Assembly: GCF_000365025.1 (NCBI RefSeq) | Contig: NZ_KB823013.1 | Span: 434,001-498,000, forward strand | DNA from: Robiginitomaculum antarcticum DSM 21748 | Lineage (GTDB): Bacteria > Pseudomonadota > Alphaproteobacteria > Caulobacterales > Maricaulaceae | Direction: 5' to 3' | Length of the DNA: 64,000 nucleotides | Part shown: piece by piece, positions 1-64,000 of the stretch | How the letters are laid out: every line of letters starts with the position of its first letter | How positions within the stretch are numbered: position 1 is the stretch's first letter | Translations under genes and position numbers: made by a program | The notes under the pieces: generated by a model | Databases searched by the model: none | Told to the model about the DNA's origin: nothing | Seen by the model: the letters and a program-made list of their open reading frames with translations, nothing else

Positions 1-810
1 CAGCGGATATTTATTATTGATCGGCATAATCTGCGTACGCAATTCGTCATTGGCGGCATGAAGGGATATCGCCAGCATCGCATTGGTGCGCGCGCCCATC
101 GGCACAATTTGCGGCACCACGCCAGAGGTCGAGACAGTAATACGGCGGCGGCCAATACCGAGACCTTCGGGGTCGCAAATGATATCCAGAGAGTCGCCGA
201 CCTCATCGGTATTATATAGCGGCTCGCCCATGCCCATAAACACAATATTGGTCAATTTGCGCACATCCTGCGTCGTCGGCCATTCATCCAGATCATCACG
301 CGCCGCAATGACCTGCAACACGATTTCCTGTGCAGTCAGATTACGGACAAGACGCTGCGTTCCCGTATGGCAGAAGGTGCAGGTCAGCGTGCAGCCCACT
401 TGTGATGACACGCACAGCGCGCCGGTTTTGGACACGTCAGGAATAAAGACGCTTTCGACCTCTATGCCCGGCGCCATGCGGATCAGATATTTACGCGTCC
501 CGTCTTTGGAGATCAGGCGCTCGACAATTTCGGGGCGGGCCAGCGAGAAGGCTCCGGCAAATGTTTCGCGCAGGGGCTTGGCGATATTGGTCATCGCGTC
601 CCAGTCCGTGACGCCGTAATTATAAATCCAGTGAAACACCTGTTTCACCCGCATGCGGATTTTCTTGGGCTCAATACCGATACTGGCCAGCGCCTGCGCC
701 AGCTCGTCTCGCCCCAGACCGGCCAGCATGATGCGGCCTTCGCCATCACGCAATGCGCGCGGGAGAAGATCCGGAACCTCCGGTGTTTTATTTAAAAGCT
801 CTGTTGCCAT
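1..810 (-). CDS. rlmN: 23S rRNA (adenine2503-C2)-methyltransferase RlmN, 3' end outside window
   Basis: This radical SAM enzyme methylates C2 of A2503 in 23S rRNA and A37 of some tRNAs. The frame stays open to the left edge, so 270 codons are visible of a family usually 350-400 residues long. The radical SAM cluster motif CxxxCxxC is at Cys140, Cys144 and Cys147 (CTLTCTFC), preceded by CVSSQVG at 133-139. Near the edge the family block LAISLHA and then MPINNKYP can be read. The ATG at 810 was chosen because an AAGGG element lies about 8 bases upstream. It is divergent from the DUF1295 gene. Confidence 0.95.
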
Positions 811-941
811 AGAGCGCGCCCTTAACACGGGCGTAAAATATTTAAAACGGGCAATGGCGGCTGCCGTATCTTGCCCGAATGCATCCTGATGGACATTTGA
901 CGCGTAACCAGTCTAAGCCTGATAGGGGCAGGGAGAACATC

Positions 942-1820
942 ATGCCAAAACATACGCGCCGCGCCGTCATCGCCATTATCTTTGGAACGCTCATCGGATT
1001 AGGGATGGGCTGGGCCGGGAGCCAAGGCGGGCTGCAACTTGGCGGTATCGGCATTTTCATGCTCTGCACCCTGCTCGCTTATCTCATCAACTGGATTATA
1101 TATGTGCCGTCAGCCCTGGCGCAGACCGAACATTATTTCGATCTGACGGGCGCGCTGACCTATTTATCGATGATCGCAGCGGCTTTATTTATGAGCGGAA
1201 ATTTCAGCGCGCGCGGGGTCATCGCCAGCACGATGGTCGCGATATGGGCCATTCGTCTGGGCGCTTTTTTATTCCGGCGCGTGAAAAAGGCGGGCAAAGA
1301 CGGGCGCTTTGACGATCTTAAAACCCATCCCGTTATCTTTTTTCAAGTCTGGACACTTCAAGGCCTGTGGTGCGTGCTGACCGTAGCCTGCGCGCTGGCG
1401 ATTATCACGTCGGGTATCGATAAACCCATAGGCCTCGTCGGCTATATCGGAATAGCGGTCTGGATTATCGGGTGCGCCATAGAAGCTATCGCCGATCACC
1501 AAAAGACGCGATTTAAAAATGACCTAAAAAATGAAGGCGACTTTATCAATGAGGGCCTGTGGGCCTGGTCGCGCCACCCCAATTATTTCGGCGAAATTAC
1601 CCTGTGGACAGGCATGGCAATCCTGGCGTTCCCCATCCTGTCAGGCTGGCAATATGCCGTGTTGATCTCGCCCGTCTTTATTTATCTGCTGCTCACCCGC
1701 GTCTCGGGCATTCCCATGCTGGAACGCCGCGGGAAACAGAAATGGGGCGACGACGCAGAGTACCAAGCTTATTTGGCGAATACCAATCGATTGCTGCCTT
1801 GGCCGCCCGCCGCTGACTAA
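942..1820 (+). CDS. DUF1295 family membrane protein (steroid 5-alpha-reductase-like)
   Basis: This is a polytopic membrane protein of the DUF1295 / 3-oxo-5-alpha-steroid 4-dehydrogenase-like superfamily, 292 residues from the chosen start. Family marks are EHYFDLTG in the N-terminal half and the C-terminal SRHPNYFGE block, which belongs to the cofactor-binding region of the isoprenylcysteine methyltransferase/5-alpha-reductase fold. At least six hydrophobic segments are evident. The frame is open from 879, but GGGAGAA just before the ATG at 942 makes that the likely start. The substrate is unknown; lipid or isoprenoid reduction is only an inference from the fold. Confidence 0.85.
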   Translation: MPKHTRRAVIAIIFGTLIGLGMGWAGSQGGLQLGGIGIFMLCTLLAYLINWIIYVPSALAQTEHYFDLTGALTYLSMIAAALFMSGNFSARGVIASTMVAIWAIRLGAFLFRRVKKAGKDGRFDDLKTHPVIFFQVWTLQGLWCVLTVACALAIITSGIDKPIGLVGYIGIAVWIIGCAIEAIADHQKTRFKNDLKNEGDFINEGLWAWSRHPNYFGEITLWTGMAILAFPILSGWQYAVLISPVFIYLLLTRVSGIPMLERRGKQKWGDDAEYQAYLANTNRLLPWPPAAD

Positions 1821-1903
1821 ATTAAATTGCCTGATCCGCTTAGGCCCGATAGAGCTTCGAGATGCATGCTCATCTCAATGCCTGCATCGCCGGAGACCTT
1901 TGA

Positions 1904-2383
1904 GTGATCGATACGCCCCATAATCCGGCCGATATTATCCGGCCCGCAGAGCCTCTCCCGCCTGTGCCTGTACGGCCGGCCAATTTGGGCATCGCGCTGT
2001 GGTTCATCTGTTTGGGCGCAATAGTGTTCAGTGTGTTTTTGGCGGCGACCCTAATTTTTACGCTTCTCGGTCTGATGGACGGGCAAAATATTCCCGAACG
2101 TTTGTCGGGCACGCCGCTCTATCTTTTTGCGGGCAGCTTCGGCATGGTGCCCGGCGCGCTTTTATATGTTTGGGGAAACACCCTGCTGCGCCGCGGCGCA
2201 AGCCGCGCTTTGGCGCTGTACCTCCTGACCTTTACGCTGCCCCTTATCGGCCTGGCCGGGTTTTTAAATCACTATAACGGACGGCTTTGGGCCGCTCTGA
2301 CTTTAATCTGTGTTATCGCGCTGGCGCTTATCGCCACCGTAATCTGGCGTGCGGCAGGGCGGATGAGGCGGCGAGCACAGTGA
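1904..2383 (+). CDS. Small membrane protein with four predicted TM segments, function unknown
   Basis: The product has 159 residues. Its N-terminus is proline-rich and cytoplasmic-looking (about 1-28), followed by four hydrophobic segments near residues 29-58, 68-92, 103-123 and 128-149, and it ends in a short arginine-rich tail. The start is GTG, supported by CGGAG about 9 bases upstream. I do not recognise the family. It lies in a same-strand run with the DUF1295 gene and a lipoprotein gene, but the gaps are large enough that co-transcription is uncertain. Confidence 0.7.
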   Translation: MIDTPHNPADIIRPAEPLPPVPVRPANLGIALWFICLGAIVFSVFLAATLIFTLLGLMDGQNIPERLSGTPLYLFAGSFGMVPGALLYVWGNTLLRRGASRALALYLLTFTLPLIGLAGFLNHYNGRLWAALTLICVIALALIATVIWRAAGRMRRRAQ

Positions 2384-2452
2384 TGTGACTTGCAGGGCGG
2401 CTGCTGCCTCTCTATATTTTGATTGAGAGAGGCAGATTTAAAGGAGTTGATG

Positions 2453-3079
2453 ATGGCATCACATATTAAATCGCTCATGGTAGCCTCCGCCGCAGCTTTG
2501 CTTGCGGCCTGCGCCACGGCGACACCCTATCAACCGGCGGCCAAAGTCGGCGCTTATGGTTTTGACCAACAACAGATCGAGAGCAATCGGTTTTCAGTGA
2601 GCTTTTCCGGTAATAGCCTGACCGAGCGCGAAACCGTTGAAACCTATCTCTTATACCGCGCAGCAGAGCTGGCCGTCGCCAATGGCTTTGATTATTTCAC
2701 CGTGGCCGAGGCGGAAACTGACGCTAACCGCCGCGTAGTCGCGACGCCCTCGCCTTATAGCGGCTTTAATGATCCATATTACCGCGGATTTTCTCCGCGC
2801 TATGATTTTTACCATCCGCGTTATGGCTGGCGGTCCCGCTATCAATTTAGCAGCGCTTTTCGCGCGCGGCGCGGCGGGTTTTACAACGGCTTTGGCAGCC
2901 CGTTTTACGACCCGTTCTATGACGATTTTGACTACCGCGAAGTCACGCGCTTCAAAGCCGGCGCGCAGGTCGTGATGGGCCACGGGACAAAACCCGACGG
3001 CGATATCCGCAGCTTTAACGCCCGCGAAGTCTTGCAAAATCTTGGCCCTAAAGTTGTCTTCCCCGAAGAGCCGTCCTAA
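2453..3079 (+). CDS. Lipoprotein resembling the CC0125/CC1285 family
   Basis: A 208-residue lipoprotein whose signal peptide ends in LLAAC. An AAGGAG at 2441-2446 favours the second of two adjacent ATGs (2453, spacing 6). The conserved-looking core runs from YGFDQQQIE through FSVSFSGNSLTERE to a stretch rich in alanine and leucine ending GFDYFTV. This pattern reminds me of the caulobacterial CC0125/CC1285 lipoprotein family, a judgement from memory. The middle (about residues 95-160) is rich in Tyr, Phe, Arg and Gly and low in complexity. Biochemical function is unknown. Confidence 0.7.
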   Translation: MASHIKSLMVASAAALLAACATATPYQPAAKVGAYGFDQQQIESNRFSVSFSGNSLTERETVETYLLYRAAELAVANGFDYFTVAEAETDANRRVVATPSPYSGFNDPYYRGFSPRYDFYHPRYGWRSRYQFSSAFRARRGGFYNGFGSPFYDPFYDDFDYREVTRFKAGAQVVMGHGTKPDGDIRSFNAREVLQNLGPKVVFPEEPS

Positions 3080-3115
3080 ACCCTGATTATATCTGCACTA
3101 TCAGGACGACGCCTT

Positions 3116-4087
3116 ATGCTCTCAAGACGGGCCTTTACATCACGCCTCATGGCCGCTCCGTTCGGGGCGGCCTTTGCATTGGGACTTCCAGCCTGCAGTA
3201 AGCGGGGCGCTTATAAAATTAGCCGCGAAGATGAAACGCTATTGCGTATGGACGCCAGCGCCTTGGGGCGGAATATGTCCGTCATTTTCGATCTGACCGA
3301 TCAGGATCGTGCGGAACGCCTGTGCGACGCCATAATGGCGCGTATGACCGCGCTGGACGCTGTATTTTCACTGGATAATCCGGATAGCGAGCTCTCACGC
3401 CTGAACCGCGAGGGGCATCTGGATACGCCGTCAGATTATCTTTTGGCGCTCAATCAATTTGCCCGGGAGATTACGATCGGCACGGGCGGCGCATTTAATA
3501 TTGCGGCGGCGCCTATTACCGCGCTTTACGTGCAGGGTGGCCAGCCTGATCCCGAATCGCTCGCCGCCGCTCTGATCGCCGCGCAGGGCTATGCGCTGCC
3601 GGGCCGCTTCGGACTAAAGCTCAGCCGCGACGATATGCAGTTGGATTTTAAAACCTGCCTGACCGGCTTTACTGCCGATATTATCAAAGCGCAATTGACC
3701 GGCGCTGACATAAGAAGCGCGCTGATCAATACGGGCAGCTTTGCCGCCATTGGCACGCGGTCTGATGGCCGCCCGTGGTCAATTGATATTTCAGCCCCTG
3801 ATGCGATGTCACTACCGCTAGACGGCGCAGGGCTGTCCTCTGAGAGCTTTGCGCAAGACGGATTTATGGTGGATCCGCGCCAGGGACAACAGCCCGCCCT
3901 TTACCGCAATGTTATCGTGACCGCTGACCGCGCCGTTCTGGCGGATGCGCTGTCTTCGGCCTTTTCGCTTATGCCCATGGCGGAAATAACCGCGCGCCGC
4001 AAAGCGCTTCTGGCCGGTGGACTGAGCGCGCGGTTGGATGTGCATCTGGTCAATAGAGCCGGACAGCAAATTGCCGTTAGGGGGTAA
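3116..4087 (+). CDS. ApbE-like (FAD:protein FMN transferase family) twin-arginine lipoprotein, active site altered
   Basis: A 323-residue protein. It begins with a twin-arginine type signal (SRRAF, residues 3-7) and a lipobox LPAC ending at Cys27. ApbE-fold landmarks follow: GGAFNIAAAPITALY (124-138), LDFKTCLTGFTAD (176-188, matching the LDLSTVGEGYAAD region of ApbE), ALINTGSFAAIG (202-213), VDPRQG (252-257) and ADALSSAF (276-283). The family histidine just before the xDPxTG motif is replaced (GFMVDP). It may therefore be a divergent or inactive flavinyltransferase. It lies 124 bases upstream of a TonB-dependent receptor gene, a pairing that suggests a link to iron uptake. Confidence 0.75.
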   Translation: MLSRRAFTSRLMAAPFGAAFALGLPACSKRGAYKISREDETLLRMDASALGRNMSVIFDLTDQDRAERLCDAIMARMTALDAVFSLDNPDSELSRLNREGHLDTPSDYLLALNQFAREITIGTGGAFNIAAAPITALYVQGGQPDPESLAAALIAAQGYALPGRFGLKLSRDDMQLDFKTCLTGFTADIIKAQLTGADIRSALINTGSFAAIGTRSDGRPWSIDISAPDAMSLPLDGAGLSSESFAQDGFMVDPRQGQQPALYRNVIVTADRAVLADALSSAFSLMPMAEITARRKALLAGGLSARLDVHLVNRAGQQIAVRG

Positions 4088-4133
4088 ATCATAAGTAAAT
4101 GAGAGGTTAATTTCTTAGGACTCTGCAGTTTGT

Positions 4134-4148
4134 TGAGAATCATTCGCA
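4134..4148. promoter_or_regulatory. Fur-box-like site upstream of the TonB receptor gene
   Basis: TGAGAATCATTCGCA matches the core Fur pattern TGATAATCATTATCA at 12 of 15 positions. It lies about 65 bases before the receptor start codon, where an iron-dependent operator would be expected. A Fur-family gene is present in this window at 32404. Binding is inferred only from this match. Confidence 0.5.
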
Positions 4149-4162
4149 TTTGCTGTTGTAAT

Positions 4163-4177
4163 TGCAATTCATTCTTA
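4163..4177. promoter_or_regulatory. Second, weaker Fur-box-like site
   Basis: TGCAATTCATTCTTA matches the same Fur core at 10 of 15 positions and lies 14 bases downstream of the first site. Overlapping or tandem Fur sites are common at siderophore receptor promoters, so the pair is more convincing than this site alone. Confidence 0.35.
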
Positions 4178-4211
4178 TTAAAGGCTACGCAACATCTATC
4201 GGAGACTTCTC

Positions 4212-6290
4212 ATGTTGCGTACCCACCTGCTCATCGGCACCGTTCTGGCCGGTATATTTTCCTCCCCTGCATATGGCGCGGCGCAAAGCGATGACGATGA
4301 AATCATCGTTACGGGCCAATATTTGTCCCTTGATCAATTAAACGCGGTGAAAACGCCGACACTGATTATCAATGTGCCGCAAAGCCTGTCGATTATCTCG
4401 GAAATTCAGATGAAAGAGCAGGCCTTCACCACTATAGGCGACATCTTACGTTACACGCCCGGCCTCTCAATCAGCCAAGGCGAAGGTCACCGCGACGCGA
4501 TTAATATTCGCGGAAACCAGAGCACAGCCGACTTCTTTCTCGATGGTCTACGTGATGACGTGCAATATTTCCGGCCTTTATATAATCTTGAAAAAGTTGA
4601 AATTTTGCGCGGATCCAACGCATTGCTGTTTGGGCGCGGCGGCGCGGGCGGCGTGATTAACCGCGTGCAAAAGCGCGCGGATAACAGCGATAATTTCACC
4701 ACGCTCTCGGGCAGCGTCGACACATTCGGCGCCTTCCAGCTCTCCGCGGATACCAATATGCCGGTCGGTGAGACGGGCGCGTTTCGGCTAAACGGATTTT
4801 ACGAACAGCTCGACAATCACCGTGATTTTTATGACGGTAAGCGGTACGGCCTCAACCCAACCGTGGGCTTTGATATTTCGCCAAAGACGCGGGTCAACCT
4901 GTCTTATGAATATCTTAGCGATGACCGCGTTGTCGATCGCGGCGTGCCGTCTGTTAGCGTTGCAGGCGCGCCGGATCGTCCGCTCGAAGGATTTGATACT
5001 ACATTTTTCGGCTCAGCTGATGAGAACCAAACCACGCTGGAAGCCAATATTTTTACGGGGCGTGTTGAGCATGAATTGACCGAAACATTGCGCGCCAATG
5101 TCACTCTGCGCTATGCTGATTATGACAAGCTGTACCAAAACATTTACGTCAATGGTTATGACGCAGCGGCGAATACTCTGGTGCTGGACGGCTATCAGGA
5201 TACAACAGGCCGCGAGAATCTGATCCTGCAAGGCAATCTGGTTGGCGAGTTTGCAACCGGTGCAATCGGGCATACCCTACTGGTCGGTGCGGAAGTGGGA
5301 AGCCAAGACACGAGCAATGCGCGCAATGATAATGTCTTTACCGCCAATAATGATGACCAGATCACAATCGGATTCACGGATCCGCTCAACATTCCGGCCT
5401 TCTCATTTTCCAATCCCGCCCGTAACCGCGCCTCGGATGTGCAGTTCAGCTCGTTTTATATCCAAAACCAGGTCAGCTTGACCGAAGCGTTTAAAATCGT
5501 TCTGGGCGCGCGTTATGATGTCTTCGATATTGACGTCACTGACATTGCTGCGGGCGGCGCGCAATTTAGCCGCCGCGATGCTGAGATTACGCCGCGTGTC
5601 GGCGCAATTTATAAGCCTGCGGATAATATCTCATTTTATGCCAGCTATAGCGAAACCTTCCTGCCGCGCTCCGGCGATCAGTTTTTGACGCTTAGTCTGG
5701 ACAGTGAAGGCACGCGCCCGCAATTTTATGAAAATAAAGAGATCGGCGCGAAATGGGATATTCGCTCAAATCTCAGCCTGACGGCCGCCGTGTTCGAATT
5801 AGGCCGCGAAGCGTTCACAACGGTTGATCCGGCCGATCCGGCGCAAACGCTGATTATTGACGGATCAACAACGCGCGGCTTTGAAGTCCAGCTGGCCGGT
5901 AATATCACGGACGATTGGTTCATCAGTACGGGCTATAGCTATATGGACGGGCAGGTCGAAGGCGGCGCGCTGGACGGGAATGAAACCCGCCAGACACCGG
6001 AAAATATGCTGTCAGTTTGGAACCGCTATGACGTCACCCAGGATTTCGGTCTGGGGCTGGGCGTGACCTATCAGAGCGCTTCATTTGTGCGCGAAGATAA
6101 CGCCGTAGAAGTTCCGGGCTATACGCGCGTCGACGCCGCCGCCTATTATAATCTTAGCGAGGATCTGCGCGTGCAGCTCAATGTCGAAAACCTGTTTGAT
6201 GTCAGCTATTTTCCTGACGCGCACAGCAATGATAATATCTCGACCGGCAAGCCGCTCAATGCGCGCTTCACTGTCGCCAAAACCTTCTAG
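4212..6290 (+). CDS. TonB-dependent siderophore receptor
   Basis: A 692-residue outer-membrane receptor, the usual size for ferric-siderophore gates. A signal peptide ends near AYGA (residue 23), followed by a TonB-box-like DEIIVTG. The plug domain (about 45-160) has VPQSLSII, DILRYTPGLS, INIRGN, DFFLDGLRDD and the typical EILRGSNALLFGRGG. The beta-barrel follows and ends in an aromatic C-terminal residue (KTF), as outer-membrane insertion requires. The ATG has GGAGA about 7 bases upstream. The plug resembles catecholate/hydroxamate siderophore receptors, but the ligand cannot be read from sequence. Two Fur-like sites precede it and a strong terminator follows. Confidence 0.92.
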   Translation: MLRTHLLIGTVLAGIFSSPAYGAAQSDDDEIIVTGQYLSLDQLNAVKTPTLIINVPQSLSIISEIQMKEQAFTTIGDILRYTPGLSISQGEGHRDAINIRGNQSTADFFLDGLRDDVQYFRPLYNLEKVEILRGSNALLFGRGGAGGVINRVQKRADNSDNFTTLSGSVDTFGAFQLSADTNMPVGETGAFRLNGFYEQLDNHRDFYDGKRYGLNPTVGFDISPKTRVNLSYEYLSDDRVVDRGVPSVSVAGAPDRPLEGFDTTFFGSADENQTTLEANIFTGRVEHELTETLRANVTLRYADYDKLYQNIYVNGYDAAANTLVLDGYQDTTGRENLILQGNLVGEFATGAIGHTLLVGAEVGSQDTSNARNDNVFTANNDDQITIGFTDPLNIPAFSFSNPARNRASDVQFSSFYIQNQVSLTEAFKIVLGARYDVFDIDVTDIAAGGAQFSRRDAEITPRVGAIYKPADNISFYASYSETFLPRSGDQFLTLSLDSEGTRPQFYENKEIGAKWDIRSNLSLTAAVFELGREAFTTVDPADPAQTLIIDGSTTRGFEVQLAGNITDDWFISTGYSYMDGQVEGGALDGNETRQTPENMLSVWNRYDVTQDFGLGLGVTYQSASFVREDNAVEVPGYTRVDAAAYYNLSEDLRVQLNVENLFDVSYFPDAHSNDNISTGKPLNARFTVAKTF

Positions 6291-6312
6291 ATTTAATTTT
6301 AAATTAAAATCA

Positions 6313-6346
6313 AAAAACGCCGGGCTGTGACCCGGCGTTTTTATTT
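6313..6346. terminator. Bidirectional intrinsic terminator between convergent genes
   Basis: A perfect stem ACGCCGGG/CCCGGCGT with a six-base loop (6325-6330) is flanked by an A-run on the left and a T-run on the right. It can therefore terminate both the receptor transcript (+) and the SDR transcript (-), which converge here. Confidence 0.9.
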
Positions 6347-6361
6347 TGAAAAGAGATATAT

Positions 6362-7147
6362 TTAGCGCGGGGGCATGCGGGCCGCTGCGTCGGCGCGAAG
6401 ATATTCGCCGTTAATATAAATATTCTCGGCCATAAATTCGACCACTTTGGCGTATTCCTGCGTCGTGCCGAAGCGCGCGGGGAACTGTACATGGGCGCGC
6501 AGGTTTTCTTTCACTTCGGGTTTCATCTGCTCGTATATCGGCGTTTCGAAAAAGCCCGGCAGGATGGTGTTACAGCGAATGCCTTCGCGCGCCAGATCGC
6601 GCGCCATCGGCAAAGCCATAGCTAATATGCCGCCTTTGGATGAGGCGTAAGCGACCTGTCCGATTTGTCCGTCCTGCGCAGCCACGGAAGCGGTATTGAT
6701 AATCACGCCGCGCTCACCATCAGGCGCGGTAGGATCAAGGCTCATCATGCCGGCGGCGGATTTCGAGGCGCAGATAAATGTGCCGATCAAATTAATATTG
6801 ATAATGCGGGTATAAAAAGCGATGTCATGAGCGCTAATCTCTCCGGTATCGCGCTTGCGCGAGGCCGTTTTCATGCCGCCGCCAATACCGGCACAATTGA
6901 CCATGACGCGTTCCTGTCCATTCGCCGCGCGGGCCGCGTCAAATCCGGCCTGAACACTGGCCTCATCGGCGACATTGACCTTATGGAAGCTTGCGCCAAT
7001 CTCTTTTGCAACAGCCTCGCCGCGCTCTTCATTCATATCGAAAATACCGACTTTCACGCCGCGCGACGCGAAAAGCCGGGCGGTCCCTTCTCCGAGTCCG
7101 GAGGCGCCGCCTGTCACAATAGCGGTTGTCGAGCTGTCAAGTTTCAT
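6362..7147 (-). CDS. SDR family oxidoreductase (3-hydroxyacyl-CoA dehydrogenase type-2-like)
   Basis: A 261-residue classical short-chain dehydrogenase. It has the nucleotide-binding TGGASGLG near residue 13, DMNEE after strand 2 (suggesting NAD rather than NADP preference), NCAG, a catalytic serine in INTASVAAQ and the catalytic pair YASSK. The insert after NCAG and the overall spacing resemble the type-2 3-hydroxyacyl-CoA dehydrogenase (HSD17B10) group, which acts in beta-oxidation or branched-chain degradation. The ATG is preceded by AAGGA. It is monocistronic: a terminator on the same strand lies upstream and a bidirectional one downstream. Confidence 0.85.
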   Translation of the reverse strand: MKLDSSTTAIVTGGASGLGEGTARLFASRGVKVGIFDMNEERGEAVAKEIGASFHKVNVADEASVQAGFDAARAANGQERVMVNCAGIGGGMKTASRKRDTGEISAHDIAFYTRIININLIGTFICASKSAAGMMSLDPTAPDGERGVIINTASVAAQDGQIGQVAYASSKGGILAMALPMARDLAREGIRCNTILPGFFETPIYEQMKPEVKENLRAHVQFPARFGTTQEYAKVVEFMAENIYINGEYLRADAAARMPPR

Positions 7148-7207
7148 GGAAATATCCTTTTTTACCTATGCGTGGGTCGTATAAAGATAAATGGGGACGC
7201 GTAAAAC

Positions 7208-7241
7208 CAAAAAACCGTCCCTGCGCAAGGCGCTGGGACGG
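7208..7241 (-). terminator. Intrinsic terminator of the hrcA-grpE transcript
   Basis: On the minus strand, stem CCGTCCC/GGGACGG (7215-7241, with an inner CGC/GCG pairing) runs directly into TTTTTTGGTTTT. It lies 120 bases beyond the grpE stop codon and before the SDR gene, so it isolates the two units. The rest of the gap from 7148 to 7360 shows no gene. Confidence 0.8.
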
Positions 7242-7360
7242 CTCCGCTGATTCAATGTGGGGCAAATCAGCTATAGGGACAATGCCCTGTGAGCCTGTTA
7301 GTTCCCTCTGTCACTGAAGTCTCACATCAAAGTAATACGAGGTTAATATCCCGCTAATCC

Positions 7361-8017
7361 TTAACCGAGATGGGCGGGACCGGTAGACACAGCCACCATA
7401 GCGGCGCGCAATGTGCGTTCGCCCAATTTAAATCCGTTTTGCATCACCTCGGCGACGTCACCTTTGGTCTCGGTCGAGGGGATATTGGCGACAGCCTGAT
7501 GCACATTCGGATCAAATTTGGAGCCTTTGCCCGGCACGGCTGTGACGCCGTGACGCGCCAGCACCGCCATGAGGTTCTTTTCCGTCAGCTCAATGCCTTC
7601 CAGCAGACTAATGGCATTTTCACCCATATCTTCGCGGGCTTTACCGTCCAGATTATGTAGAGCGCGGGAGAGATTGTCATGAACGGAGAGCATATCAACA
7701 GCAAAGCGTTCAATCGCATAAGCGCGTGCGGAGACCGCTTCGCGTTCGGCGCGTTTTTTAACATTTTGCGCGTCGGCCATGGCCCGTAAGGCGCGGTCTT
7801 TCATATCCGCCAGTTCAGCTTCCAGCGCGGCGATTTTTTCATCGGCATCGGGCGCGTCGCGCGGTTCAGGATCGGGATCAGAAGCTTTATCTGAAAACGC
7901 GGCATCGGCCATGTCAGGCGCGGCAGCGGCAGGCGGGCTGTCTTTTTGACCCTGCGCGATCTGCTCCAGCACAGCGTCCAGTTCATCCATTGTCGGTTCG
8001 GTTTTGTTCGTACTCAT
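7361..8017 (-). CDS. grpE: Nucleotide exchange factor GrpE
   Basis: GrpE is the cochaperone that releases ADP from DnaK during the folding cycle. The 218-residue product has a disordered acidic N-terminus (about 1-60), a long charged helix (IAALEAELADMKDRALRAMA) that forms the dimer stalk, and the family C-terminal region with VHDNLSRAL, FDPNVHQAV and NGFKLGERTLRAAMV. Its start codon overlaps the hrcA stop by one base (TAATG), so translation is probably coupled. An intrinsic terminator follows. Confidence 0.95.
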   Translation of the reverse strand: MSTNKTEPTMDELDAVLEQIAQGQKDSPPAAAAPDMADAAFSDKASDPDPEPRDAPDADEKIAALEAELADMKDRALRAMADAQNVKKRAEREAVSARAYAIERFAVDMLSVHDNLSRALHNLDGKAREDMGENAISLLEGIELTEKNLMAVLARHGVTAVPGKGSKFDPNVHQAVANIPSTETKGDVAEVMQNGFKLGERTLRAAMVAVSTGPAHLG

Positions 8018-9108
8018 TATTCATCCTTTGGACGGCCCAGAAGCCGCCCTACAATTTGGGCCGTATAATCCACCATCGGAATAACCCGCGCATAATTTAG
8101 CCGCGTCGGCCCGATGACCGCCACAGCTCCGATAATTTGGGCGTCAGCACCCAGATAAGGGGCCACCACCATAGAGCTACCCGATAATGCAAAAAGCGGG
8201 TTTTCCGACCCGATAAAAATTTTCACACCATCTGCGGTTTCTGTCCTGTCGAGCAGGTCAATCAGCGCTTCTTTGCGTTCGAGCTCTTCGAACAGACGCT
8301 GTACCCGTTCTAAATCGGTTTGCGCCTGCACATTGTCAAGGAGTCGCGAGCGCCCGCGTACAATCAAACTGCGTTTTTTATCACCTGACCAATCCGCCAG
8401 CCCCTGTTTGATCAGGCTCGCCGCCGCGCTGTCCAGTGCCGCGCGGCCATCGCTGATCTCGGCTAAAATCTGTGTGCGCGATTGATCCAGCGTTCGGCCC
8501 TTAAGGCGCGCGGAGAGATAATTACCCGCCTGCTCAAGCTGCGCCGGCAAAACGCCGCGCGGCAGATTCATAATCCGGTTCTCGACCTGTCCATCGGCAT
8601 AAACCAGAACGGCGAGGGCGCGGTCCACGTCCAGCCCGACAAATTCGACATGACGCAGCGCATTTTGCATAGACGGCGTCAAAACAAGTCCCGCTCCGCC
8701 GGCAAGACCCGAGAGTAATGACGAGGCGCGCGCCAGCACATCATCAGGAGACTGGTTCGACGCTGTAATCTGTGCTTCCATTTGGCGGCGTTCGGCCTTG
8801 GAGAGGTCGCCAATTTCAAGCAGGCCGTCGACGAAGAGGCGCAGCCCGTGCTGTGTCGGGCGGCGTCCGGCGCTGATATGGTCTTTACCGAGCAGGCCCA
8901 GCTGAGACAACTCGCCCATAATATTGCGGATGGTCGCCGCCGAGAATGACAGCCCTTCGCGGCCGGATAATTGTTCCGCCAGCGATTTTGATCCCACCGC
9001 CTGCCCCGTCGCCAGATAGGTCTGCACCAGATCAGCGAAAACGGCCCGCGCGCGCGCGTCAATTGCGGCGAGCGGCGAACCGGGGAGGATGAGATCGGGC
9101 GGGGTCAT
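8017..9108 (-). CDS. hrcA: Heat-inducible transcriptional repressor HrcA
   Basis: HrcA represses groE-type heat-shock genes by binding CIRCE elements. The 363-residue product has an N-terminal winged helix (RARAVFADLVQTYLATGQAVGSKSL), the family block SAATIRNIMGELSQLGLL, and a C-terminal GAF-like dimer region with GVKIFIGSEN and VIGPTRLNY. The frame is open back to 9195, inside yraN, but the ATG at 9108 fits the family start. No CIRCE element was noticed near this gene, so autoregulation is not supported here. Confidence 0.93.
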   Translation of the reverse strand: MTPPDLILPGSPLAAIDARARAVFADLVQTYLATGQAVGSKSLAEQLSGREGLSFSAATIRNIMGELSQLGLLGKDHISAGRRPTQHGLRLFVDGLLEIGDLSKAERRQMEAQITASNQSPDDVLARASSLLSGLAGGAGLVLTPSMQNALRHVEFVGLDVDRALAVLVYADGQVENRIMNLPRGVLPAQLEQAGNYLSARLKGRTLDQSRTQILAEISDGRAALDSAAASLIKQGLADWSGDKKRSLIVRGRSRLLDNVQAQTDLERVQRLFEELERKEALIDLLDRTETADGVKIFIGSENPLFALSGSSMVVAPYLGADAQIIGAVAVIGPTRLNYARVIPMVDYTAQIVGRLLGRPKDE

Positions 9109-9130
9109 AGTCTTTATATAAGGACGTGCC

Positions 9131-9502
9131 CTATCCGCGCCAAGCATCTTTAAAATGGACGGGCCGGAGTTTTGCGCCGGTGATGATAATATCAAAGCGG
9201 GTTTCGAAATTCAGCGCGTCCGGCCTGCGGTCAAAAAGCGTATTCATATAGACCTCTGCCGCATCCATAATCCGGTCCGTTTGAAAATCCGTGACCGACT
9301 CTAAGCCGTCCGTCAAATTCCGGCGGTGTTTGACCTCGATAAAAATAATAGCGCGGCCTTTTTGCGCGATCAGGTCAATCTCGCCGTAATAGCTGCGGTA
9401 ACGGCTCTCTAATATCTTATAGCCCTTGAGCCGCAAATAAAGCGCCGCGAGCGTTTCGCCTTTGCGTCCGGCGCGTTCGGCCTGCCTGCGCCGCTCGCTC
9501 AT
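9131..9502 (-). CDS. YraN family (UPF0102) nuclease-like protein
   Basis: A 123-residue member of the YraN/UPF0102 family, which has an Endonuclease-like fold related to Holliday-junction resolvases. Family residues are GRKGETLAALYL near 13-24 and the catalytic-type GEIDLIA...FIEVKHR (GEIDLI plus ExK). Biological role remains unclear. It overlaps the rsmI stop by four bases (ATGA coupling), the widely conserved rsmI-yraN pairing next to an LpoA-type gene. Confidence 0.9.
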   Translation of the reverse strand: MSERRRQAERAGRKGETLAALYLRLKGYKILESRYRSYYGEIDLIAQKGRAIIFIEVKHRRNLTDGLESVTDFQTDRIMDAAEVYMNTLFDRRPDALNFETRFDIIITGAKLRPVHFKDAWRG

Positions 9503-10449
9503 AGGCTATCTTTAAGCTGCAAAGCGCGCGCATAGACTTCGCGGCGATTATGCCCTGACAGCGCCGCCACCTCATTTGCCGCGCGCTTGACCCCGCGCTC
9601 GGGAATGGCCGCCAGCAGAGCGGCGTCAAGCCGCGCGGCGTCCCAGATAGATTCACCCGCATCAGGCGGGCCGACCAGAACAACAATTTCGCCGCGCGGC
9701 GGATCGGCGATCACGCCCTCCATCAACTCCGACAGTGTTCCGCGCCGCGTTTGCTCATAAGTTTTCGTCAGCTCGCGCGCAATCGCCGCCTCGCGGTCCC
9801 CGAAAATATCTCTCATATCCGACAAACTGCTCTGCAGGCGCGGAGCGGTTTCAAAAAAGATTAGCGTTCCGGGCACAGCGGACAGATCTGCCAGCGCGGT
9901 CCGGCGCGCCTCGCTTTTGGGCGGTAGAAAACCGTTAAAAAAGAAGCGGTCACTTGGCAAAGCCGCTGTCGACAGAGCCGCCAAAGGCGCGCTCGCCCCG
10001 GGCACGGCGCGGATCGTCAGCCCGGCGGCGGCGCAGGCGCGGGCCAGACGAAAGCCCGGATCAGAAACCAGCGGCGTCCCCGCATCGCTGACTAAAGCAA
10101 CAGAGCGCCCCGCCTCGATCTGCGCCACCAGTTTTGGCACCATTTTTGCCGCATTATGGTCATGATAGGCGGCTAAGGATCGGGTCAGACCGAAAGCGCG
10201 CAGCAGTTTAAGGGAGTTTCGAGTATCTTCGGCATAAAGGTGATCGGCGCTGCGCAGCACATCCAGCGCGCGCAGCGATATATCGCGTAAATTGCCGATC
10301 GGCGTCGCGACCAGATAAAGGGCAGGATCGAGCGCAACCTGACGGGCCGGATTATCCTGCGGCGCAGCAGCAAGCGGGGATTGCGAAAGCGCCGCGCTGG
10401 CTTTAGACCCAGTATCAGACACAATTGAATTTTTTTCCGATTTGGCCAC
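9499..10449 (-). CDS. rsmI: 16S rRNA (cytidine1402-2'-O)-methyltransferase RsmI
   Basis: RsmI uses S-adenosylmethionine to methylate the 2'-O of C1402 in the ribosomal decoding centre. Tetrapyrrole-methylase-fold marks are LYLVATPIGNLRDISLRA (about 45-62), YAEDTRNS, ALVSDAGTPLVSDPG and PGASAPLAALSTAALPSDRF, then FFETAPRL and ARELTKTYE. Start is GTG at 10449 with GGAG seven bases upstream. The first ~40 residues are an alanine/serine-rich extension not needed for the fold. It is divergent from the LpoA-like gene. Confidence 0.95.
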   Translation of the reverse strand: MAKSEKNSIVSDTGSKASAALSQSPLAAAPQDNPARQVALDPALYLVATPIGNLRDISLRALDVLRSADHLYAEDTRNSLKLLRAFGLTRSLAAYHDHNAAKMVPKLVAQIEAGRSVALVSDAGTPLVSDPGFRLARACAAAGLTIRAVPGASAPLAALSTAALPSDRFFFNGFLPPKSEARRTALADLSAVPGTLIFFETAPRLQSSLSDMRDIFGDREAAIARELTKTYEQTRRGTLSELMEGVIADPPRGEIVVLVGPPDAGESIWDAARLDAALLAAIPERGVKRAANEVAALSGHNRREVYARALQLKDSL

Positions 10450-10488
10450 GCAGGCTCCTATATGTATCGGGATGTGAAAGAGGTTATC

Positions 10489-11835
10489 ATGACGTTTTCC
10501 AAACGCCGCGCAAGCGCCTTTGCCCCCCGATTAACGCCATGGCTGGCCTCGCTCATGCTTGGCGTGATGATGACCGCCTGCGCCACCCCGCCCCAAAACC
10601 CCACAACGCGCCCGCCTGTTTACGACAGACCCGTGATACAAAATCCCGACGGTGTTGATCCGCAGCTACCTAAGCCGCGCGAAGAAGAGCCGGAAAAAAC
10701 GCCTGAAGAAGAGGCCGATGAAAAGGACGCCGAGATTGCTAAGCGCGAAGGCCTAACCCCGCCGCATATGCAAGGCCGGCCGATCCGCCGCGTTGCGCTG
10801 CTCCTTCCCTTTTCAGCCTCCAATAGCCGTCTGCGCACTGAAGCCGGATCCATGCTTCAAGCTGCGGAAATGGCCGTATTTGATCGCGACCGCGCTGATG
10901 TTCTTTTGATCGCGCTGGACACGGCGGGGACAGAAGACGGCACCCGCATGGCCACACAAAAGGCCATGGACGCCGGCGCGGATATCATTCTCGGCCCTGT
11001 GCTCGCCCCGAATGTCACGGCGGCCCGTGACCAATCACGCCGCGTCGATATTCCGATTATCGCTTTTTCGACTAATCAGGCTGTTGCCGGTGACGGCGTT
11101 TATCTGCTGTCATTCCCGCCTGAAGCCGAGGTCGAGCGTATTACCCGCTACGCCGCTGCGCAGGGCGCACGCCGTTTTGCGCTGCTGGGGCCAAATAATG
11201 GCTATACGCGCCGCGTCGAGCCGGCCTATCGCCGCGCCGTCTCCGGCGTTGGCGCGCAATATGTCATTACCCAAACCTATTCAGGCAGCTCGATCAACGA
11301 CATGCAGGGGCCTGCATCAGAACTGGCGCGCGCCTATCTTCAGGGCGGCCAGCGCTTTGATGCGGTGCTCTTACCGGAGTCCGGAACGGCGCTTCGCTCT
11401 CTCGGTCCGCTCCTGCCTTATTATAATGTGAACCCGGCCTCGGTGAAATTTATTGGCACCAGCCTGTGGGATCGTTTGGAAACCACCCGCGAGCCCGCCC
11501 TGCGCGGCGGCATATTTGCCGCGCCTGATAAAGATGCCAGCGCGAATTTCAAATCAGCTTTTGAGGCGACATATGACGCCAAGCCGTCCACTTTGGCCTC
11601 ACAGGCCTATGACGGGATCAGTATTGCCGCCCTTATAGCCGAAGATGATCCCAAAGACCGCAAGGCCAGATTGACGGATCCGCAAGGATTTTACGGCGTG
11701 GACGGATTTGTCCGCTTTCGGGTAAATGGCACGCCCGAGCGCGGCCTCGCCGTCTATGAAGTGCGTCAGGGACAATTCGTTCTGATTGATCCTGCCCCGA
11801 AAACCGCCGAGGATTTGGGTATTACGCTGAACTAA
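10489..11835 (+). CDS. LpoA-like penicillin-binding protein activator lipoprotein
   Basis: A 448-residue lipoprotein (signal ending MMTAC) with a proline/glutamate-rich linker, then a periplasmic-binding-protein-like domain starting at RRVALLLPFSASNSRLR. Further landmarks are GADIILGPVLAPNV, IPIIAFSTNQ and ALLGPNNGYTRRV. This matches the C-terminal domain of LpoA, which activates PBP1A; alphaproteobacterial members lack the LpoA TPR domain. The context supports it, since lpoA is found beside rsmI and yraN in many proteobacteria. The ATG at 10489 has AGAGG upstream and is preferred to the ATG at 10462. Whether it activates a PBP here is inference. Confidence 0.82.
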   Translation: MTFSKRRASAFAPRLTPWLASLMLGVMMTACATPPQNPTTRPPVYDRPVIQNPDGVDPQLPKPREEEPEKTPEEEADEKDAEIAKREGLTPPHMQGRPIRRVALLLPFSASNSRLRTEAGSMLQAAEMAVFDRDRADVLLIALDTAGTEDGTRMATQKAMDAGADIILGPVLAPNVTAARDQSRRVDIPIIAFSTNQAVAGDGVYLLSFPPEAEVERITRYAAAQGARRFALLGPNNGYTRRVEPAYRRAVSGVGAQYVITQTYSGSSINDMQGPASELARAYLQGGQRFDAVLLPESGTALRSLGPLLPYYNVNPASVKFIGTSLWDRLETTREPALRGGIFAAPDKDASANFKSAFEATYDAKPSTLASQAYDGISIAALIAEDDPKDRKARLTDPQGFYGVDGFVRFRVNGTPERGLAVYEVRQGQFVLIDPAPKTAEDLGITLN

Positions 11836-11842
11836 GCCGCAG

Positions 11843-12982
11843 CTAAGCCAAGAGCTGGCGGGTGACTTCATTGAGCACAAGCCGCCCTTTATCCGTCGCC
11901 ATAATGCGTCCGTTTTTGGTCTCAATCAAATCTGCGGCAGATAGCTCAGCCATGTCAAAATGACGTCCGTTCAGATACGGGTGCGCGGCGTCAAACCCTT
12001 CGGCGATACGCAGTCCCATCATGACATATTCCTCGGCCACCTCATCAGAACTCAGCGCCTCTGTATCTAAGATTCCCGAGCCTGTAGCGGCGACGGCGTT
12101 AATATAGGCGCCGGGAGTCATATGTGCCGTAGTGGCTATACGGCCCGCATCCGTGGTGAGCCGTCCATGCGCGCCCGGCCCGGCCCCGACATAATCCACG
12201 CCCGTCCAATAGGCCATATTGTGGGCCGAGCGGTTTTGCGCTTGTGACGCCATGGGGCGCGCATAGTTGGAAATTTCGTAATGGGTGAAGCCTGCTGCGC
12301 CGAGTCTTGCTTCTGTCAGCTCGTAGAGCTGCGCCGACATATCCTCATTAACATCCAGCGTTTTGCCGCGCTGCGCCGCGCGTCCGAAAGCCGTGCCCGG
12401 CTCTATAGTGAGTTGATAAGCCGATAAATGGGTGATCGGAAAGGCCAGCGCCGCGTCCAGATCAGCCGCCCAGTCCGGCGCGCTTTGCCCGTCATGACCA
12501 AAAATCAAATCTGCCGAGACATTATCGAAAATGCGGCACGCCATATCCAGCGCCTCGGTCGCCGCCGCGCCATCATGATTGCGGCCGAGGAAAGATAAAA
12601 CCTGATCATCAAAACTTTGAATGCCCAGCGACAGGCGGTTCACACCCGCCGCGCGATAGCCCTGCCAGAGCGCGGCGTCCGCGTCATCAGGATTGGCTTC
12701 CAGCCCGATTTCTAGTGTATCTGCCGCTGTCCATAAATCGCCGCAAGCGGTGATAAGTGTTCCGATTTGCCAGTCGCTCATCAAGCTGGGCGTCCCGCCG
12801 CCAAAATGAATAGAGGTCAGCGCGCGCGGCCCCGACATCTCGCGCCACTGCCTCAGGTCGGCAAGAATTGCGGTAACGAGATCATCACCGCCCGCGCCTT
12901 TCGACTTATACACATTAAAATCGCAATAGGGACAGATGCGCGCGCAATAGGGCCAGTGAATATAAACCGCCAGCGGGGTCAT
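11843..12982 (-). CDS. hemW: Radical SAM heme chaperone HemW
   Basis: HemW binds heme and a 4Fe-4S cluster and delivers heme to target proteins; it is often mis-annotated as coproporphyrinogen oxidase. The 379-residue product begins MTPLAVYIHWPYC and carries the radical SAM motif CARICPYCDF. It continues with FGGGTPSLM, IGLEANPDD, LSLGIQSFDD, the HemW-type HNMAYWTG and VGAGPGAHG. The ATG at 12982 overlaps the rdgB stop as ATGA, showing translational coupling. Seven bases separate its stop from the convergent LpoA-like gene. Confidence 0.93.
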   Translation of the reverse strand: MTPLAVYIHWPYCARICPYCDFNVYKSKGAGGDDLVTAILADLRQWREMSGPRALTSIHFGGGTPSLMSDWQIGTLITACGDLWTAADTLEIGLEANPDDADAALWQGYRAAGVNRLSLGIQSFDDQVLSFLGRNHDGAAATEALDMACRIFDNVSADLIFGHDGQSAPDWAADLDAALAFPITHLSAYQLTIEPGTAFGRAAQRGKTLDVNEDMSAQLYELTEARLGAAGFTHYEISNYARPMASQAQNRSAHNMAYWTGVDYVGAGPGAHGRLTTDAGRIATTAHMTPGAYINAVAATGSGILDTEALSSDEVAEEYVMMGLRIAEGFDAAHPYLNGRHFDMAELSAADLIETKNGRIMATDKGRLVLNEVTRQLLA

Positions 12983-13593
12983 AGCCGGCTGTCGAACTCC
13001 GCGCAAATCAGCTGGGTGAACGCATCGGCGCGGTGGCTGATGGCATGTTTTTTATCCGGGTCCATCTCTCCAAAGGTCTGATCAAAACCCTGCGGCAAAA
13101 ATATCGGATCATAGCCAAAGCCGCTATTGCCGCGCGCAGGCCATATGATATGGCCGTGCACTTTGCCAACATATGTCCGCGCGCTGCCGTCCGGAAAGGC
13201 CAGGGACAACGCACAGACAAAATGCGCGTCCGTCTCAGTCCGGCCGGATTTTTCCATCGCCTCTTGCACGCGCGTCATGCCCAGCGCCCAATTGCGCGCG
13301 CCGCCGTCCTCTTCGGTCCAGCGCGCGGAATAAATGCCCGGCGCGCCGCCCAGTGCGTCGACCGCAAGGCCGCTATCGTCGGACAGGGCCGGCAGGCCGG
13401 CAGCCTTGGCCGCAGCGATGGATTTAAGCTCTGCATTTGCGATAAAGGTTGCGCCTGTTTCCTCGACATCGGGCAGGCCCAGCTCCGCCGCGCTTTGTAC
13501 GTTTAGGCCATAAGGGCGAAGCAGGTCGCGGATTTCGCGCACCTTGCCTTCATTATGCGAGGCCACAATAATGCGGTCAAAATCAAGGCCCAT
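12979..13593 (-). CDS. rdgB: dITP/XTP pyrophosphatase RdgB
   Basis: This house-cleaning enzyme hydrolyses non-canonical purine nucleoside triphosphates (dITP, XTP) to monophosphates. The 204-residue product has IIVASHNEGKVREIRDLL at the N-terminus (SHNxGK substrate motif), ETGATFIANAELK, ALSDDSGLAVDAL, GFGYDPIFLPQG and SHRADA, all typical of the Ham1/RdgB family. The ATG at 13593 has GGAG five bases upstream; the GTG at 13608 lies above that site and is less likely. It is coupled to hemW. Confidence 0.94.
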   Translation of the reverse strand: MGLDFDRIIVASHNEGKVREIRDLLRPYGLNVQSAAELGLPDVEETGATFIANAELKSIAAAKAAGLPALSDDSGLAVDALGGAPGIYSARWTEEDGGARNWALGMTRVQEAMEKSGRTETDAHFVCALSLAFPDGSARTYVGKVHGHIIWPARGNSGFGYDPIFLPQGFDQTFGEMDPDKKHAISHRADAFTQLICAEFDSRL

Positions 13594-13700
13594 TGTGTCT
13601 CCAGTCACCAGTCAGTACATTTATTGTTATCACCGTGCCATCTTGCCACGCTTACGCCAATTGTTTAACCCTGTGACATTAAATAACGGGCAAATGTTTC

Positions 13701-14336
13701 ATGAGCAGAAAAAACACAGATTCATCCCTCTCGGACGGGGACGACCTCGCTATCGATTTTGATGATGTCGCGCTGGACGGGCAGCCCCTGCGCTCGGCCA
13801 TGGCGCTGGATATTTTCCTCGCCTTTATGAATGTCCTCGCTTGGGTGTGGCTGGCCTTAATGTTGATCGGTTTCGGGATTGCGCTCTTTCTCGCGACCGG
13901 TCAGATGATTCCCGGTTTCGAGACCTTGGCCGATGTGCCCGAGCGCGTGTTGATTATTATACTCGGCGTGCGCGTCACCGGCGCGGTTGTCGCGATTTTA
14001 GTTCTTTATGAGCTGCGTAAAATATCGGCCACACTGCTGCGCGGCGATCCCTTTGTGCCGCGCAATGCCGCGCGCCTGCGGCGTATATGGATCACCGTCG
14101 CGATTGGAGAAATTATATTTACCATATTGATGTTTATGGTGACGGTATATGTCTGGAATAATCCGGACCTCAATTTTGCTAATCACTGGTTTGGTGAAAT
14201 GACCGGGCTGAATGAGGGCGAGAAAAAAATTCCGCTACGCTGGGAAGTCTGGTCACTTGTCTTAATCCTGATCGTATTGGCGCAGGTGTTCCGGCAGGGC
14301 GCGGATATGCGCGAGCAAGAAAAGTTGACGGTTTAA
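13701..14336 (+). CDS. DUF2975 family four-helix membrane protein
   Basis: A 211-residue protein with a hydrophilic N-terminus and four TM segments (about 38-68, 87-110, 132-156, 182-200). The conserved loop LRGDPFVPRNAARLRRI after TM2 is characteristic of DUF2975. The stop codon is separated by one base from the start of a small HTH regulator. DUF2975 membrane proteins paired with a YozG-type HTH protein are widespread in bacteria. A membrane-tethered control of the regulator is plausible but not shown by the sequence. Confidence 0.82.
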   Translation: MSRKNTDSSLSDGDDLAIDFDDVALDGQPLRSAMALDIFLAFMNVLAWVWLALMLIGFGIALFLATGQMIPGFETLADVPERVLIIILGVRVTGAVVAILVLYELRKISATLLRGDPFVPRNAARLRRIWITVAIGEIIFTILMFMVTVYVWNNPDLNFANHWFGEMTGLNEGEKKIPLRWEVWSLVLILIVLAQVFRQGADMREQEKLTV

Positions 14337-14337
14337 C

Positions 14338-14562
14338 ATGGCTATACGTGTCAATCTCGACCTGATCTTGCTGGAAAAGCGTATGTCGCTGACCGAACTG
14401 GCCGACCGTGTGGGGATCACACTGGCCAATCTGTCGATCCTGAAAACCGGCAAGGCCCGCGCCATGCGGTTTACGACATTAGAAGCGCTGTGCCGCGAGC
14501 TGGACTGCCAACCCGCCGACCTGCTGATTTATGAAGCGGATGATGAAGAGGCCGCAAATTAA
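14338..14562 (+). CDS. YozG-type XRE family HTH regulator
   Basis: A 74-residue protein that is almost entirely one Cro/CI helix-turn-helix: MSLTELADRVGITLANLSILKTGKA is followed by RFTTLEALCRELDCQPADLL. It starts one base after the DUF2975 stop, so the two are co-translated. Targets are unknown; by analogy it may regulate its own operon or the neighbouring lipoprotein gene. Confidence 0.88.
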   Translation: MAIRVNLDLILLEKRMSLTELADRVGITLANLSILKTGKARAMRFTTLEALCRELDCQPADLLIYEADDEEAAN

Positions 14563-14610
14563 CTCTCCCGTCTAAACTCTGTTTTAAAGTTTAGCCTCTA
14601 TAGGGGGCGG

Positions 14611-15243
14611 ATGAGATTTTATAAGTTATATTTTACGCTTTTGGCCACCGCGCTGATGACAGCCTGCGCTTCTACGCCATCGCCCATTAAAGGCGCTCAG
14701 CAGACGTCAGCCAAAGGGCCGCTGCCTGCCAGCATTGTCGTTAAAGATGCCAGCTTGGCGCTGCCCGATCATAATTATTATCACCAGCAAGACCCCCGCT
14801 GGGGCGCTCATATTCTGGGCCCGACGACGACCACTCTGAGCAGCGAAGGCTGTTTGGTGACCGCGGCGGCCATGGCGCTGTCCAATCTGGGGTTTGCGAC
14901 TAATCCGGGGGATCTAAACGCGCGCCTGACGGCTAAGAACGGCTTTACGCCCAAGGGCTGGCTGATCTGGAGCGGGCTGGAGCGCGTCACTGACGGCAAG
15001 GCCAAAGCGCGGTTTTTCAAAAACGGGACGGATAAAGATGTCCGCAGCTGTCTGGCCGATGGCTATTATCCACTGGTCAAATTCAGTCTCGCCAGCCGCC
15101 GCAGCCACTGGGTTATGGTTGTCGCCGACAGCCCGCGGGGGTTTTACGTGCGCGACCCTATGGTCAATATGAAATCGCCTATACCGCTATCGTCCCGCAC
15201 GTCCGGGATACAATCCGTGCGCTGTATTGGTATCAGGGTCTAA
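14611..15243 (+). CDS. Lipoprotein with C39-like cysteine peptidase domain
   Basis: A 210-residue lipoprotein (signal ends LMTAC, Cys19). The C39_2-type papain-like fold is suggested by YYHQQDPRWG (56-65), a candidate nucleophile Cys81 in SSEGCLVTAAAMAL, His166 in SHWVMVVAD and Asp182 in YVRDP, giving a plausible Cys-His-Asp set in the right order. Proteins of this group are often exported and act in the envelope; substrate is unknown. A small gap (48 bases) after the HTH gene allows co-transcription. Confidence 0.72.
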   Translation: MRFYKLYFTLLATALMTACASTPSPIKGAQQTSAKGPLPASIVVKDASLALPDHNYYHQQDPRWGAHILGPTTTTLSSEGCLVTAAAMALSNLGFATNPGDLNARLTAKNGFTPKGWLIWSGLERVTDGKAKARFFKNGTDKDVRSCLADGYYPLVKFSLASRRSHWVMVVADSPRGFYVRDPMVNMKSPIPLSSRTSGIQSVRCIGIRV

Positions 15244-15252
15244 TTTAAACCC

Positions 15253-15687
15253 TCATAAGGGCGCGTTTAAAAACGCAGCGCGGCGGTCTTGCGCGTCACG
15301 GCGGCGCATAGCCGTTAGCTCCGCCCGGTCAATAAATCCGTCTTGATTGATATCTGTGAGATAGAAATCCGCGCGGACATAGCGATCAACAGTCAGGTTC
15401 AGCATCGCCGCCTCCAAACGGTAGGCGGCAGGCGGCGTCATTGCATTTGAAAACTCTTCAATGCTGAGCCGCATATCCCCGTTTTTATCCATATAAGCCA
15501 TGTCACCCTTGGACGCCAATGCGCCAATGGGACGGGTCACGACAGCCCCAAGCTCGGCTACATTACTGCCCATGCGCGCGGCTAAATCTGACGCGCCGTG
15601 AACGGGGGCGGCGCCGCGCAGTGTCTGGCAGGCGCAGAGTAAAATGACGGGAGGAAGCAGACAGGCTATGTTTGATATAATATGCAT
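15253..15687 (-). CDS. EF-hand lipoprotein, function unknown
   Basis: A 144-residue lipoprotein (lipobox LLCAC, Cys20) with two EF-hand calcium loops: Asp67-Glu78 (DKNGDMRLSIEE) and Asp112-Glu123 (DINQDGFIDRAE). Both keep acidic or asparagine ligands at the 1, 3, 5 and 12 positions, so calcium binding is credible. Such EF-hand lipoproteins are common in Caulobacterales-type genomes without assigned function. It converges on the C39-like lipoprotein gene with nine bases between. Confidence 0.75.
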   Translation of the reverse strand: MHIISNIACLLPPVILLCACQTLRGAAPVHGASDLAARMGSNVAELGAVVTRPIGALASKGDMAYMDKNGDMRLSIEEFSNAMTPPAAYRLEAAMLNLTVDRYVRADFYLTDINQDGFIDRAELTAMRRRDAQDRRAAFLNAPL

Positions 15688-15783
15688 AACCCGTCTTAAG
15701 CGAGAACATAAAGGCGGGCAATAGCGGCCAAAAAGCTTAATGTTAGTTCTTGATTTGTTCTATTATTTGTGATTAGAGACCCT

Positions 15784-17358
15784 ATGTCTGTTGCCATATC
15801 AACTGTTGCTTTTGAGGGTACAGAGGCGCGCCGCGTCAATGTGCAGGTTCAGCTTACCCCGGGTAAGCCGATGTTTAATGTTGTCGGTCTGGGCGACAAA
15901 GCTGTTGCAGAATCGCGCGAGCGTGTGCGCGCGGCCTTTGCCTCTCTCGGCCTGCGCCTTCCCGGGCAGCGCATTATTATTAATCTCGCCCCCGCCGACC
16001 TGCCCAAAGAAGGCTCGCATTACGACCTGCCGATTGCGCTGGCCATTATGGCCGCCATTGGCGTCGTGCCCGCCGATATGCTGGAGCGCTATGCCGCTAT
16101 TGGAGAGCTGGGTCTGGATGGGTCTATCTCTGATGTGCCGGGGACATTATCCGCTGCTGTTATGGCCAATAGTTACGGTCTGGGACTGATTTGCCCGCAA
16201 GGCAACGGGCCTGAAGCAGCCTGGGCCGGGGATCTGGATATCCTTGCGCCACAAAATCTGGTGCAGATCATCAATCATTTTAAGGGCGCCCAATTGCTCT
16301 CACCCCCCGTCGCAGGGGATTTAATCGCGGCGGAGGACGGCCCGGATATGCGTGATGTACGCGGGCAGGAAACTGCCAAACGGGCGCTGGAAATCGCGGC
16401 GACGGGCGGACATAATCTTCTTATGGTCGGCCCGCCGGGCAGCGGGAAATCCATGTTGGCGGCGCGGCTTCCGGGGCTGTTGCCGCCGCTGGCCCCGCAT
16501 GAGCTTTTGGATGTCTCGATGATCCATAGCGTTGCCGGACTTCTGGAGCGCGGGCAATTATCGCGCGTACGCCCCTATCGCAGCCCGCATCACAGCGCCT
16601 CTATGGCGGCCATGGTGGGCGGCGGCACCAAGGCTAAACCCGGAGAAGCGTCGTTGGCACATCACGGCGTTTTGTTTCTTGACGAGCTTCCCGAATTCAC
16701 GCCGCAGGTTATAGACAGCCTGCGCCAGCCTTTGGAGACCGGCGAGATCATTGTCGCGCGCGCGAATGCCCATATCAAATATCCGGCGCGGTTTCAGCTG
16801 ATCGCTGCGATGAACCCCTGCCGCTGCGGCAGCGGCGGAGCCGACGGGGTGGCGTGCCGCCGCGGGCCGCGCTGCGCCGCCGATTATCAAGCCCGTATAT
16901 CCGGCCCGTTTATGGACCGCATGGATATTCAAATTGACGTCCCGGCGGTCACGCCCGCCGATCTGGCCTTACCGCCTTCAGTTGAAGGCACCGCCGATAT
17001 CGCGCCGCGTATTGCCCGCGCCCGTGAGATCATGATCACGCGTAATGGCGGGGCGCTCAATGCCCATCTCAGCCCTGACCGGCTGGATCATGTGGCCGAA
17101 CTTGACCGCGACGGGCAAACTTTAATTGTTCAGGCCGCCGAGACATTGGGTCTCACAGCGCGCGGCTATCACCGCGTCTTGCGGGTCGCGCGGACTCTGG
17201 CCGATCTATCCGGCGCCGATAAAGTCCACCGCCTGCATATTGCCGAGGCCCTGTCACACAGACGGTCACGCCAAACACCGCAGCACTTTGCGTCATCCCC
17301 GCGAAGCGCTCAGATGCACGTGCCTGCGCGACCTAATCGCGGCAATTACGGGGGTTAA
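15784..17358 (+). CDS. comM: YifB/ComM family Mg-chelatase-like AAA+ ATPase
   Basis: ComM-type hexameric helicases promote branch migration during natural transformation; in non-competent bacteria the role is unclear. The product is 524 residues. The N-terminal ChlI/Lon-like domain reads FNVVGLGDKAVAESRERVRAA, then Walker A GPPGSGKS (about 218-225), Walker B LFLDELPEF, NPCRCGSGG with further cysteines of a zinc-like cluster, and the C-terminal RGYHRVLRVARTLADL. The ATG at 15784 matches the family start; an in-frame GTG lies five codons upstream. Confidence 0.92.
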   Translation: MSVAISTVAFEGTEARRVNVQVQLTPGKPMFNVVGLGDKAVAESRERVRAAFASLGLRLPGQRIIINLAPADLPKEGSHYDLPIALAIMAAIGVVPADMLERYAAIGELGLDGSISDVPGTLSAAVMANSYGLGLICPQGNGPEAAWAGDLDILAPQNLVQIINHFKGAQLLSPPVAGDLIAAEDGPDMRDVRGQETAKRALEIAATGGHNLLMVGPPGSGKSMLAARLPGLLPPLAPHELLDVSMIHSVAGLLERGQLSRVRPYRSPHHSASMAAMVGGGTKAKPGEASLAHHGVLFLDELPEFTPQVIDSLRQPLETGEIIVARANAHIKYPARFQLIAAMNPCRCGSGGADGVACRRGPRCAADYQARISGPFMDRMDIQIDVPAVTPADLALPPSVEGTADIAPRIARAREIMITRNGGALNAHLSPDRLDHVAELDRDGQTLIVQAAETLGLTARGYHRVLRVARTLADLSGADKVHRLHIAEALSHRRSRQTPQHFASSPRSAQMHVPARPNRGNYGG

Positions 17359-17457
17359 CCTTTTTAAGAATTATCCCCCATCTAGTAACATCTTGTTTAG
17401 CATAGCCCTGTAGGCTTCGATTAATTGATTATTGAATCGCTACAATAAGGGTAGTCC

Positions 17458-18696
17458 ATGTCACCGGATGATATTTTCGCGGCCCATATGTGGCCCTGGC
17501 CGGATCCCATGCTCAAGCGTGATCCCATGGGCCGCGTTATATTCGTCAATGCCGCATTTTTACAGCTTTACGGCGGACGTATAGAAAATTGGACCGGTCA
17601 TCCTGTACAGGGATGGCCTGTGCCTAACGCCCAAGGCATGCCATACCGGTTTGAAACCCGCGCCGGACAGGGCGAAAATGAAATTATCTATGATTGGGTT
17701 GAAACCACATTATCCGATGGTAATGCGATTGCTTTGGCCCGTGATGTAACCGTGTTTCATCAACAGGCCGCATCTGTGCTGGTCAATACTGCACCGCCCG
17801 CAGCCGAGCCTGTTGCGCCTCCGCCGCAAGCCAGCGCACAAGTTCAGCCTGAGGCTCAATTTCAGCCGCCGGCAGCTGTGCAGGCCCCTGCCGCGCCTGA
17901 GCAGACGCATTTCAATTCACCGCCGCAGACGGAGCCCGCACCTGCGCAGCCTCAACATAATCCACCTTCTGAGCCGGCACCTGAACCTGCAGCGCCTCCG
18001 GTGGAGATTCCCGCGCCGCAGCCTGACCCTGTCGACCCACCGCAACCCGCGCCAGAACCTGCTACGCCGCCACAAGCGGCATTTACAGCGCCGCCACCTG
18101 CCGCGCCGGAACCTGAACCGAAACGTGAATTTGAGCGCCGCACATTACCTGTCGAAGACGGCGACGCTGTTTTAGGTTCAAATTGGCGCGATGCCGTGAT
18201 TGCCAAAGCCATTGGCGCATCAGACGCGCCTGTCGAAGTTACGCCGGCCAGCGCGCCGGCCCCGCAAAACTATGACCAGCCCGTCACGACCACCGGCGAA
18301 GGTTTGAAAATCCTGCTGGCCGAAGACAATGCCATCAACGCTCTGCTCACCCGGACATTGCTGGAAGCCGAGGGCTGCAGCGTTGAAACGGTCGAAGACG
18401 GTCTTGAAGCGGTCGCGGCCATGGAAAGCGGGCGTTATGATCTCATATTTATGGATATGCGCATGCCCAATATGGACGGACTTGAGGCGACTCGTAAAAT
18501 CCGTGCCATGGGGACGCAAGCCTCGAAATTACCGATTATTGCACTGACTGCCAATGCATTTGATGATGACCGCAATGCCTGTTTTGACAGTGGCATGAAC
18601 GATTTTATGACCAAGCCGGTTAGCGCTGACGAACTGGCCAATATGGTGCAAACATGGACTAAAAAACGTGACGAGCAACAATCCAGCGCGGCATAG
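17458..18696 (+). CDS. PAS-like domain, proline-rich linker and receiver domain protein
   Basis: A 412-residue soluble protein. Residues about 1-103 look like a PAS domain (FVNAAFLQLYGG, then VTVFHQQ). Residues about 112-230 are a proline/alanine/glutamine/glutamate-rich linker. Residues 283-402 are a complete receiver with the acidic pair Glu289-Asp290 (LLAEDN), phospho-acceptor Asp333 (MDMRMPNMDG) and Lys386 (TKPVS). The receiver resembles those of hybrid histidine kinases, but no DHp or HATPase domain lies between PAS and receiver and no output domain follows. It could be a phosphorelay sink, a single-domain-type regulator or a kinase remnant. RBS AAGGGTAG precedes the ATG. Confidence 0.8.
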   Translation: MSPDDIFAAHMWPWPDPMLKRDPMGRVIFVNAAFLQLYGGRIENWTGHPVQGWPVPNAQGMPYRFETRAGQGENEIIYDWVETTLSDGNAIALARDVTVFHQQAASVLVNTAPPAAEPVAPPPQASAQVQPEAQFQPPAAVQAPAAPEQTHFNSPPQTEPAPAQPQHNPPSEPAPEPAAPPVEIPAPQPDPVDPPQPAPEPATPPQAAFTAPPPAAPEPEPKREFERRTLPVEDGDAVLGSNWRDAVIAKAIGASDAPVEVTPASAPAPQNYDQPVTTTGEGLKILLAEDNAINALLTRTLLEAEGCSVETVEDGLEAVAAMESGRYDLIFMDMRMPNMDGLEATRKIRAMGTQASKLPIIALTANAFDDDRNACFDSGMNDFMTKPVSADELANMVQTWTKKRDEQQSSAA

Positions 18697-18702
18697 CCGA
18701 CG

Positions 18703-20355
18703 CTATCCGGCCGTCTCTTTCGGGTGACGTGACAGTCTGATCCATTCTATCAAAGCCAGCACGGCGGCGACCGCGCCCAGACCCGCGCAGACGATGAACG
18801 CTGTGGCAAACCCCTGAGTTTCAATAATCTCTCCGATGGTCGGACGACCCAATACGCCGAGCAGCATAATTAAAGAAACAAGCAGCGCATATTGAACCGC
18901 AGCGTATTCCTTATTCACGATAGACGAAAGATAAGCCACAGATGCTGCGCTGGCGAGTCCCACTGCGAGGTTTTCAGCGAAGATAACCGAGGTGAGCCGC
19001 GCCATGCGCAGATCGAGGCTAAAGAGCGCAAACACATCATCAATGTGTAAAAACCCCAGCACAGAGTCTGTAAACCGCGCGTCCAGCGCCAGATCGGCAA
19101 AGAGGAGATTGGTAATGGCGGCGAGAACCGCGCCGAAAAAGAAAACCGGCATGCGGCCAAATCTAAGCATGGCCAACCCGCCCAAGGCGATCCCGACAAT
19201 CGTGGCGATAACGCCCATAAATTTGGACGCAAAACCGACCTCGGTCAGAGTGTGACCCAGCGCGCCATAATTTTCGCCAAGATAAAAGGGATAGGCAAAG
19301 CCGCCCCAAATCAGGTCGGTAAAGCGGTAGGACAACACGACCATAAGCACTAATACCGCGACCCAGCGCAGACGCGAGATGAGCTCCATCATCGGCTCTA
19401 ATATAGCGCGGTATAAAATATCCGTGACGCTACTCTTTGCGACAACAGGGCCGGAGATATCTGTAGAATTGCGTCCATTCATCCAGACCAAGACTGCGCT
19501 GACAATGCCTAGCCAGATAACAGTCGACAGGATAACAAACGGCCCTTGCATACGGATAAAGGTACTGGCCTTATGGTTTTCAGGATCCGTCAGCGCACCG
19601 AACATAAAATCTCCGATGAGGTAGAATCCGATAACCCAACCTGCGAGAGTCAGCCATGTGCCTATGCGCCGCTGGCGTGCTGACAGGCGGCCGCCCTGAC
19701 GGATAAATGTCGCCGTTTTTTCACCGGACGCCGTGAGCGGCGTGCGCGAGGCCAAGGCCACACCCCCGAGGCAGAGCGCCATAACCAGCGCCAATCCAAA
19801 AAATGTCAGCCGCCAGCCAATATGGTCGGCCAGAATAAGCGCCACAAACCCGGCGACCCATGAGGCGATTCTGTAACCGAATTGCTCCACGCTGGACAAA
19901 ATATCCAAATGCTGGTCGTCGCGGGCAATCTCGATTCGCCACGCCGCAACAACGATATCAAGACTGGCAGAGGCTACCGCAATTAAAATGCTGACAATCC
20001 CGATAAAGGCTAAATTGGCGGCAGGATTGGAGAGCGCGAGAACCAGGAGTCCGGCAGAAACCAGAAGCATAAAAACGCTCATCCAGAAGCGGCGTGGCCC
20101 GACCCCTAGATTAAACGGTGTCCGGTGACTTTGCAGAGCAGCGGCCCACATGAACTTAAACGCATAGGCCAGTAGCGCCCAGGAGAGTAGGCCAATGGCA
20201 ACGGGCTTAACGCCAACGGTGGTCAGCCAGGCATTAAGCGTGCCGCCGACAGCGGCGTAAGGAAGCCCCGACGCCAATCCTAAAATCAGCATGGCCAAGA
20301 CCTGCCGGTCTTTTAGCGCCGCACTTAAGGCCATGCGCGTTGAAACTTTGGCCAT
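18703..20355 (-). CDS. AmpG-like MFS permease (muropeptide transporter family)
   Basis: A polytopic MFS transporter of 550 residues. The N-terminal block [19 protein letters not shown] and the next KFMWAAAL match AmpG, the inner-membrane permease importing anhydromuropeptides for peptidoglycan recycling. About 12-14 hydrophobic segments are visible, and a long loop in the middle makes it longer than E. coli AmpG (491). The ATG at 20355 has AAGGGAG upstream and is preferred over the longer frame. It is divergent from mutS. Substrate assignment rests on family similarity alone. Confidence 0.8.
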
Positions 20356-20464
20356 GTCAATCTCCCTTATCGGCCTCACGCCTAAATTGACCCCGCAAAT
20401 TTATCAAGATTATTCGCGCAACAGCCCCTTGCGCTTTGACAGCGAACTGGCCAATTTGCGCGAT

Positions 20465-23176
20465 ATGACCGCGCCCGCTACATCATCCAAAAGATCGTCC
20501 AAAAAGGCAAAATCAGTCGGGCCGACGCCGATGATGAAGCAGTTTTTGGCGATTAAGGCCGAAGCCGGACCGGAGGTGTTGCTGTTCTACCGTATGGGCG
20601 ATTTTTACGAGCTGTTCTTTGAAGACGCCGTGCGCGCCGCCGCCGCGCTGGACATTGCGCTGACCAAACGCGGCAAGCATGAAGGTCAGGACATCGCCAT
20701 GTGCGGGGTGCCGGTTCACGCCGCCGAAACCTATCTTCAAAAGCTTATTCGGTCAGGCTTTCGCGTCGCAGTATGCGAGCAGACCGAAGATCCGGCCGAG
20801 GCGAAAAAGCGCGGCAGTAAATCCGTTGTGCGCCGCGAGATTGTGCGTCTGGTCACCCCCGGCACCCTAACCGAAGATAGCCTGCTGGATGCGCGCGGGA
20901 GCAATTTTATTGCTGCGCTGGCCGTCACAGCGGCGGGGGACGTTGCGCTCAGCTGGGCCGATATTTCCGACGGTCAGTTTTCCATATTGGCGACAAGCCT
21001 GGACGATCTTCCGGCTTCACTGGCCGCGATCAATCCGCGCGAATTAATCGTGCATGACGGCGCCTATGAAGATCCCCGCCTGCGCCTGATCATTGATAAT
21101 ATCTCCGCCGCGCTGACCCCGCTGCCCACATCACGCTTTTCGGCCAAAGCCGCAGAGCGCGTATTGCGCGACCATTATAATGTTACGGCGCTGGACGCTT
21201 ATGGCGATTTTTCCAAAGCGGAAATCAGTGCGGGCGGCGTTTTGCTGGATTATCTGCAGCTGACCCAGGCCGGAGACAAAGCCCGCCTTGCTCCGCCTGT
21301 GCGGGTTTCACGCGCGCAATATATGGCGATTGACCCGGCCACACGCGCCAGTCTTGAGATCACGCAAAGCAGCCGCGGCGGCAAAGCCGGATCGCTCTTA
21401 TCGGTGATGGACCGCACTGTGACCGGGCCGGGCGCGCGGCTTTTATCCTATCGTCTGACCCGTCCGCTCACTGATTTAAAAGAGATCAAAGCCCGCCATG
21501 ACGGCGTTGCTTATTTCCATGACAATCCCGCGATTAGAACGCAAATGCGCGGCGCGCTGGACGGTACGGGCGACCCCGCGCGCAGCTTGTCACGGTTATT
21601 ATTGGGACGGGGCGGGCCGCGCGACCTGCGCGCCATAGCGGCCGCTCTGCAATGCGGAGAGCAGCTTTGCGCCGATGCCGTTGCCAAAAACTGGCTCGCG
21701 CCGCCCGATAATATCGCGGCAGCCTTTGACGCTTTGTCGCTGGCAAAACACCCTGAACTGTCTGGATTTGTCCGCGACTGTATAAAAGCCATTAGCGACA
21801 GCGCGCCAATGCTCGCCCGCGACGGGGGCTTTATTAATGCGGGATGGGCGCCGGAGCTGGATCAATTGCGAAGCCTGCGCGATGATAGCCGCAAAATTAT
21901 CGCAGGCCTTCAGGGCGATTATGCGCGGCAGACTGAAATATCGACGCTAAAAATCAAGCATAATAATGTGCTGGGCTATTTTATCGAAGTCACGCCACGC
22001 CATGCCGATACGCTGCTCAGTAAAGGACCGGACAGTCCCTTTATTCACCGCCAGACTCTGGTCTCCGGCGTGCGCTTCACGACGGCAGAGCTGGCGGATC
22101 TGGATACCAAAATCGCGGCAGCAGGAGAAAAAGTGCTCGCCATAGAGCAGGACATTTTCAACGGCTTTTGCGACCGGTTAAACCTGATATCGCCTGCCGT
22201 GCGGCGAGCGGCGAGCGCCCTCGCGCAACTGGATGTCGATAGCGCGCTGGCGCAATGGGCGATGGAGAGCGGGGCCGTGCGCCCCATCGTCGATGACAGC
22301 CTGCGTCTTGAGATCGAGGGCGGGCGGCATCCTGTCGTGGCGGCAAATTTGAAAAGCCGCGGGGAGCCTGACTTTACCCCTAATGATTGCCGCCTTGACG
22401 CCTCAGGGCAAAGCGCGCCGCGCCTGACCCTCATCACCGGCCCGAATATGGCGGGTAAGTCGACATTTTTACGCCAGAATGCACTAATCTTTATCCTCGC
22501 ACAGGCCGGCAGTTTCGTGCCCGCGCGGCGCGCCCATATTGGATTTGCAGACGCGCTGTTCTCGCGCGTTGGCGCGTCGGATGATCTAGCGCGCGGGCGT
22601 TCGACCTTTATGGTGGAAATGATCGAAACCGCCGCGATATTAAATCAAGCCGGGCCGCGTAATTTTGTCATTCTGGACGAGATCGGGCGCGGCACAGCGA
22701 CCTTTGACGGCCTGTCAATTGCCTGGGCGGCGGCGGAGCATTTGCACGCGGTCAATACATGCCGGACATTATTTGCGACGCATTATCACGAGCTGACCGA
22801 TCTGGTTGAGCGGCTGGAGCATGGCAGCAATGCCAGTCTGCGGGCCAAAGAATGGGATGGCGATCTGGTGTTTTTGCACGACGTTAAGCCCGGCGCGGCG
22901 GATAAAAGCTATGGCATCCAAGTCGCCAAGCTGGCCGGTCTTCCGCCCGCCGCCGTCGCGCGCGCGCGCAATGTTTTAGAACGTCTTGAGGCTGAGCATA
23001 GCGGATCGGCATCCGATCTGAACGCGCTGCCGCTCTTTACCGCGCCGCCGCCGCCCGCGCGCGCCAAGGCTTCTCCCGTCGAGGCCGCGATTAGCGCTAT
23101 GGATATTGACAATTTGAGTCCACGTGAAGCACTGGACGTTCTTTACGACCTTAAATCCAAGGCCCGAAAATCATAA
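20465..23176 (+). CDS. mutS: DNA mismatch repair protein MutS
   Basis: MutS recognises mismatches and starts repair with MutL. The 903-residue product has the mismatch-reading motif [12 protein letters not shown] near residues 36-47. The C-terminal ATPase carries Walker [24 protein letters not shown], Walker [14 protein letters not shown] and [10 protein letters not shown]. The frame is open from 20291, but the ATG at 20465 gives a normal-length N-terminus; no strong ribosome binding site marks it. Its stop overlaps glnD as TAATG. It heads the mutS-glnD-murJ series seen in many alphaproteobacteria. Confidence 0.95.
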
Positions 23177-25929
23177 TGACCCAGAGTCTATCCGAGATTT
23201 TAAGCGCGCAGATCGACGCCGAAGATACCGACAATGACAAGCGCGCCTCAGCAATGGCGCTGGCAAAATCATGGCTGGATGACGAAAATGCCCTGACGCG
23301 TAACATGTTCGAAATGGGACGTCTGGGCGGTCTGGAAACCGCGCAGAGAATATCGGTCACCCATAGCCAGCTTGTGCAGGCCATATTCGAATTTACAACT
23401 TCGCAAATCCTGCCCGTTGCAAATCCGACTAAAGCAGAACGCATAAGTCTCTGCGCTGTGGGTGGATTTGGACGCGGAGAAATGGCGCCGCACTCGGATT
23501 TGGATTTACTCTTTATTCAAGCCGACCAGAAACTTTCCGCGTGGAGCGAAAGCGTCACAGAATATATTTTGTACATGTTGTGGGATTTGGGGCTAAAAGT
23601 CGGACAAAGCATCCGCACCATTGACCAATGTATTAAGATGGCCAAAGACGATCAGACCGTTTTGACCTCACTCTTGGATATGCGCTATCTGGCGGGGGAC
23701 GAGGCGCTGGCCGGACGCCTGAAGAAGAAATTTACCCGTGATATTACGCGCGGCAAGGGCCGGCCTTATATCAAAGCGAAACTGGCCGAGCGCGATGAGC
23801 GCCATGAGCGCGAAGGCAATTCGCGCTATGTAATTGAGCCCAATGTCAAAGAAGGAAAAGGCGGTCTGCGCGATCTTCATGTACTGTATTGGATAGCGCG
23901 GTTTTTGAACAAAGCAGACAAGATAACCGATCCCCAGCGCAGCAAAGATTATGTCGCGCTTGGGTTGTTTGACCATAAATCTGCGACGCGGTTTGCCAGC
24001 GCGGCCGATTTTTTATGGCGCACACGCATATACATGCATTATTTATCAGGCCGTCCTACAGAAAAGCTGACCTTTGATTATCAAACGCAGCTGGCGCCGA
24101 AAATGGGGCATGCGTCCGGCCCTATCGAAGTTGCGGTCGAGCGCTTTATGCGTGAATATTTTACCAATACCCGCGAGGTCGGGGCGCTGACCCGGATTGC
24201 CTGCGCCAAGCTGGAGCATGATCACCGCATCAATCTTCCGGTTGGGTTGGACCGGTTCCTGCCGCGTGGCCGCCGCATTAACCGTGAAAACGGTTTTACT
24301 ATTGATCATGGGCGCCTGAATTTTGAAGACCCCATGCAGATTAAAGAGCGGCCTGATCTTATCTTGCATCTATTCCGCCTCGCCGGAAAAAATAATCTAG
24401 ACATTCATCCCGACGCGGTATCGGCGATTAATTTTCGCCGTAATTTAATCGACAATGCTTTTCGCAAAGACCCTGATAACGCGCAGATATTTTTAGATAC
24501 ACTTCTGGAGTCCAAAGCGCCGGGAGCGGTCATGAGGGTGATGAATGATGCGGGCATTCTGGGCCGGTATCTGATTGAATTTGGCGGCATCGTCGCGCGC
24601 ACACAATTTAACATGCATCATGCCTATACGGTGGATGAGCATACGATCGGACTTGTCCGCTATTTCCATGATCTGGAGACCGGGCAGCTCTCGCGTGATA
24701 ATCCGGTCGCGACGGAATTTGTGGCCCGGTTTACGACGTCGCAGCGCCGAATTTTATATCTGACCTGCCTGCTCCATGACACCGGCAAGGGCGTGGGCGA
24801 TCAATGCGTCGAGGGCGCGCGCCTGTCGCGGCGCGCCTGCGCGCGGCTGGGTCTGGATCCGTCCGAGATTGAAACCATTAGCTGGCTGATACGCCGTCAT
24901 TTGGAATTTAGCGAAACCGCGCAGCGCCGCGACATTTCTGACCCGGCAACCATAGCCGAATTTGCAAAAATGATAGGATCGCTGGAGCGGTTGCAGCTGT
25001 TAATGGCGCTGACCATTGTCGATATCCGCGCCGTCGGGCCGGGCATATGGAATGACTGGAAAGGAACGCTTTTACGCGAGCTTTACGCCAATACTGCGGC
25101 TTATCTGGACGATAAGCCCAATCTTGCGCCGCAAAGCCGCGCCGAGGCGGGGCGGCAAAATCTGTTTGAACGTCTGCCGGACGGACTGGCAGAGCATGCG
25201 CGCGAGCCCATGATGGCCCTGCCGGATAGTTACTGGCTGTCCAATAATCTGACGGAGCAAACCCGTCATGCGCGTTTTTTCGCCGCTATGATCGAGGACG
25301 GCATGACCACAGCCGTACGCACCCGCCTTGATAAGCGCCGCGATATTACGGAGCTGTGGGTCGCGGGCGCGGACAGGCCCGGACTATTTTCCGATCTGAC
25401 CGAAGCAATTTGCTCTGTCGGCGCCTCCGTCGTCGGGGCGCATCTCTTTACAGGCCGCGCCGGTCAAGTTTTCGATATTTTCTATCTGCAAAATAATGAT
25501 AATCTTGCCTTCGGACGCAGTTCTGCTCATGTCTTGGATACGCTGATCCGGCGCGCGCGCTCTGCCGCTCTGGGCGAGGCTGAAAATCTGACTGTTCCCG
25601 CCTACCGCCCCTCACGACGCGCCAGTGCCATACCAATTAAGCCCGCCGTGCGCGTCCTGCGCGAACGTAAGAAAGGCGAAGCTGAACGCATATTGATCGA
25701 GGTTGAAGGCCGTGACCGCCCGGGCCTTCTGCATGTGCTGGCAAAAATATTTGCCGACCATAATGCCGCCATTTTATCCGCTCACATCGAGGTGGTAGGG
25801 GTAATGGCCGTGGACACATTTTATATCAGATCCGAGAATTTTGCCCTCGCTTTTGACAAGGCCCGCATGACCGCTCTGACCAAAGACTTGCGCAAATCCC
25901 TGAACATTAAAGCGGTCGCTATCTCATGA
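23176..25929 (+). CDS. glnD: Bifunctional uridylyltransferase/uridylyl-removing enzyme GlnD
   Basis: GlnD senses glutamine and adds UMP to, or removes it from, PII proteins, setting nitrogen metabolism. The 917-residue product has the nucleotidyltransferase motif GGFGRGEMAPHSDLDLLF (about 95-112), the PII-UTase block EPNVKEGKGGLRDLH, an HD phosphohydrolase motif (LLHDTGKG) and two C-terminal ACT domains (DRPGLFSDL and DRPGLLHVLAK). It is translationally coupled at both ends: TAATG with mutS and ATGA with murJ. Confidence 0.95.
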   Translation: MTQSLSEILSAQIDAEDTDNDKRASAMALAKSWLDDENALTRNMFEMGRLGGLETAQRISVTHSQLVQAIFEFTTSQILPVANPTKAERISLCAVGGFGRGEMAPHSDLDLLFIQADQKLSAWSESVTEYILYMLWDLGLKVGQSIRTIDQCIKMAKDDQTVLTSLLDMRYLAGDEALAGRLKKKFTRDITRGKGRPYIKAKLAERDERHEREGNSRYVIEPNVKEGKGGLRDLHVLYWIARFLNKADKITDPQRSKDYVALGLFDHKSATRFASAADFLWRTRIYMHYLSGRPTEKLTFDYQTQLAPKMGHASGPIEVAVERFMREYFTNTREVGALTRIACAKLEHDHRINLPVGLDRFLPRGRRINRENGFTIDHGRLNFEDPMQIKERPDLILHLFRLAGKNNLDIHPDAVSAINFRRNLIDNAFRKDPDNAQIFLDTLLESKAPGAVMRVMNDAGILGRYLIEFGGIVARTQFNMHHAYTVDEHTIGLVRYFHDLETGQLSRDNPVATEFVARFTTSQRRILYLTCLLHDTGKGVGDQCVEGARLSRRACARLGLDPSEIETISWLIRRHLEFSETAQRRDISDPATIAEFAKMIGSLERLQLLMALTIVDIRAVGPGIWNDWKGTLLRELYANTAAYLDDKPNLAPQSRAEAGRQNLFERLPDGLAEHAREPMMALPDSYWLSNNLTEQTRHARFFAAMIEDGMTTAVRTRLDKRRDITELWVAGADRPGLFSDLTEAICSVGASVVGAHLFTGRAGQVFDIFYLQNNDNLAFGRSSAHVLDTLIRRARSAALGEAENLTVPAYRPSRRASAIPIKPAVRVLRERKKGEAERILIEVEGRDRPGLLHVLAKIFADHNAAILSAHIEVVGVMAVDTFYIRSENFALAFDKARMTALTKDLRKSLNIKAVAIS

Positions 25930-27503
25930 CCCTGCTGCGCTCGACCGCAATTATCGGATTTTTTACGCTGGTCAGCCGTATATTAGGCATGGCGCGCGAT
26001 ATTTTAATTGCGCGATTTCTTGGCGCAGGCCCGGTCACCGATGCGCTGTTTACAGCCTTTCGCCTGCCTAATCTGTTTCGACGCGTCTTTGCCGAAGGCG
26101 CATTTAACGCCGCCTTTGTTCCGCTTTATGCGCGCCGGCTGGAAGAGCGCGGTCAGGACGCCGCCAATGATCTGGCGCGCGAGGCGCTGTCTGTTCTGCT
26201 CGTCGCGGTGGCGGTCATTGTTGTTATATTCGAGCTGACCATGCCCGTCGCCATGAACCTGCTCGGCGCGGGATTGGACCGCGCGCCTACTGCCGGTGAC
26301 AGCCTTGGCGCGCTCTCGCCTTATGATCTGGCTGTGCTCTACGCACAGATTACAATGCCCTATTTATTATTCATGTCAGTCGCGGCGTTATTTTCTGGCA
26401 TACTCAATACCAAACACTATTTCGCGATGGCCGCCGCGGCGCCCATAGCGCTCAATATCGCTCTGCTCGGCGTCTTGCTATCCGCGCCCAGCGCGCAATG
26501 GAGCGCGCGCCAGATCGGGCTTTACCTCTGCGTCGCTATGAGCCTGTCCGGTATAGTGCAGGTCGCCATGGTTGTTTGGGGGTGCCGCCGCGCGGGAGTT
26601 GTGGTGGGCCTTCGCCGTCCGCGTATGACGCCGGGCGTGAAGCGCCTGTTGACATTGGGCGTACCCGGCGCGCTGGCCGCCGGAATTACGCAGATTAATT
26701 TAATGGTCAGCCATAATATCGCCACCACGCAGGCAAGCGCGCCCAGCTGGCTCAATTATGCGGATCGTCTGTATCAGCTGCCTTTAGGCATGATCGGCAT
26801 TGCGATGGGCGTAGCGCTGCTTCCCGCCATGACGCGCAGCCTGCGCAGCGGTAATCCAAATGGGGCCATGCGCGCCATGAACCGCGCCATAGAAATGTCC
26901 ATGGCGCTCACCCTGCCCGCAGCCTTCGCGCTGGCTGTCATGCCGACATTACTTGTCGCGGGACTGTTTCAAAGCGGGGCGTTTGACGCCGCAGATACGG
27001 TGCAAACGGCCAAGGCGCTACAAATGTTTGCGCTCGGCCTGCCCGCATTTGTCCTGATTAAAATTCTGACACCTGCCTTTTTCTCTCGCGAAAACACCAA
27101 ATCCCCGATGATCTATGCCGGCGTCAGCGCGGTGGTAAATATGGTGTTCGGCGCGGCGCTGTTTTTTACTATCGGCTTTTACGGTCTGGCGCTGGCCACC
27201 ACGATTGCGGCCTGGGTCAATGTTGCGCTGCTTTACCGCTCTTTGCATAAGTCTAAACATTATGTACCGGACGCGCAGCTTTTAAAACGGCTGCCGCGGC
27301 TGATACTGGCCAGCGCGGTCATGGGCGCAGCCATTTGGGTGTTGGCGCAGCGGGCCGAGCCGATACTAACCGAGCGGTTCAGCATAGATATTTTTATTCT
27401 TCTGGCTGTGTCGACGGCGGGTATTATCATTTACGCCATTGCGGCGCTGGCGCTGCGCGCGGTCAACGGGACTGAAATGCTTGCGGCGCTGGGCCGAAAA
27501 TAG
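25926..27503 (+). CDS. murJ: Lipid II flippase MurJ
   Basis: MurJ (MviN) flips the peptidoglycan precursor lipid II across the inner membrane and is normally essential. The 525-residue product starts with the family N-terminus TLVSRILGMARDILIARFLG, followed by FRLPNLFRRVFAEGAFNAAFVP, and shows about 14 TM segments of the MOP superfamily. The ATG overlaps the glnD stop by four bases. Confidence 0.95.
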   Translation: MTLLRSTAIIGFFTLVSRILGMARDILIARFLGAGPVTDALFTAFRLPNLFRRVFAEGAFNAAFVPLYARRLEERGQDAANDLAREALSVLLVAVAVIVVIFELTMPVAMNLLGAGLDRAPTAGDSLGALSPYDLAVLYAQITMPYLLFMSVAALFSGILNTKHYFAMAAAAPIALNIALLGVLLSAPSAQWSARQIGLYLCVAMSLSGIVQVAMVVWGCRRAGVVVGLRRPRMTPGVKRLLTLGVPGALAAGITQINLMVSHNIATTQASAPSWLNYADRLYQLPLGMIGIAMGVALLPAMTRSLRSGNPNGAMRAMNRAIEMSMALTLPAAFALAVMPTLLVAGLFQSGAFDAADTVQTAKALQMFALGLPAFVLIKILTPAFFSRENTKSPMIYAGVSAVVNMVFGAALFFTIGFYGLALATTIAAWVNVALLYRSLHKSKHYVPDAQLLKRLPRLILASAVMGAAIWVLAQRAEPILTERFSIDIFILLAVSTAGIIIYAIAALALRAVNGTEMLAALGRK

Positions 27504-27590
27504 AGCGCAGGAAATAGGGCTGCGCCAATAGCACGCTGTTGCCTCTGATGCGCAGCGCGGTATAAGCGCGGCCTAAATTGAGACAAACTT

Positions 27591-28610
27591 ATGAGCAAAA
27601 CTTCCCACACACCGCGCGTCTTTTCCGGTGTCCAGCCCTCTGGCGCGATGCATTTGGGCAATTATCTGGGCGCGTTAAAGAAATTTGCAATTTTGCAGCA
27701 TGAACATGAATGCCTGTATTGCATTGTCGATCTGCACGCCATCACGGTTTGGCAGGATCCAACGGTGCTCAAACAGCAGACCCGAGAGATCGCGGCAGCT
27801 TATTTGGCTTCCGGCGTCGATCCGAAAAAAGCGATTATCTACCCCCAATCGAACGTTCGCGCCCATACTGAGCTGGCCTGGTATTTCAATTGCGTGGCGC
27901 GCACCGGATGGGTGAACCGCATGACCCAGTTCAAAGACAAAGCCGGAAAAAATACGGAACGCGCCTCTGTCGGACTTTATACCTATCCCGTCTTGCAGGC
28001 CGCCGATATTCTGGCCTTCAAAGCCACACATGTTCCGGTCGGAGAAGACCAAAAACAGCATCTGGAATTATCGCGCGATATTGCGCAAAAGTTCAATAAT
28101 GATTTTAATGTCCCGGATTTTTTTCCGCTTCCCGAAGCATTAACCCAAGGACCTGGCGCGCGCGTTATGTCATTGCGGGACGGCACGGCCAAAATGAGCA
28201 AATCCGATCCGTCGGATAATTCGCGCATCAACTTGACCGATAATGCGGATATAATCGTCAAGAAATTCAAAAAAGCTAAAACCGATATGGGCGTCATGCC
28301 TGCGCCCGGTGAGGATCTATCAGAGCGTCCCGAGGTTGATAATCTGATCAGTATTTATTCGGCTTTGTCGGAAATGAACCGCAAACAGGTTGTTGCGCAA
28401 TTTGAGGGTCAGGGCTTTGGCGTGTTTAAACCTGCACTGGCGGATCTGGCGGTGGAAAAACTGGCGCCGATTACGCTGTTGATGAGTCGTTACTTATCTG
28501 ACCCTGATGAGATTGACCGTATTCTTTTGGCTGGCGCGGAAAAAGCGGCCGAAATATCTGAACCGATTATGCGTGATGTCCGTAAAATTATCGGATTTTT
28601 GGGAGCGTAG
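27591..28610 (+). CDS. trpS: Tryptophan--tRNA ligase
   Basis: A class I aminoacyl-tRNA synthetase of 339 residues charging tRNA-Trp. The HIGH-type motif is in [19 protein letters not shown] (near residue 9-27) and the KMSKS motif is intact in [14 protein letters not shown]. Length and motif spacing are normal. The murJ-trpS order is the common alphaproteobacterial arrangement. The 87-base gap before it contains a GCGCAG/CTGCGC inverted repeat without a T-run. Confidence 0.96.
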
Positions 28611-28612
28611 CT

Positions 28613-29101
28613 ATGATCAATAAACGCGTCTTTATAATCGCCATCGCCGCAAGCGCTATATTGGCGGGTTGCACCAAACCCGCTCTGACCCCGGCGCAAA
28701 ATGACGCCGGGCAATTGACCCAGCTCTCCATCAGCCAGCCCTATATTATTCCGCCCTTTCCGGGTCGCGACACAGCGCTGGCCGGATTTAAAATCACCAA
28801 TATCGGTGACACAGCTGACAGGCTGTTATTCATAAGCAGTCCGGTCAGTGAGCGCATCGAAACCCATACCCATATCGAAGATGGCGGCGTGATGAAAATG
28901 CGCCGCGTCGAAGGCGGGCTGGAAATCAAGCCCGGACAGAGCCTTACATTAAAGCGCGGCGCAGATCATATTATGGTTTTTGAAACCACGATTGCCGCAG
29001 ATACCGACACCGTTCCGTTAACGCTTCAATTTGAAGTCGCCGGAGATATTACAGTTCAGGCGAAGGTGCGCCATGAAGGCGATATGCCTGATCTGGATTA
29101 A
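28613..29101 (+). CDS. PCu(A)C family copper-chaperone-like lipoprotein
   Basis: A 162-residue protein with a lipobox (ILAGC, Cys20) and a PCu(A)C domain. The metal-site pattern is visible as HTHIEDGGVMKM, then ADHIMVF, which is the family H...M...HxM arrangement for Cu(I). PCu(A)C proteins deliver copper to cytochrome oxidase. Most are soluble periplasmic proteins, so anchoring as a lipoprotein is a small departure. It starts two bases after trpS and overlaps the convergent M48 gene by four bases. Confidence 0.82.
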   Translation: MINKRVFIIAIAASAILAGCTKPALTPAQNDAGQLTQLSISQPYIIPPFPGRDTALAGFKITNIGDTADRLLFISSPVSERIETHTHIEDGGVMKMRRVEGGLEIKPGQSLTLKRGADHIMVFETTIAADTDTVPLTLQFEVAGDITVQAKVRHEGDMPDLD

Positions 29102-29685
29102 AGGCCTAAGTCTAAAATCGCATTCTCGACAGTTTCAATGCGCATAATGCCCGCAGGATGACTGTCCGATTCGGGCGAAGTTTCAAATCCCATACGGCGT
29201 AAAAAAGGCGGTACGGCGCGCGGCGAAAATCCGCTGCGGTGCATGACTGCCACCGCGACCCGGTCGGCCTCGATCTCGGCCTGCGGATATGATCCCGCAG
29301 CCATATTGTGACCCAGAATATCATGGGCCAGTTCGTGAGCAATTAAAAACGCGGTCTCATCTTTGGAGAGCGCCAGAACGGCCCCGTCATAGACATAGAT
29401 AAATTGCCCTTCCGTATGGGCGTTGGCCGCCGCCCCGTGAAGCAGCCTGATTTGCTGCGCGCAAATATCAAAGGCCGGCTCATCGGTAAAATCAATGGTT
29501 TGAGTCCTGGAGCAATAAGGCGCATTGGCGCGAAAGACCGGCGCGGCGATAGAGATCGCTTTAGCGCGCGCCTCGGCGAACATTGTCTCTGCGCTGTCAA
29601 ATATGCCTGTCTGAACGGGGGCAGTGGAGGTTGCGCAGGCCGATAACATCAGCACCGCAAACCCATATAAGCGGCTCAATTTCAC
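29098..29685 (-). CDS. M48 family metallopeptidase lipoprotein (short paralogue)
   Basis: A 195-residue lipoprotein (signal ends MLSAC) with zinc site HELAHDILGH (HExxH) and the downstream ligand in AEIEADRVAV. It is a minimal M48-type protease domain on an envelope anchor. It is coupled by a four-base ATGA overlap to a second, longer M48 lipoprotein gene, and the two share the HELAH/ExEAD layout, which suggests tandem duplication followed by divergence. Substrate unknown; envelope quality control as for BepA/LoiP is a guess. Confidence 0.82.
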   Translation of the reverse strand: MKLSRLYGFAVLMLSACATSTAPVQTGIFDSAETMFAEARAKAISIAAPVFRANAPYCSRTQTIDFTDEPAFDICAQQIRLLHGAAANAHTEGQFIYVYDGAVLALSKDETAFLIAHELAHDILGHNMAAGSYPQAEIEADRVAVAVMHRSGFSPRAVPPFLRRMGFETSPESDSHPAGIMRIETVENAILDLGL

Positions 29686-30581
29686 GGCTTTCGCTCCGGT
29701 AAGAGCGGCGCGCCTGCTTTGATCTTATCCTCAATTTCGGCAATTGCGCCGGACAGGCGCACATAGCGCTCCGGTGTTGTCGGATGGCTGCGCGCGCGGT
29801 CCAGCGCGCGGATAGAACGCAGCCCCATGCGCCGCCAAATGTCCGGCGCTTTGGAAATATCAAACCCTGCGCGGGCGGCATAGTAAAGCCCGACATAATC
29901 CGCTTCGCTTTCATATTGCCGCGAAAATACGCCCGTGCCTAAACCGGCAATACGGGCAGTGACAATTTTAACCACATGGCCTTCAGTATTATGGGCCAGT
30001 TCATGGCCGATAATTATGGCCAGTTCATCGTCGTCGGTAAAATCCATCATCCCCGTCGTGATACGGATGGCGCGCCCTGTGGCATAGGCATTGACGGCGG
30101 GGCTATATTCCAATGTCACCGGATAGCGGCAGGCGGACACGGTTTGAGGCATTATACGCTGCCCGCCGATAAAGATTTCTCCGTCAAAGTCCTTGTCATA
30201 AACCGAGAGCGGCTCGCCCTTGGCGTCAAGAAGCACGTCGCCGCGCTCTATGCTCTGCGCCATAGAAAACAGAACGCGCGGGTCTTTATCAAACCCTTGG
30301 GTTTCTGCATAATCGCGCAAAGGTTTAGGGAAGCTTTTCACCGTGACCGTCTGCACGCCGATATCATTCATCTGGCGGGAACACAGCTCATCATTACGGG
30401 TCAGGATTTTGCCGGCGACGCGTTGCAATCGGTCATTCAGCGCAATGTAGCGGTCATAAGCCGCCGCCGTCTGAGTATCTTGCTCGGCCTGTTGCATCTC
30501 CGCCGTGCTGGGCGGCAAAATCGTGCCAACGGACAAGCAGCCGGATAAGCACAGTGCAGATATGATGATAAGTCGTCTCAT
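29682..30581 (-). CDS. M48 family metalloprotease lipoprotein (long paralogue)
   Basis: A 299-residue lipoprotein (lipobox CLSGC, Cys15). After an N-terminal region with a helical segment comes the M48 domain: a zinc-binding IIGHELAHNTEGH and the third ligand in YESEADYVGLYYAARAGFD. Spacing matches periplasmic M48 proteases of the BepA/LoiP/Oma1-like group. A C-terminal SHPTTPERYVRL block, a common end for this group, is present. It is first in a two-gene operon with the shorter M48 lipoprotein. Confidence 0.87.
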   Translation of the reverse strand: MRRLIIISALCLSGCLSVGTILPPSTAEMQQAEQDTQTAAAYDRYIALNDRLQRVAGKILTRNDELCSRQMNDIGVQTVTVKSFPKPLRDYAETQGFDKDPRVLFSMAQSIERGDVLLDAKGEPLSVYDKDFDGEIFIGGQRIMPQTVSACRYPVTLEYSPAVNAYATGRAIRITTGMMDFTDDDELAIIIGHELAHNTEGHVVKIVTARIAGLGTGVFSRQYESEADYVGLYYAARAGFDISKAPDIWRRMGLRSIRALDRARSHPTTPERYVRLSGAIAEIEDKIKAGAPLLPERKP

Positions 30582-30682
30582 ATCACCAGATTAGAAGCCC
30601 CGGGGCCGCGGTCAATACAGCGCCGCAGTCTTGCAGCGCGCGCGAAAGAGGCTTATCTGCAATAGTAATGAAAGGCCGCACC

Positions 30683-31270
30683 ATGTTTATACAAACCGAA
30701 GATACGCCGAACCCCGCCACACTCAAGTTTTTGCCCGGCAAAGACGTGCTTGGCGCAGGGGCCAGCCCGCGCGAATTTGAACGCAGCGAAGGCGCCAAGG
30801 GCGCGCCTCTAGCCGAAATGCTGTTCATGATACCCGGCGTCGGACGGGTTTTTTACGGCTCGGACTTTATTTCTGTGACGAAAACAGATGAGGCCAAATG
30901 GCCGCATATCAAGCCCGCCGTTTTAGGCGCGATTATGGATTTCTATGTTGCGGGCGGCGATGTCCTATCCAGTGATATGGCGCCTGCCGCCGCTACGGCG
31001 GACATAGACACGCATGAATATGAGGGCGAAACAGCGGAAATCGTGGAGCAGATTAAAGAGATTATAGAGCTGCGCGTGCGGCCGGCCGTTGCACAAGACG
31101 GCGGCGATATCGTTTTTCATCATTTCAATGAAGACGATGGCGCAGTGTACCTTGAAATGCGCGGAGCCTGCGCGGGATGCCCAAGTTCAACCCTAACGCT
31201 GAAATCCGGTATTGAAAACCTGCTCAAACATTATGTTCCTGAAGTAACCCGCGTGGAACAAGCCGCTTAA
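30683..31270 (+). CDS. nfuA: NfuA/NifU-type iron-sulfur cluster carrier
   Basis: A 195-residue scaffold/carrier for Fe-S clusters. The N-terminal Nfu_N domain begins FIQTEDTPNPATLKFLPG and the C-terminal NifU domain has VRPAVAQDGGDIVF and the cluster cysteines CAGCPSS (CxxC). The ATG at 30683 starts directly at the Nfu_N domain and has GAAAGG upstream; an ATG five codons earlier is less likely. It leads nfuA-tsaB-rimI-fur, with two- to ten-base gaps. Confidence 0.93.
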   Translation: MFIQTEDTPNPATLKFLPGKDVLGAGASPREFERSEGAKGAPLAEMLFMIPGVGRVFYGSDFISVTKTDEAKWPHIKPAVLGAIMDFYVAGGDVLSSDMAPAAATADIDTHEYEGETAEIVEQIKEIIELRVRPAVAQDGGDIVFHHFNEDDGAVYLEMRGACAGCPSSTLTLKSGIENLLKHYVPEVTRVEQAA

Positions 31271-31272
31271 AC

Positions 31273-31902
31273 ATGCGTGTTCTGGCGCTGGACACAACAG
31301 GTCGCGACTGCAGCGCCGCCTTAACTGACGGCGGCGACGTTCTGGGGGCCCGCCGTGAGACGATAGGGCGCGGCCATGCCGAGCGTCTCGGCCCGCAGGT
31401 CAAAGACCTGCTGGCCGAGGCTGGAATGTCCGTCTCTGATATAGACCGTATCGCGGTCTGTACCGGCCCGGGCAGTTTTACGGGTCTACGTGTCGCCTTG
31501 GCCTTTGCCAAAGGTCTGGCGCTGCCACATAGCATTCCTGTTTTAGGTATATCCGGCCTTTGGGTGCGCGCCGCTATGGCTGACCCTGAGGGCAAAAGCA
31601 CGGTTTTGACCGCGCAAGGCGTGCGGCGCGGCGAAATTTTTTGGCAGATTTTCAAGCAGGGGCGCCCTATCGGTAAGCCTATCCTGTCAGGCGCGGCGCA
31701 AGCAAAAACCGCGCTTGACCAGAATATGATCCTGACAGGCAGCGCGGCGAAGCTCTTTGGCGGACCTGACGAAGAGGATTATGTGGATCCGGTTATCCTG
31801 GCCCGTCTGGGTGCGTTGGCGCGCCCGGAGGATTATCCCGCGACGCCGCTCTATCACCGTCCACCTGACGCAAAACTGCCCGGCGGGATTTCACTCTCAT
31901 GA
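31273..31902 (+). CDS. tsaB: tRNA threonylcarbamoyladenosine biosynthesis protein TsaB
   Basis: TsaB is the Kae1-like partner that scaffolds TsaD and TsaE for t6A37 formation on tRNAs. The 209-residue product shows the ASKHA-fold start RVLALDTTGRDCSAAL, HAERLGPQVKDLL and CTGPGSFTGLRVALAFAKGLAL, the diagnostic family block. It starts two bases after the nfuA stop and precedes rimI. Confidence 0.93.
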   Translation: MRVLALDTTGRDCSAALTDGGDVLGARRETIGRGHAERLGPQVKDLLAEAGMSVSDIDRIAVCTGPGSFTGLRVALAFAKGLALPHSIPVLGISGLWVRAAMADPEGKSTVLTAQGVRRGEIFWQIFKQGRPIGKPILSGAAQAKTALDQNMILTGSAAKLFGGPDEEDYVDPVILARLGALARPEDYPATPLYHRPPDAKLPGGISLS

Positions 31903-31912
31903 GCTATTTACC

Positions 31913-32401
31913 ATGAAATGCGCGTCGGCCAAATTGCAGGACATTGCCGCCATCACCCGCATTCATGCCGCCTGTTTTGGAGCCAAAGCCTGGCCGGCAG
32001 AAGATTTTGAAGCGGCCTTGAGTGCACCAACGGATAGTTTGACCGTGATCTATGATGATGACTATGTCGCCGGATTTTGTCATATCCGCCAGTCAGACGA
32101 TAGCGCCGAGATCCTAACATTCGGCGTAGCTCCCGTCTGTCAGGATATGGGCTTTGGGGCGGCGCTGTTGATTGCCGCGCTAGAAACGACGCTTAAAACC
32201 GGCGTGGAAGACATTCTGCTTGATGTCCGGCAGGATAACAGGCCCGCCATTTCGCTCTATCGCCGTGCCGGATTTAAACGCGTCGGCAAACGCAAGAATT
32301 ATTACAAAGACATGGTCGCAGGGCGGCCCGTCTATACCGACGCCCATGTATATAAGAAAATCATGGACTTTACCGCGCAGCGCGAAACGCGTAGAGCTTA
32401 G
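31913..32401 (+). CDS. rimI: RimI-type GNAT N-acetyltransferase
   Basis: A 162-residue GNAT protein with the acetyl-CoA loop region FGVAPVCQDMGFGAALLIAAL (Q/R-x-x-G-x-G/A type) and the C-terminal family signature VRQDNRPAISLYRRAGFKRVGKRKNYY. RimI acetylates the N-terminus of ribosomal protein S18 and, in some bacteria, other proteins. The frame is open far upstream inside tsaB; the ATG at 31913, ten bases after the tsaB stop, gives normal length. Confidence 0.87.
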   Translation: MKCASAKLQDIAAITRIHAACFGAKAWPAEDFEAALSAPTDSLTVIYDDDYVAGFCHIRQSDDSAEILTFGVAPVCQDMGFGAALLIAALETTLKTGVEDILLDVRQDNRPAISLYRRAGFKRVGKRKNYYKDMVAGRPVYTDAHVYKKIMDFTAQRETRRA

Positions 32402-32403
32402 AC

Positions 32404-32814
32404 ATGACATCATGGATCGAAAAGAAATGCGTTGAGCATAATATGCGCATGACAGACCAGCGCCGTATCATCGCGCGTGTCTTGTCGGACGCCGAAGATC
32501 ACCCTGACGCCGAAGAGCTTTATGCCCGCGCGGAAAAATTGGATCCGAATATTTCGCTCGCTACAGTTTACCGCACGGTGCGTTTGTTTGCCGATGCCGG
32601 CATTATTGAAACACATGATTTTCGCGATGGCCGCTCGCGCTATGAGCCGGCACATGACGAACATCACGACCATTTGATTGACGTGTCGACGGGCGACGTC
32701 ATCGAATTCGTCGACGACGAGATTGAAGCGCTGCAAATTAAAATCGCCGAGAAGCTGGGCTATGATCTGGTCGACCACCGCCTCGAGCTTTATGGCAAGC
32801 CTAAAAAAAAATAA
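32404..32814 (+). CDS. fur: Fur family transcriptional regulator
   Basis: A 136-residue metal-responsive repressor. The winged-helix DNA-binding domain has MRMTDQRRIIARVL and PNISLATVYRTVRLFADAG; the metal-binding centre is HDEHHDHLID. The C-terminal cysteine pairs of E. coli Fur are absent, as in many alphaproteobacterial Fur/Mur proteins, so iron versus manganese specificity is open. It is last in the nfuA-tsaB-rimI series. The two Fur-like sites at 4134-4177 are candidate targets. Confidence 0.92.
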   Translation: MTSWIEKKCVEHNMRMTDQRRIIARVLSDAEDHPDAEELYARAEKLDPNISLATVYRTVRLFADAGIIETHDFRDGRSRYEPAHDEHHDHLIDVSTGDVIEFVDDEIEALQIKIAEKLGYDLVDHRLELYGKPKKK

Positions 32815-32841
32815 GGCGTTCATATAGCGCATCAACGCTGC

Positions 32842-32870
32842 CTTGACCTCACGCGCCTAATCCCCATTTA
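32842..32870 (+). promoter_or_regulatory. Sigma-32 (RpoH) type heat-shock promoter for hslU
   Basis: CTTGAC at 32842-32847 and CCCCATTTA at 32862-32870 are separated by 14 bases. This fits the RpoH consensus (CTTGAA, 13-17 bases, CCCCATNTA), with the -10 element matching completely. It lies about 45 bases before hslU, whose product is a known heat-shock protease subunit, and rpoH itself is at 57888. Confidence 0.75.
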
Positions 32871-32912
32871 AGTTTTAAATGATAATAGGGCTAAGACCCT
32901 TAGAGGATTTGC

Positions 32913-34214
32913 ATGACTGATTTTTCCCCCCGCGAAATTGTTTCTGAACTGGACAAGCATATTATCGCCCAGAGCGACGCCAAGCGCGCTGTCGCGATTG
33001 CCCTGCGCGGACGATGGCGCCGCCGCCGCGTGCCTGTAGAGCTACGCGATGAAATTACGCCGAAAAATATCCTCCTGATCGGGCCAACGGGTGTCGGCAA
33101 AACCGAAATATCCCGCCGCCTCGCAAAGCTGGCCAATGCGCCCTTTATCAAGATTGAAGCGACAAAATTTACCGAAGTGGGTTATGTCGGCCGCGATGTC
33201 GAGCAGATCGTGCGTGATTTGGTCGAGGCCTCTATCGCCATGACGCGCGAGCTGCGCCGCGAAGATGTACGGGCGCAGGCCGAGCAAAATGCCGAAGACC
33301 GCATCATTGACGCGCTGGTTGGCGACACCGCCGGCGAGGCCACCCGCGCCAAATTCCGCTCGCGCCTGCGAAATGGTGAAATGGACGACACAGAGGTGGA
33401 GCTAAAACTCGAAGACGCGCCCTCCATGCCGCAATTCGACATCCCCGGACAGCCCGGGGCATCCATGGGAATGATCGATCTGGGCAGCTTGTTCGGGAAA
33501 GGCGCGCGGCCAACAAAAACTGTGAAGATGAAAATCGGCGATGCCTATGCACCGCTTCTGGCCGAAGAATCCGATAAGCTACTGGATGATGACGGCATTA
33601 AGCGCGAAGCGCTGGAGCGCGCGGAAAATGACGGCATCGTCTTTCTGGACGAGATTGATAAAATTACCACGCGGTCCGATGCGCGCGGCGCGGGCGTATC
33701 GCGCGAAGGCGTGCAGCGCGATTTGCTTCCGCTGATTGAAGGCACGACGGTTGCCACGAAACACGGCCCCGTCAAAACCGACCATATACTCTTTATTGCG
33801 AGCGGCGCTTTTCATATCGCCAAACCCTCAGACCTTTTGCCTGAACTGCAAGGCCGCCTGCCGATCCGGGTAGAGCTGCGCGCGTTGACCGAAGAAGATT
33901 TCGTGCGGATACTCAAAGAGCCGCAAGCCAGCTTGATCAAACAATATGTCGCTCTGATGTTAACCGAAGGTCTGACGCTGGATTTCACGGATGACGGCAT
34001 TGCCGAAATTGCCCGTCTGTCCGCGCAGATCAATGCGACGGTTGAAAATATCGGCGCGCGGCGCCTACATACGGTAATGGAGCGTCTGCTTGACGAAGTC
34101 AGCTACTCGGCTTCTGACCGGGACGGCGAGACCGTCATTATCGACGCGGATTATGTCCGTGACAAAGTCGAAGCTTTGGCCGGCGATACTGATCTGTCCA
34201 AATTCATTCTCTAG
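32913..34214 (+). CDS. hslU: ATP-dependent protease ATPase subunit HslU
   Basis: HslU (ClpY) is the AAA+ unfoldase that feeds the HslV peptidase. The 433-residue product has Walker [19 protein letters not shown] (near 54-71), [20 protein letters not shown], a variable I-domain, Walker [10 protein letters not shown], and the C-terminal sensor region [15 protein letters not shown]. It ends LSKFIL, the family tail that docks into HslV. hslV is not adjacent and is not in this window. Transcription probably starts at the sigma-32-type promoter upstream. Confidence 0.96.
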
Positions 34215-34219
34215 CGCGA

Positions 34220-34771
34220 CTAGCGCTGCGCAGCGTTGGATTTTAAATAGACATACCACGCACCGCTGCCGCCATGGCGGATATGAGCGGGCGCATAGCG
34301 CGCGATCATAGGCCGGATATCGGCGCGCGCCAGCCATTCCGGCAAGCGGCGGCGCAGTACACCGCCCGATGTGACGCTGCCTTTTCCGGTCACGACCAAA
34401 ACGCATTTGGCGCGCCGCGCGCGGGCGCGGCCTAGGCCTTGAACCAATGCGGCAAGCGCCTCATCCTGCGTAAGATCATGAAGATCGATTTTCATATCGA
34501 CCGAGATTTTACCGCGCCGCGTCTTGCGGTCCAGAGCCTGATCAAGCGGCTTTAAAGATGGCGCAACGTAAGCCTGCGGCGCGGTATAGGGCGCTCTAAT
34601 TTTCGGTTTGCGTTTTGAGGGTAATTTGGTTTGTCCCGACGGATTTACATCACCGCCCGGTAAGTCGGCCACATCAGGCAGGATTTTATCCGGGGCGAGC
34701 CGAACGGTTTTCGCGACCCGTCGCCAGATTTGCGCGTCCTCGGAAGTCAGCGGAGTTTTGCGTTTCGCCAC
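34220..34771 (-). CDS. Smr domain protein
   Basis: A 183-residue protein with a basic N-terminal half and a C-terminal Smr (MutS2-related) domain. Domain marks are KIDLHDLTQDEALAAL, matching the LDLHGxT consensus, and VLVVTGKG. Smr domains bind or cleave branched nucleic acids or mRNA on collided ribosomes. The start is read as GTG at 34771, ten bases after the mltA stop; an upstream ATG would place the start inside mltA. The mltA-Smr pairing is common in alphaproteobacteria. Confidence 0.85.
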   Translation of the reverse strand: MAKRKTPLTSEDAQIWRRVAKTVRLAPDKILPDVADLPGGDVNPSGQTKLPSKRKPKIRAPYTAPQAYVAPSLKPLDQALDRKTRRGKISVDMKIDLHDLTQDEALAALVQGLGRARARRAKCVLVVTGKGSVTSGGVLRRRLPEWLARADIRPMIARYAPAHIRHGGSGAWYVYLKSNAAQR

Positions 34772-34781
34772 AGGAGTAGCG

Positions 34782-36014
34782 TTAAGACAGGGGCTGTAGC
34801 TGCAAGGCCAGAGCAATAGGCAGGAAGATCGTAAAGCGCGTATCATGTTTCATTACGCCGGCGCGATCTCCAGCGTCAAAACCTGAACCGAAAAACAGAT
34901 CGCCGCGCATCGGGCCCTTGATTGCGCCGCCCGTATCCTGCGCGCTGACCAGCAGGCCCGCGTCTTGGCCCGTGTAATCCCCGCCGCTTTGAGGCAAAGT
35001 TGTATCCAGCCAAATTAGCGCGCCATAAGGATGGTAGCGCGGGTCAATTGCCACTGAGCCTACGGGCGTGAGCGGCACGCCCATCGCGCCTTTTGGTCCT
35101 TCGCCTTTGGGCACATCCTCGATATTAAAAAACACATAGCGCGGATTTTCATTCATTAAATCGCGCGTCGCTTGCGGACCGTTTTTAGCCATCCACGATT
35201 CGATAGATTGCTTAGACGCCTGGTCTTTGGTCATAGCCCCGCGCCGTATTAGCGCCGTGCCAATGGATTTATATTTTTGACTATTATGCGCGGCAAAGGC
35301 GGCGCGCTTGCGCGAGCCATCTCTGAACGCAATTTGGCCCGAGCCTTGAATTTGCATAAAAAACACATCGATCGGGCGGCCATAGGCAATGACCGGCGCA
35401 ATAGAAGGCGAAATGTTTTTTCGCCCCAATTTACGGTCTTTTTTCTTATAAGGCGGGCCCAGAATAGGCTCTGAATATACGCTGTCCGGACGGCGGCGCA
35501 CCTCAATCTCCGGTTCGTAATATCCCGTCAAAAGGCCTGTTTTCGTATCCGGCCCTGTGACTACAGCGACAGGGAGAAAATAGCTTTCAAAAAACTTTTG
35601 CGCGCTGGCATTGTCATCCTGAATATAATCAGCCGAAAAACACGCCGCTTCCCAATCCCGGTACTGGCCATATTGCGGCAAGGATGTCTTTAAATAAGCT
35701 TCAGGATCACGGCTTGAGAATTTGATGCAGCTCTGACGAAATGACTTCAAAGCCGGTAGCGCGTCAGAGGCGCGCCAGCTAATGAGCCCCGCATATCCGG
35801 TCGGAACAGGAATATCCAATATGGCTTCCTTGCCCGGAACAGGGGTGGAGCCCTCTTTGTCCGGCAGTGTCTCATCGCGCAATACCGGATCATAAACGAC
35901 TTCGCCGCCTTTGCTTACCAAAACAACATCGGCGGGTTTTTTACCGGCATTATGTGCGCAGGCGGGAAGCAACCCGGCAAGCAGAACGATCATGAGCAAG
36001 CGAAAGGCAGTCAT
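34782..36014 (-). CDS. mltA: Membrane-bound lytic murein transglycosylase A (MltA)
   Basis: MltA cleaves glycan strands of peptidoglycan to 1,6-anhydromuropeptides, the substrates imported by AmpG. The 410-residue lipoprotein (signal ends LLPAC) has the MltA-domain TGLLTGYYEPEIEVRR, FFMQIQGSGQI, and the C-terminal 3D domain with SAQDTGGAIKGPMRGDLFFG, which includes the catalytic aspartate region. The frame is open to 36191, overlapping timA; the ATG at 36014, eleven bases after the timA stop, is the natural start. Confidence 0.94.
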   Translation of the reverse strand: MTAFRLLMIVLLAGLLPACAHNAGKKPADVVLVSKGGEVVYDPVLRDETLPDKEGSTPVPGKEAILDIPVPTGYAGLISWRASDALPALKSFRQSCIKFSSRDPEAYLKTSLPQYGQYRDWEAACFSADYIQDDNASAQKFFESYFLPVAVVTGPDTKTGLLTGYYEPEIEVRRRPDSVYSEPILGPPYKKKDRKLGRKNISPSIAPVIAYGRPIDVFFMQIQGSGQIAFRDGSRKRAAFAAHNSQKYKSIGTALIRRGAMTKDQASKQSIESWMAKNGPQATRDLMNENPRYVFFNIEDVPKGEGPKGAMGVPLTPVGSVAIDPRYHPYGALIWLDTTLPQSGGDYTGQDAGLLVSAQDTGGAIKGPMRGDLFFGSGFDAGDRAGVMKHDTRFTIFLPIALALQLQPLS

Positions 36015-36024
36015 AATACTTAGC

Positions 36025-36717
36025 CTATGACGGGCGTTTATTGGCGGGAATGTCCGGCGCGCTGCCCAGGGTATCCTCACCCTGTTCCTCGACTCCGGCC
36101 AGTTTCCATGACGGATCATCTTGGCCCAATTCGCGTTCAAAGCTCCAGACCTCGTCAACCTGGCTGAGAATATCCAGATCACCTTCGACAATTGTGCCGT
36201 CCGCGTCCATCAGTGCGCTGGCCAGTTCGGCAACATAGCGGATATCGATCCGTCCGATATTGCCGTCTCTGCTCGCGGCGACGATATCAGCGCTGATGAG
36301 GCGGGCCATATCCGTCGTCTGGGTGAAGCCCTGCGCCTCGCGATCACTGATCCCGGCGGCATAGGCGTCATAAACCTCCAGCGTCAAAAGCGGGCGAAGC
36401 TCATCCGTATTGCCGTCCGCGTAATACTCCAAGATCATAGAATAGGCCGCTTTCGCGCCATCCATAAATTGAGCTTCGTTAAACCCGCCATCGCCCTTGG
36501 CTATTTCAGTCAGGCCTGCGCCTGCAGGGCCGCCATATATAGCGGCGGTTTGAGCCTGCTCGTCCGCAGCAGCGTTTTGATCCTGGCCGGAACCTTCGCC
36601 AAAGGCGTCATCAAGAAATTTCTTGTCCGGGGACTCGCCGACTTGTTTGCCCAAAACAGCATACAGCATCGCGCAGACAGCGAAGGCGATAGCGGCGTAA
36701 ATCATCAATTCGGTCAT
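36025..36717 (-). CDS. timA: Tim44/TimA family putative adaptor protein
   Basis: A 230-residue protein with one N-terminal TM segment (residues 4-20), a charged low-complexity region (about 25-70), and a Tim44-like domain (FNEAQFMDGAKAAYSMILEYYADGN, then LRPLLTLEVYDAYAAGI). TimA-type proteins are inner-membrane adaptors thought to assist protein folding or export in alphaproteobacteria. Its conserved place is divergent from secB and upstream of mltA and Smr, as here. Confidence 0.9.
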   Translation of the reverse strand: MTELMIYAAIAFAVCAMLYAVLGKQVGESPDKKFLDDAFGEGSGQDQNAAADEQAQTAAIYGGPAGAGLTEIAKGDGGFNEAQFMDGAKAAYSMILEYYADGNTDELRPLLTLEVYDAYAAGISDREAQGFTQTTDMARLISADIVAASRDGNIGRIDIRYVAELASALMDADGTIVEGDLDILSQVDEVWSFERELGQDDPSWKLAGVEEQGEDTLGSAPDIPANKRPS

Positions 36718-36972
36718 GCAGGCTCCGTGCGCGGCGTATTTATAAGCGGGCCGGTTAAGTCCGGCGCTCTCCCCTCTTAGGTAACGTATTTAAACTTAAC
36801 TTCAAGTTATCGCGGGCAGTAGTCTCTGAACTCATTTGCGCATGCGGCACTGGCATTGCGCGGCCCCCATACCCATGTTAGGCGCATCACGAAATTTACA
36901 GGCTGCCCGGCGGGCCGCCGACCCTGACACGCACCTTTCCGATAAACCGGATCCTGACAAAAGAGAGATTTA

Positions 36973-37539
36973 ATGGCTAAGAAACCCGCAAAATCCAAAA
37001 CTGATGCGCCAAAGGCCGCAAAGCCTTCAAAAAAAGCTCCGAAAGCGACCCCTGACGCAGCCCCTGAGCTCGAACTGCAGGCTGGAATCGACGCGCCTAT
37101 GCTGCGTGTTTTGGCGCAATATGTTAAAGATGCCAGTTTTGAAAATCCGGGCGCACCGGAAAGCCTTCGCGCTGACCTTCCCGCGCCGGGCATTGATCTC
37201 AATGTTGAAGTCAAAGGCGCCCCAAAGGACGACAACACCGCCGAAGTCGCTATCTTTGTCACTGCCACCGCGAAACGCGGCAATGACATCGCCTTCATCT
37301 GCGAAATCGAATATGCGGGCCTATTTGCCTTTGCCAACATCCCTGTTGAGCAGATAGAAGGCGTTATGCTGGTAGAATGCCCCCGCATCCTGTTCCCATT
37401 CATACGCCAGCTTCTATCATCGCTCACACAGCAAGGCGGCTTCCCGCCGCTCATGCTTGATCCGATCGACTTTGCGCAGCTTTATCAACAACAGCGCGGA
37501 GGCCAAAACGGCGCAGCTGCTGAGCCCGTTTTAAACTAA
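36973..37539 (+). CDS. secB: Protein-export chaperone SecB
   Basis: SecB keeps preproteins unfolded and hands them to SecA. The core (about residues 38-180) carries LRVLAQYVKDASFENPGAPE, CEIEYAGLFAF and CPRILFPFIRQLLSSLTQQGGFPPLMLDPIDFAQLY (read in two parts), the family hallmark. Residues 1-37 are a lysine/alanine/proline-rich extension absent from E. coli SecB (155 residues against 188 here). The 255-base divergent gap to timA holds no gene; its promoters were not resolved. Confidence 0.95.
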   Translation: MAKKPAKSKTDAPKAAKPSKKAPKATPDAAPELELQAGIDAPMLRVLAQYVKDASFENPGAPESLRADLPAPGIDLNVEVKGAPKDDNTAEVAIFVTATAKRGNDIAFICEIEYAGLFAFANIPVEQIEGVMLVECPRILFPFIRQLLSSLTQQGGFPPLMLDPIDFAQLYQQQRGGQNGAAAEPVLN

Positions 37540-37672
37540 TATCACGCCGCGCGCCTCACCTGTAACCTGTCCATATTTACACGCATGGGGACTGGCGGGG
37601 GCGTAACAGAGTGCTATAAGCGTTCAAATCACTTTGCGGGCCGCGCCCGCCACATGACATACAGGACCTCTC

Positions 37673-38131
37673 ATGAGATCGCATCTGACTAAATTTGCCG
37701 TACTAGGCCTAACAACCGTTTTGCTGGCTGGCTGCGCCAATAACGGTCTGCTCAGCAAAAACCCGTTTAAACGCAATAAGGTCGAAGCGACGCAGCGCAA
37801 TATGCCGGCTCCGAAAATTGGCGTAAACTCCTATTTGTGGCGCGCCTCTCTGGAAACGCTTAACTTTATGCCGATGAGCGATATCGACCCGTTTGGCGGT
37901 GTTATCCTAACCGAGTGGTATTCCAACCCTGAAGCGCCGCAAGAGCGCCTCAAGGTCAATGTCTATATTTTGGACACACAGCTTCGCGCCGACGCGCTTA
38001 AAGTGGGCGTGTTCAAACAGGTTCAAGGCGCGAATGGCTGGCAGGACGCTCCCGTTGATGCTGACACAGGCCGCACGATTGAAAATGCGATCCTGACTCG
38101 CGCGCGCGAGCTTTATATCGCCAGCAATTAG
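37673..38131 (+). CDS. DUF3576 family lipoprotein
   Basis: A 152-residue lipoprotein (LLAGC, Cys21) with the conserved stretch VNSYLWRASLETLNFMPMSD, DPFGGVILTEWY and LKVNVYILD typical of DUF3576. The family is restricted to alphaproteobacteria and is usually beside leuS, as here. Its role is unknown; a link to envelope biogenesis is suggested only by lptE nearby. An intrinsic terminator follows the gene. Confidence 0.88.
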   Translation: MRSHLTKFAVLGLTTVLLAGCANNGLLSKNPFKRNKVEATQRNMPAPKIGVNSYLWRASLETLNFMPMSDIDPFGGVILTEWYSNPEAPQERLKVNVYILDTQLRADALKVGVFKQVQGANGWQDAPVDADTGRTIENAILTRARELYIASN

Positions 38132-38156
38132 CGCTGCCGAAACCTTTGATTGAAAG

Positions 38157-38181
38157 ACCCGTCCCCGTGGCGGGTTTTTTG
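38157..38181 (+). terminator. Intrinsic terminator after the DUF3576 gene
   Basis: Stem ACCCG/CGGGT (38157-38161 and 38171-38175) is followed by TTTTTG. The stem is short but the T-run is clear. It separates the DUF3576 gene from leuS. Confidence 0.65.
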
Positions 38182-38293
38182 TTAGCTTTAGTCTACTGAT
38201 AGCATCGCTCTAATTTATGCCGCCAATGGCCCTAGCCAGTGTGCGACGCTCTGTTATACAGCAGGCTTGAAATTATGCCGTGAGCGAAAAATT

Positions 38294-40921
38294 ATGAGCC
38301 GTTATAACCCCGCCGATGCAGAGCCGAAATGGCAGGCCGCCTGGGAAGCCGCCAAAGCGTTTGACGCCGACGCGATGGACGCCAGAAAGCCGGGCTATTA
38401 CGCGCTGGAAATGTTTCCTTACCCCAGCGGGCGCATCCATATGGGCCATGTGCGCAATTACGCCATGGGCGACGTGATTGCGCGCTATAAAGCGGCCAGC
38501 GGTTACCGCGTTTTGCATCCCATGGGCTGGGACGCTTTTGGGATGCCCGCAGAGAACGCCGCGCGCGATAAAGGCGTTCATCCCAAGGGATGGACCTATG
38601 ATAATATCGCGGCGATGCGCGCGCCGATGAAACGGCTTGGCTTTGCGCTGGATTGGACACGCGAATTTGCGACCTGCGACGTTGGGTATTACAATCAGCA
38701 GCAAGCCATTTTCCTCGCCTTTATGAAACAGGGTTTGGTTTACCGTAAAAAATCCAAAGTGAATTGGGACCCGGTTGAGAACTCTGTCCTCGCCAATGAG
38801 CAGGTCGTTGACGGCAAAGGCTGGCGCAGCGGGGCGACTATTGAGCAGCGCGAGATGAACCAATGGGTGTTTAAAATCACCCATTACGCGCAGGAGCTTT
38901 TGGAAGGCCTCGACACGCTCGACCGCTGGCCCGAAAAAGTCCGCACCATGCAAGCCAATTGGATTGGACGGTCTGAAGGTTTGAATATGCGGTTTGAGTG
39001 GGCAGAGACGCAATCAGTAGACGCGCGTAAAACACTTGATAAAATGGCTTTTGATAGAGTTTTTAAAGACGAAGATGCATCCTACGACGGCATCGAAATT
39101 TACACGACGCGACCAGACACTTTGTTCGGCGCAAGCTTTATTGCCTTATCTGCCGATCACCCAATCATCAAAAATATGGCCAAAAGCAATTCTGAAATAA
39201 AAAATTTCCGCATTAAATGCGGCCAGATCGGGACGACAGAAGAAGCGATAGCGACCGCGCCAAAATTGGGTTTTGATACTGGCCTGAAAGTTAAACACCC
39301 TTTCACGGGCAAAGAGCTTCCAGTCTGGATCGCGAATTTTGTCCTAATGGGGTATGGCACAGGCGCAATTTTTGGCTGTCCTGCCCATGACCAACGCGAC
39401 CTTGATTTTTCGCGTAAATACGGTTTGCCTGTGCTCGCCGTCGTTTTGCCCGAAGGCGAAGACGCGGCCAGCTATGATGTCGGAACGGAAGCCTATACAG
39501 GCGAGGGCACAATATATAATTCCGGTTTCCTGGACGGCCTGTCCAAAGATGAAGGTATAAAAGCTGCCACAGCAAAAATTGAAGAGATGGGCCTCGGCCA
39601 CGGCACAGTGCAATACCGTCTGCGCGATTGGGGCGTCTCGCGGCAACGCTATTGGGGATGCCCGATTCCAATTATCTACTGCAAAGATTGCGGCGCGGTT
39701 CCCGTCCCCGAAGGCGACCTTCCTGTCGAGCTGCCTGATGATGTGAGCTTTGATAAGCCCGGTAATCCGTTGGATCATCACCCGACATGGAAAAACGTGC
39801 CATGTCCAACATGTGGCAAGCCCGCCCGCCGCGAAACCGATACGCTGGATACCTTTGCAGACTCATCTTGGTATTTCGCGCGCTTTGCGGGCGGCAATAC
39901 GGATGACCGTCCCTTTGATAAGGTTGAGGCGTCAAATTGGCTGCCCGTCGATCAATATATTGGCGGCGTTGAACATGCCGTGCTGCATCTTTTATATGCG
40001 CGTTTTTTCACGCGCGGGCTGCGCGATTGCGGGCTGTTGGATCTGCCCAGCGGGGAGCCCTTTGCCGGACTGTTCACCCAGGGCATGGTCACCCACGCGG
40101 TCTATCAAGACGAGGACGGCGCCTATATCGAACCCGCCAATGTCGACGATAAAGACGGGACGCTTTTGACCATCGATACGGGCAAGACAGTTACCAAAGG
40201 TGACGTCATTAAAATGTCCAAGTCGAAAAAAAACACCATCGACCCCGAAGATATAATTGCCGATTACGGCGCGGATGTCGCCCGCTGGTTCGTGCTGTCT
40301 GACAGTCCGCCTGCGCGTGATTTCGAATGGACAGAATCCGGTGTTGTCGGCGCGTGGCGGTTCTCCGGCAAAGTCTGGACTTTGGTCACAGGCACGGCGT
40401 TTGACGGCAATCCGGTGACGCCCGCTCATGACGCCACAGGCGAGGCGCTGGAGCTTCGCAAAGTGGCGCATAAAGCCATCGACAATATCACCTCAGGCAT
40501 TGAATCCTTTCGGTTCAATACTTCCGTGGCGCAAATTTATGAACTGACTAATGCGCTGACAAAATATAAAGGCGATGACGCCGCGCGGCTGGAAGCGCTG
40601 GGGATTTTGATCCGCGCGATTGCACCTTTTATGCCGCATCTGGCCGAAGAATGCTGGGCCAATATTGGCGGAGAGGGTCTGTGTTATCACGCGCCATGGC
40701 CCGTCGCCGATCTTGACCTTCTGACCGAAGATACCGTTACATTGCCCGTGCAAGTCAACGGCAAGCGCCGCAGCGAAATCGAGGTTGCGGCCAATTTGGA
40801 CAAAGGCGGCGTTGAGGCGGCGGCTATGGCGGATGAGCGGACACAAAAATCGCTTGAAGGCCTGACCATACGCAAAGTCATTGTTGTTCCCGGGCGGATT
40901 ATCAATATAGTGGCCAACTAA
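38294..40921 (+). CDS. leuS: Leucine--tRNA ligase
   Basis: A class I synthetase of 875 residues. The HIGH motif is in [14 protein letters not shown] (near residue 41-54). The CP1 editing domain contains [15 protein letters not shown] and [16 protein letters not shown], the KMSKS signature is [12 protein letters not shown], and the anticodon-binding domain is complete. The ATG at 38294 was chosen over the one nine codons upstream to match the family start [13 protein letters not shown]. The stop overlaps lptE as TAATGA. Confidence 0.97.
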
Positions 40922-41421
40922 TGAAACACATTATTCTTATTGCTGCGGCTCTGATTGTTTCCGCTTGCGGGTTTACGCCATTGCATGCACCAAGTCCGCT
41001 TGGCGTCATGCCAACACAAAATATGTATTTGGATTTTGTCGAGACAGACGCGCGCGGCGCGACGGGTGACAAGATTGAATTCCTGCTTCGCCAATCCCTG
41101 ATCGACAGCATGGGCACGCCATCAGGCAGCAGCCCCTATACACTCAGCCTGACATCGAAAATACAGCGTTCATCTATTGGCGTGCGCCAAGATGATGTGG
41201 CGGGGCGTTTCGATCTTCGTCTGACTGTCAATTACCGTTTGTTGGAGACGAAAACCGGCGATGTTTTGGATACAGGCAGTGTCAGCGCCATTTCAACATT
41301 TGGCGCTCCCGGCGACCCTTACGGCTCAATTGCAGCGCAAAATAATGCAGAAAAGCGCGTGGCGCGCGAAGCGGCTGACCGTCTTTTGTTTGATGTCGCG
41401 ACTTATTTTAAACGGCAATAA
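40921..41421 (+). CDS. lptE: LPS assembly lipoprotein LptE
   Basis: LptE plugs the LptD barrel that inserts lipopolysaccharide in the outer membrane. The 166-residue protein has a short signal with lipobox VSACGFTPLH, the typical LptE start, and a small mixed alpha/beta domain with LLRQSLIDSM and YRLLETKTGDVLDTG. It is coupled to leuS and lies directly before holA, the order leuS-lptE-holA found across alphaproteobacteria. Confidence 0.9.
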   Translation: MKHIILIAAALIVSACGFTPLHAPSPLGVMPTQNMYLDFVETDARGATGDKIEFLLRQSLIDSMGTPSGSSPYTLSLTSKIQRSSIGVRQDDVAGRFDLRLTVNYRLLETKTGDVLDTGSVSAISTFGAPGDPYGSIAAQNNAEKRVAREAADRLLFDVATYFKRQ

Positions 41422-41426
41422 ATACT

Positions 41427-42491
41427 GTGAAGCTGACCGGATCACGGGCGGATAAATTCTGCGCTTCACCAAATTCAGATGTGTTTGGCGCGCTGCTTTA
41501 CGGTCCTGACCGCGGCCTTGTCCATGAACGCAGTGCCGCACTGGCTAAAGCCTTTGTCCCGGATGCGGACGAAGCCTTTGGCCAGACCGTTCTGACCGCT
41601 GATGATCTGTCCTCTGACTTCGGCAAGCTTTCCGATGAGATGAGCGCGCTCAGTATGTTTGGCGATACGCGGCTTATCCGCGTGCGACTGGACCATGAAC
41701 GTCAAGGCGGGGCGCTGTCAAAGCTGATTAAACATCTGGATACCAACCCGGAAATTATTGCCGCGCGGCTGATCATAGAGGCCGGGGATATGCAGTCGCG
41801 CAGCGCGACGCGTAAGGCCTTTGAAGCCGCAGGGCATTTCGCGGCAATTCCTTGCTATGAGCCCAGCGCGCGTGATTTGGAGAATATGGTGCGTGACGGA
41901 TTGGGCGCAGCCGGAGAGCATGGCGTCGGCATTGGCCGCGACGCACTGGCGGCATGGCTGCCTTTGCTCGAAGGCAATAGCGCGCTGGCTAAAGGTGAAA
42001 TCGACAAAATGGCGCTTTATAAGGGTTATGGGGCCAGTGAAGGCGAGAGCGTTACGGTTGACGACATTGAGGTTCTGGCCGCAGGCGCGCAGGGCGCGTC
42101 ACTGGACGATATCATTTACCCCGCTTGTAGCGGGCAGGTTGGTCTCGCTGACAATGCCTATGCCCGCGCCATTGACGCCAATATGAACCCCGCCATGATT
42201 TTACGCAGTTTGCAGCGGCATTTGACCCGGCTTCATGCTGCTGTCTTGGCGATGGATACGGGCCGCAGCGCAAGCGAGGCCATGCGCAGCCTTCGTCCGC
42301 CGGTCTTTGCTATGCGGCAACGCGATTTTGAACGGCAAATGCGGCTCTGGCCCGCCGGCGCATTGTCAAAAGTGCTCGCCCAATCTCTCGAGACTGACCG
42401 CGCGGTGAAAACAGCCGGCTCTCCTGCTGCAAGCCTGACCGGACGCTTTATTCTCGCGCTATCCATGCAGGCGGCGCGGCGCGCCCGGTAG
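41427..42491 (+). CDS. holA: DNA polymerase III delta subunit HolA
   Basis: HolA is the clamp-loader wrench that opens the beta clamp. The 354-residue product starts with GTG (VKLTGSRADKF) and has FGALLYGPDRGLVHERSAALAKAF, the standard delta N-terminal block. LSMFGDTRLIRVRL, LEGNSALAKGEIDKMALY and the C-terminal helical collar follow. The gap to lptE is five bases. Confidence 0.92.
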   Translation: MKLTGSRADKFCASPNSDVFGALLYGPDRGLVHERSAALAKAFVPDADEAFGQTVLTADDLSSDFGKLSDEMSALSMFGDTRLIRVRLDHERQGGALSKLIKHLDTNPEIIAARLIIEAGDMQSRSATRKAFEAAGHFAAIPCYEPSARDLENMVRDGLGAAGEHGVGIGRDALAAWLPLLEGNSALAKGEIDKMALYKGYGASEGESVTVDDIEVLAAGAQGASLDDIIYPACSGQVGLADNAYARAIDANMNPAMILRSLQRHLTRLHAAVLAMDTGRSASEAMRSLRPPVFAMRQRDFERQMRLWPAGALSKVLAQSLETDRAVKTAGSPAASLTGRFILALSMQAARRAR

Positions 42492-42573
42492 ACCCTGTTA
42501 TTGGCCAGCCACAACGTCTTGAATAATCCGGCCTTATCGTTATCAAACGCAAAACCATATTTTGAGAAATTTT

Positions 42574-43413
42574 ATGATTGAGAATTTACGTGAGTGGCTG
42601 AACGCACATGGTCTGGAATTGGATCAATTTTTCCTGTTCGTAACACCGATTGTCAGCGCCGTCATAATTCTCACGGCTGGATGGCTGATCGCAAAGTTTT
42701 CCCGCCGCTGGGTCAGAACGCGTAAATTCTCCCGTTTAAACCCATCGACAGCCAGCACGATGCGTCCGGTTCTGGCCAGCGTTGTCGGCTATGTCGTTTT
42801 CCTGGCAGCTATTTATGCGGCGCTGCGCAGTCTCAATATTGACAGCGCGCCTTTGCTCGCGGCCTTCGGCGGCGCGGCGCTCGCTATCGGTCTGGCTCTG
42901 CAAGGCACATTATCCAATATTGCCTCGGGCGTTATGATGCTGTTTTTACAGCCGCTACGCGTCGGTGAATATGTCGATACCACGACTGTGGTCGGCACTG
43001 TTGACGAGATCGGCCTGTTCCAGACGACGTTCAAAAATATTGAAGGCGTCTTTGTTTTTGTCCCTAACTCCGAAGTCTGGAAAAACCGGATCCAGAATTT
43101 TGCCCGCCATACGGAGCGCAAGCTTATCATGGATATCGGCGTCGCTTATGACACCGACTTGGAAGCCGCGCGGGATTTAATCATCGCGACGATGGCCGCG
43201 GATACGCGGGTCCTGGATTTTCCAACGTTGCCGGAATGCCATGTGATGAGTTTTGGCGACAGCGCCATCAATCTCTCCGCGCGCTGTATGATGGGCCCGG
43301 CGGACTGGCTTAAAAACACCTCCGACATCCGGATAAAAGTCAAACAGGCGCTGGATCAGGCCAATATCGAAATACCGTTCCCGCAGCGCGTTGTGCATCA
43401 GGCTAAATCCTAA
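42574..43413 (+). CDS. Small-conductance mechanosensitive channel (MscS family)
   Basis: A 279-residue MscS-type channel that releases solutes on hypo-osmotic shock. It shows three TM segments (about 18-40, 63-84, 90-118), the pore helix AFGGAALAIGLALQGTLSN and the beta-domain start GEYVDTTTVVGTVDEIGLF with VPNSEVWKNRIQNF. Length is near E. coli MscS (286). The ATG at 42574 is preferred to a TTG four codons upstream. Confidence 0.92.
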   Translation: MIENLREWLNAHGLELDQFFLFVTPIVSAVIILTAGWLIAKFSRRWVRTRKFSRLNPSTASTMRPVLASVVGYVVFLAAIYAALRSLNIDSAPLLAAFGGAALAIGLALQGTLSNIASGVMMLFLQPLRVGEYVDTTTVVGTVDEIGLFQTTFKNIEGVFVFVPNSEVWKNRIQNFARHTERKLIMDIGVAYDTDLEAARDLIIATMAADTRVLDFPTLPECHVMSFGDSAINLSARCMMGPADWLKNTSDIRIKVKQALDQANIEIPFPQRVVHQAKS

Positions 43414-43456
43414 ATATTGATATCGAGGCTTATCAGATGCGGGATGAGAAGCTATT

Positions 43457-44173
43457 CTAAATCCGGCGGAATTTACGCCAAATTGAGCTATCACCGAGCG
43501 ACTCAATAAAGGCCTCATGAGCGGTTTTTTCAGCATGCGTCACGCATAGAGGCAAGGGCGCGGGACGTTGCGGCGCAGCGCGGCGGCCTGTGTCTTGAAG
43601 AGGTTTACTCCCAAAATCATCCAGACCAAGACGCCGCGCGCGGCCGCCTGACAACTCCAAATAAACTTCGGCCAGAAGGATGGAGTCGGTAATTGCGCCA
43701 TGTTTATCGCGGCTGGCCAGTGAAATATCAAAACGCTTGCACAATGCATCAAGCGTAGCGGGCGAGCCCGGGAACTTTGCCCGCGCCATTTTTAGCGTAT
43801 CGACGAAACGCGGCGTCGGGATTTGGCTAAATCCGGCGCGGCCAAGTTCTGCATTGACGAAGCCACGGTCAAAATCAGAATTATGGGCGATCAGCGGTGC
43901 TTCGCCAATAAAATCAAGAAAGTCCTGCGCCACGTCCTTAAATAGCGGTTTTCCACTCAGAAATTCTGTCGTCAGCCCGGTAATTTCAACGACGCGTTCA
44001 GGAACTTCCCGCAAGGGGTCACAATAGCGGTGAAAGCTTTTTCCGGTTGGCAGATAGTCGATAAGCTCGATGCACCCGATCTCTGTAATGCGGTCCTCAC
44101 CCTTGGCGTCAAATCCGGTTGTCTCTGTATCAAAGACGATTTCGCGTCCGGGGTTTTTAGCGCGTCGTGTCAT
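43457..44173 (-). CDS. dnaQ: DNA polymerase III epsilon subunit (proofreading exonuclease) DnaQ
   Basis: A DEDDh 3'-5' exonuclease of 238 residues that proofreads the replicative polymerase. Exo I is VFDTETTGFD, Exo II LIAHNSDFDRGFVN and Exo III with HGAITDSILLAEVYLEL. The ATG at 44173 has GGGAGAG upstream and overlaps the coaE end by 17 bases. It is the last gene of the ppsR-maf-aroE-coaE-dnaQ operon pointing away from the origin. Confidence 0.94.
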   Translation of the reverse strand: MTRRAKNPGREIVFDTETTGFDAKGEDRITEIGCIELIDYLPTGKSFHRYCDPLREVPERVVEITGLTTEFLSGKPLFKDVAQDFLDFIGEAPLIAHNSDFDRGFVNAELGRAGFSQIPTPRFVDTLKMARAKFPGSPATLDALCKRFDISLASRDKHGAITDSILLAEVYLELSGGRARRLGLDDFGSKPLQDTGRRAAPQRPAPLPLCVTHAEKTAHEAFIESLGDSSIWRKFRRI

Positions 44174-44771
44174 GTGTCTCTCCCGCGGCCAGTAGCTGCG
44201 CGACAATTTTTTCAACCTGTTCGCGCGCCGCATCCAGACCCGCGCCGGAGTTAACCACAAAATTCGCGCGTCGGCGTTTCTCTGCATCCGGCATTTGGCG
44301 CGCTAAAATAGACTTAAATTTATCCTCGCTCATATTCGGACGGGCCAGAACACGGTCACGCTGCACAGCATAGGGCGCTGTCACAACAACCGTTTTGTCC
44401 ACGCGTTTATCGCCGCCCGTTTCAAATAAGAGCGGCACGTCATCGATAAATATTTTAACCCCGCGCGATTTGGCATCCGCCATCGCCGCGGCGCGCATTT
44501 GCGCCACAAGGGGATGAATAAAGGATTCAAGTACGCCGAATAAAAGCGGGTTTTGCGCCAAAGCTTCGGATAGTTTTGCGCGGTCTACGGCGCCGTTAAC
44601 TATAGTGTCCGGCAGTCCGGCGCGCAATATCGGCACAGCCGCGCCGCCGCGCGCATATAAAGCATGGACGGCTACATCGGCATTAAAAACCGCCGCGCCG
44701 CAGGCCTGAAACATTTTCGCTGTTACTGTCTTGCCCATTCCGATTGAGCCTGTCAGCCCTACGGTAATCAT
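44157..44771 (-). CDS. coaE: Dephospho-CoA kinase CoaE
   Basis: CoaE phosphorylates dephospho-CoA, the final step of coenzyme A synthesis. The 204-residue product has the P-loop GLTGSIGMGKTVTAKMF, NADVAVHALY, and the LID region DDVPLLFETGGDKRVDKTVVVTAP. It overlaps the aroE stop by four bases (ATGA). Confidence 0.95.
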   Translation of the reverse strand: MITVGLTGSIGMGKTVTAKMFQACGAAVFNADVAVHALYARGGAAVPILRAGLPDTIVNGAVDRAKLSEALAQNPLLFGVLESFIHPLVAQMRAAAMADAKSRGVKIFIDDVPLLFETGGDKRVDKTVVVTAPYAVQRDRVLARPNMSEDKFKSILARQMPDAEKRRRANFVVNSGAGLDAAREQVEKIVAQLLAAGETHDTTR

Positions 44772-45613
44772 GGGTTTTTAAGCAGGTTAAGCAAGAGCGG
44801 GGTTGGATCATCCGGCGGCGCATCTATACCGAAAAAAGCTTTAAAGCTGGGACGGGCCTGCGCAATCAACATATCGAGTCCCCCCAATGTCTGCAGCCCT
44901 CTACGCGCCGCGGCTTTGAGCAGCCGCGTCTCAGTCGGGTTATAAACCAGATCATAAACCCAGGCTGTCTCCGGCGCGTAAGCCACATTAATATCCAATC
45001 GCGATTTGCCCACCATTCCGGCGCTGGACGCATTGATAATAAGCCCCGCCCCGCGCAGAGCCTCATTACGATCCGCCCACGGCACCGCATAAAGACTGGG
45101 CACAGAAAGCTGGTCGGCGAGCTGTACCGCGCGGCTATCTGTACGGTTAGTCAGCCGTATTTCCGGCACGGATAAAGACATCAGCGCCGCTATGACGGCG
45201 CGCGAGGCGCCGCCGGCGCCGATGACCGCTGCGGGCGCGCTGGACAAATGCCCATGAAGACCCCGAGAGAGAAGCGGCGCGGCAAAGCCTTGCATGTCCG
45301 TATTATGGGCCACTAATTTGCCGCCGCGTTTGTACAGCACATTAGCGACGCCCAGTCGCCGTGCATCGGCTGTCATGACGTCGGCAGCCTCATAGGCGAG
45401 TTGTTTAAGCGGCGCCGTAACATTGAGCCCGGTCAGCGTCGTACGTTTTAATGTTTTAAAAGCCCGCAAGGCCTCATCGGGGTGAACGGCAAAGGGGATA
45501 TAGGCCCCGTTTAGCCGCGTTTTCCGGAGCCAAAAACTATGTAGCATAGGCGAGAGCGATTGATGGATTGGCCATCCCGCAACGCCGGCGATTTGGGCTA
45601 TAGGACGGGTCAT
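44768..45613 (-). CDS. aroE: Shikimate dehydrogenase AroE
   Basis: AroE reduces 3-dehydroshikimate with NADPH in aromatic amino acid synthesis. The 281-residue product has GWPIHQSLSPMLHSFWL (shikimate-binding SxS), GLNVTAPLKQ (catalytic lysine), AHNTDMQGF, the nucleotide motif VIGAGGASRAVI and LGGLDMLIAQA. It overlaps maf and coaE by four bases each. Confidence 0.95.
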   Translation of the reverse strand: MTRPIAQIAGVAGWPIHQSLSPMLHSFWLRKTRLNGAYIPFAVHPDEALRAFKTLKRTTLTGLNVTAPLKQLAYEAADVMTADARRLGVANVLYKRGGKLVAHNTDMQGFAAPLLSRGLHGHLSSAPAAVIGAGGASRAVIAALMSLSVPEIRLTNRTDSRAVQLADQLSVPSLYAVPWADRNEALRGAGLIINASSAGMVGKSRLDINVAYAPETAWVYDLVYNPTETRLLKAAARRGLQTLGGLDMLIAQARPSFKAFFGIDAPPDDPTPLLLNLLKNP

Positions 45614-46209
45614 GATGCAATTGCGCCGCGTATGCGTAGATAATCCAAAACGGGCAGGAGCGAGAGGCCGAGAATGGAGAAGAAATCTCCGTCAACAGCT
45701 GAGAAAAGCTGCGCGCCAAGACCTTCGAATTTATAAGCGCCGACTGAGGTCAGCAGATCCTCTCCGCCGGCCTCGAGATAGCCGTCTAAAAAACTGTCGC
45801 TAAAATCACGCATGGTGAGTTTTGTTTTTGATATATGACGCCATACAGCAGATCCGTTCTCACTTATAACGGCGGCACCGATAAGGTAATGCGTTTTGCC
45901 GCGCAGAGCCAGCAAGCGCGCCCGCGCCTCGTCCAATGTTTGAGGTTTGTCATAAAGCCTGTCTTCAAACACCATAATCTGGTCTGCCCCAATAACCAAG
46001 CCGTCTTGATTGCGCGACACCCGTACAGATTTGGCTTCGGCTAAAGCGTCGGCGATATCGCGCAATCTTGCACCCTCAGCCAGCATCGCAGTCTTAATTG
46101 CGGCTTCGTCAACAGGTTTTGTAATGACCTCAAATGTCACGCCCGCATCATTTAGAATCCGGCGGCGTATTACGCTGCCCGAGGCCAGAGTAATAGACGG
46201 CACATTCAT
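45610..46209 (-). CDS. Maf family nucleotide pyrophosphatase
   Basis: A 199-residue Maf protein, a house-cleaning pyrophosphatase acting on modified or canonical pyrimidine nucleotides. Family marks are TLASGSVIRRRILNDAGV, a shift of the usual ASxSPRR motif (the proline is missing), VIGADQIMVFEDRLYDKP, and GAYKFEGLGAQLFSAVDGD. The exact substrate class (m7GTP, dTTP/UTP) cannot be assigned with confidence. It overlaps ppsR and aroE by four bases. Confidence 0.92.
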   Translation of the reverse strand: MNVPSITLASGSVIRRRILNDAGVTFEVITKPVDEAAIKTAMLAEGARLRDIADALAEAKSVRVSRNQDGLVIGADQIMVFEDRLYDKPQTLDEARARLLALRGKTHYLIGAAVISENGSAVWRHISKTKLTMRDFSDSFLDGYLEAGGEDLLTSVGAYKFEGLGAQLFSAVDGDFFSILGLSLLPVLDYLRIRGAIAS

Positions 46210-47036
46210 CGTTTGTGTTCCTGATAAATATTGATAATCCGCGCGGCGGTTTCCTCGATAGAGCGGCGCGACACATCCACTGTCGGCCAGCGGTGTTTCG
46301 CAAAGAGCCGCTTGGATTTTAACATTTCGTCGCGCACACTAATCTCATTCGCATAAGCACTCGCTTTGGTTTCATTCAGGCTAGCCAGGCGCTGCTCGCG
46401 TATCTCTGCTATGCGTTCGGGCCGGGCAACAAGTCCAACTATTAGCGGCTTTTTAAAGCTTATCACATCTTTGGGTAATGTCGCGCCGGGCACGAGCGGA
46501 ATATTTCCGGCTTTAATTCCTCGGTTGGCTAGATAAATACAGGTCGGCGTTTTTGACGTCCGCGAAACGCCGAGCAAGATAACGTCTGCGTCTTTAAGAC
46601 CGGCAACATTTTGTCCGTCATCATGAGCCATGGCAAAATCCAGGGCCTTGATGCGGTCATAATATTGCTCGTCCAGATGACGCTGCGCCCCAACCTCTGA
46701 AGACATAGCTTCACCAAGATACCTGCCCAAAGTAGCTAAAGTTGGGTCTAAAATAGACACGGCCTGCATATTGAGCTCCGCACAGCGCTGCTCAAGCCGG
46801 TGGCGATTTTCATCATTAACGAGTGTATAGAGCACGATCCCAGGACGGGCTTCGATCTGTTCCAATGTACGCTCCATTTGCGCCGGCGTTCGCACCAGCG
46901 CGTGTAGATGCTCCAGCGCTGTGGCATGGACAAATTGCGCGGTCGACGCTTTCATCACAGCAACCAACGTTTCACCGGTCGAGTCGGAAACAAGATGAAC
47001 ATGGAAATAGATCGATATGTCGGTTTGAGATTTCAA
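46206..47036 (-). CDS. ppsR: DUF299 kinase/pyrophosphorylase (PEP synthase/PPDK regulatory protein)
   Basis: Members of this family reversibly phosphorylate a threonine of PEP synthase or pyruvate phosphate dikinase. The 276-residue product has the family start HLVSDSTGETL, a central P-loop-like GVSRTSKTPTCIYLANRG, and SEVGAQRHLDEQYYDRIKALDFAMAHDDG. No ATG is available: the only plausible start is TTG at 47036, with a weak GAG upstream, before an in-frame stop at 47055-47057. This is the homologue of the Caulobacter RP001 gene that flanks its origin. Confidence 0.93.
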   Translation of the reverse strand: MKSQTDISIYFHVHLVSDSTGETLVAVMKASTAQFVHATALEHLHALVRTPAQMERTLEQIEARPGIVLYTLVNDENRHRLEQRCAELNMQAVSILDPTLATLGRYLGEAMSSEVGAQRHLDEQYYDRIKALDFAMAHDDGQNVAGLKDADVILLGVSRTSKTPTCIYLANRGIKAGNIPLVPGATLPKDVISFKKPLIVGLVARPERIAEIREQRLASLNETKASAYANEISVRDEMLKSKRLFAKHRWPTVDVSRRSIEETAARIINIYQEHKR

Positions 47037-47083
47037 ATTCTCGGGATATCCTGTTCATAGACGGGGCATAAAGAGTGTCTGCC

Positions 47084-47092
47084 TGTGCATAG
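47084..47092 (-). promoter_or_regulatory. DnaA-box variant CTATGCACA (copy 1)
   Basis: Read on the minus strand, CTATGCACA differs from the TTATNCACA DnaA consensus only at position 1. The surrounding CTGTGCATAG ten-mer recurs exactly at 47335-47344. Confidence 0.5.
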
Positions 47093-47159
47093 CAGGGTCG
47101 GGACTGTGCACTCAACACTTATCGAAGGGTGCCCTCACCTGTCTATGCGAATAACTTCG

Positions 47160-47174
47160 TTAATCTTTCATTAA
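47160..47174. promoter_or_regulatory. Perfect CtrA box in the origin
   Basis: TTAA, seven bases (TCTTTCA), TTAA is an exact match to the CtrA recognition sequence TTAA-N7-TTAA. In Caulobacter, phosphorylated CtrA binds such sites in Cori and blocks initiation. Here it sits about 55 bases left of the first TAATCCACA box. Confidence 0.75.
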
Positions 47175-47230
47175 CTTTTGCACTTGTGAGCGAAATGTAG
47201 TCGAGAGTCGGGAATTAAGAGGATAATATC

Positions 47231-47239
47231 TAATCCACA
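47231..47239 (+). promoter_or_regulatory. DnaA-box variant TAATCCACA (copy 1)
   Basis: TAATCCACA differs from TTATCCACA at position 2 only, the same position that varies in the Caulobacter G-box TGATCCACA. An identical copy lies in opposite orientation at 47317-47325. Confidence 0.6.
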
Positions 47240-47254
47240 TTTTATCTTGTTGAG

Positions 47255-47263
47255 TTATCCCGA
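47255..47263 (+). promoter_or_regulatory. Weak DnaA-box-like TTATCCCGA
   Basis: TTATCCCGA keeps the TTATCC core and the final A of the DnaA consensus, and lies between the two TAATCCACA copies. Confidence 0.4.
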
Positions 47264-47316
47264 CCATAATCTTTGAAATACAACATTTTTTTGACTTATT
47301 CATTGATTTATTAAGC

Positions 47317-47325
47317 TGTGGATTA
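47317..47325 (-). promoter_or_regulatory. DnaA-box variant TAATCCACA (copy 2, inverted)
   Basis: TGTGGATTA on the plus strand is TAATCCACA on the minus strand, facing copy 1 across a 77-base AT-rich segment that is a candidate unwinding region. Confidence 0.6.
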
Positions 47326-47335
47326 TTTTATCCTC

Positions 47336-47344
47336 TGTGCATAG
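47336..47344 (-). promoter_or_regulatory. DnaA-box variant CTATGCACA (copy 2)
   Basis: This copy is identical to 47084-47092 and lies within a small hairpin CCTCT-gtgcat-AGAGG (47332-47347). It is eleven bases right of the second TAATCCACA. Confidence 0.5.
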
Positions 47345-47423
47345 AGGCATATGAATTCACCCTTTCTTAAGACAAGTAAAGATGCGTTAATCTTTGCGCA
47401 CATAGTCACAGGCCCTACATCTA

Positions 47424-47451
47424 CCCCTACTTATATTTATAAGATAAGGGG
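47424..47451. repeat. Imperfect inverted repeat just upstream of hemE
   Basis: CCCCT-A-CTTATA-TT-TATAAG-ATA-AGGGG forms an almost complete 28-base palindrome, 28 bases before the hemE ATG. It overlaps any hemE promoter and could be an operator or part of the origin's protein-binding array. The family of the binding factor is unknown. Confidence 0.6.
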
Positions 47452-47479
47452 AGAGCGATAAACGAGAGCTTTTTTCAAT

Positions 47480-48502
47480 ATGACACCGTTAATACTTAGA
47501 GCTTTGCAGGGTGAAACTCTGCCTACGCCTCCTATTTGGTTTATGCGTCAGGCCGGTCGGCACTTGCCGGAATATCTGGCGACTCGGGCTAAATCCAAAG
47601 ACTTTATCGATTTTTGTTTTTCGCCTGATCTGGCCAGTGAAGCGACCTTGCAGCCCGTACGGCGTTACGATGTCGACGGCGCTATTCTCTTTGCCGATAT
47701 CTTGCTCATTCCAATCGGACTTGGGCGGTCTGTGCATTTTGAAAAGGGTGTTGGTCCTGTGCTGGAGCCGATCACGGTAGAGGGTATATCCAAGCTGACG
47801 ATTGACGGCGCAGCGGACCGCATCTCCAGTATTTATGAAACAGTATCCAAAGTTAGAGCCGCTTTGCCGGAAGATAAAACGCTCATCGGCTTTGCGGGCG
47901 GATGCTGGACGGTGGCGACCTATATGATTGAAGGACGCGGCACTCCGGATAAGGAAAAGGCCAAACGCTTTGCCTATGAAAATCCGGACGCCATGGATGA
48001 TTTACTGGACGCTCTGGCTGTGAGCACTGCAGAATATTTGGTAGGTCAGGCGAGAGCGGGCACACAGGTTCTCAAAATTTTTGAGAGTTGGGCGCAAGGC
48101 CTAAGTCCTGCGCAATTTGAGACTCTGGTCATATCGCCAACGCGCAAAATTATTCATTTGGTCCGCGAAGCGGGCATTACCGTGCCAATTATCGGGTTTC
48201 CGCGCGCGGCGGGGCTGAATATGATCACATTTTCAAATGCGCTGGACCTTCAAGGATTGGCCGTAGGCACCGATACGTCTATGGGTGCATTGCGGCCCCA
48301 TGTCAGGGACGGCTTGTGCCTTCAGGGTAATCTGGACCCGCTTCTGCTACGGATGGGCGGGCAGGCTATGCTGGACGGCGTTGACCGCGTGCTTGACGAT
48401 GCCGCTCAAGGGCCGCATATTTTCAATCTGGGACATGGCGTGACGCCGGACGTAAAGATTGAGAGCGTCCATGGCGTAATTAATCGCATTCGGGAGAGAT
48501 AA
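47480..48502 (+). CDS. hemE: Uroporphyrinogen decarboxylase HemE
   Basis: HemE decarboxylates uroporphyrinogen III to coproporphyrinogen III in heme synthesis. The 340-residue product carries the family N-terminus PPIWFMRQAGRHLPEYLATR (near 17-36), FADILLIPIGLG, GFAGGCWTVATYMIEG, GFPRAAG and the C-terminal LGHGVTPD. It is the first gene on the right arm of the putative origin and starts transcription from within or beside it. hemJ follows with no gap. Confidence 0.97.
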   Translation: MTPLILRALQGETLPTPPIWFMRQAGRHLPEYLATRAKSKDFIDFCFSPDLASEATLQPVRRYDVDGAILFADILLIPIGLGRSVHFEKGVGPVLEPITVEGISKLTIDGAADRISSIYETVSKVRAALPEDKTLIGFAGGCWTVATYMIEGRGTPDKEKAKRFAYENPDAMDDLLDALAVSTAEYLVGQARAGTQVLKIFESWAQGLSPAQFETLVISPTRKIIHLVREAGITVPIIGFPRAAGLNMITFSNALDLQGLAVGTDTSMGALRPHVRDGLCLQGNLDPLLLRMGGQAMLDGVDRVLDDAAQGPHIFNLGHGVTPDVKIESVHGVINRIRER

Positions 48503-48958
48503 ATGGCCACCGAAAATTTGATATGGGATATCTTTATATGGGTGAAAGCCTTTCATGTCATAGCCGTGATTTTTTGGATGGCGGGGCTTTTGCTCCTGCC
48601 GAGATTCTACGTGTATCACAGCACGGCTAAGCCGGGCGGCGAGCTTGAAGCGCAAATGCTTATTGCTGAAGCGCGGCTGATGAAGATTATCATGAACCCG
48701 GCTATGGTTGTCGCCTTTGTACTGGGATTGGCTTTGATTGCTTATCGCCATGCGGATCTATTTAGCTCTGCTTGGCTTTGGGTGAAGCTAGTTTTTGTCT
48801 TTGGCTTGATTGGGTTTCACGGCATGCTCAGTGCTGACCGCAAAAAATTTGCCCGCGGGGAACGGCCACGGAGTGAGAAAACATATCGCAAGTTGAACGA
48901 GATTCCGTCTATAGCTGCGATAGTGATTGTGATTATGGCAATCGTTGAACCGTTCTAG
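48503..48958 (+). CDS. hemJ: Protoporphyrinogen IX oxidase HemJ
   Basis: HemJ is the membrane enzyme that oxidises protoporphyrinogen IX in bacteria lacking HemG and HemY. The 151-residue product has four hydrophobic segments, KAFHVIAVIFWMAGLLLLPRF with the conserved His18, KLVFVFGLIGFHGML, and YRKLNEIPSIAAI. The ATG follows the hemE stop directly, making a heme operon. Confidence 0.93.
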   Translation: MATENLIWDIFIWVKAFHVIAVIFWMAGLLLLPRFYVYHSTAKPGGELEAQMLIAEARLMKIIMNPAMVVAFVLGLALIAYRHADLFSSAWLWVKLVFVFGLIGFHGMLSADRKKFARGERPRSEKTYRKLNEIPSIAAIVIVIMAIVEPF

Positions 48959-48973
48959 CGCCGCAGACCGGAC

Positions 48974-48999
48974 TTGACGAAACCAACGGCTCTGCTAAG
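48974..48999 (+). promoter_or_regulatory. Housekeeping-type promoter for rho
   Basis: TTGACG (48974-48979) and GCTAAG (48994-48999) with a 14-base spacer fit the Caulobacter sigma-73 promoter pattern (TTGACGS, 10-14 bases, GCTANAWC). This gives a leader of roughly 75 bases before rho, containing a CCCG/CGGG inverted repeat near 49050-49066. Confidence 0.6.
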
Positions 49000-49079
49000 A
49001 GCGATTTATAAAGACGCGGCGTCCGCTGCGCATTTTCCCCCTTAAGTCCCGGTTTTTATGTTCGGGCAAAACGATAGAG

Positions 49080-50405
49080 ATGTATATGAACGCCAAATTG
49101 GCCGCTGCGCCCAAGGTGGATCCAGCCGAAATAGACGCGCTGACCGAGCTTAGCCTCGATGATTTAAAACAAAAAAAACCCGGCGAATTGATCGCCTTTG
49201 CTGAAGCCGTCGGCATTGAAAATGCCGGCTCAATGCGCAAACAAGACATATTCGTTGCGGTCCTTAAAGACCTGGCCGAAAACGATGTTGAGATTCACGG
49301 TAGCGGCGTTTTGGAAGTGCTGCTGGACGGCTTTGGTTTCTTGCGCGCGCCTGAAGCAAATTATCTTCCCGGCCCTGACGATATTTATGTCACGCCGCAA
49401 CAAATCCGTAAATTTGGTTTGCGCACGGGCGACACAATTTCCGGTCAAATCCGCAGTCCGCAAGATACAGAGCGCTATTTTGCCCTGACGAAAACCTTGA
49501 TGATTAATTTCTCAACGCCGGAGCAAGCCAAAAATAAAGTTCATTTTGATAATTTGACTCCGCTGTATCCCGATGAGCGGATGAAAATGGAAATAGAAGA
49601 CCCGACGCTCAAAGATCAGTCCGGCCGGATTATTGATATCGTCTCGCCGATCGGGAAAGGCCAGCGGGCTTTGATTGTTGCGCCCCCGCGCACGGGTAAA
49701 ACCGTGCTTCTGCAAAATATAGCGCACAGTATCGAACGTAATCATCCTGAATGTTACGTCCTAGTGCTGCTGATCGATGAGCGCCCAGAAGAAGTTACGG
49801 ATATGCAGCGTAGCGTGAAGGGCGAAGTTGTCAGCTCGACTTTTGACGAGCCCGCAACCCGCCATGTGCAGGTGGCTGAAATGGTAATTCAGAAAGCGAA
49901 GCGCCTGACCGAACACGGCAAAGATGTGGTTATTTTGCTTGATTCCATCACCCGTCTTGGCCGCGCCTATAATACGGTTGTGCCCAGCTCCGGTAAAGTT
50001 TTGACCGGTGGTGTCGACGCGAATGCTTTGCAACGCCCTAAGCGGTTCTTCGGCGCAGCGCGCAATATCGAAGAAGGCGGAAGCCTGACGATTATTGCGA
50101 CGGCGCTGATTGATACCGGCTCGCGCATGGACGAAGTTATCTTTGAAGAATTTAAAGGTACGGGCAATTGCGAAATTGTGCTTGACCGCAAAGTTGCGGA
50201 TAAACGTATTTTCCCGGCGATTGATGTGACGAAATCCGGAACGCGGAAAGAAGAGCTTTTGATTACGCCTGTTGATTTGCAGAAAACCTATGTTTTGCGC
50301 CGTATTTTAAACCCTATGGGCACAATGGACGCGATTGATTTCCTGATTTCGAAACTCAAAGACACCAAATCAAACGAAGAATTCTTCGATAGCATGAACA
50401 CTTAA
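49080..50405 (+). CDS. rho: Transcription termination factor Rho
   Basis: Rho is the hexameric RNA helicase that ends untranslated transcripts. The 441-residue product has an N-terminal Rho_N domain ([22 protein letters not shown]), the RNA-binding cold-shock-like domain with [24 protein letters not shown], Walker A APPRTGKT, and [13 protein letters not shown] (Walker B). [13 protein letters not shown] and the R-loop [14 protein letters not shown] follow. The ATG at 49086, two codons later, is an equally possible start because GAGA precedes it. The gene is followed by an intrinsic terminator. Confidence 0.97.
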
Positions 50406-50423
50406 AGATTAACATTATTTAGT

Positions 50424-50456
50424 CATCCCGAATATATTTCGGGATGGCTTTTTGTT
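50424..50456 (+). terminator. Intrinsic terminator after rho
   Basis: A perfect nine-base stem CATCCCGAA/TTCGGGATG with a five-base TATAT loop is followed by GCTTTTTGTTTT. Confidence 0.9.
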
Positions 50457-50474
50457 TTGGGACATAAATTAGGC

Positions 50475-50514
50475 TAGCCGCATTGCCGTCAAGTTAGCCG
50501 CATTGCCGTCAAGT
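50475..50514. repeat. Tandem duplication, two 20-base units
   Basis: TAGCCGCATTGCCGTCAAGT occurs twice without a spacer (50475-50494 and 50495-50514) and is followed by a partial third copy (TAGCGG). It abuts the stop codon of the convergent GDPD-like gene, so the duplication lies just outside the coding frame. Confidence 0.9.
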
Positions 50515-51401
50515 TAGCGGCAGTCTGCAAGCCGTTCTTGATCGGTTTGGTTTTGGCCTATTTTGCCCATAAGTTCCGACGCATAATCTGTGACTAATAT
50601 ATCAACATTGCGCCAATTATCCGGCAGAGCCCGCCGTGCGGAGAACTGCCCAAATGCGGTGTATGTCTTTGGATTACGGACAAATATCTCTTCGTCCTCC
50701 GAAATATCATCTGTACCAAGCCAAACCAATTGGTCTCCGGTTTCATCTATTGCATTCGGGGATACGGAGATCATCATATCCGGTGCCAGGGCCCGTAGGC
50801 GTGCGGCTTGCTCAGGATAATAAGCAATCAGGATGACTTGGGGTCCCATATTTTTGTTTGAGATGAGGGCCACAACATCAGCCTCATTGGCTGAACTTTT
50901 AAAATCTATCTCCAGATATAATTTGCCTTTCGCCCAATCGAGAACTTGAGAGAGGGTTGCGGGCCGGTAAGATGTAAATTCGCCTCGGGGCGTTTTAAGC
51001 AGAATTTTATCCAAATCACCTGCGGTAGATGCTGCGACGACGCCTCTGCCCGTGGTTTTTTCTTCCCACACTCCATCATGAAATAGAATGATTGTGCGGT
51101 CTTTGATCTGCGCAATATCGACCTCACCCATTATAAAGCCAGCCTCATAAGCCAGTTTTAACGTTTCCAAGGCGTTTTCAGCTTGATCGAGACCTTTATC
51201 ACGGCCGCGGTGGAGGGCCAGTATCGGGCCGCTGTCCGACAGGCAGGATAATGTTGATGCGATAGACGGTAGGGCTGCGACTGTTTCGGTCTGAGCGATT
51301 TCGGTTTTTGTGGTATTAATGTTTTCTACGCTGGATTGGGGGGCCGGATCACATGCTGCGAGTGCAAGAGAGGAGATGAAACCGAAAAGCGTTCTTTTCA
51401 T
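50514..51401 (-). CDS. Glycerophosphodiester phosphodiesterase family lipoprotein
   Basis: A 295-residue lipoprotein (signal ends LALAAC) with a GDPD TIM-barrel. Visible residues are LALHRGRDKG (catalytic His in HRG), QAENALETL, GEVDIAQIKD, LFHDGVWEEKTTGRG (second catalytic HD) and LEIDFKS. A six-base-longer loop replaces the usual PEN after HRG. GDPDs release glycerol phosphate from lipid-derived diesters. The gene stands alone between rho and mnmE on the opposite strand, breaking an otherwise collinear core block. Confidence 0.83.
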   Translation of the reverse strand: MKRTLFGFISSLALAACDPAPQSSVENINTTKTEIAQTETVAALPSIASTLSCLSDSGPILALHRGRDKGLDQAENALETLKLAYEAGFIMGEVDIAQIKDRTIILFHDGVWEEKTTGRGVVAASTAGDLDKILLKTPRGEFTSYRPATLSQVLDWAKGKLYLEIDFKSSANEADVVALISNKNMGPQVILIAYYPEQAARLRALAPDMMISVSPNAIDETGDQLVWLGTDDISEDEEIFVRNPKTYTAFGQFSARRALPDNWRNVDILVTDYASELMGKIGQNQTDQERLADCR

Positions 51402-51428
51402 TGTCTGACTCTTTGTTCAAAAGGCGTT

Positions 51429-52829
51429 ATGGATGCTTTAAACCAAAACTTTCCCAATGACACTATTTTTGCCCCCGCGAGCGGACAAGGCCGTGCGGGC
51501 ATTAGCGTTGTCCGCATATCCGGGCCCGACACCAACACTATATTGCGGCAAATCCTGCGTGGCAGCCTTCCGAATGTACGAAAAGCCAGCCTTCGTAAAA
51601 TTCGCCACCCGGAGAGCGGACATGTTCTGGATGAAGCGCTGGTTCTACGCTTTTCCGCCCCGGCCAGTTTTACAGGCGAGGATATGGCCGAGCTTCATTT
51701 GCATGGCAGTCCGGCAGTCCTTGAAGCTGTCGCTACGGCCATGCTGTCTCTCGGCTTGCGTTTAGCGCGGGCGGGGGAGTTTACACGCCGCGGCTTTGAA
51801 AATGGAAAAATGGATCTGACAGAGGCTGAAGGCCTGGCTGATCTGATTGATGCCCAAACCGAGCGTCAACGCGTGCAAGCCTTGCGCCAAATGGACGGCG
51901 GGCTGAAAGACGAATATGAACTATGGCGCGAGGCGATTCTAGACGCATTGGCGCAGATTGAAGGGGAGATCGACTTTCCCGATGAGGGTGATGTTCCGGA
52001 CGGGCTCTCACACAGAGCTTTGCCGGGCCTGCAAACACTGTCAGACCAGCTTAAAACTGCTTTACAGCAAAGCCGGCGCGGCGAAGCTATTAGGCATGGC
52101 GTGGATATAGCGATTATCGGAGCGCCTAATGCTGGAAAATCATCTTTAATCAATGGCTTAACAAATAAAGATACTGCTATCGTGTCTCATATAGCGGGAA
52201 CGACACGTGATGTTCTGGACGCTTATATTGATATTGACGGCTTGCCCGTTCGACTATCGGATACGGCGGGATTGCGGCTCACGAAGAATGTTATTGAAGC
52301 GGAGGGCGTTCGGCGCGCCCGCGCCCGCGCTAGTCAAGCAGATTTGCGTATCGCTTTGATAGATATGACAAAACGGTCTCAACATGTTCGGGTTTTATTA
52401 GATCTTTTACAGCCCGGAGACATTATTCTACTCAATAAGACGGATCTCAATCCTGCTGATAAAGCGGCGGAGGCTGTGCTTGCAATGATAACAGACCGCC
52501 GAGATGTTTCACGTGAAACATTCGAAATCGCCCGTATTGCGGCGACGGACATTGACGGCGTTACTGCGGCGCGGAGACTTCTCACTAAAGTTTTGCAGGA
52601 CAGATTTTCTATGACGGAGGATGCGGGTCTGACTCGCGCGCGCCATCGTGATTGTGTTGTAAAAGCCAATGAAGCCGTCAGCCGCGCGATTACGGCTTTA
52701 TCCATAGCGCCTGAATTGGCCGGAGATGATCTGCGCCGTGCCTTGCATGCGATAAAGGAATTGGCCGGAGAAACGGATATTGAAGCCGTTTTGGATCGCA
52801 TCTTCTCGCGCTTTTGTATCGGCAAGTAG
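51429..52829 (+). CDS. mnmE: tRNA modification GTPase MnmE
   Basis: MnmE with MnmG forms cmnm5U34 on tRNAs. The 466-residue product has an N-terminal folate-binding domain (ASGQGRAGISVVRISGP), a G domain with P-loop IIGAPNAGKSSLING, IAGTTRDVLD, SDTAGLR and NKTD, and it ends in the required C-terminal CIGK motif. The ATG at 51429 fits the family; the frame opens earlier inside the GDPD gene. A perfect parS site lies inside the G-domain coding region. Confidence 0.96.
   Translation: MDALNQNFPNDTIFAPASGQGRAGISVVRISGPDTNTILRQILRGSLPNVRKASLRKIRHPESGHVLDEALVLRFSAPASFTGEDMAELHLHGSPAVLEAVATAMLSLGLRLARAGEFTRRGFENGKMDLTEAEGLADLIDAQTERQRVQALRQMDGGLKDEYELWREAILDALAQIEGEIDFPDEGDVPDGLSHRALPGLQTLSDQLKTALQQSRRGEAIRHGVDIAIIGAPNAGKSSLINGLTNKDTAIVSHIAGTTRDVLDAYIDIDGLPVRLSDTAGLRLTKNVIEAEGVRRARARASQADLRIALIDMTKRSQHVRVLLDLLQPGDIILLNKTDLNPADKAAEAVLAMITDRRDVSRETFEIARIAATDIDGVTAARRLLTKVLQDRFSMTEDAGLTRARHRDCVVKANEAVSRAITALSIAPELAGDDLRRALHAIKELAGETDIEAVLDRIFSRFCIGK
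52504..52521. other. parS: parS centromere site inside mnmE
   Basis: TGTTTCACGTGAAACA (52505-52520) is an exact match to the ParB-binding palindrome, extended to 18 symmetric bases. In frame it encodes VSRET within the MnmE protein. ParB is encoded 3.7 kb downstream. Confidence 0.95.
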
Positions 52830-52885
52830 TTTGCGTGGGTGATTCTGCCAGATGACTCGCCGCGCAAATCTGCTATAGCGCCGTT

Positions 52886-54754
52886 ATGAGTAAAAATTCC
52901 ACATATGACGTTATTGTAATTGGCGGTGGCCATGCGGGCTGTGAAGCGGCCAGCGCGTCTGCGCGAGCCGGCGTAGCGACATTGCTTTTGACCCATAATA
53001 TGGAGACGATCGGCGAAATGTCGTGCAATCCGGCGATCGGCGGTCTGGGTAAGGGTCATCTTGTCCGCGAAGTGGATGCGCTTGGCGGTTTGATGGGCAA
53101 AACCGCTGATGCTTCAGGCATACAGTTTCGGGTGTTAAACCGCAGTAAAGGCCCGGCCGTGCGCGGGCCTCGCACGCAAAGTGACCGCGGCTTATACCGC
53201 AGCGCTATGCAGCTGGCTTTGTCACAAGTTGAAAACCTGTCCATCATTGCGGGGGCTGTTGACGACCTTATTCTTGACGCCGGCCGCATTATTGGGGTGC
53301 GGTGTGAGGATGGATGTGAGTACGGCGCGTCTAAAGTCGTTTTGACGACTGGGACATTCCTCAAAGGCGTTATTCATATCGGCGATCAACGTATTCCGGC
53401 CGGACGTCATGGCGAAGCACCGGCTTTGGGTTTATCTGAGCGTCTGTATAAGGCCGGACTTGATCTCGGGCGGCTTAAGACAGGGACGCCGGCCCGGCTT
53501 CAAAAATCCAGCTTGGACTGGGATAGCTTGCCGAAACAGGAGGCTGATGAGACGCCAGTACCGTTCTCATTTATGACACCCAAAATCACGATTCCTCAAA
53601 TATCTTGCGCTATAACAGGCACAACGTCGCATACACATAAGATTATTTCGGATAATATCGAAAAATCTGCGGTTTTTAGCGGCTCCATATCCGGACGCGG
53701 GCCGCGCTATTGTCCGTCTATCGAGGATAAAGTCGTGCGGTTTGCGGATCGAAATGCCCATCAGGTCTTTCTCGAACCCGAAGGTCTTCCGGGCGGCCCT
53801 GACGGAGATACGGTTTATCCCAATGGGATTAGCAGCTCCTTGCCCGAAGAGGTTCAGGATATGTGGCTGCGCACTATTCCGGGACTCGAAGTGTGCGTGG
53901 TGGAGCGATATGGCTACGCGATAGAATATGATTATGTCGACCCGAGAGAACTTCGCGCGACTTTGGAGGTGCGTAAACTCTCCGGCCTCTATTTGGCGGG
54001 ACAGATTAACGGCACGACCGGATATGAAGAAGCGGCGGCGCAAGGTCTTATTGCCGGCGTTAATGCGGCGTTTGCGGTGAAGGGCAAAGACCCGCTAATA
54101 TTGACGCGCTCAGATGCCTATATCGGCGTTATGATTGATGATTTGATTACAAAAGGCGTCTCCGAGCCTTACCGTATGTTTACATCAAGGGCCGAATATC
54201 GCCTGACATTACGGGCCGATAATGCTGATCGCCGCCTTACCCCTCTGGCTATAGAGCGTGGTCTAGTCGATGGCGACCGACGCGGCGCGTTTGAGAGCAA
54301 GATGGGCGAAATCACAGCCGCGACGCATTTAGTCAAAACGCTGGCGGGGACACCGACAGAACTGCAAAAGCACGGCCTTAAAGTCAATCAGGACGGCCGG
54401 TCGCGCACGGTTGCGGATCTGTTAGCCTATCCGGATGTTCAGTGGACGGATATGTGCCGCGTTTGGCCGGAGCTTTCCGGAATTGGCCCTGAGATTGCTG
54501 AGCAGATGGAAATTGACGCGCTTTATGCCGGGTATATTGACCGTCAAGCCGCTGATATCGCCACATTTCGTCGTGAAGAGGGTCTAAAACTGCCTGATGC
54601 TCTGGATTATACGTCGATTGGCGGAATTTCCAATGAAGTGCGCGAAAAGCTGATAACTACGCGGCCTGCTACATTTGGCCAAGCCGCGCGCATTGAAGGC
54701 GTTACGCCCGGCGCTTTGTCCGCTTTGCTCGCCTATGTCCGCAAAGCAAGCTGA
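52886..54754 (+). CDS. mnmG: tRNA uridine-5-carboxymethylaminomethyl(34) synthesis enzyme MnmG
   Basis: MnmG (GidA) is the FAD-dependent partner of MnmE. The 622-residue product has the FAD motif [14 protein letters not shown] (near 10-23), [55 protein letters not shown] and the C-terminal Y-A-G-Y-I helical region. It is followed by rsmG after seven bases, the classic mnmE-mnmG-rsmG-parA-parB order. Confidence 0.97.
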
Positions 54755-54761
54755 GCCGATT

Positions 54762-55397
54762 ATGCCGGGACGCGCCGTTTTCGCTGCTCAGGACAATGTT
54801 TCACGTGAAACATTGGCGGCTTTCGATATTTGGTTTAATCTTCTCACCCGCTGGAATGCATCGATAAATTTGGTTCAAAAAACGTCACTTGAGCAATTTT
54901 GGACCCGTCATGCCGCCGATAGCTGGCAAATCACCGATTATATTCCAGACGGAACACTGCGGGCCATTGATCTGGGCTCCGGCGGGGGATTTCCGGGCCT
55001 GGCGGTCGGGATATGGCTTAAGACACAAGGTAAAGGCGGGGTGAAGCTTGTCGAGGCAGCCGGTAAAAAGGCCTCATTTTTACGCACGGCGGCGCGCGAA
55101 ATGGACTTACCGGTGAATGTCGCGGCGAAACGGGCTGAATCGCTCCCTAACGACCCCTATAATGTGATAACGGCGCGGGCTTTTGCGCCGCTGCCGAAGC
55201 TTTTGACCTATGCCGAACGGTTTACGGGGCCTGATACACGGCTGATTTTGCTTAAAGGGCGGCAAGCACCCACAGAAATCAAGCAAGCGCGCACCGATTT
55301 TGACTTTAATTGCGATATATTCCCCAGTATCTCTGACCCTGAGGGACATGTGCTCGTGCTTTCTGATCTGAGACACCGCCAAATAGGGACGCCATAA
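54762..55397 (+). CDS. rsmG: 16S rRNA (guanine527-N7)-methyltransferase RsmG
   Basis: RsmG (GidB) methylates G527 of 16S rRNA; loss gives low-level streptomycin resistance. The 211-residue product has the N-terminal NVSRETLAAF, LTRWNASINLV, and the SAM-binding DLGSGGGFPGLAVGI, then ITARAFAPLPKLL. The ATG at 54762 lies seven bases after the mnmG stop; another at 54735 overlaps mnmG. A second perfect parS site lies in the first codons and encodes VSRET. Confidence 0.94.
   Translation: MPGRAVFAAQDNVSRETLAAFDIWFNLLTRWNASINLVQKTSLEQFWTRHAADSWQITDYIPDGTLRAIDLGSGGGFPGLAVGIWLKTQGKGGVKLVEAAGKKASFLRTAAREMDLPVNVAAKRAESLPNDPYNVITARAFAPLPKLLTYAERFTGPDTRLILLKGRQAPTEIKQARTDFDFNCDIFPSISDPEGHVLVLSDLRHRQIGTP
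54795..54814. other. parS: parS centromere site inside rsmG
   Basis: TGTTTCACGTGAAACA (54797-54812) is an exact parS, here extended to a fully symmetric 20-base palindrome. It lies 2.3 kb from the mnmE copy and 0.6 kb before parA. Confidence 0.96.
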
Positions 55398-55402
55398 CCG
55401 CC

Positions 55403-56185
55403 ATGAAGACTATTGCTATCGTCAATCAGAAGGGCGGCGTCGGGAAAACGACGACAACGATCAATCTGGCCGCAGCGTTGACCCTTCTCGGGAAAACGGT
55501 TCTAATCATTGATCTGGACCCACAAGGCAATGCCAGTACAGGTCTTGGCCTTTTGCGCGCAGACCGCAATCAAACCAGTTATGATTTACTAGTCGATGGC
55601 GTGGATATTGATGACACTATTCACGAAACCTCTGTGCCGAATTTACAGATCATCCCGTCCGATATGGATTTATCCGGCGCGGAGCTCGAAATTGGTGAGC
55701 AGGCCGGGCGCACAACGCGGTTAAAATCTGCCCTGAACAGCTTGTCGCCCAAACCGGACTATATCTTGATCGACTGTCCGCCGTCCTTAAGTCTATTGAC
55801 TGTCAATGCCTTAGCGGCATCCGATAGCGTTCTTGTGCCGCTACAATGTGAGTTTTATGCGCTTGAGGGATTAAGCCAGCTGCTCAAAACTGTAGAGATG
55901 GCGAAGGCCAATATTAATCCCGCTTTGATCATCGAGGGCGTTATGCTGACCATGTATGATCAACGTAATCGCTTGTCAGCGCAGGTCGCCGCGGATGTCC
56001 GCAAGCATTTGGGCCGCGCCGTGTTTAAAACCATGGTGCCGCGCAATGTCCGCATTGCCGAGGCGCCCAGCTATGGCCGGCCGGTGCTTATGTATGATCG
56101 TAATTGCGCCGGATCCATCGCCTATATGGATTTAGCAAAAGAGATATTGGCGCGAAGAAAACCTGAACAGAAACGAGGCACATAA
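55403..56185 (+). CDS. parA: Chromosome partitioning ATPase ParA
   Basis: ParA is the Walker-type ATPase whose DNA-bound gradient moves ParB-parS complexes. The 260-residue product has the deviant Walker A NQKGGVGKTTTTINLAAAL (KGGxGKT, residues 10-17), the A' block DLDPQGNASTGLG and Walker B ILIDCPPSLSLLTVNAL. Its stop overlaps the parB start as TAATG. It is five bases after rsmG. Confidence 0.97.
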   Translation: MKTIAIVNQKGGVGKTTTTINLAAALTLLGKTVLIIDLDPQGNASTGLGLLRADRNQTSYDLLVDGVDIDDTIHETSVPNLQIIPSDMDLSGAELEIGEQAGRTTRLKSALNSLSPKPDYILIDCPPSLSLLTVNALAASDSVLVPLQCEFYALEGLSQLLKTVEMAKANINPALIIEGVMLTMYDQRNRLSAQVAADVRKHLGRAVFKTMVPRNVRIAEAPSYGRPVLMYDRNCAGSIAYMDLAKEILARRKPEQKRGT

Positions 56186-57168
56186 TGGTAAAATCTCCCA
56201 AATCTGAAGCATCGACGCCCAAACGGGCACGCGATCGTGGTCTTGGACGGGGTTTATCTGCATTGATGAATGATGTTTCAGACGCTGTTTTAGACAATCC
56301 TGCCTCTGAAGAATCTCCGAAGATATCGAAGGTATCACCTGATAAAACGCATGAAAATGTAAAGACTACCCCATCTACACGCAGCGCAGCCGAATTTATT
56401 TCGATATCTCTGATTGAACGTAACCCTAATCAACCACGCCAATATTTCGACCCGGTCAAGATGGTGGAGCTGGAGCGCAGCGTTAAGGAGAAGGGCGTGT
56501 TGCAGCCATTGCTCGTGCGCCCGTTTGAGAGCAAGGGGAAGACCCGTTACCAGATCGTGGCCGGCGAACGCCGCTATCAAGCTGCATTGAAGGCGGGACT
56601 GGATCAGCTCCCCGCTATGATACGCGAGTTGTCGGACCGCGAGGTTCTTGAGATTGGCGTGGTCGAAAATGTCCAGCGCGCCAATTTGAACCCGATCGAA
56701 GAGGCCAGCGCCTATCGCAATTTGATGGATGAATTTGGACGCACACAGGAAGACGTCGCCACTGCCGTCGGCAAAAGCCGTTCACATGTGGCGAATATGG
56801 TGCGGCTTTTAACCCTGCCTGACCGTGCACAGCACTTTCTCGCTATGGGAAAACTATCAGCCGGACATGCGCGCGCCGTTATATCTGCCCCGGACCCACT
56901 GGCTCTGGCTGAAATGATTGTCGCCAAAGATCTGTCCGTACGCGAAACCGAGAAGATGGTTCGCCGTCTGAAAAAAGGACAGCCGCTACAGCCGCGCTTA
57001 GAGACAAAGTCGGCGGACATCCGCGCGCTGGAAAAACAGCTCGGCGATACGCTCGGCCTACGGGTGGATTTAAAACATAAAGGCCCGAATGGACGCCTTG
57101 AAATTCATTACCGCAATGATGAAGAGCTGGAAGACCTGATCAAACGCCTGCCTGAGGGCTGGGGTTAG
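56185..57168 (+). CDS. parB: Chromosome partitioning CTPase ParB
   Basis: ParB binds parS, clamps DNA using CTP and spreads. The 327-residue product has a basic N-terminal segment GRGLSALMNDV (ParA-stimulating type), the nuclease-fold domain with LIERNPNQPRQYF and the CTP motif GERRYQAALKAG, and an HTH region EDVATAVGKSRSHVANMVRLL. A C-terminal dimerisation part is rich in leucine and charge. Two parS sites lie upstream. It ends overlapping an orphan gene on the other strand by four bases. Confidence 0.97.
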   Translation: MVKSPKSEASTPKRARDRGLGRGLSALMNDVSDAVLDNPASEESPKISKVSPDKTHENVKTTPSTRSAAEFISISLIERNPNQPRQYFDPVKMVELERSVKEKGVLQPLLVRPFESKGKTRYQIVAGERRYQAALKAGLDQLPAMIRELSDREVLEIGVVENVQRANLNPIEEASAYRNLMDEFGRTQEDVATAVGKSRSHVANMVRLLTLPDRAQHFLAMGKLSAGHARAVISAPDPLALAEMIVAKDLSVRETEKMVRRLKKGQPLQPRLETKSADIRALEKQLGDTLGLRVDLKHKGPNGRLEIHYRNDEELEDLIKRLPEGWG

Positions 57169-57731
57169 CCTACAGGAGGCGTGATTAAAATATAGCCTGT
57201 GCTTCCAAATGCCGCCAATTCGATTGTCTCAGGATTAAAATCAACCGAAACATCATATCTTATACCTTCGACAACTAGAATGACAATATTACTGCGTAAT
57301 GTGATACTAAATTGAACTTCTTGTCCAATAACTTGGTGCAAAACTGCGTAGTCACCATCAATGGTGTCCCAGCTCTTACCTGTTTTTTTCGACTTCATCC
57401 ATTCCGCTTCAACATGGTTGCCAACCTGTGGGCATATAATCCCAATATTTATAGATAGGCCTTCCTGAACACTTTTAATTTGAAACCTTAACCCTGAACC
57501 CCATTTTTCGTGGCGGTTACAAGCTGTTATGTTCATTTTTCCGCTAATTTGGCCCGATAGTGTAAGTTTTGATTTAGCTTCGATATCAATATAATCATAA
57601 TGCCCGCTTTGAATATCAAAATCATAACGACTTAAAGCGGTTGCACCGCTTGCCGCCGTCACTAAGTTCGAGTTAAAGGCAGGTAAACATATAACAAGAA
57701 AAAATATATATTTTAGATTCTTAAGCGCCAT
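57165..57731 (-). CDS. AT-rich orphan gene for a predicted secreted protein
   Basis: A 188-residue protein with a hydrophobic signal-like N-terminus (KNLKYIFFLVICLPAF) and no family I recognise. The mature part is rich in beta-branched residues, isoleucine and serine, with two cysteines (ITACNRHEKWG and GIICPQVG) and repeated short hydrophobic strands, suggesting a beta-sandwich. The gene is visibly richer in A and T than its neighbours and ends against parB. This is consistent with later acquisition into a conserved block, but alternatives such as a fast-evolving lineage gene cannot be excluded. Confidence 0.65.
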   Translation of the reverse strand: MALKNLKYIFFLVICLPAFNSNLVTAASGATALSRYDFDIQSGHYDYIDIEAKSKLTLSGQISGKMNITACNRHEKWGSGLRFQIKSVQEGLSINIGIICPQVGNHVEAEWMKSKKTGKSWDTIDGDYAVLHQVIGQEVQFSITLRSNIVILVVEGIRYDVSVDFNPETIELAAFGSTGYILITPPVG

Positions 57732-57841
57732 GATTGGAAATCATAGGGAAATAAGCCTACATGGCAAACCGAAATTCGTTTTTATCTGCTCGGCCAATAT
57801 CTTATTTCCCATTACAAAATCATAATTCCGCGCGCGAAACC

Positions 57842-57870
57842 TTCACAAATGTGAAATCATATCTATATAA
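57842..57870 (+). promoter_or_regulatory. rpoH promoter with palindrome over the -35 element
   Basis: TTCACA (57842-57847, five of six to TTGACA) and TATATA (57864-57869) are 16 bases apart and lie about 20 bases before the rpoH ATG. The -35 element is half of the palindrome TTCACA-AA-TGTGAA (57842-57855), a candidate operator. Confidence 0.5.
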
Positions 57871-57887
57871 CTCTGCTGGAGGGACTT

Positions 57888-58871
57888 ATGGCCAAGACAC
57901 CCAAGACGAAATCAAAAACGAAACCTAAGAGCAAAGCGGTCGCGAAGAAAACCGCTGCGTCGACCCCGTCGACCTATACGGGCAATATGACGATGTCTGT
58001 GGCGCTCTCACCCGAGCAGGGATTGTCGCGTTACCTCTCCGAAATTCGTAAATTCCCTATGCTTGAGCCGGACCAGGAGTTTATGCTCGCCAAGCGTTTT
58101 GCCGATCACGATGATATGGGCGCGGCTGAGCAAATGGTGACATCACATTTGCGTCTCGTGGCGAAGATCGCCATGGGCTATCGCGGCTATGGCCTGCCCA
58201 TTGGTGAAGTCATCAGTGAAGGCAATGTCGGGTTGATGCAGGCGGTCAAGAAATTTGATCCTGATAAGGGGTTTCGCCTGTCAACCTATGCCATGTGGTG
58301 GATCCGCGCCGCGATACAGGAATATGTTCTGCGCAGTTGGTCGCTTGTGAAAATGGGCACGACCGCCGCGCAAAAGAAATTATTTTTCAATCTACGCCGC
58401 CTTAAAGGCGAGATGAAAGCGATTGATGACGGCGATTTGCATCCCGATGATGTCGCCAAGATCGCGACCAAGCTTAACGTCAAAGAAGCCGAAGTCGTGT
58501 CGATGAACCGCCGTATGTCAGGCGGTGATGCGTCGCTTAACGTCACCATAGGCGGCGAGGATGGCGGCGGCCAGTGGCAGGATTGGCTCGAAGATGAAAA
58601 TTATGCGCCGCAGGATAAGGTTATTGGCGATAGCCAGGAATATGATGCCCGCATGTCGCTTCTGCGTGACGCCATGAGCGATCTGAATGCGCGTGAGCAG
58701 GATATTATTGAAAAACGCCGCCTGTCGGATAGCCCGCAAACGCTGGAAGAACTGGCGCAAGTCTATAAGGTATCACGCGAACGTATCCGCCAGATTGAAG
58801 CGCGCGCATTTGAAAAACTGCAAGAGGCGATGATGAATGCCGCGACGCATAAGGGTCTGATTGAGGGCTAA
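57888..58871 (+). CDS. rpoH: RNA polymerase sigma-32 factor RpoH
   Basis: RpoH directs heat-shock transcription. The 327-residue product has region 1.2/2.1 (LSRYLSEIRKFPMLEPDQE), region 2.2-2.4 (SHLRLVAKIAMGYRGYGLP, KFDPDKGFRLSTYAMWWIRAAIQEY), and the RpoH box KKLFFNLRRLKGEM. Region 4 (YKVSRERIRQIEARAFEKLQEAM) is complete. The first ~30 residues are a lysine-rich extension before the family start. GGAGGG precedes the ATG by a few bases. A sigma-32-type target promoter lies before hslU. Confidence 0.96.
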   Translation: MAKTPKTKSKTKPKSKAVAKKTAASTPSTYTGNMTMSVALSPEQGLSRYLSEIRKFPMLEPDQEFMLAKRFADHDDMGAAEQMVTSHLRLVAKIAMGYRGYGLPIGEVISEGNVGLMQAVKKFDPDKGFRLSTYAMWWIRAAIQEYVLRSWSLVKMGTTAAQKKLFFNLRRLKGEMKAIDDGDLHPDDVAKIATKLNVKEAEVVSMNRRMSGGDASLNVTIGGEDGGGQWQDWLEDENYAPQDKVIGDSQEYDARMSLLRDAMSDLNAREQDIIEKRRLSDSPQTLEELAQVYKVSRERIRQIEARAFEKLQEAMMNAATHKGLIEG

Positions 58872-58987
58872 GTGTCGAACTTCTGCGAAAGCGGCCCCAT
58901 TGATTATCCACGCAATCTATCGGGGTCTTGGGGTCTCGGCGCCTAGGTCTGCTCTTGTTGACCGGATTGGTGAAGCCTCTATATCGG

Positions 58988-59926
58988 TTAATACAGCGCG
59001 CCCTCTATCGGCTCCACAGCCGGCGGCAGGTCTGTCTCGCCCAGAGCATGGGATTTTATCGCAATTTCAACATCACGGGCTATTGAGTCCATCGGAATGA
59101 CATTGCGGTTATTTACGAAAGGCTCGTCCATATAGCTCCCAATTCCCATAATCATGGAAAACATCCAACCGATCAGAACGACTAATAAAATCGCAAAATA
59201 GGAAAATTCTTCAAGAGACGGCAGAGATAGCGACGTTAAAATTATCAACAGCCAGATAAATGTCTTGGTAAAAAAGATATAATGTGCGGGAAAAGGCGTA
59301 TTTTTAAGGCTCTCGCAGGTATTTTGCGCCGTGATCAAACCGCGGTGAATACCGACCATTTCGAAGTGCTCACCATCATAAAACTGGCCTTCGGACTGCG
59401 CGATTCGAAAATCACGGCTATTGTTTAATAAAAGGTCATAGGCAGGATTGGGCGAGCTTTTCAAAGCCTCATATTCATCATGATCCAGAAAGGCCTCAAT
59501 ATCTCCAAGCGGAGACAGGCCCTTGAGTTGACGGTTCAAGACCCAAATATAGGCCATCATCCGGCGCAGCATGCGCGGCATCACTTGGGCCGCAATCTTA
59601 GACGGTTTGCCGGTCTTATGATTAATATAGGCCTCTCCGCGGCGCCGCGTTAAAAGTATCGCCATATTACGGATATTACAGCGAACCTGCCCAAATGTAC
59701 TCCGGCCCGTCATCCAGCGCTCATAAGCGCTATTGGTTTGAAACCCTAAAAAGATAGAGAGGGCCGTACCCAAAATGAGCGGCGTTGCCATATCAATGGT
59801 CAGATATTGAAGGTTAAATACCTGAATGGGAACGATAATTACAGAGGCCAGTAAAACCATGGCCAGCAATTGCTTCCAAATGACTTTAAACAGCCTTATA
59901 AAAGAAATATTCTTTTCAATAATCAT
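58988..59926 (-). CDS. Bestrophin-like (UPF0187/YneE) membrane channel
   Basis: A 312-residue membrane protein of the bestrophin-like family. Family marks are FQTNSAYERWMTGRSTFGQVRC (read as two parts around AYERW), PLILGTALSIFLGF, and FLLI-type TM helices near residues 15-60 and 205-260. Bacterial members form pentameric ion channels; ion preference is not readable. The ATG at 59926 has GGGGGGA upstream. The 116-base gap to rpoH holds no gene. Confidence 0.87.
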   Translation of the reverse strand: MIIEKNISFIRLFKVIWKQLLAMVLLASVIIVPIQVFNLQYLTIDMATPLILGTALSIFLGFQTNSAYERWMTGRSTFGQVRCNIRNMAILLTRRRGEAYINHKTGKPSKIAAQVMPRMLRRMMAYIWVLNRQLKGLSPLGDIEAFLDHDEYEALKSSPNPAYDLLLNNSRDFRIAQSEGQFYDGEHFEMVGIHRGLITAQNTCESLKNTPFPAHYIFFTKTFIWLLIILTSLSLPSLEEFSYFAILLVVLIGWMFSMIMGIGSYMDEPFVNNRNVIPMDSIARDVEIAIKSHALGETDLPPAVEPIEGALY

Positions 59927-59997
59927 GTCGCGTCCCCCCAATGGCTGCGTATATTAATTCTTTTAATTTCACAAAATTATAGACGTTGTAAAATATT

Positions 59998-60849
59998 TCA
60001 ACGCGGCTCCGATATATCCCGGGTCATTTTCGGAATATAGGCGTGATCTTTATCAAATCGGATAATCGGTTTACCTTCCGGTGCGTAAACGGTGTGTGTG
60101 GTCACGTGCCCCCCATCCCAGTGATGCAGGCACAATCCTGGCCGGCTTTCAACTAAAAGCGGCCGGTTGTCGGGCGTATTTAAATCCATATCGGCGATTT
60201 CGAACTTCACTTGCGGCGCGGTTGCCGGCGAGACGCTGACCGAGGTATGGGAAAATCGCTGCGATATTGGGCGGTGAATATGACCCGACATAATGTGAAT
60301 AATATTTTTGTGCTTGTCGACAACGGCCCTAAACCGTTTGACCCACGGGGCATCATTGTCTGATGTCATCCAGGGAATTTGCGTCTCGATAGGGGGATGA
60401 TGCATAGCAATCAGCGTGGGCATATCCGGCTTTTCAGACAGGGTCTTGTCCATCCAGTTTGCCCGGCCCTCGCAAAATCCGCCGCCATGGCGTCCTTCTT
60501 TAAGTGTATCAAGCATTATAAAACGCAGACCGTCATGTTCTACCGCATATTGAATAAAACCGTTTTCCTGGGGCGAGTCTCTGAAAACAGATAAATATGC
60601 CGCGCGGCGATCGTGATTGCCCATGCCCATATAGACGGGGACATTCAGGGTCGAAGCGATGGCTTTGAGGGTTTTATAATCGCGGACTTCACCCGATTCG
60701 ACCAAATCTCCCGTTAGAAAGATCATGTCGGGCTGTTTTATCAGACTTCCAATCCACGCTAAAACATCTTTGAATCGCTTCGTGTTTTCATCACCGGGAC
60801 CCGGCCCGTCAAATCCGATATGCAGATCTGTAATTTGCGCGATAAGCAT
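59998..60849 (-). CDS. Class III metallophosphoesterase (CpdA/GpdQ-like)
   Basis: A 283-residue binuclear metallophosphoesterase. Metal motifs are in order: QITDLHIG (DxH), LTGDLVESG (GDx2E), MGNHDRR (GNHD), ALIAMHHPP-type IAMHHPPIET and MSGHIHRPI (GHxH). The layout is that of GpdQ/CpdA, which hydrolyse glycerophosphodiesters or cyclic AMP. Which substrate applies cannot be decided. It is co-oriented with the bestrophin-like gene, with 71 bases between. Confidence 0.9.
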   Translation of the reverse strand: MLIAQITDLHIGFDGPGPGDENTKRFKDVLAWIGSLIKQPDMIFLTGDLVESGEVRDYKTLKAIASTLNVPVYMGMGNHDRRAAYLSVFRDSPQENGFIQYAVEHDGLRFIMLDTLKEGRHGGGFCEGRANWMDKTLSEKPDMPTLIAMHHPPIETQIPWMTSDNDAPWVKRFRAVVDKHKNIIHIMSGHIHRPISQRFSHTSVSVSPATAPQVKFEIADMDLNTPDNRPLLVESRPGLCLHHWDGGHVTTHTVYAPEGKPIIRFDKDHAYIPKMTRDISEPR

Positions 60850-61091
60850 AGACGTCTTTCGAATACCAATCCGGCAGCATCATATAGTCTTCACAACCAG
60901 CAATGCTATAATATGTTCAAATTAGACTCTGGCTAGCATGGCATTAAGTAAATGTCGCACATTTCTTCGCGGCAGCATAATCGCCGCGTCAGTCCAAGCC
61001 TGGTCTTATAAATTGAGAGAGTTTGAGCGTATTTGCTCTACCGCTGCGCCGCTCAATTTGTTAGGTCTGCGCAAACATTAAGAGGCAGATC

Positions 61092-61907
61092 ATGGCAGGA
61101 CGCGTAGCAATTATTACTGGCGGAGCCCGCGGCATCGGCTTTGCCTGCGTGCAGCGGTTTTTAGATGACGGCTACCGCGTCATGCTGGCTGATCGTGATG
61201 AATATGCGGGGCAAGAGGCCATTAACACTTTGGATATGCCGGAATCGCGTCTGGCCTTTTTGCATTGCGATGTGGCGGACCGCCTCTCCGTGCACAATCT
61301 GGTCGCAGAGACGTTGAGCGCCTTTAATCAGATCGACGTGCTAATCAATAATGCGGGCATCGTGGCGCGCGGCGGCGCGTTGGATGTCTCCGAAGCTGAT
61401 TTTGACCGTGTTTTAGCTGTGAATTTGCGCGGCGCATTTCTCGTCAGCCGCGCCGTCGCGCGCCATATGGTTGAAACGCTCGATAAGGCTGACGACCGCT
61501 CGGGACTGCGTCTGCCCAATTATAACATTATCAATATTAGCTCAATTAACGCCAAAGTCGCCATTGCTGATAATCTGGCCTATAATGTGTCCAAAGGCGG
61601 CATGAACCAGCTGACGCGCTCTATGGCGTTAGAGCTGGCGCCCAAAGCCATCCGGGTGAATGCGATTGGGCCGGGCAGCGTTCGCACCGATATGCTGGCC
61701 AGCGTGGTCGATGATGAAGATGCTATGGGCAAAATTTATTCCCGCACGCCGCTGGGCCGCATCGCTCAGCCCAGCGAGATCGCCAGCGTCGCCGCCTTTT
61801 TAGCCGGGGATGACGCCAGCTATGTGACCGGCGAAATTATTTATGTCGATGGTGGCCGCCTCGCGCTCAATTATGTGATGCCGCCGCGCACAGGCGCGGG
61901 GTCGTAA
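61092..61907 (+). CDS. SDR family oxidoreductase (3-ketoacyl-ACP reductase-like)
   Basis: A 271-residue classical SDR with TGGARGIG (9-16), DRDEY after strand 2, NNAG, INISSINAK with the catalytic serine, and YNVSKGGM (Tyr-Lys pair). PGSVRTDML and YVDGGRLALNYV complete the fold. The substrate is unknown; the FabG-like layout supports a 3-oxoacyl or sugar alcohol substrate. It has AAGAGG before the ATG. The 242-base gap before it shows no gene, only a GAGC/GCTC hairpin near 61024-61037. Confidence 0.85.
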   Translation: MAGRVAIITGGARGIGFACVQRFLDDGYRVMLADRDEYAGQEAINTLDMPESRLAFLHCDVADRLSVHNLVAETLSAFNQIDVLINNAGIVARGGALDVSEADFDRVLAVNLRGAFLVSRAVARHMVETLDKADDRSGLRLPNYNIINISSINAKVAIADNLAYNVSKGGMNQLTRSMALELAPKAIRVNAIGPGSVRTDMLASVVDDEDAMGKIYSRTPLGRIAQPSEIASVAAFLAGDDASYVTGEIIYVDGGRLALNYVMPPRTGAGS

Positions 61908-61946
61908 AAAACCCCGCCGCGCAAAAGCGTAGCGGGGTTAATTAAA
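61905..61946. terminator. Bidirectional terminator between SDR gene and trcR
   Basis: Stem AACCCCGC (61910-61917) pairs with GCGGGGTT (61932-61939), with an inner GCGC/GCGT region. An A-run precedes it and AATTAAAT follows. The minus-strand reading ends in TTTTTACG, so it mainly terminates trcR and probably also the SDR transcript. Confidence 0.8.
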
Positions 61947-61964
61947 TACGCGATGTACGCTTAA

Positions 61965-62639
61965 CTATTGATCGTGCGTGCTGGGTTTGAACAGAGATTC
62001 CAGCGTATGCTCTGTCTTCGGCGCTTCGGCGGGCGTATCGGCCACAGGGGCAAGACTGTCCGTTGTCACTTCGTCATCGATAATGCCGTCTTTCGCGCGT
62101 TTCTTAGCGAGCTTTTCAGCAGCGGTTTTCACCATTTCATCAAGTTCAATCTGGCTGCACAGGCCGAGGCTGACCGGATCGGTTGGATTGATTGTCGATG
62201 TTTTCCAGTGGGTGCGGTCCCGAATAGCATTAATAGTCGGCTTGGTTGTGCCGATAAGCTTGGAGATTTGCGGGTCTGACACTTCGGGATGATTCCGTAC
62301 GATCCAAGCAATGGCATCCGGGCGATCCTGACGGCGTGACAGCGGCGTATAACGCGGCGCTTTACGCTTTTTCTTCCCTGTCGTAACAGGCGCATGATCA
62401 AAGGTCTCACCCTTCATGTCATAATCGGCATTGCCTTCGGCCTTTTCAATTTCAGAGCGCGCCAATTGCCCGTTAGCAATCGGATCCGCACCGCGAATAC
62501 CTGTGGCGACGTCGCCATCTGCAATGCCTTTAACTTCGAGAAGATGCAGATCGCAAAATTTAGAAATCTGCTCAAATGTCAGGGCGGTATTATCGATCAA
62601 CCAGACGGCTGTAGCCTTTGGCATTAAAATCGTGCTCAT
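61965..62639 (-). CDS. trcR: Cell cycle transcriptional regulator TrcR (DUF1013)
   Basis: A 224-residue DUF1013 protein, a family confined to alphaproteobacteria and named TrcR as a cell-cycle regulator. The start MPKATAVWLIDNTALTFEQISKFC lies near the N-terminus, followed by a linker and a C-terminal HTH-like region with PEVSDPQISKLIGTTKPTINAIRDRTHW and the ending TLESLFKP. AGGAG at 62646-62650 favours the second of two adjacent ATGs. The leader contains a strong intrinsic terminator. It is divergent from DUF1192 and rcdA. Confidence 0.85.
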   Translation of the reverse strand: MSTILMPKATAVWLIDNTALTFEQISKFCDLHLLEVKGIADGDVATGIRGADPIANGQLARSEIEKAEGNADYDMKGETFDHAPVTTGKKKRKAPRYTPLSRRQDRPDAIAWIVRNHPEVSDPQISKLIGTTKPTINAIRDRTHWKTSTINPTDPVSLGLCSQIELDEMVKTAAEKLAKKRAKDGIIDDEVTTDSLAPVADTPAEAPKTEHTLESLFKPSTHDQ

Positions 62640-62671
62640 CATCGTCTCCTTGGTGGCCGTGTCGGGCCATT

Positions 62672-62694
62672 AAAAAAACCCCGCTCGGCGGGGT
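62672..62694 (-). terminator. Intrinsic terminator inside the trcR leader
   Basis: On the minus strand, ACCCCGC-CGA-GCGGGGT runs straight into seven Ts. It ends about 33 bases before the trcR start codon and downstream of the predicted trcR promoter, so it interrupts the trcR leader rather than ending a neighbouring gene. An attenuator or the end of a short RNA (about 60 bases) are the two readings. Confidence 0.85.
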
Positions 62695-62737
62695 CGTTTT
62701 GCGTGGAATTCGGGGAATTCCGTAATCCATTAGCCTC

Positions 62738-62766
62738 TATGTACCGCTGATTGAGATAAATATCAA
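62738..62766 (-). promoter_or_regulatory. Predicted promoter of the trcR leader
   Basis: On the minus strand TTGATA (62761-62766) and TACATA (62738-62743) are separated by exactly 17 bases. A start near 62731 would give a leader of about 60 bases up to the terminator at 62672-62694, with a GGAATT-CCCCG-AATTCC hairpin in between. Confidence 0.5.
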
Positions 62767-62829
62767 GAGGCCGTGCAGTAACGCGGCTTTCGCAGTGTTT
62801 ACGCGCGCCTAACTGTATTGGGAGCTTTA

Positions 62830-62910
62830 ATGTATGCATTGCGACTTTGTCTTATTCCGGTCTTTCGTCTTGTGGGGTTGACCGCTAGAAGAGACAGATT
62901 GCGCCAATGA
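62830..62910 (+). CDS. Possible 26-codon leader ORF before the DUF1192 gene
   Basis: ATG at 62830 has GGGAG five bases upstream and encodes a 26-residue basic peptide (starts MYALRLCLIPVF, ends in RQ). Its TGA overlaps an in-frame ATG of the DUF1192 reading frame at 62907 as ATGA. It may be a regulatory leader or chance; short length prevents judging conservation. Confidence 0.25.
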   Translation: MYALRLCLIPVFRLVGLTARRDRLRQ

Positions 62911-62936
62911 TAGATTTTGGAGCAAGAGGGATGACT

Positions 62937-63143
62937 ATGACAAATGATGAAAATGAAGCCCTGCTTAAACTCATGGGGTCTGTATCAATCGGGGACGATT
63001 TATACGGCCTGTCGATCAAAGAATTACAGGCCCGCATTGATGCGTTAAACGCAGAAGTCGAGCGTACATATTTGGCGTTAACTAAAAAACGCGGTGATAT
63101 GTCCGAGGCTGAAACACTTTTCGCCCCCCGCAAGACAGACTGA
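62937..63143 (+). CDS. DUF1192 family small protein
   Basis: A 68-residue alphaproteobacterial protein of DUF1192 with the conserved block LYGLSIKELQARIDALNAEVERT, a probable short coiled coil, and an acidic C-terminal part. Start at 62937 has AGAGGG five bases upstream; ATGs at 62907 and 62931 are alternatives. It is upstream of rcdA in the same direction, its usual place, and its role is unknown. Confidence 0.85.
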   Translation: MTNDENEALLKLMGSVSIGDDLYGLSIKELQARIDALNAEVERTYLALTKKRGDMSEAETLFAPRKTD

Positions 63144-63263
63144 GCGGAAATTACGCCTTTGGCATGAGAGGCATCCATGTTGGAACGCGCCTTGCACATC
63201 AAAGGCAAATAATACGGTGCGTTCCCGCATTGGCGCGGCGTGCAGACACAGAAAGATAATGTT

Positions 63264-63806
63264 ATGACCGAAAAGGGTGCCCACAGCTCCGCTGCCGATA
63301 CGCTTGGCCCGCAGGCTGAAGCGCGCCTGCTTGAATTCACGCGCAGCGAGCTTTTTGCACGCACTTTCCGGGAAGGCATGGATATGGTTGAAGAAACCGC
63401 TGCCTATCTGGACGGTCCGGGCCGTGCGCAGAGTAAAGCCCTGGCGCGTGATAATGCACTGGTCTATGCCAGCCAGTCCATGAAACTGACAACACGCCTT
63501 ATGCAAGTCGCGTCGTGGCTGCTGGTGCAGCGCGCACTTAAAGAAAGTGACATGACCACTGTCGAAGCGCGGCAGGAAAAATACCGCCTCTCTTCAGAAA
63601 TGCCGGATGACAGCGTAAAGCCTCTGGCAGAATATGGAGACATCTTGCCCGCCCTTCTGCTGGATTTGTTGGCGCGGTCCGAAGCCCTTTACGAACGTAT
63701 AGTGCGCCTTGACCGCAGCCTGTACGGCGCGATCAATGCCCAGACCGGTAATACGGTCGCTGACCAGATTAGCCGGCTTGAAGCCGCTTTTGGGAAAATA
63801 GGCTAA
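63264..63806 (+). CDS. rcdA: Regulator of CtrA degradation RcdA (DUF1465)
   Basis: RcdA is the ClpXP adaptor layer that delivers CtrA for proteolysis at the swarmer-to-stalked transition in Caulobacter. The 180-residue helical product has FTRSELFARTFREGMDMVEETAAYLDG (read in two parts), YASQSMKLTTRLMQVASWLLVQRAL, and LPALLLDLLARSEALYERIVRLD, the DUF1465 hallmark. A start at GTG 63240 is possible but ATG 63264 is preferred. It is one of three CtrA-pathway links in the window. Confidence 0.9.
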   Translation: MTEKGAHSSAADTLGPQAEARLLEFTRSELFARTFREGMDMVEETAAYLDGPGRAQSKALARDNALVYASQSMKLTTRLMQVASWLLVQRALKESDMTTVEARQEKYRLSSEMPDDSVKPLAEYGDILPALLLDLLARSEALYERIVRLDRSLYGAINAQTGNTVADQISRLEAAFGKIG

Positions 63807-63819
63807 CGGCCTGTCTAAT

Positions 63820-63848
63820 ATGTCATGCCTTTGGGGGCTGACATTTTA
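63820..63848 (+). terminator. Probable terminator after rcdA
   Basis: ATGTCA-T-GCC pairs with GGC-TGACAT around a TTTGGG loop and is followed by TTTTAG. One bulged base and a short T-run make it moderate. Confidence 0.5.
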
Positions 63849-63871
63849 GCGTTAAAGGCTATGAGGGCGGC

Positions 63872-64000
63872 ATGAAGACTGCCGCTTTAATATTATCCGC
63901 ATTCGCGCTGGCCGCTTGTGCCACCAATGCTCCTTTCACACCGCGAAGCGATTATCCACCTGATCCTTGGGTCAAAGGCTATGCCAATGATGATGATTGT
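63872..64000 (+). CDS. Lipoprotein gene, truncated by window edge
   Basis: The first 43 codons are visible. The ATG has GAGGGCGG just upstream, and the product begins with a short signal and lipobox LAACATN (Cys16). Nothing more can be said about function. Confidence 0.7.
   Translation, partial: MKTAALILSAFALAACATNAPFTPRSDYPPDPWVKGYANDDDC

Follow-up and report, generated by a model that had tools for sequence, protein, structure and literature searches.

Where on its chromosome does this Maricaulaceae-like bacterium of the Caulobacterales begin replication, and which part of the origin would open the DNA? The window, a stretch of 64,000 nucleotides (C3:434001–498000, in a five-contig assembly of a 2.77 Mb genome), includes a gap of 443 bp between ppsR and hemE which, from its sequence features and gene context, is almost certainly the chromosome's replication origin, Cori-like as in Caulobacter. 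To find an origin here is no surprise. What is gained is a well-defined candidate site, open to testing, at which hemE-linked origins would open their DNA, along with the means to tell apart the origin parts that evolution fixes from those that it lets drift.

The gap between ppsR and hemE

The landmarks of the locus are as follows (window coordinates, here and below).

46206–47036, minus strand: ppsR (DUF299/COG1806), open reading frame, left flank of the origin
47037–47479, no strand: region assigned almost certainly as the Cori-type replication origin, 443 bp, GC 0.39
47480–48502, plus strand: hemE, open reading frame, right flank of the origin
52505–52520, no strand: perfect parS site TGTTTCACGTGAAACA
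54797–54812, no strand: perfect parS site TGTTTCACGTGAAACA
55403–57168, plus strand: two open reading frames which, from features of both, we take to be the ori-linked segregation genes parA-parB

Gene order at this locus is highly stable. Our family sample comprised 59 genomes, this one among them, with a hemE match in 53; a divergent ppsR homologue was found upstream of hemE in 50 of the 50 loci whose upstream DNA was examined (own genome counted), separated from it by 351–596 bp, although these genomes are related to one another and the counts are not independent events. The same order recurs in 34 loci of a named set, one of which lies on a contig already counted in the family sample. With a GC content of 0.39, the gap lies below the 0.48–0.55 seen per 50 kb genome-wide. 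It holds eight DnaA-like boxes with up to two mismatches to TTATCCACA against 1.3 expected, and at least eight are reached by just 0.026% of all 443-bp windows of the genome and 0.17% of AT-matched ones. An Rfam search of the window gave no match.

The parS sites point to the same place. Perfect copies occur in the 2.77 Mb genome at only the two sites listed, 5 and 7 kb away from the gap. Seven relatives were found to have perfect parS no farther than about 20 kb from hemE, with no copy elsewhere. Judged from hit coordinates, parS flanks the origin on its ppsR side in two relatives (G001 and G008), not on the hemE side as here, which suggests a local rearrangement.

At 47000, across the gap, GC skew within the window rises from roughly -0.02 to roughly +0.10. 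On C3 the cumulative skew, computed on contigs stitched from stretches, is lowest at 471990, a position 9 kb away from the gap, and climbs steadily from about 482000, its last sustained rise beginning at the gap. C1 shows a sharp cumulative-skew maximum at 563942; there, GGGNAGGG motifs, which are KOPS-like, swap strand almost completely in a terminus-like manner. The cumulative-skew check proposed in the sequence-only reading of this DNA gives a mixed picture: the local switch and the nearby contig minimum agree with an origin in the gap, whereas a second, weaker minimum lies at C1:1119034, and over the next 260 kb or so both the skew and the polarity of KOPS-like motifs are reversed. An inversion or an assembly misjoin would produce such a minimum. 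This switch of skew and polarity near C1:1.12–1.15 Mb is what speaks for a main origin elsewhere, near C1:1119034 or at dnaA-dnaN on C2. Yet the vicinity of C1:1119034 offers no perfect parS, just a two-mismatch site at C1:1070864, and both the hemE-ppsR synteny and the nearness of parS across the family favour the hemE gap, so that we regard a main origin elsewhere as extremely unlikely. The dnaA-dnaN locus was rejected as a candidate because C2, which carries it, has no skew switch.

CtrA sites

Three sites for CtrA or close to its motif were identified in the gap.

47160–47174, no strand: exact CtrA site TTAATCTTTCATTAA
47356–47370, no strand: CtrA-like site TTCACCCTTTCTTAA, one mismatch
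47376–47390, no strand: CtrA-like site GTAAAGATGCGTTAA, one mismatch; relatives often have TTAA-N7-TTAA-like half-sites here

Exact CtrA sites number 38 genome-wide, with 0.006 expected per 443 bp. The genome has a CtrA gene, its product 85% identical to a Caulobacter CtrA probe sequence. In the related Hyphomonas neptunium, CtrA has been found by ChIP to be bound beside the origin (PMC7200025). A direct repeat, CGTTAATCTTT, at 47158–47168 and 47385–47395 means that the half-site next to the hemE-proximal conserved element has 11 bases in common with the exact CtrA site. The sequence-only reading mentioned neither the CtrA sites nor the hemE-proximal element described below; its central claim, a Cori-like origin in the ppsR/hemE gap, is upheld by the synteny, the local skew switch, parS, the low GC, the DnaA-box density and the exact CtrA site.

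Resemblance to known hemE-linked origins

The locus shares much with Cori of Caulobacter crescentus, namely the hemE and COG1806 (DUF299) flanks, a length of about 400–440 bp, a GC content below that of the genome, TTAA-N7-TTAA CtrA sites and parS within 10 kb (PMC1914354, PMC4285127, PMC10797057, PMC6399470). Also common to both are two opposed DnaA boxes altered at position 2, together with further weak boxes. In Caulobacter the opposed boxes are the two G-boxes TGATCCACA (PMC4285127, PMC10797057), whereas here they read TAATCCACA, and there are five CtrA sites there against one exact and two one-mismatch sites here. We found no TGATCCACA in the gap, nor did we see the W-box TCCCCA (PMC4285127) or its complement TGGGGA in the gap sequence. 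The IHF pattern WATCAN5WTR had no match on either strand of the gap; since this pattern is loose, an IHF site was treated as a usual but not a required Cori-type feature. The origins of Rickettsia and other Alphaproteobacteria are likewise hemE-linked and AT-rich and contain DnaA sites, in many cases together with CtrA sites (PMC1914354), but their box sequences differ, and in Anaplasmataceae the flank on the other side varies.

The paired DnaA boxes

The boxes in question and the inverted repeat are listed here.

47084–47092, minus strand: weak DnaA-like box CTATGCACA; two of four genus mates (G050 and G031) have the motif at this place
47105–47110, minus strand: TGTGCA core, 21 bp from the core at 47084; also in G050
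47218–47244, plus strand: left arm of an imperfect inverted repeat, containing TTATCCTCT (minus) and TAATCCACA (plus)
47231–47239, plus strand: DnaA box TAATCCACA, one mismatch, at position 2
47312–47336, minus strand: right arm of the inverted repeat, containing TAATCCACA (minus) and TTATCCTCT (plus)
47317–47325, minus strand: DnaA box TAATCCACA, in opposite orientation to the copy at 47231
47336–47344, minus strand: weak DnaA-like box CTATGCACA; the aligned site is CTATCAACA or TTATCAACA in G050 and G031

Both pairs reported by the sequence-only reading are present where it placed them, the TAATCCACA copies opposed and the CTATGCACA copies direct on the minus strand, and exact TTATCCACA is indeed absent from the window; genome-wide it occurs 18 times. 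That reading had further proposed that TAATCCACA and CTATGCACA form a DnaA-box code that is specific to this lineage and graded in affinity, comparable to the Caulobacter G- and W-boxes. Several observations favour such a code. The variants occur 15 and 14 times in the genome, respectively, and two of each fall within the 443-bp gap, where about 0.0024 would be expected for each. Three DnaA-like 9-mers are repeated in the gap, and at least two were repeated in none of 1000 Markov simulations; by permutation, the three identical pairs had P of about 0.005 for this genome alone. The change at position 2 and the opposed directions fit G-boxes (PMC4285127, PMC10797057), and CTATGCACA near 47084 is kept in G050 and G031.

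The wider comparison argues against it. When boxes were dealt out among GC-matched origins, identical non-consensus pairs over 50 origins proved to be at chance level (12 against 12.3, with P about 0.59), and in 42% of permutations at least one genome would be expected to show three pairs. None of the four genus mates has TAATCCACA, and G050 and G031 each have one TTATCCACA. Given that a single inverted repeat copies both TAATCCACA and TTATCCTCT, these two pairs look like one event. Aligned to the E. coli DnaA-DNA structure 1J1V, the DNA-binding domain IV of DnaA keeps the ARPRQ and GGRDHTTV motifs unchanged; as these box-contacting motifs are canonical, an altered box preference of this DnaA seems unlikely. 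We therefore consider a lineage-specific code quite improbable. Of the likeness to G-boxes, the two opposed boxes altered at position 2 stand, but not the identical pairs as a lineage-specific set; the expected conservation of boxes in relatives holds for CTATGCACA near 47084 in two genus mates and breaks down for the other exact boxes in all four. The paired boxes are real but fast-changing between species. The TGTGCA cores at 47084 and 47105 lie two helical turns apart, and both are found in the nearest relative, G050, with the intervening DNA changed.

A conserved element beside hemE

In the alignment of genus mates, the best-conserved block of the gap lies directly before hemE, at 47376–47446. 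CtrA-like half-sites come first, then box 1 (of the form TTnnnCACA), box 2, whose end lies 8 bp farther on, a C/G stretch, CTA triplets and AT-rich DNA. The parts beyond the half-sites are given below with the least stable DNA of the gap, which lies outside the element.

47276–47315, no strand: least stable 40-bp stretch of 46901–47700 by nearest-neighbour energies, candidate AT-rich region between the TAATCCACA boxes
47394–47402, plus strand: degenerate DnaA box 1, TTGCGCACA, three mismatches to TTATCCACA
47402–47410, plus strand: degenerate DnaA box 2, ATAGTCACA, three mismatches to TTATCCACA, with GGCC next
47415–47441, plus strand: DnaA-trio-like CTA triplets leading into AT-rich DNA (CTA CAT CTA CCC CTA CTT ATA TTT ATA)

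An iterated profile search recovered the element in some 20 family genomes, in every case on the plus strand and 44–138 bp before the hemE hit. Two held-out tests used models trained without the genus. In the first, a profile HMM built on 16 genomes of other genera matched the own genome at C3:481368–481434 with an E-value of 1.9e-6, the next match having 5.3; its blocks were first collected with an own-genus seed, so that knowledge of the site entered the gathering of the training set, though not its building. In the second, a weight matrix gave its highest score among 5.5 million positions to the segment 47403–47432. A matrix trained on the family placed its best site at most 160 nt from hemE in 29 of 33 other origins, where about 13 were expected (28 of 32 without the Maricaulis origin), with a mean score of 8.8, where block-shuffled sequences average 3.6 ± 0.6 and the other strand 3.5. 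These comparisons of sequences establish the element's conservation and position, not its function. A de novo motif run on all 83 origins was not counted as evidence of strength, since its opposite-strand control gave AT-rich or CtrA-like motifs of similar total likelihood. A similar layout is seen in Rhodospirillales, sphingomonads and Brevundimonas. The equivalent boxes of Brevundimonas (L199) read GTCCCCG-TCATCCCCG, near the Caulobacter W-box TCCCCA (PMC4285127).

The element overlaps the region upstream of hemE, so part of its conservation could stem from a promoter. It might even be just that, a hemE promoter or CtrA-regulated control region, with opening taking place instead in the AT-rich stretch at 47276–47315 between the TAATCCACA boxes. 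Its placement 38–140 nt before hemE in most family genomes, the adjoining CtrA-like sites and the low stability of the 47276–47315 stretch are all compatible with this. But a search of the element for sigma-70-like promoters found none, the conserved letters are those of two same-direction boxes ending in CACA, a C/G spacer and CTA triplets, and the layout recurs in the more distant groups just named. We think the promoter explanation unlikely; the element probably opens the DNA, and would then be conserved in this role across Alphaproteobacteria.

Comparison with the basal unwinding system

A basal unwinding system (BUS) has been predicted in 85% of 2070 origins (PMC8287927). Like the BUS of Bacillus subtilis and others, the element has tandem boxes in one direction, a short C/G spacer and CTA (3'-GAT-5') triplets running into AT-rich DNA on the hemE-ward strand. 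Unlike those, it has three mismatches per box, and its CTA alternates with other triplets. The published rule asks for a DnaA box with at most two mismatches (for a pair, at most two and four) and at least three consecutive NAN trios within 16 bp (PMC8287927). Both TTGCGCACA and ATAGTCACA exceed this with three mismatches each, and the rule finds nothing in the own origin at two box mismatches; at three it selects ATAGTCACA with a 16-bp spacer and the trios CTA CTT ATA, the nearest triplets being CTA CAT CTA. Across the family, 18 of 50 origins pass, against a mean of 4.9 for shuffled sequences, and since the opposite strand passes in 13, the rule alone is not specific here. Because the strict rule failed, we have not filed the element as a BUS member, although we consider it likely that it works like one. 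Our search of open-access literature on DnaA-trios in Caulobacter or Alphaproteobacteria turned up no mapped opening site.

A proposed model for origin opening

A reading of the locus as a Cori-type origin with a DnaA/CtrA/ParB mechanism and an opening element on the hemE side appears to us highly probable. DnaA would bind the dispersed boxes of presumably weak affinity (47084, 47231, 47317, 47336 and others) and assemble towards hemE. There, the two abutting degenerate boxes (47394–47410) would guide it past GGCC, a short spacer, to the CTA triplets from 47415 onwards, where it may capture one strand, the DNA opening into the AT-rich stretch before hemE. CtrA, at 47160 and at the CtrA-like sites next to the opening element (47356 and 47376), would block DnaA in cells that are not replicating, and ParB at the two parS sites would segregate the copied origin.

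More broadly, hemE-linked alphaproteobacterial origins may descend from one ancestor with a single opening element beside hemE, made of two abutting, often degenerate DnaA boxes (W-box-like in Brevundimonas), a C/G spacer and CTA triplets, with CtrA gating opening itself in the present lineage, where CtrA-like sites abut the element, and the other boxes turning over freely; we see this generalisation as evenly poised. An opening site at this place would join the weak boxes and CtrA control of Caulobacter to the general BUS model.

The genome also encodes, on C1 near 88 kb (L192, 1408–1797), a 129-aa protein made up largely of the C-terminal DNA-binding domain of DnaA (PF08299, 42.5 bits); its gene lies near a MucR-like one, and it is reminiscent of the DnaA-related protein HdaB.
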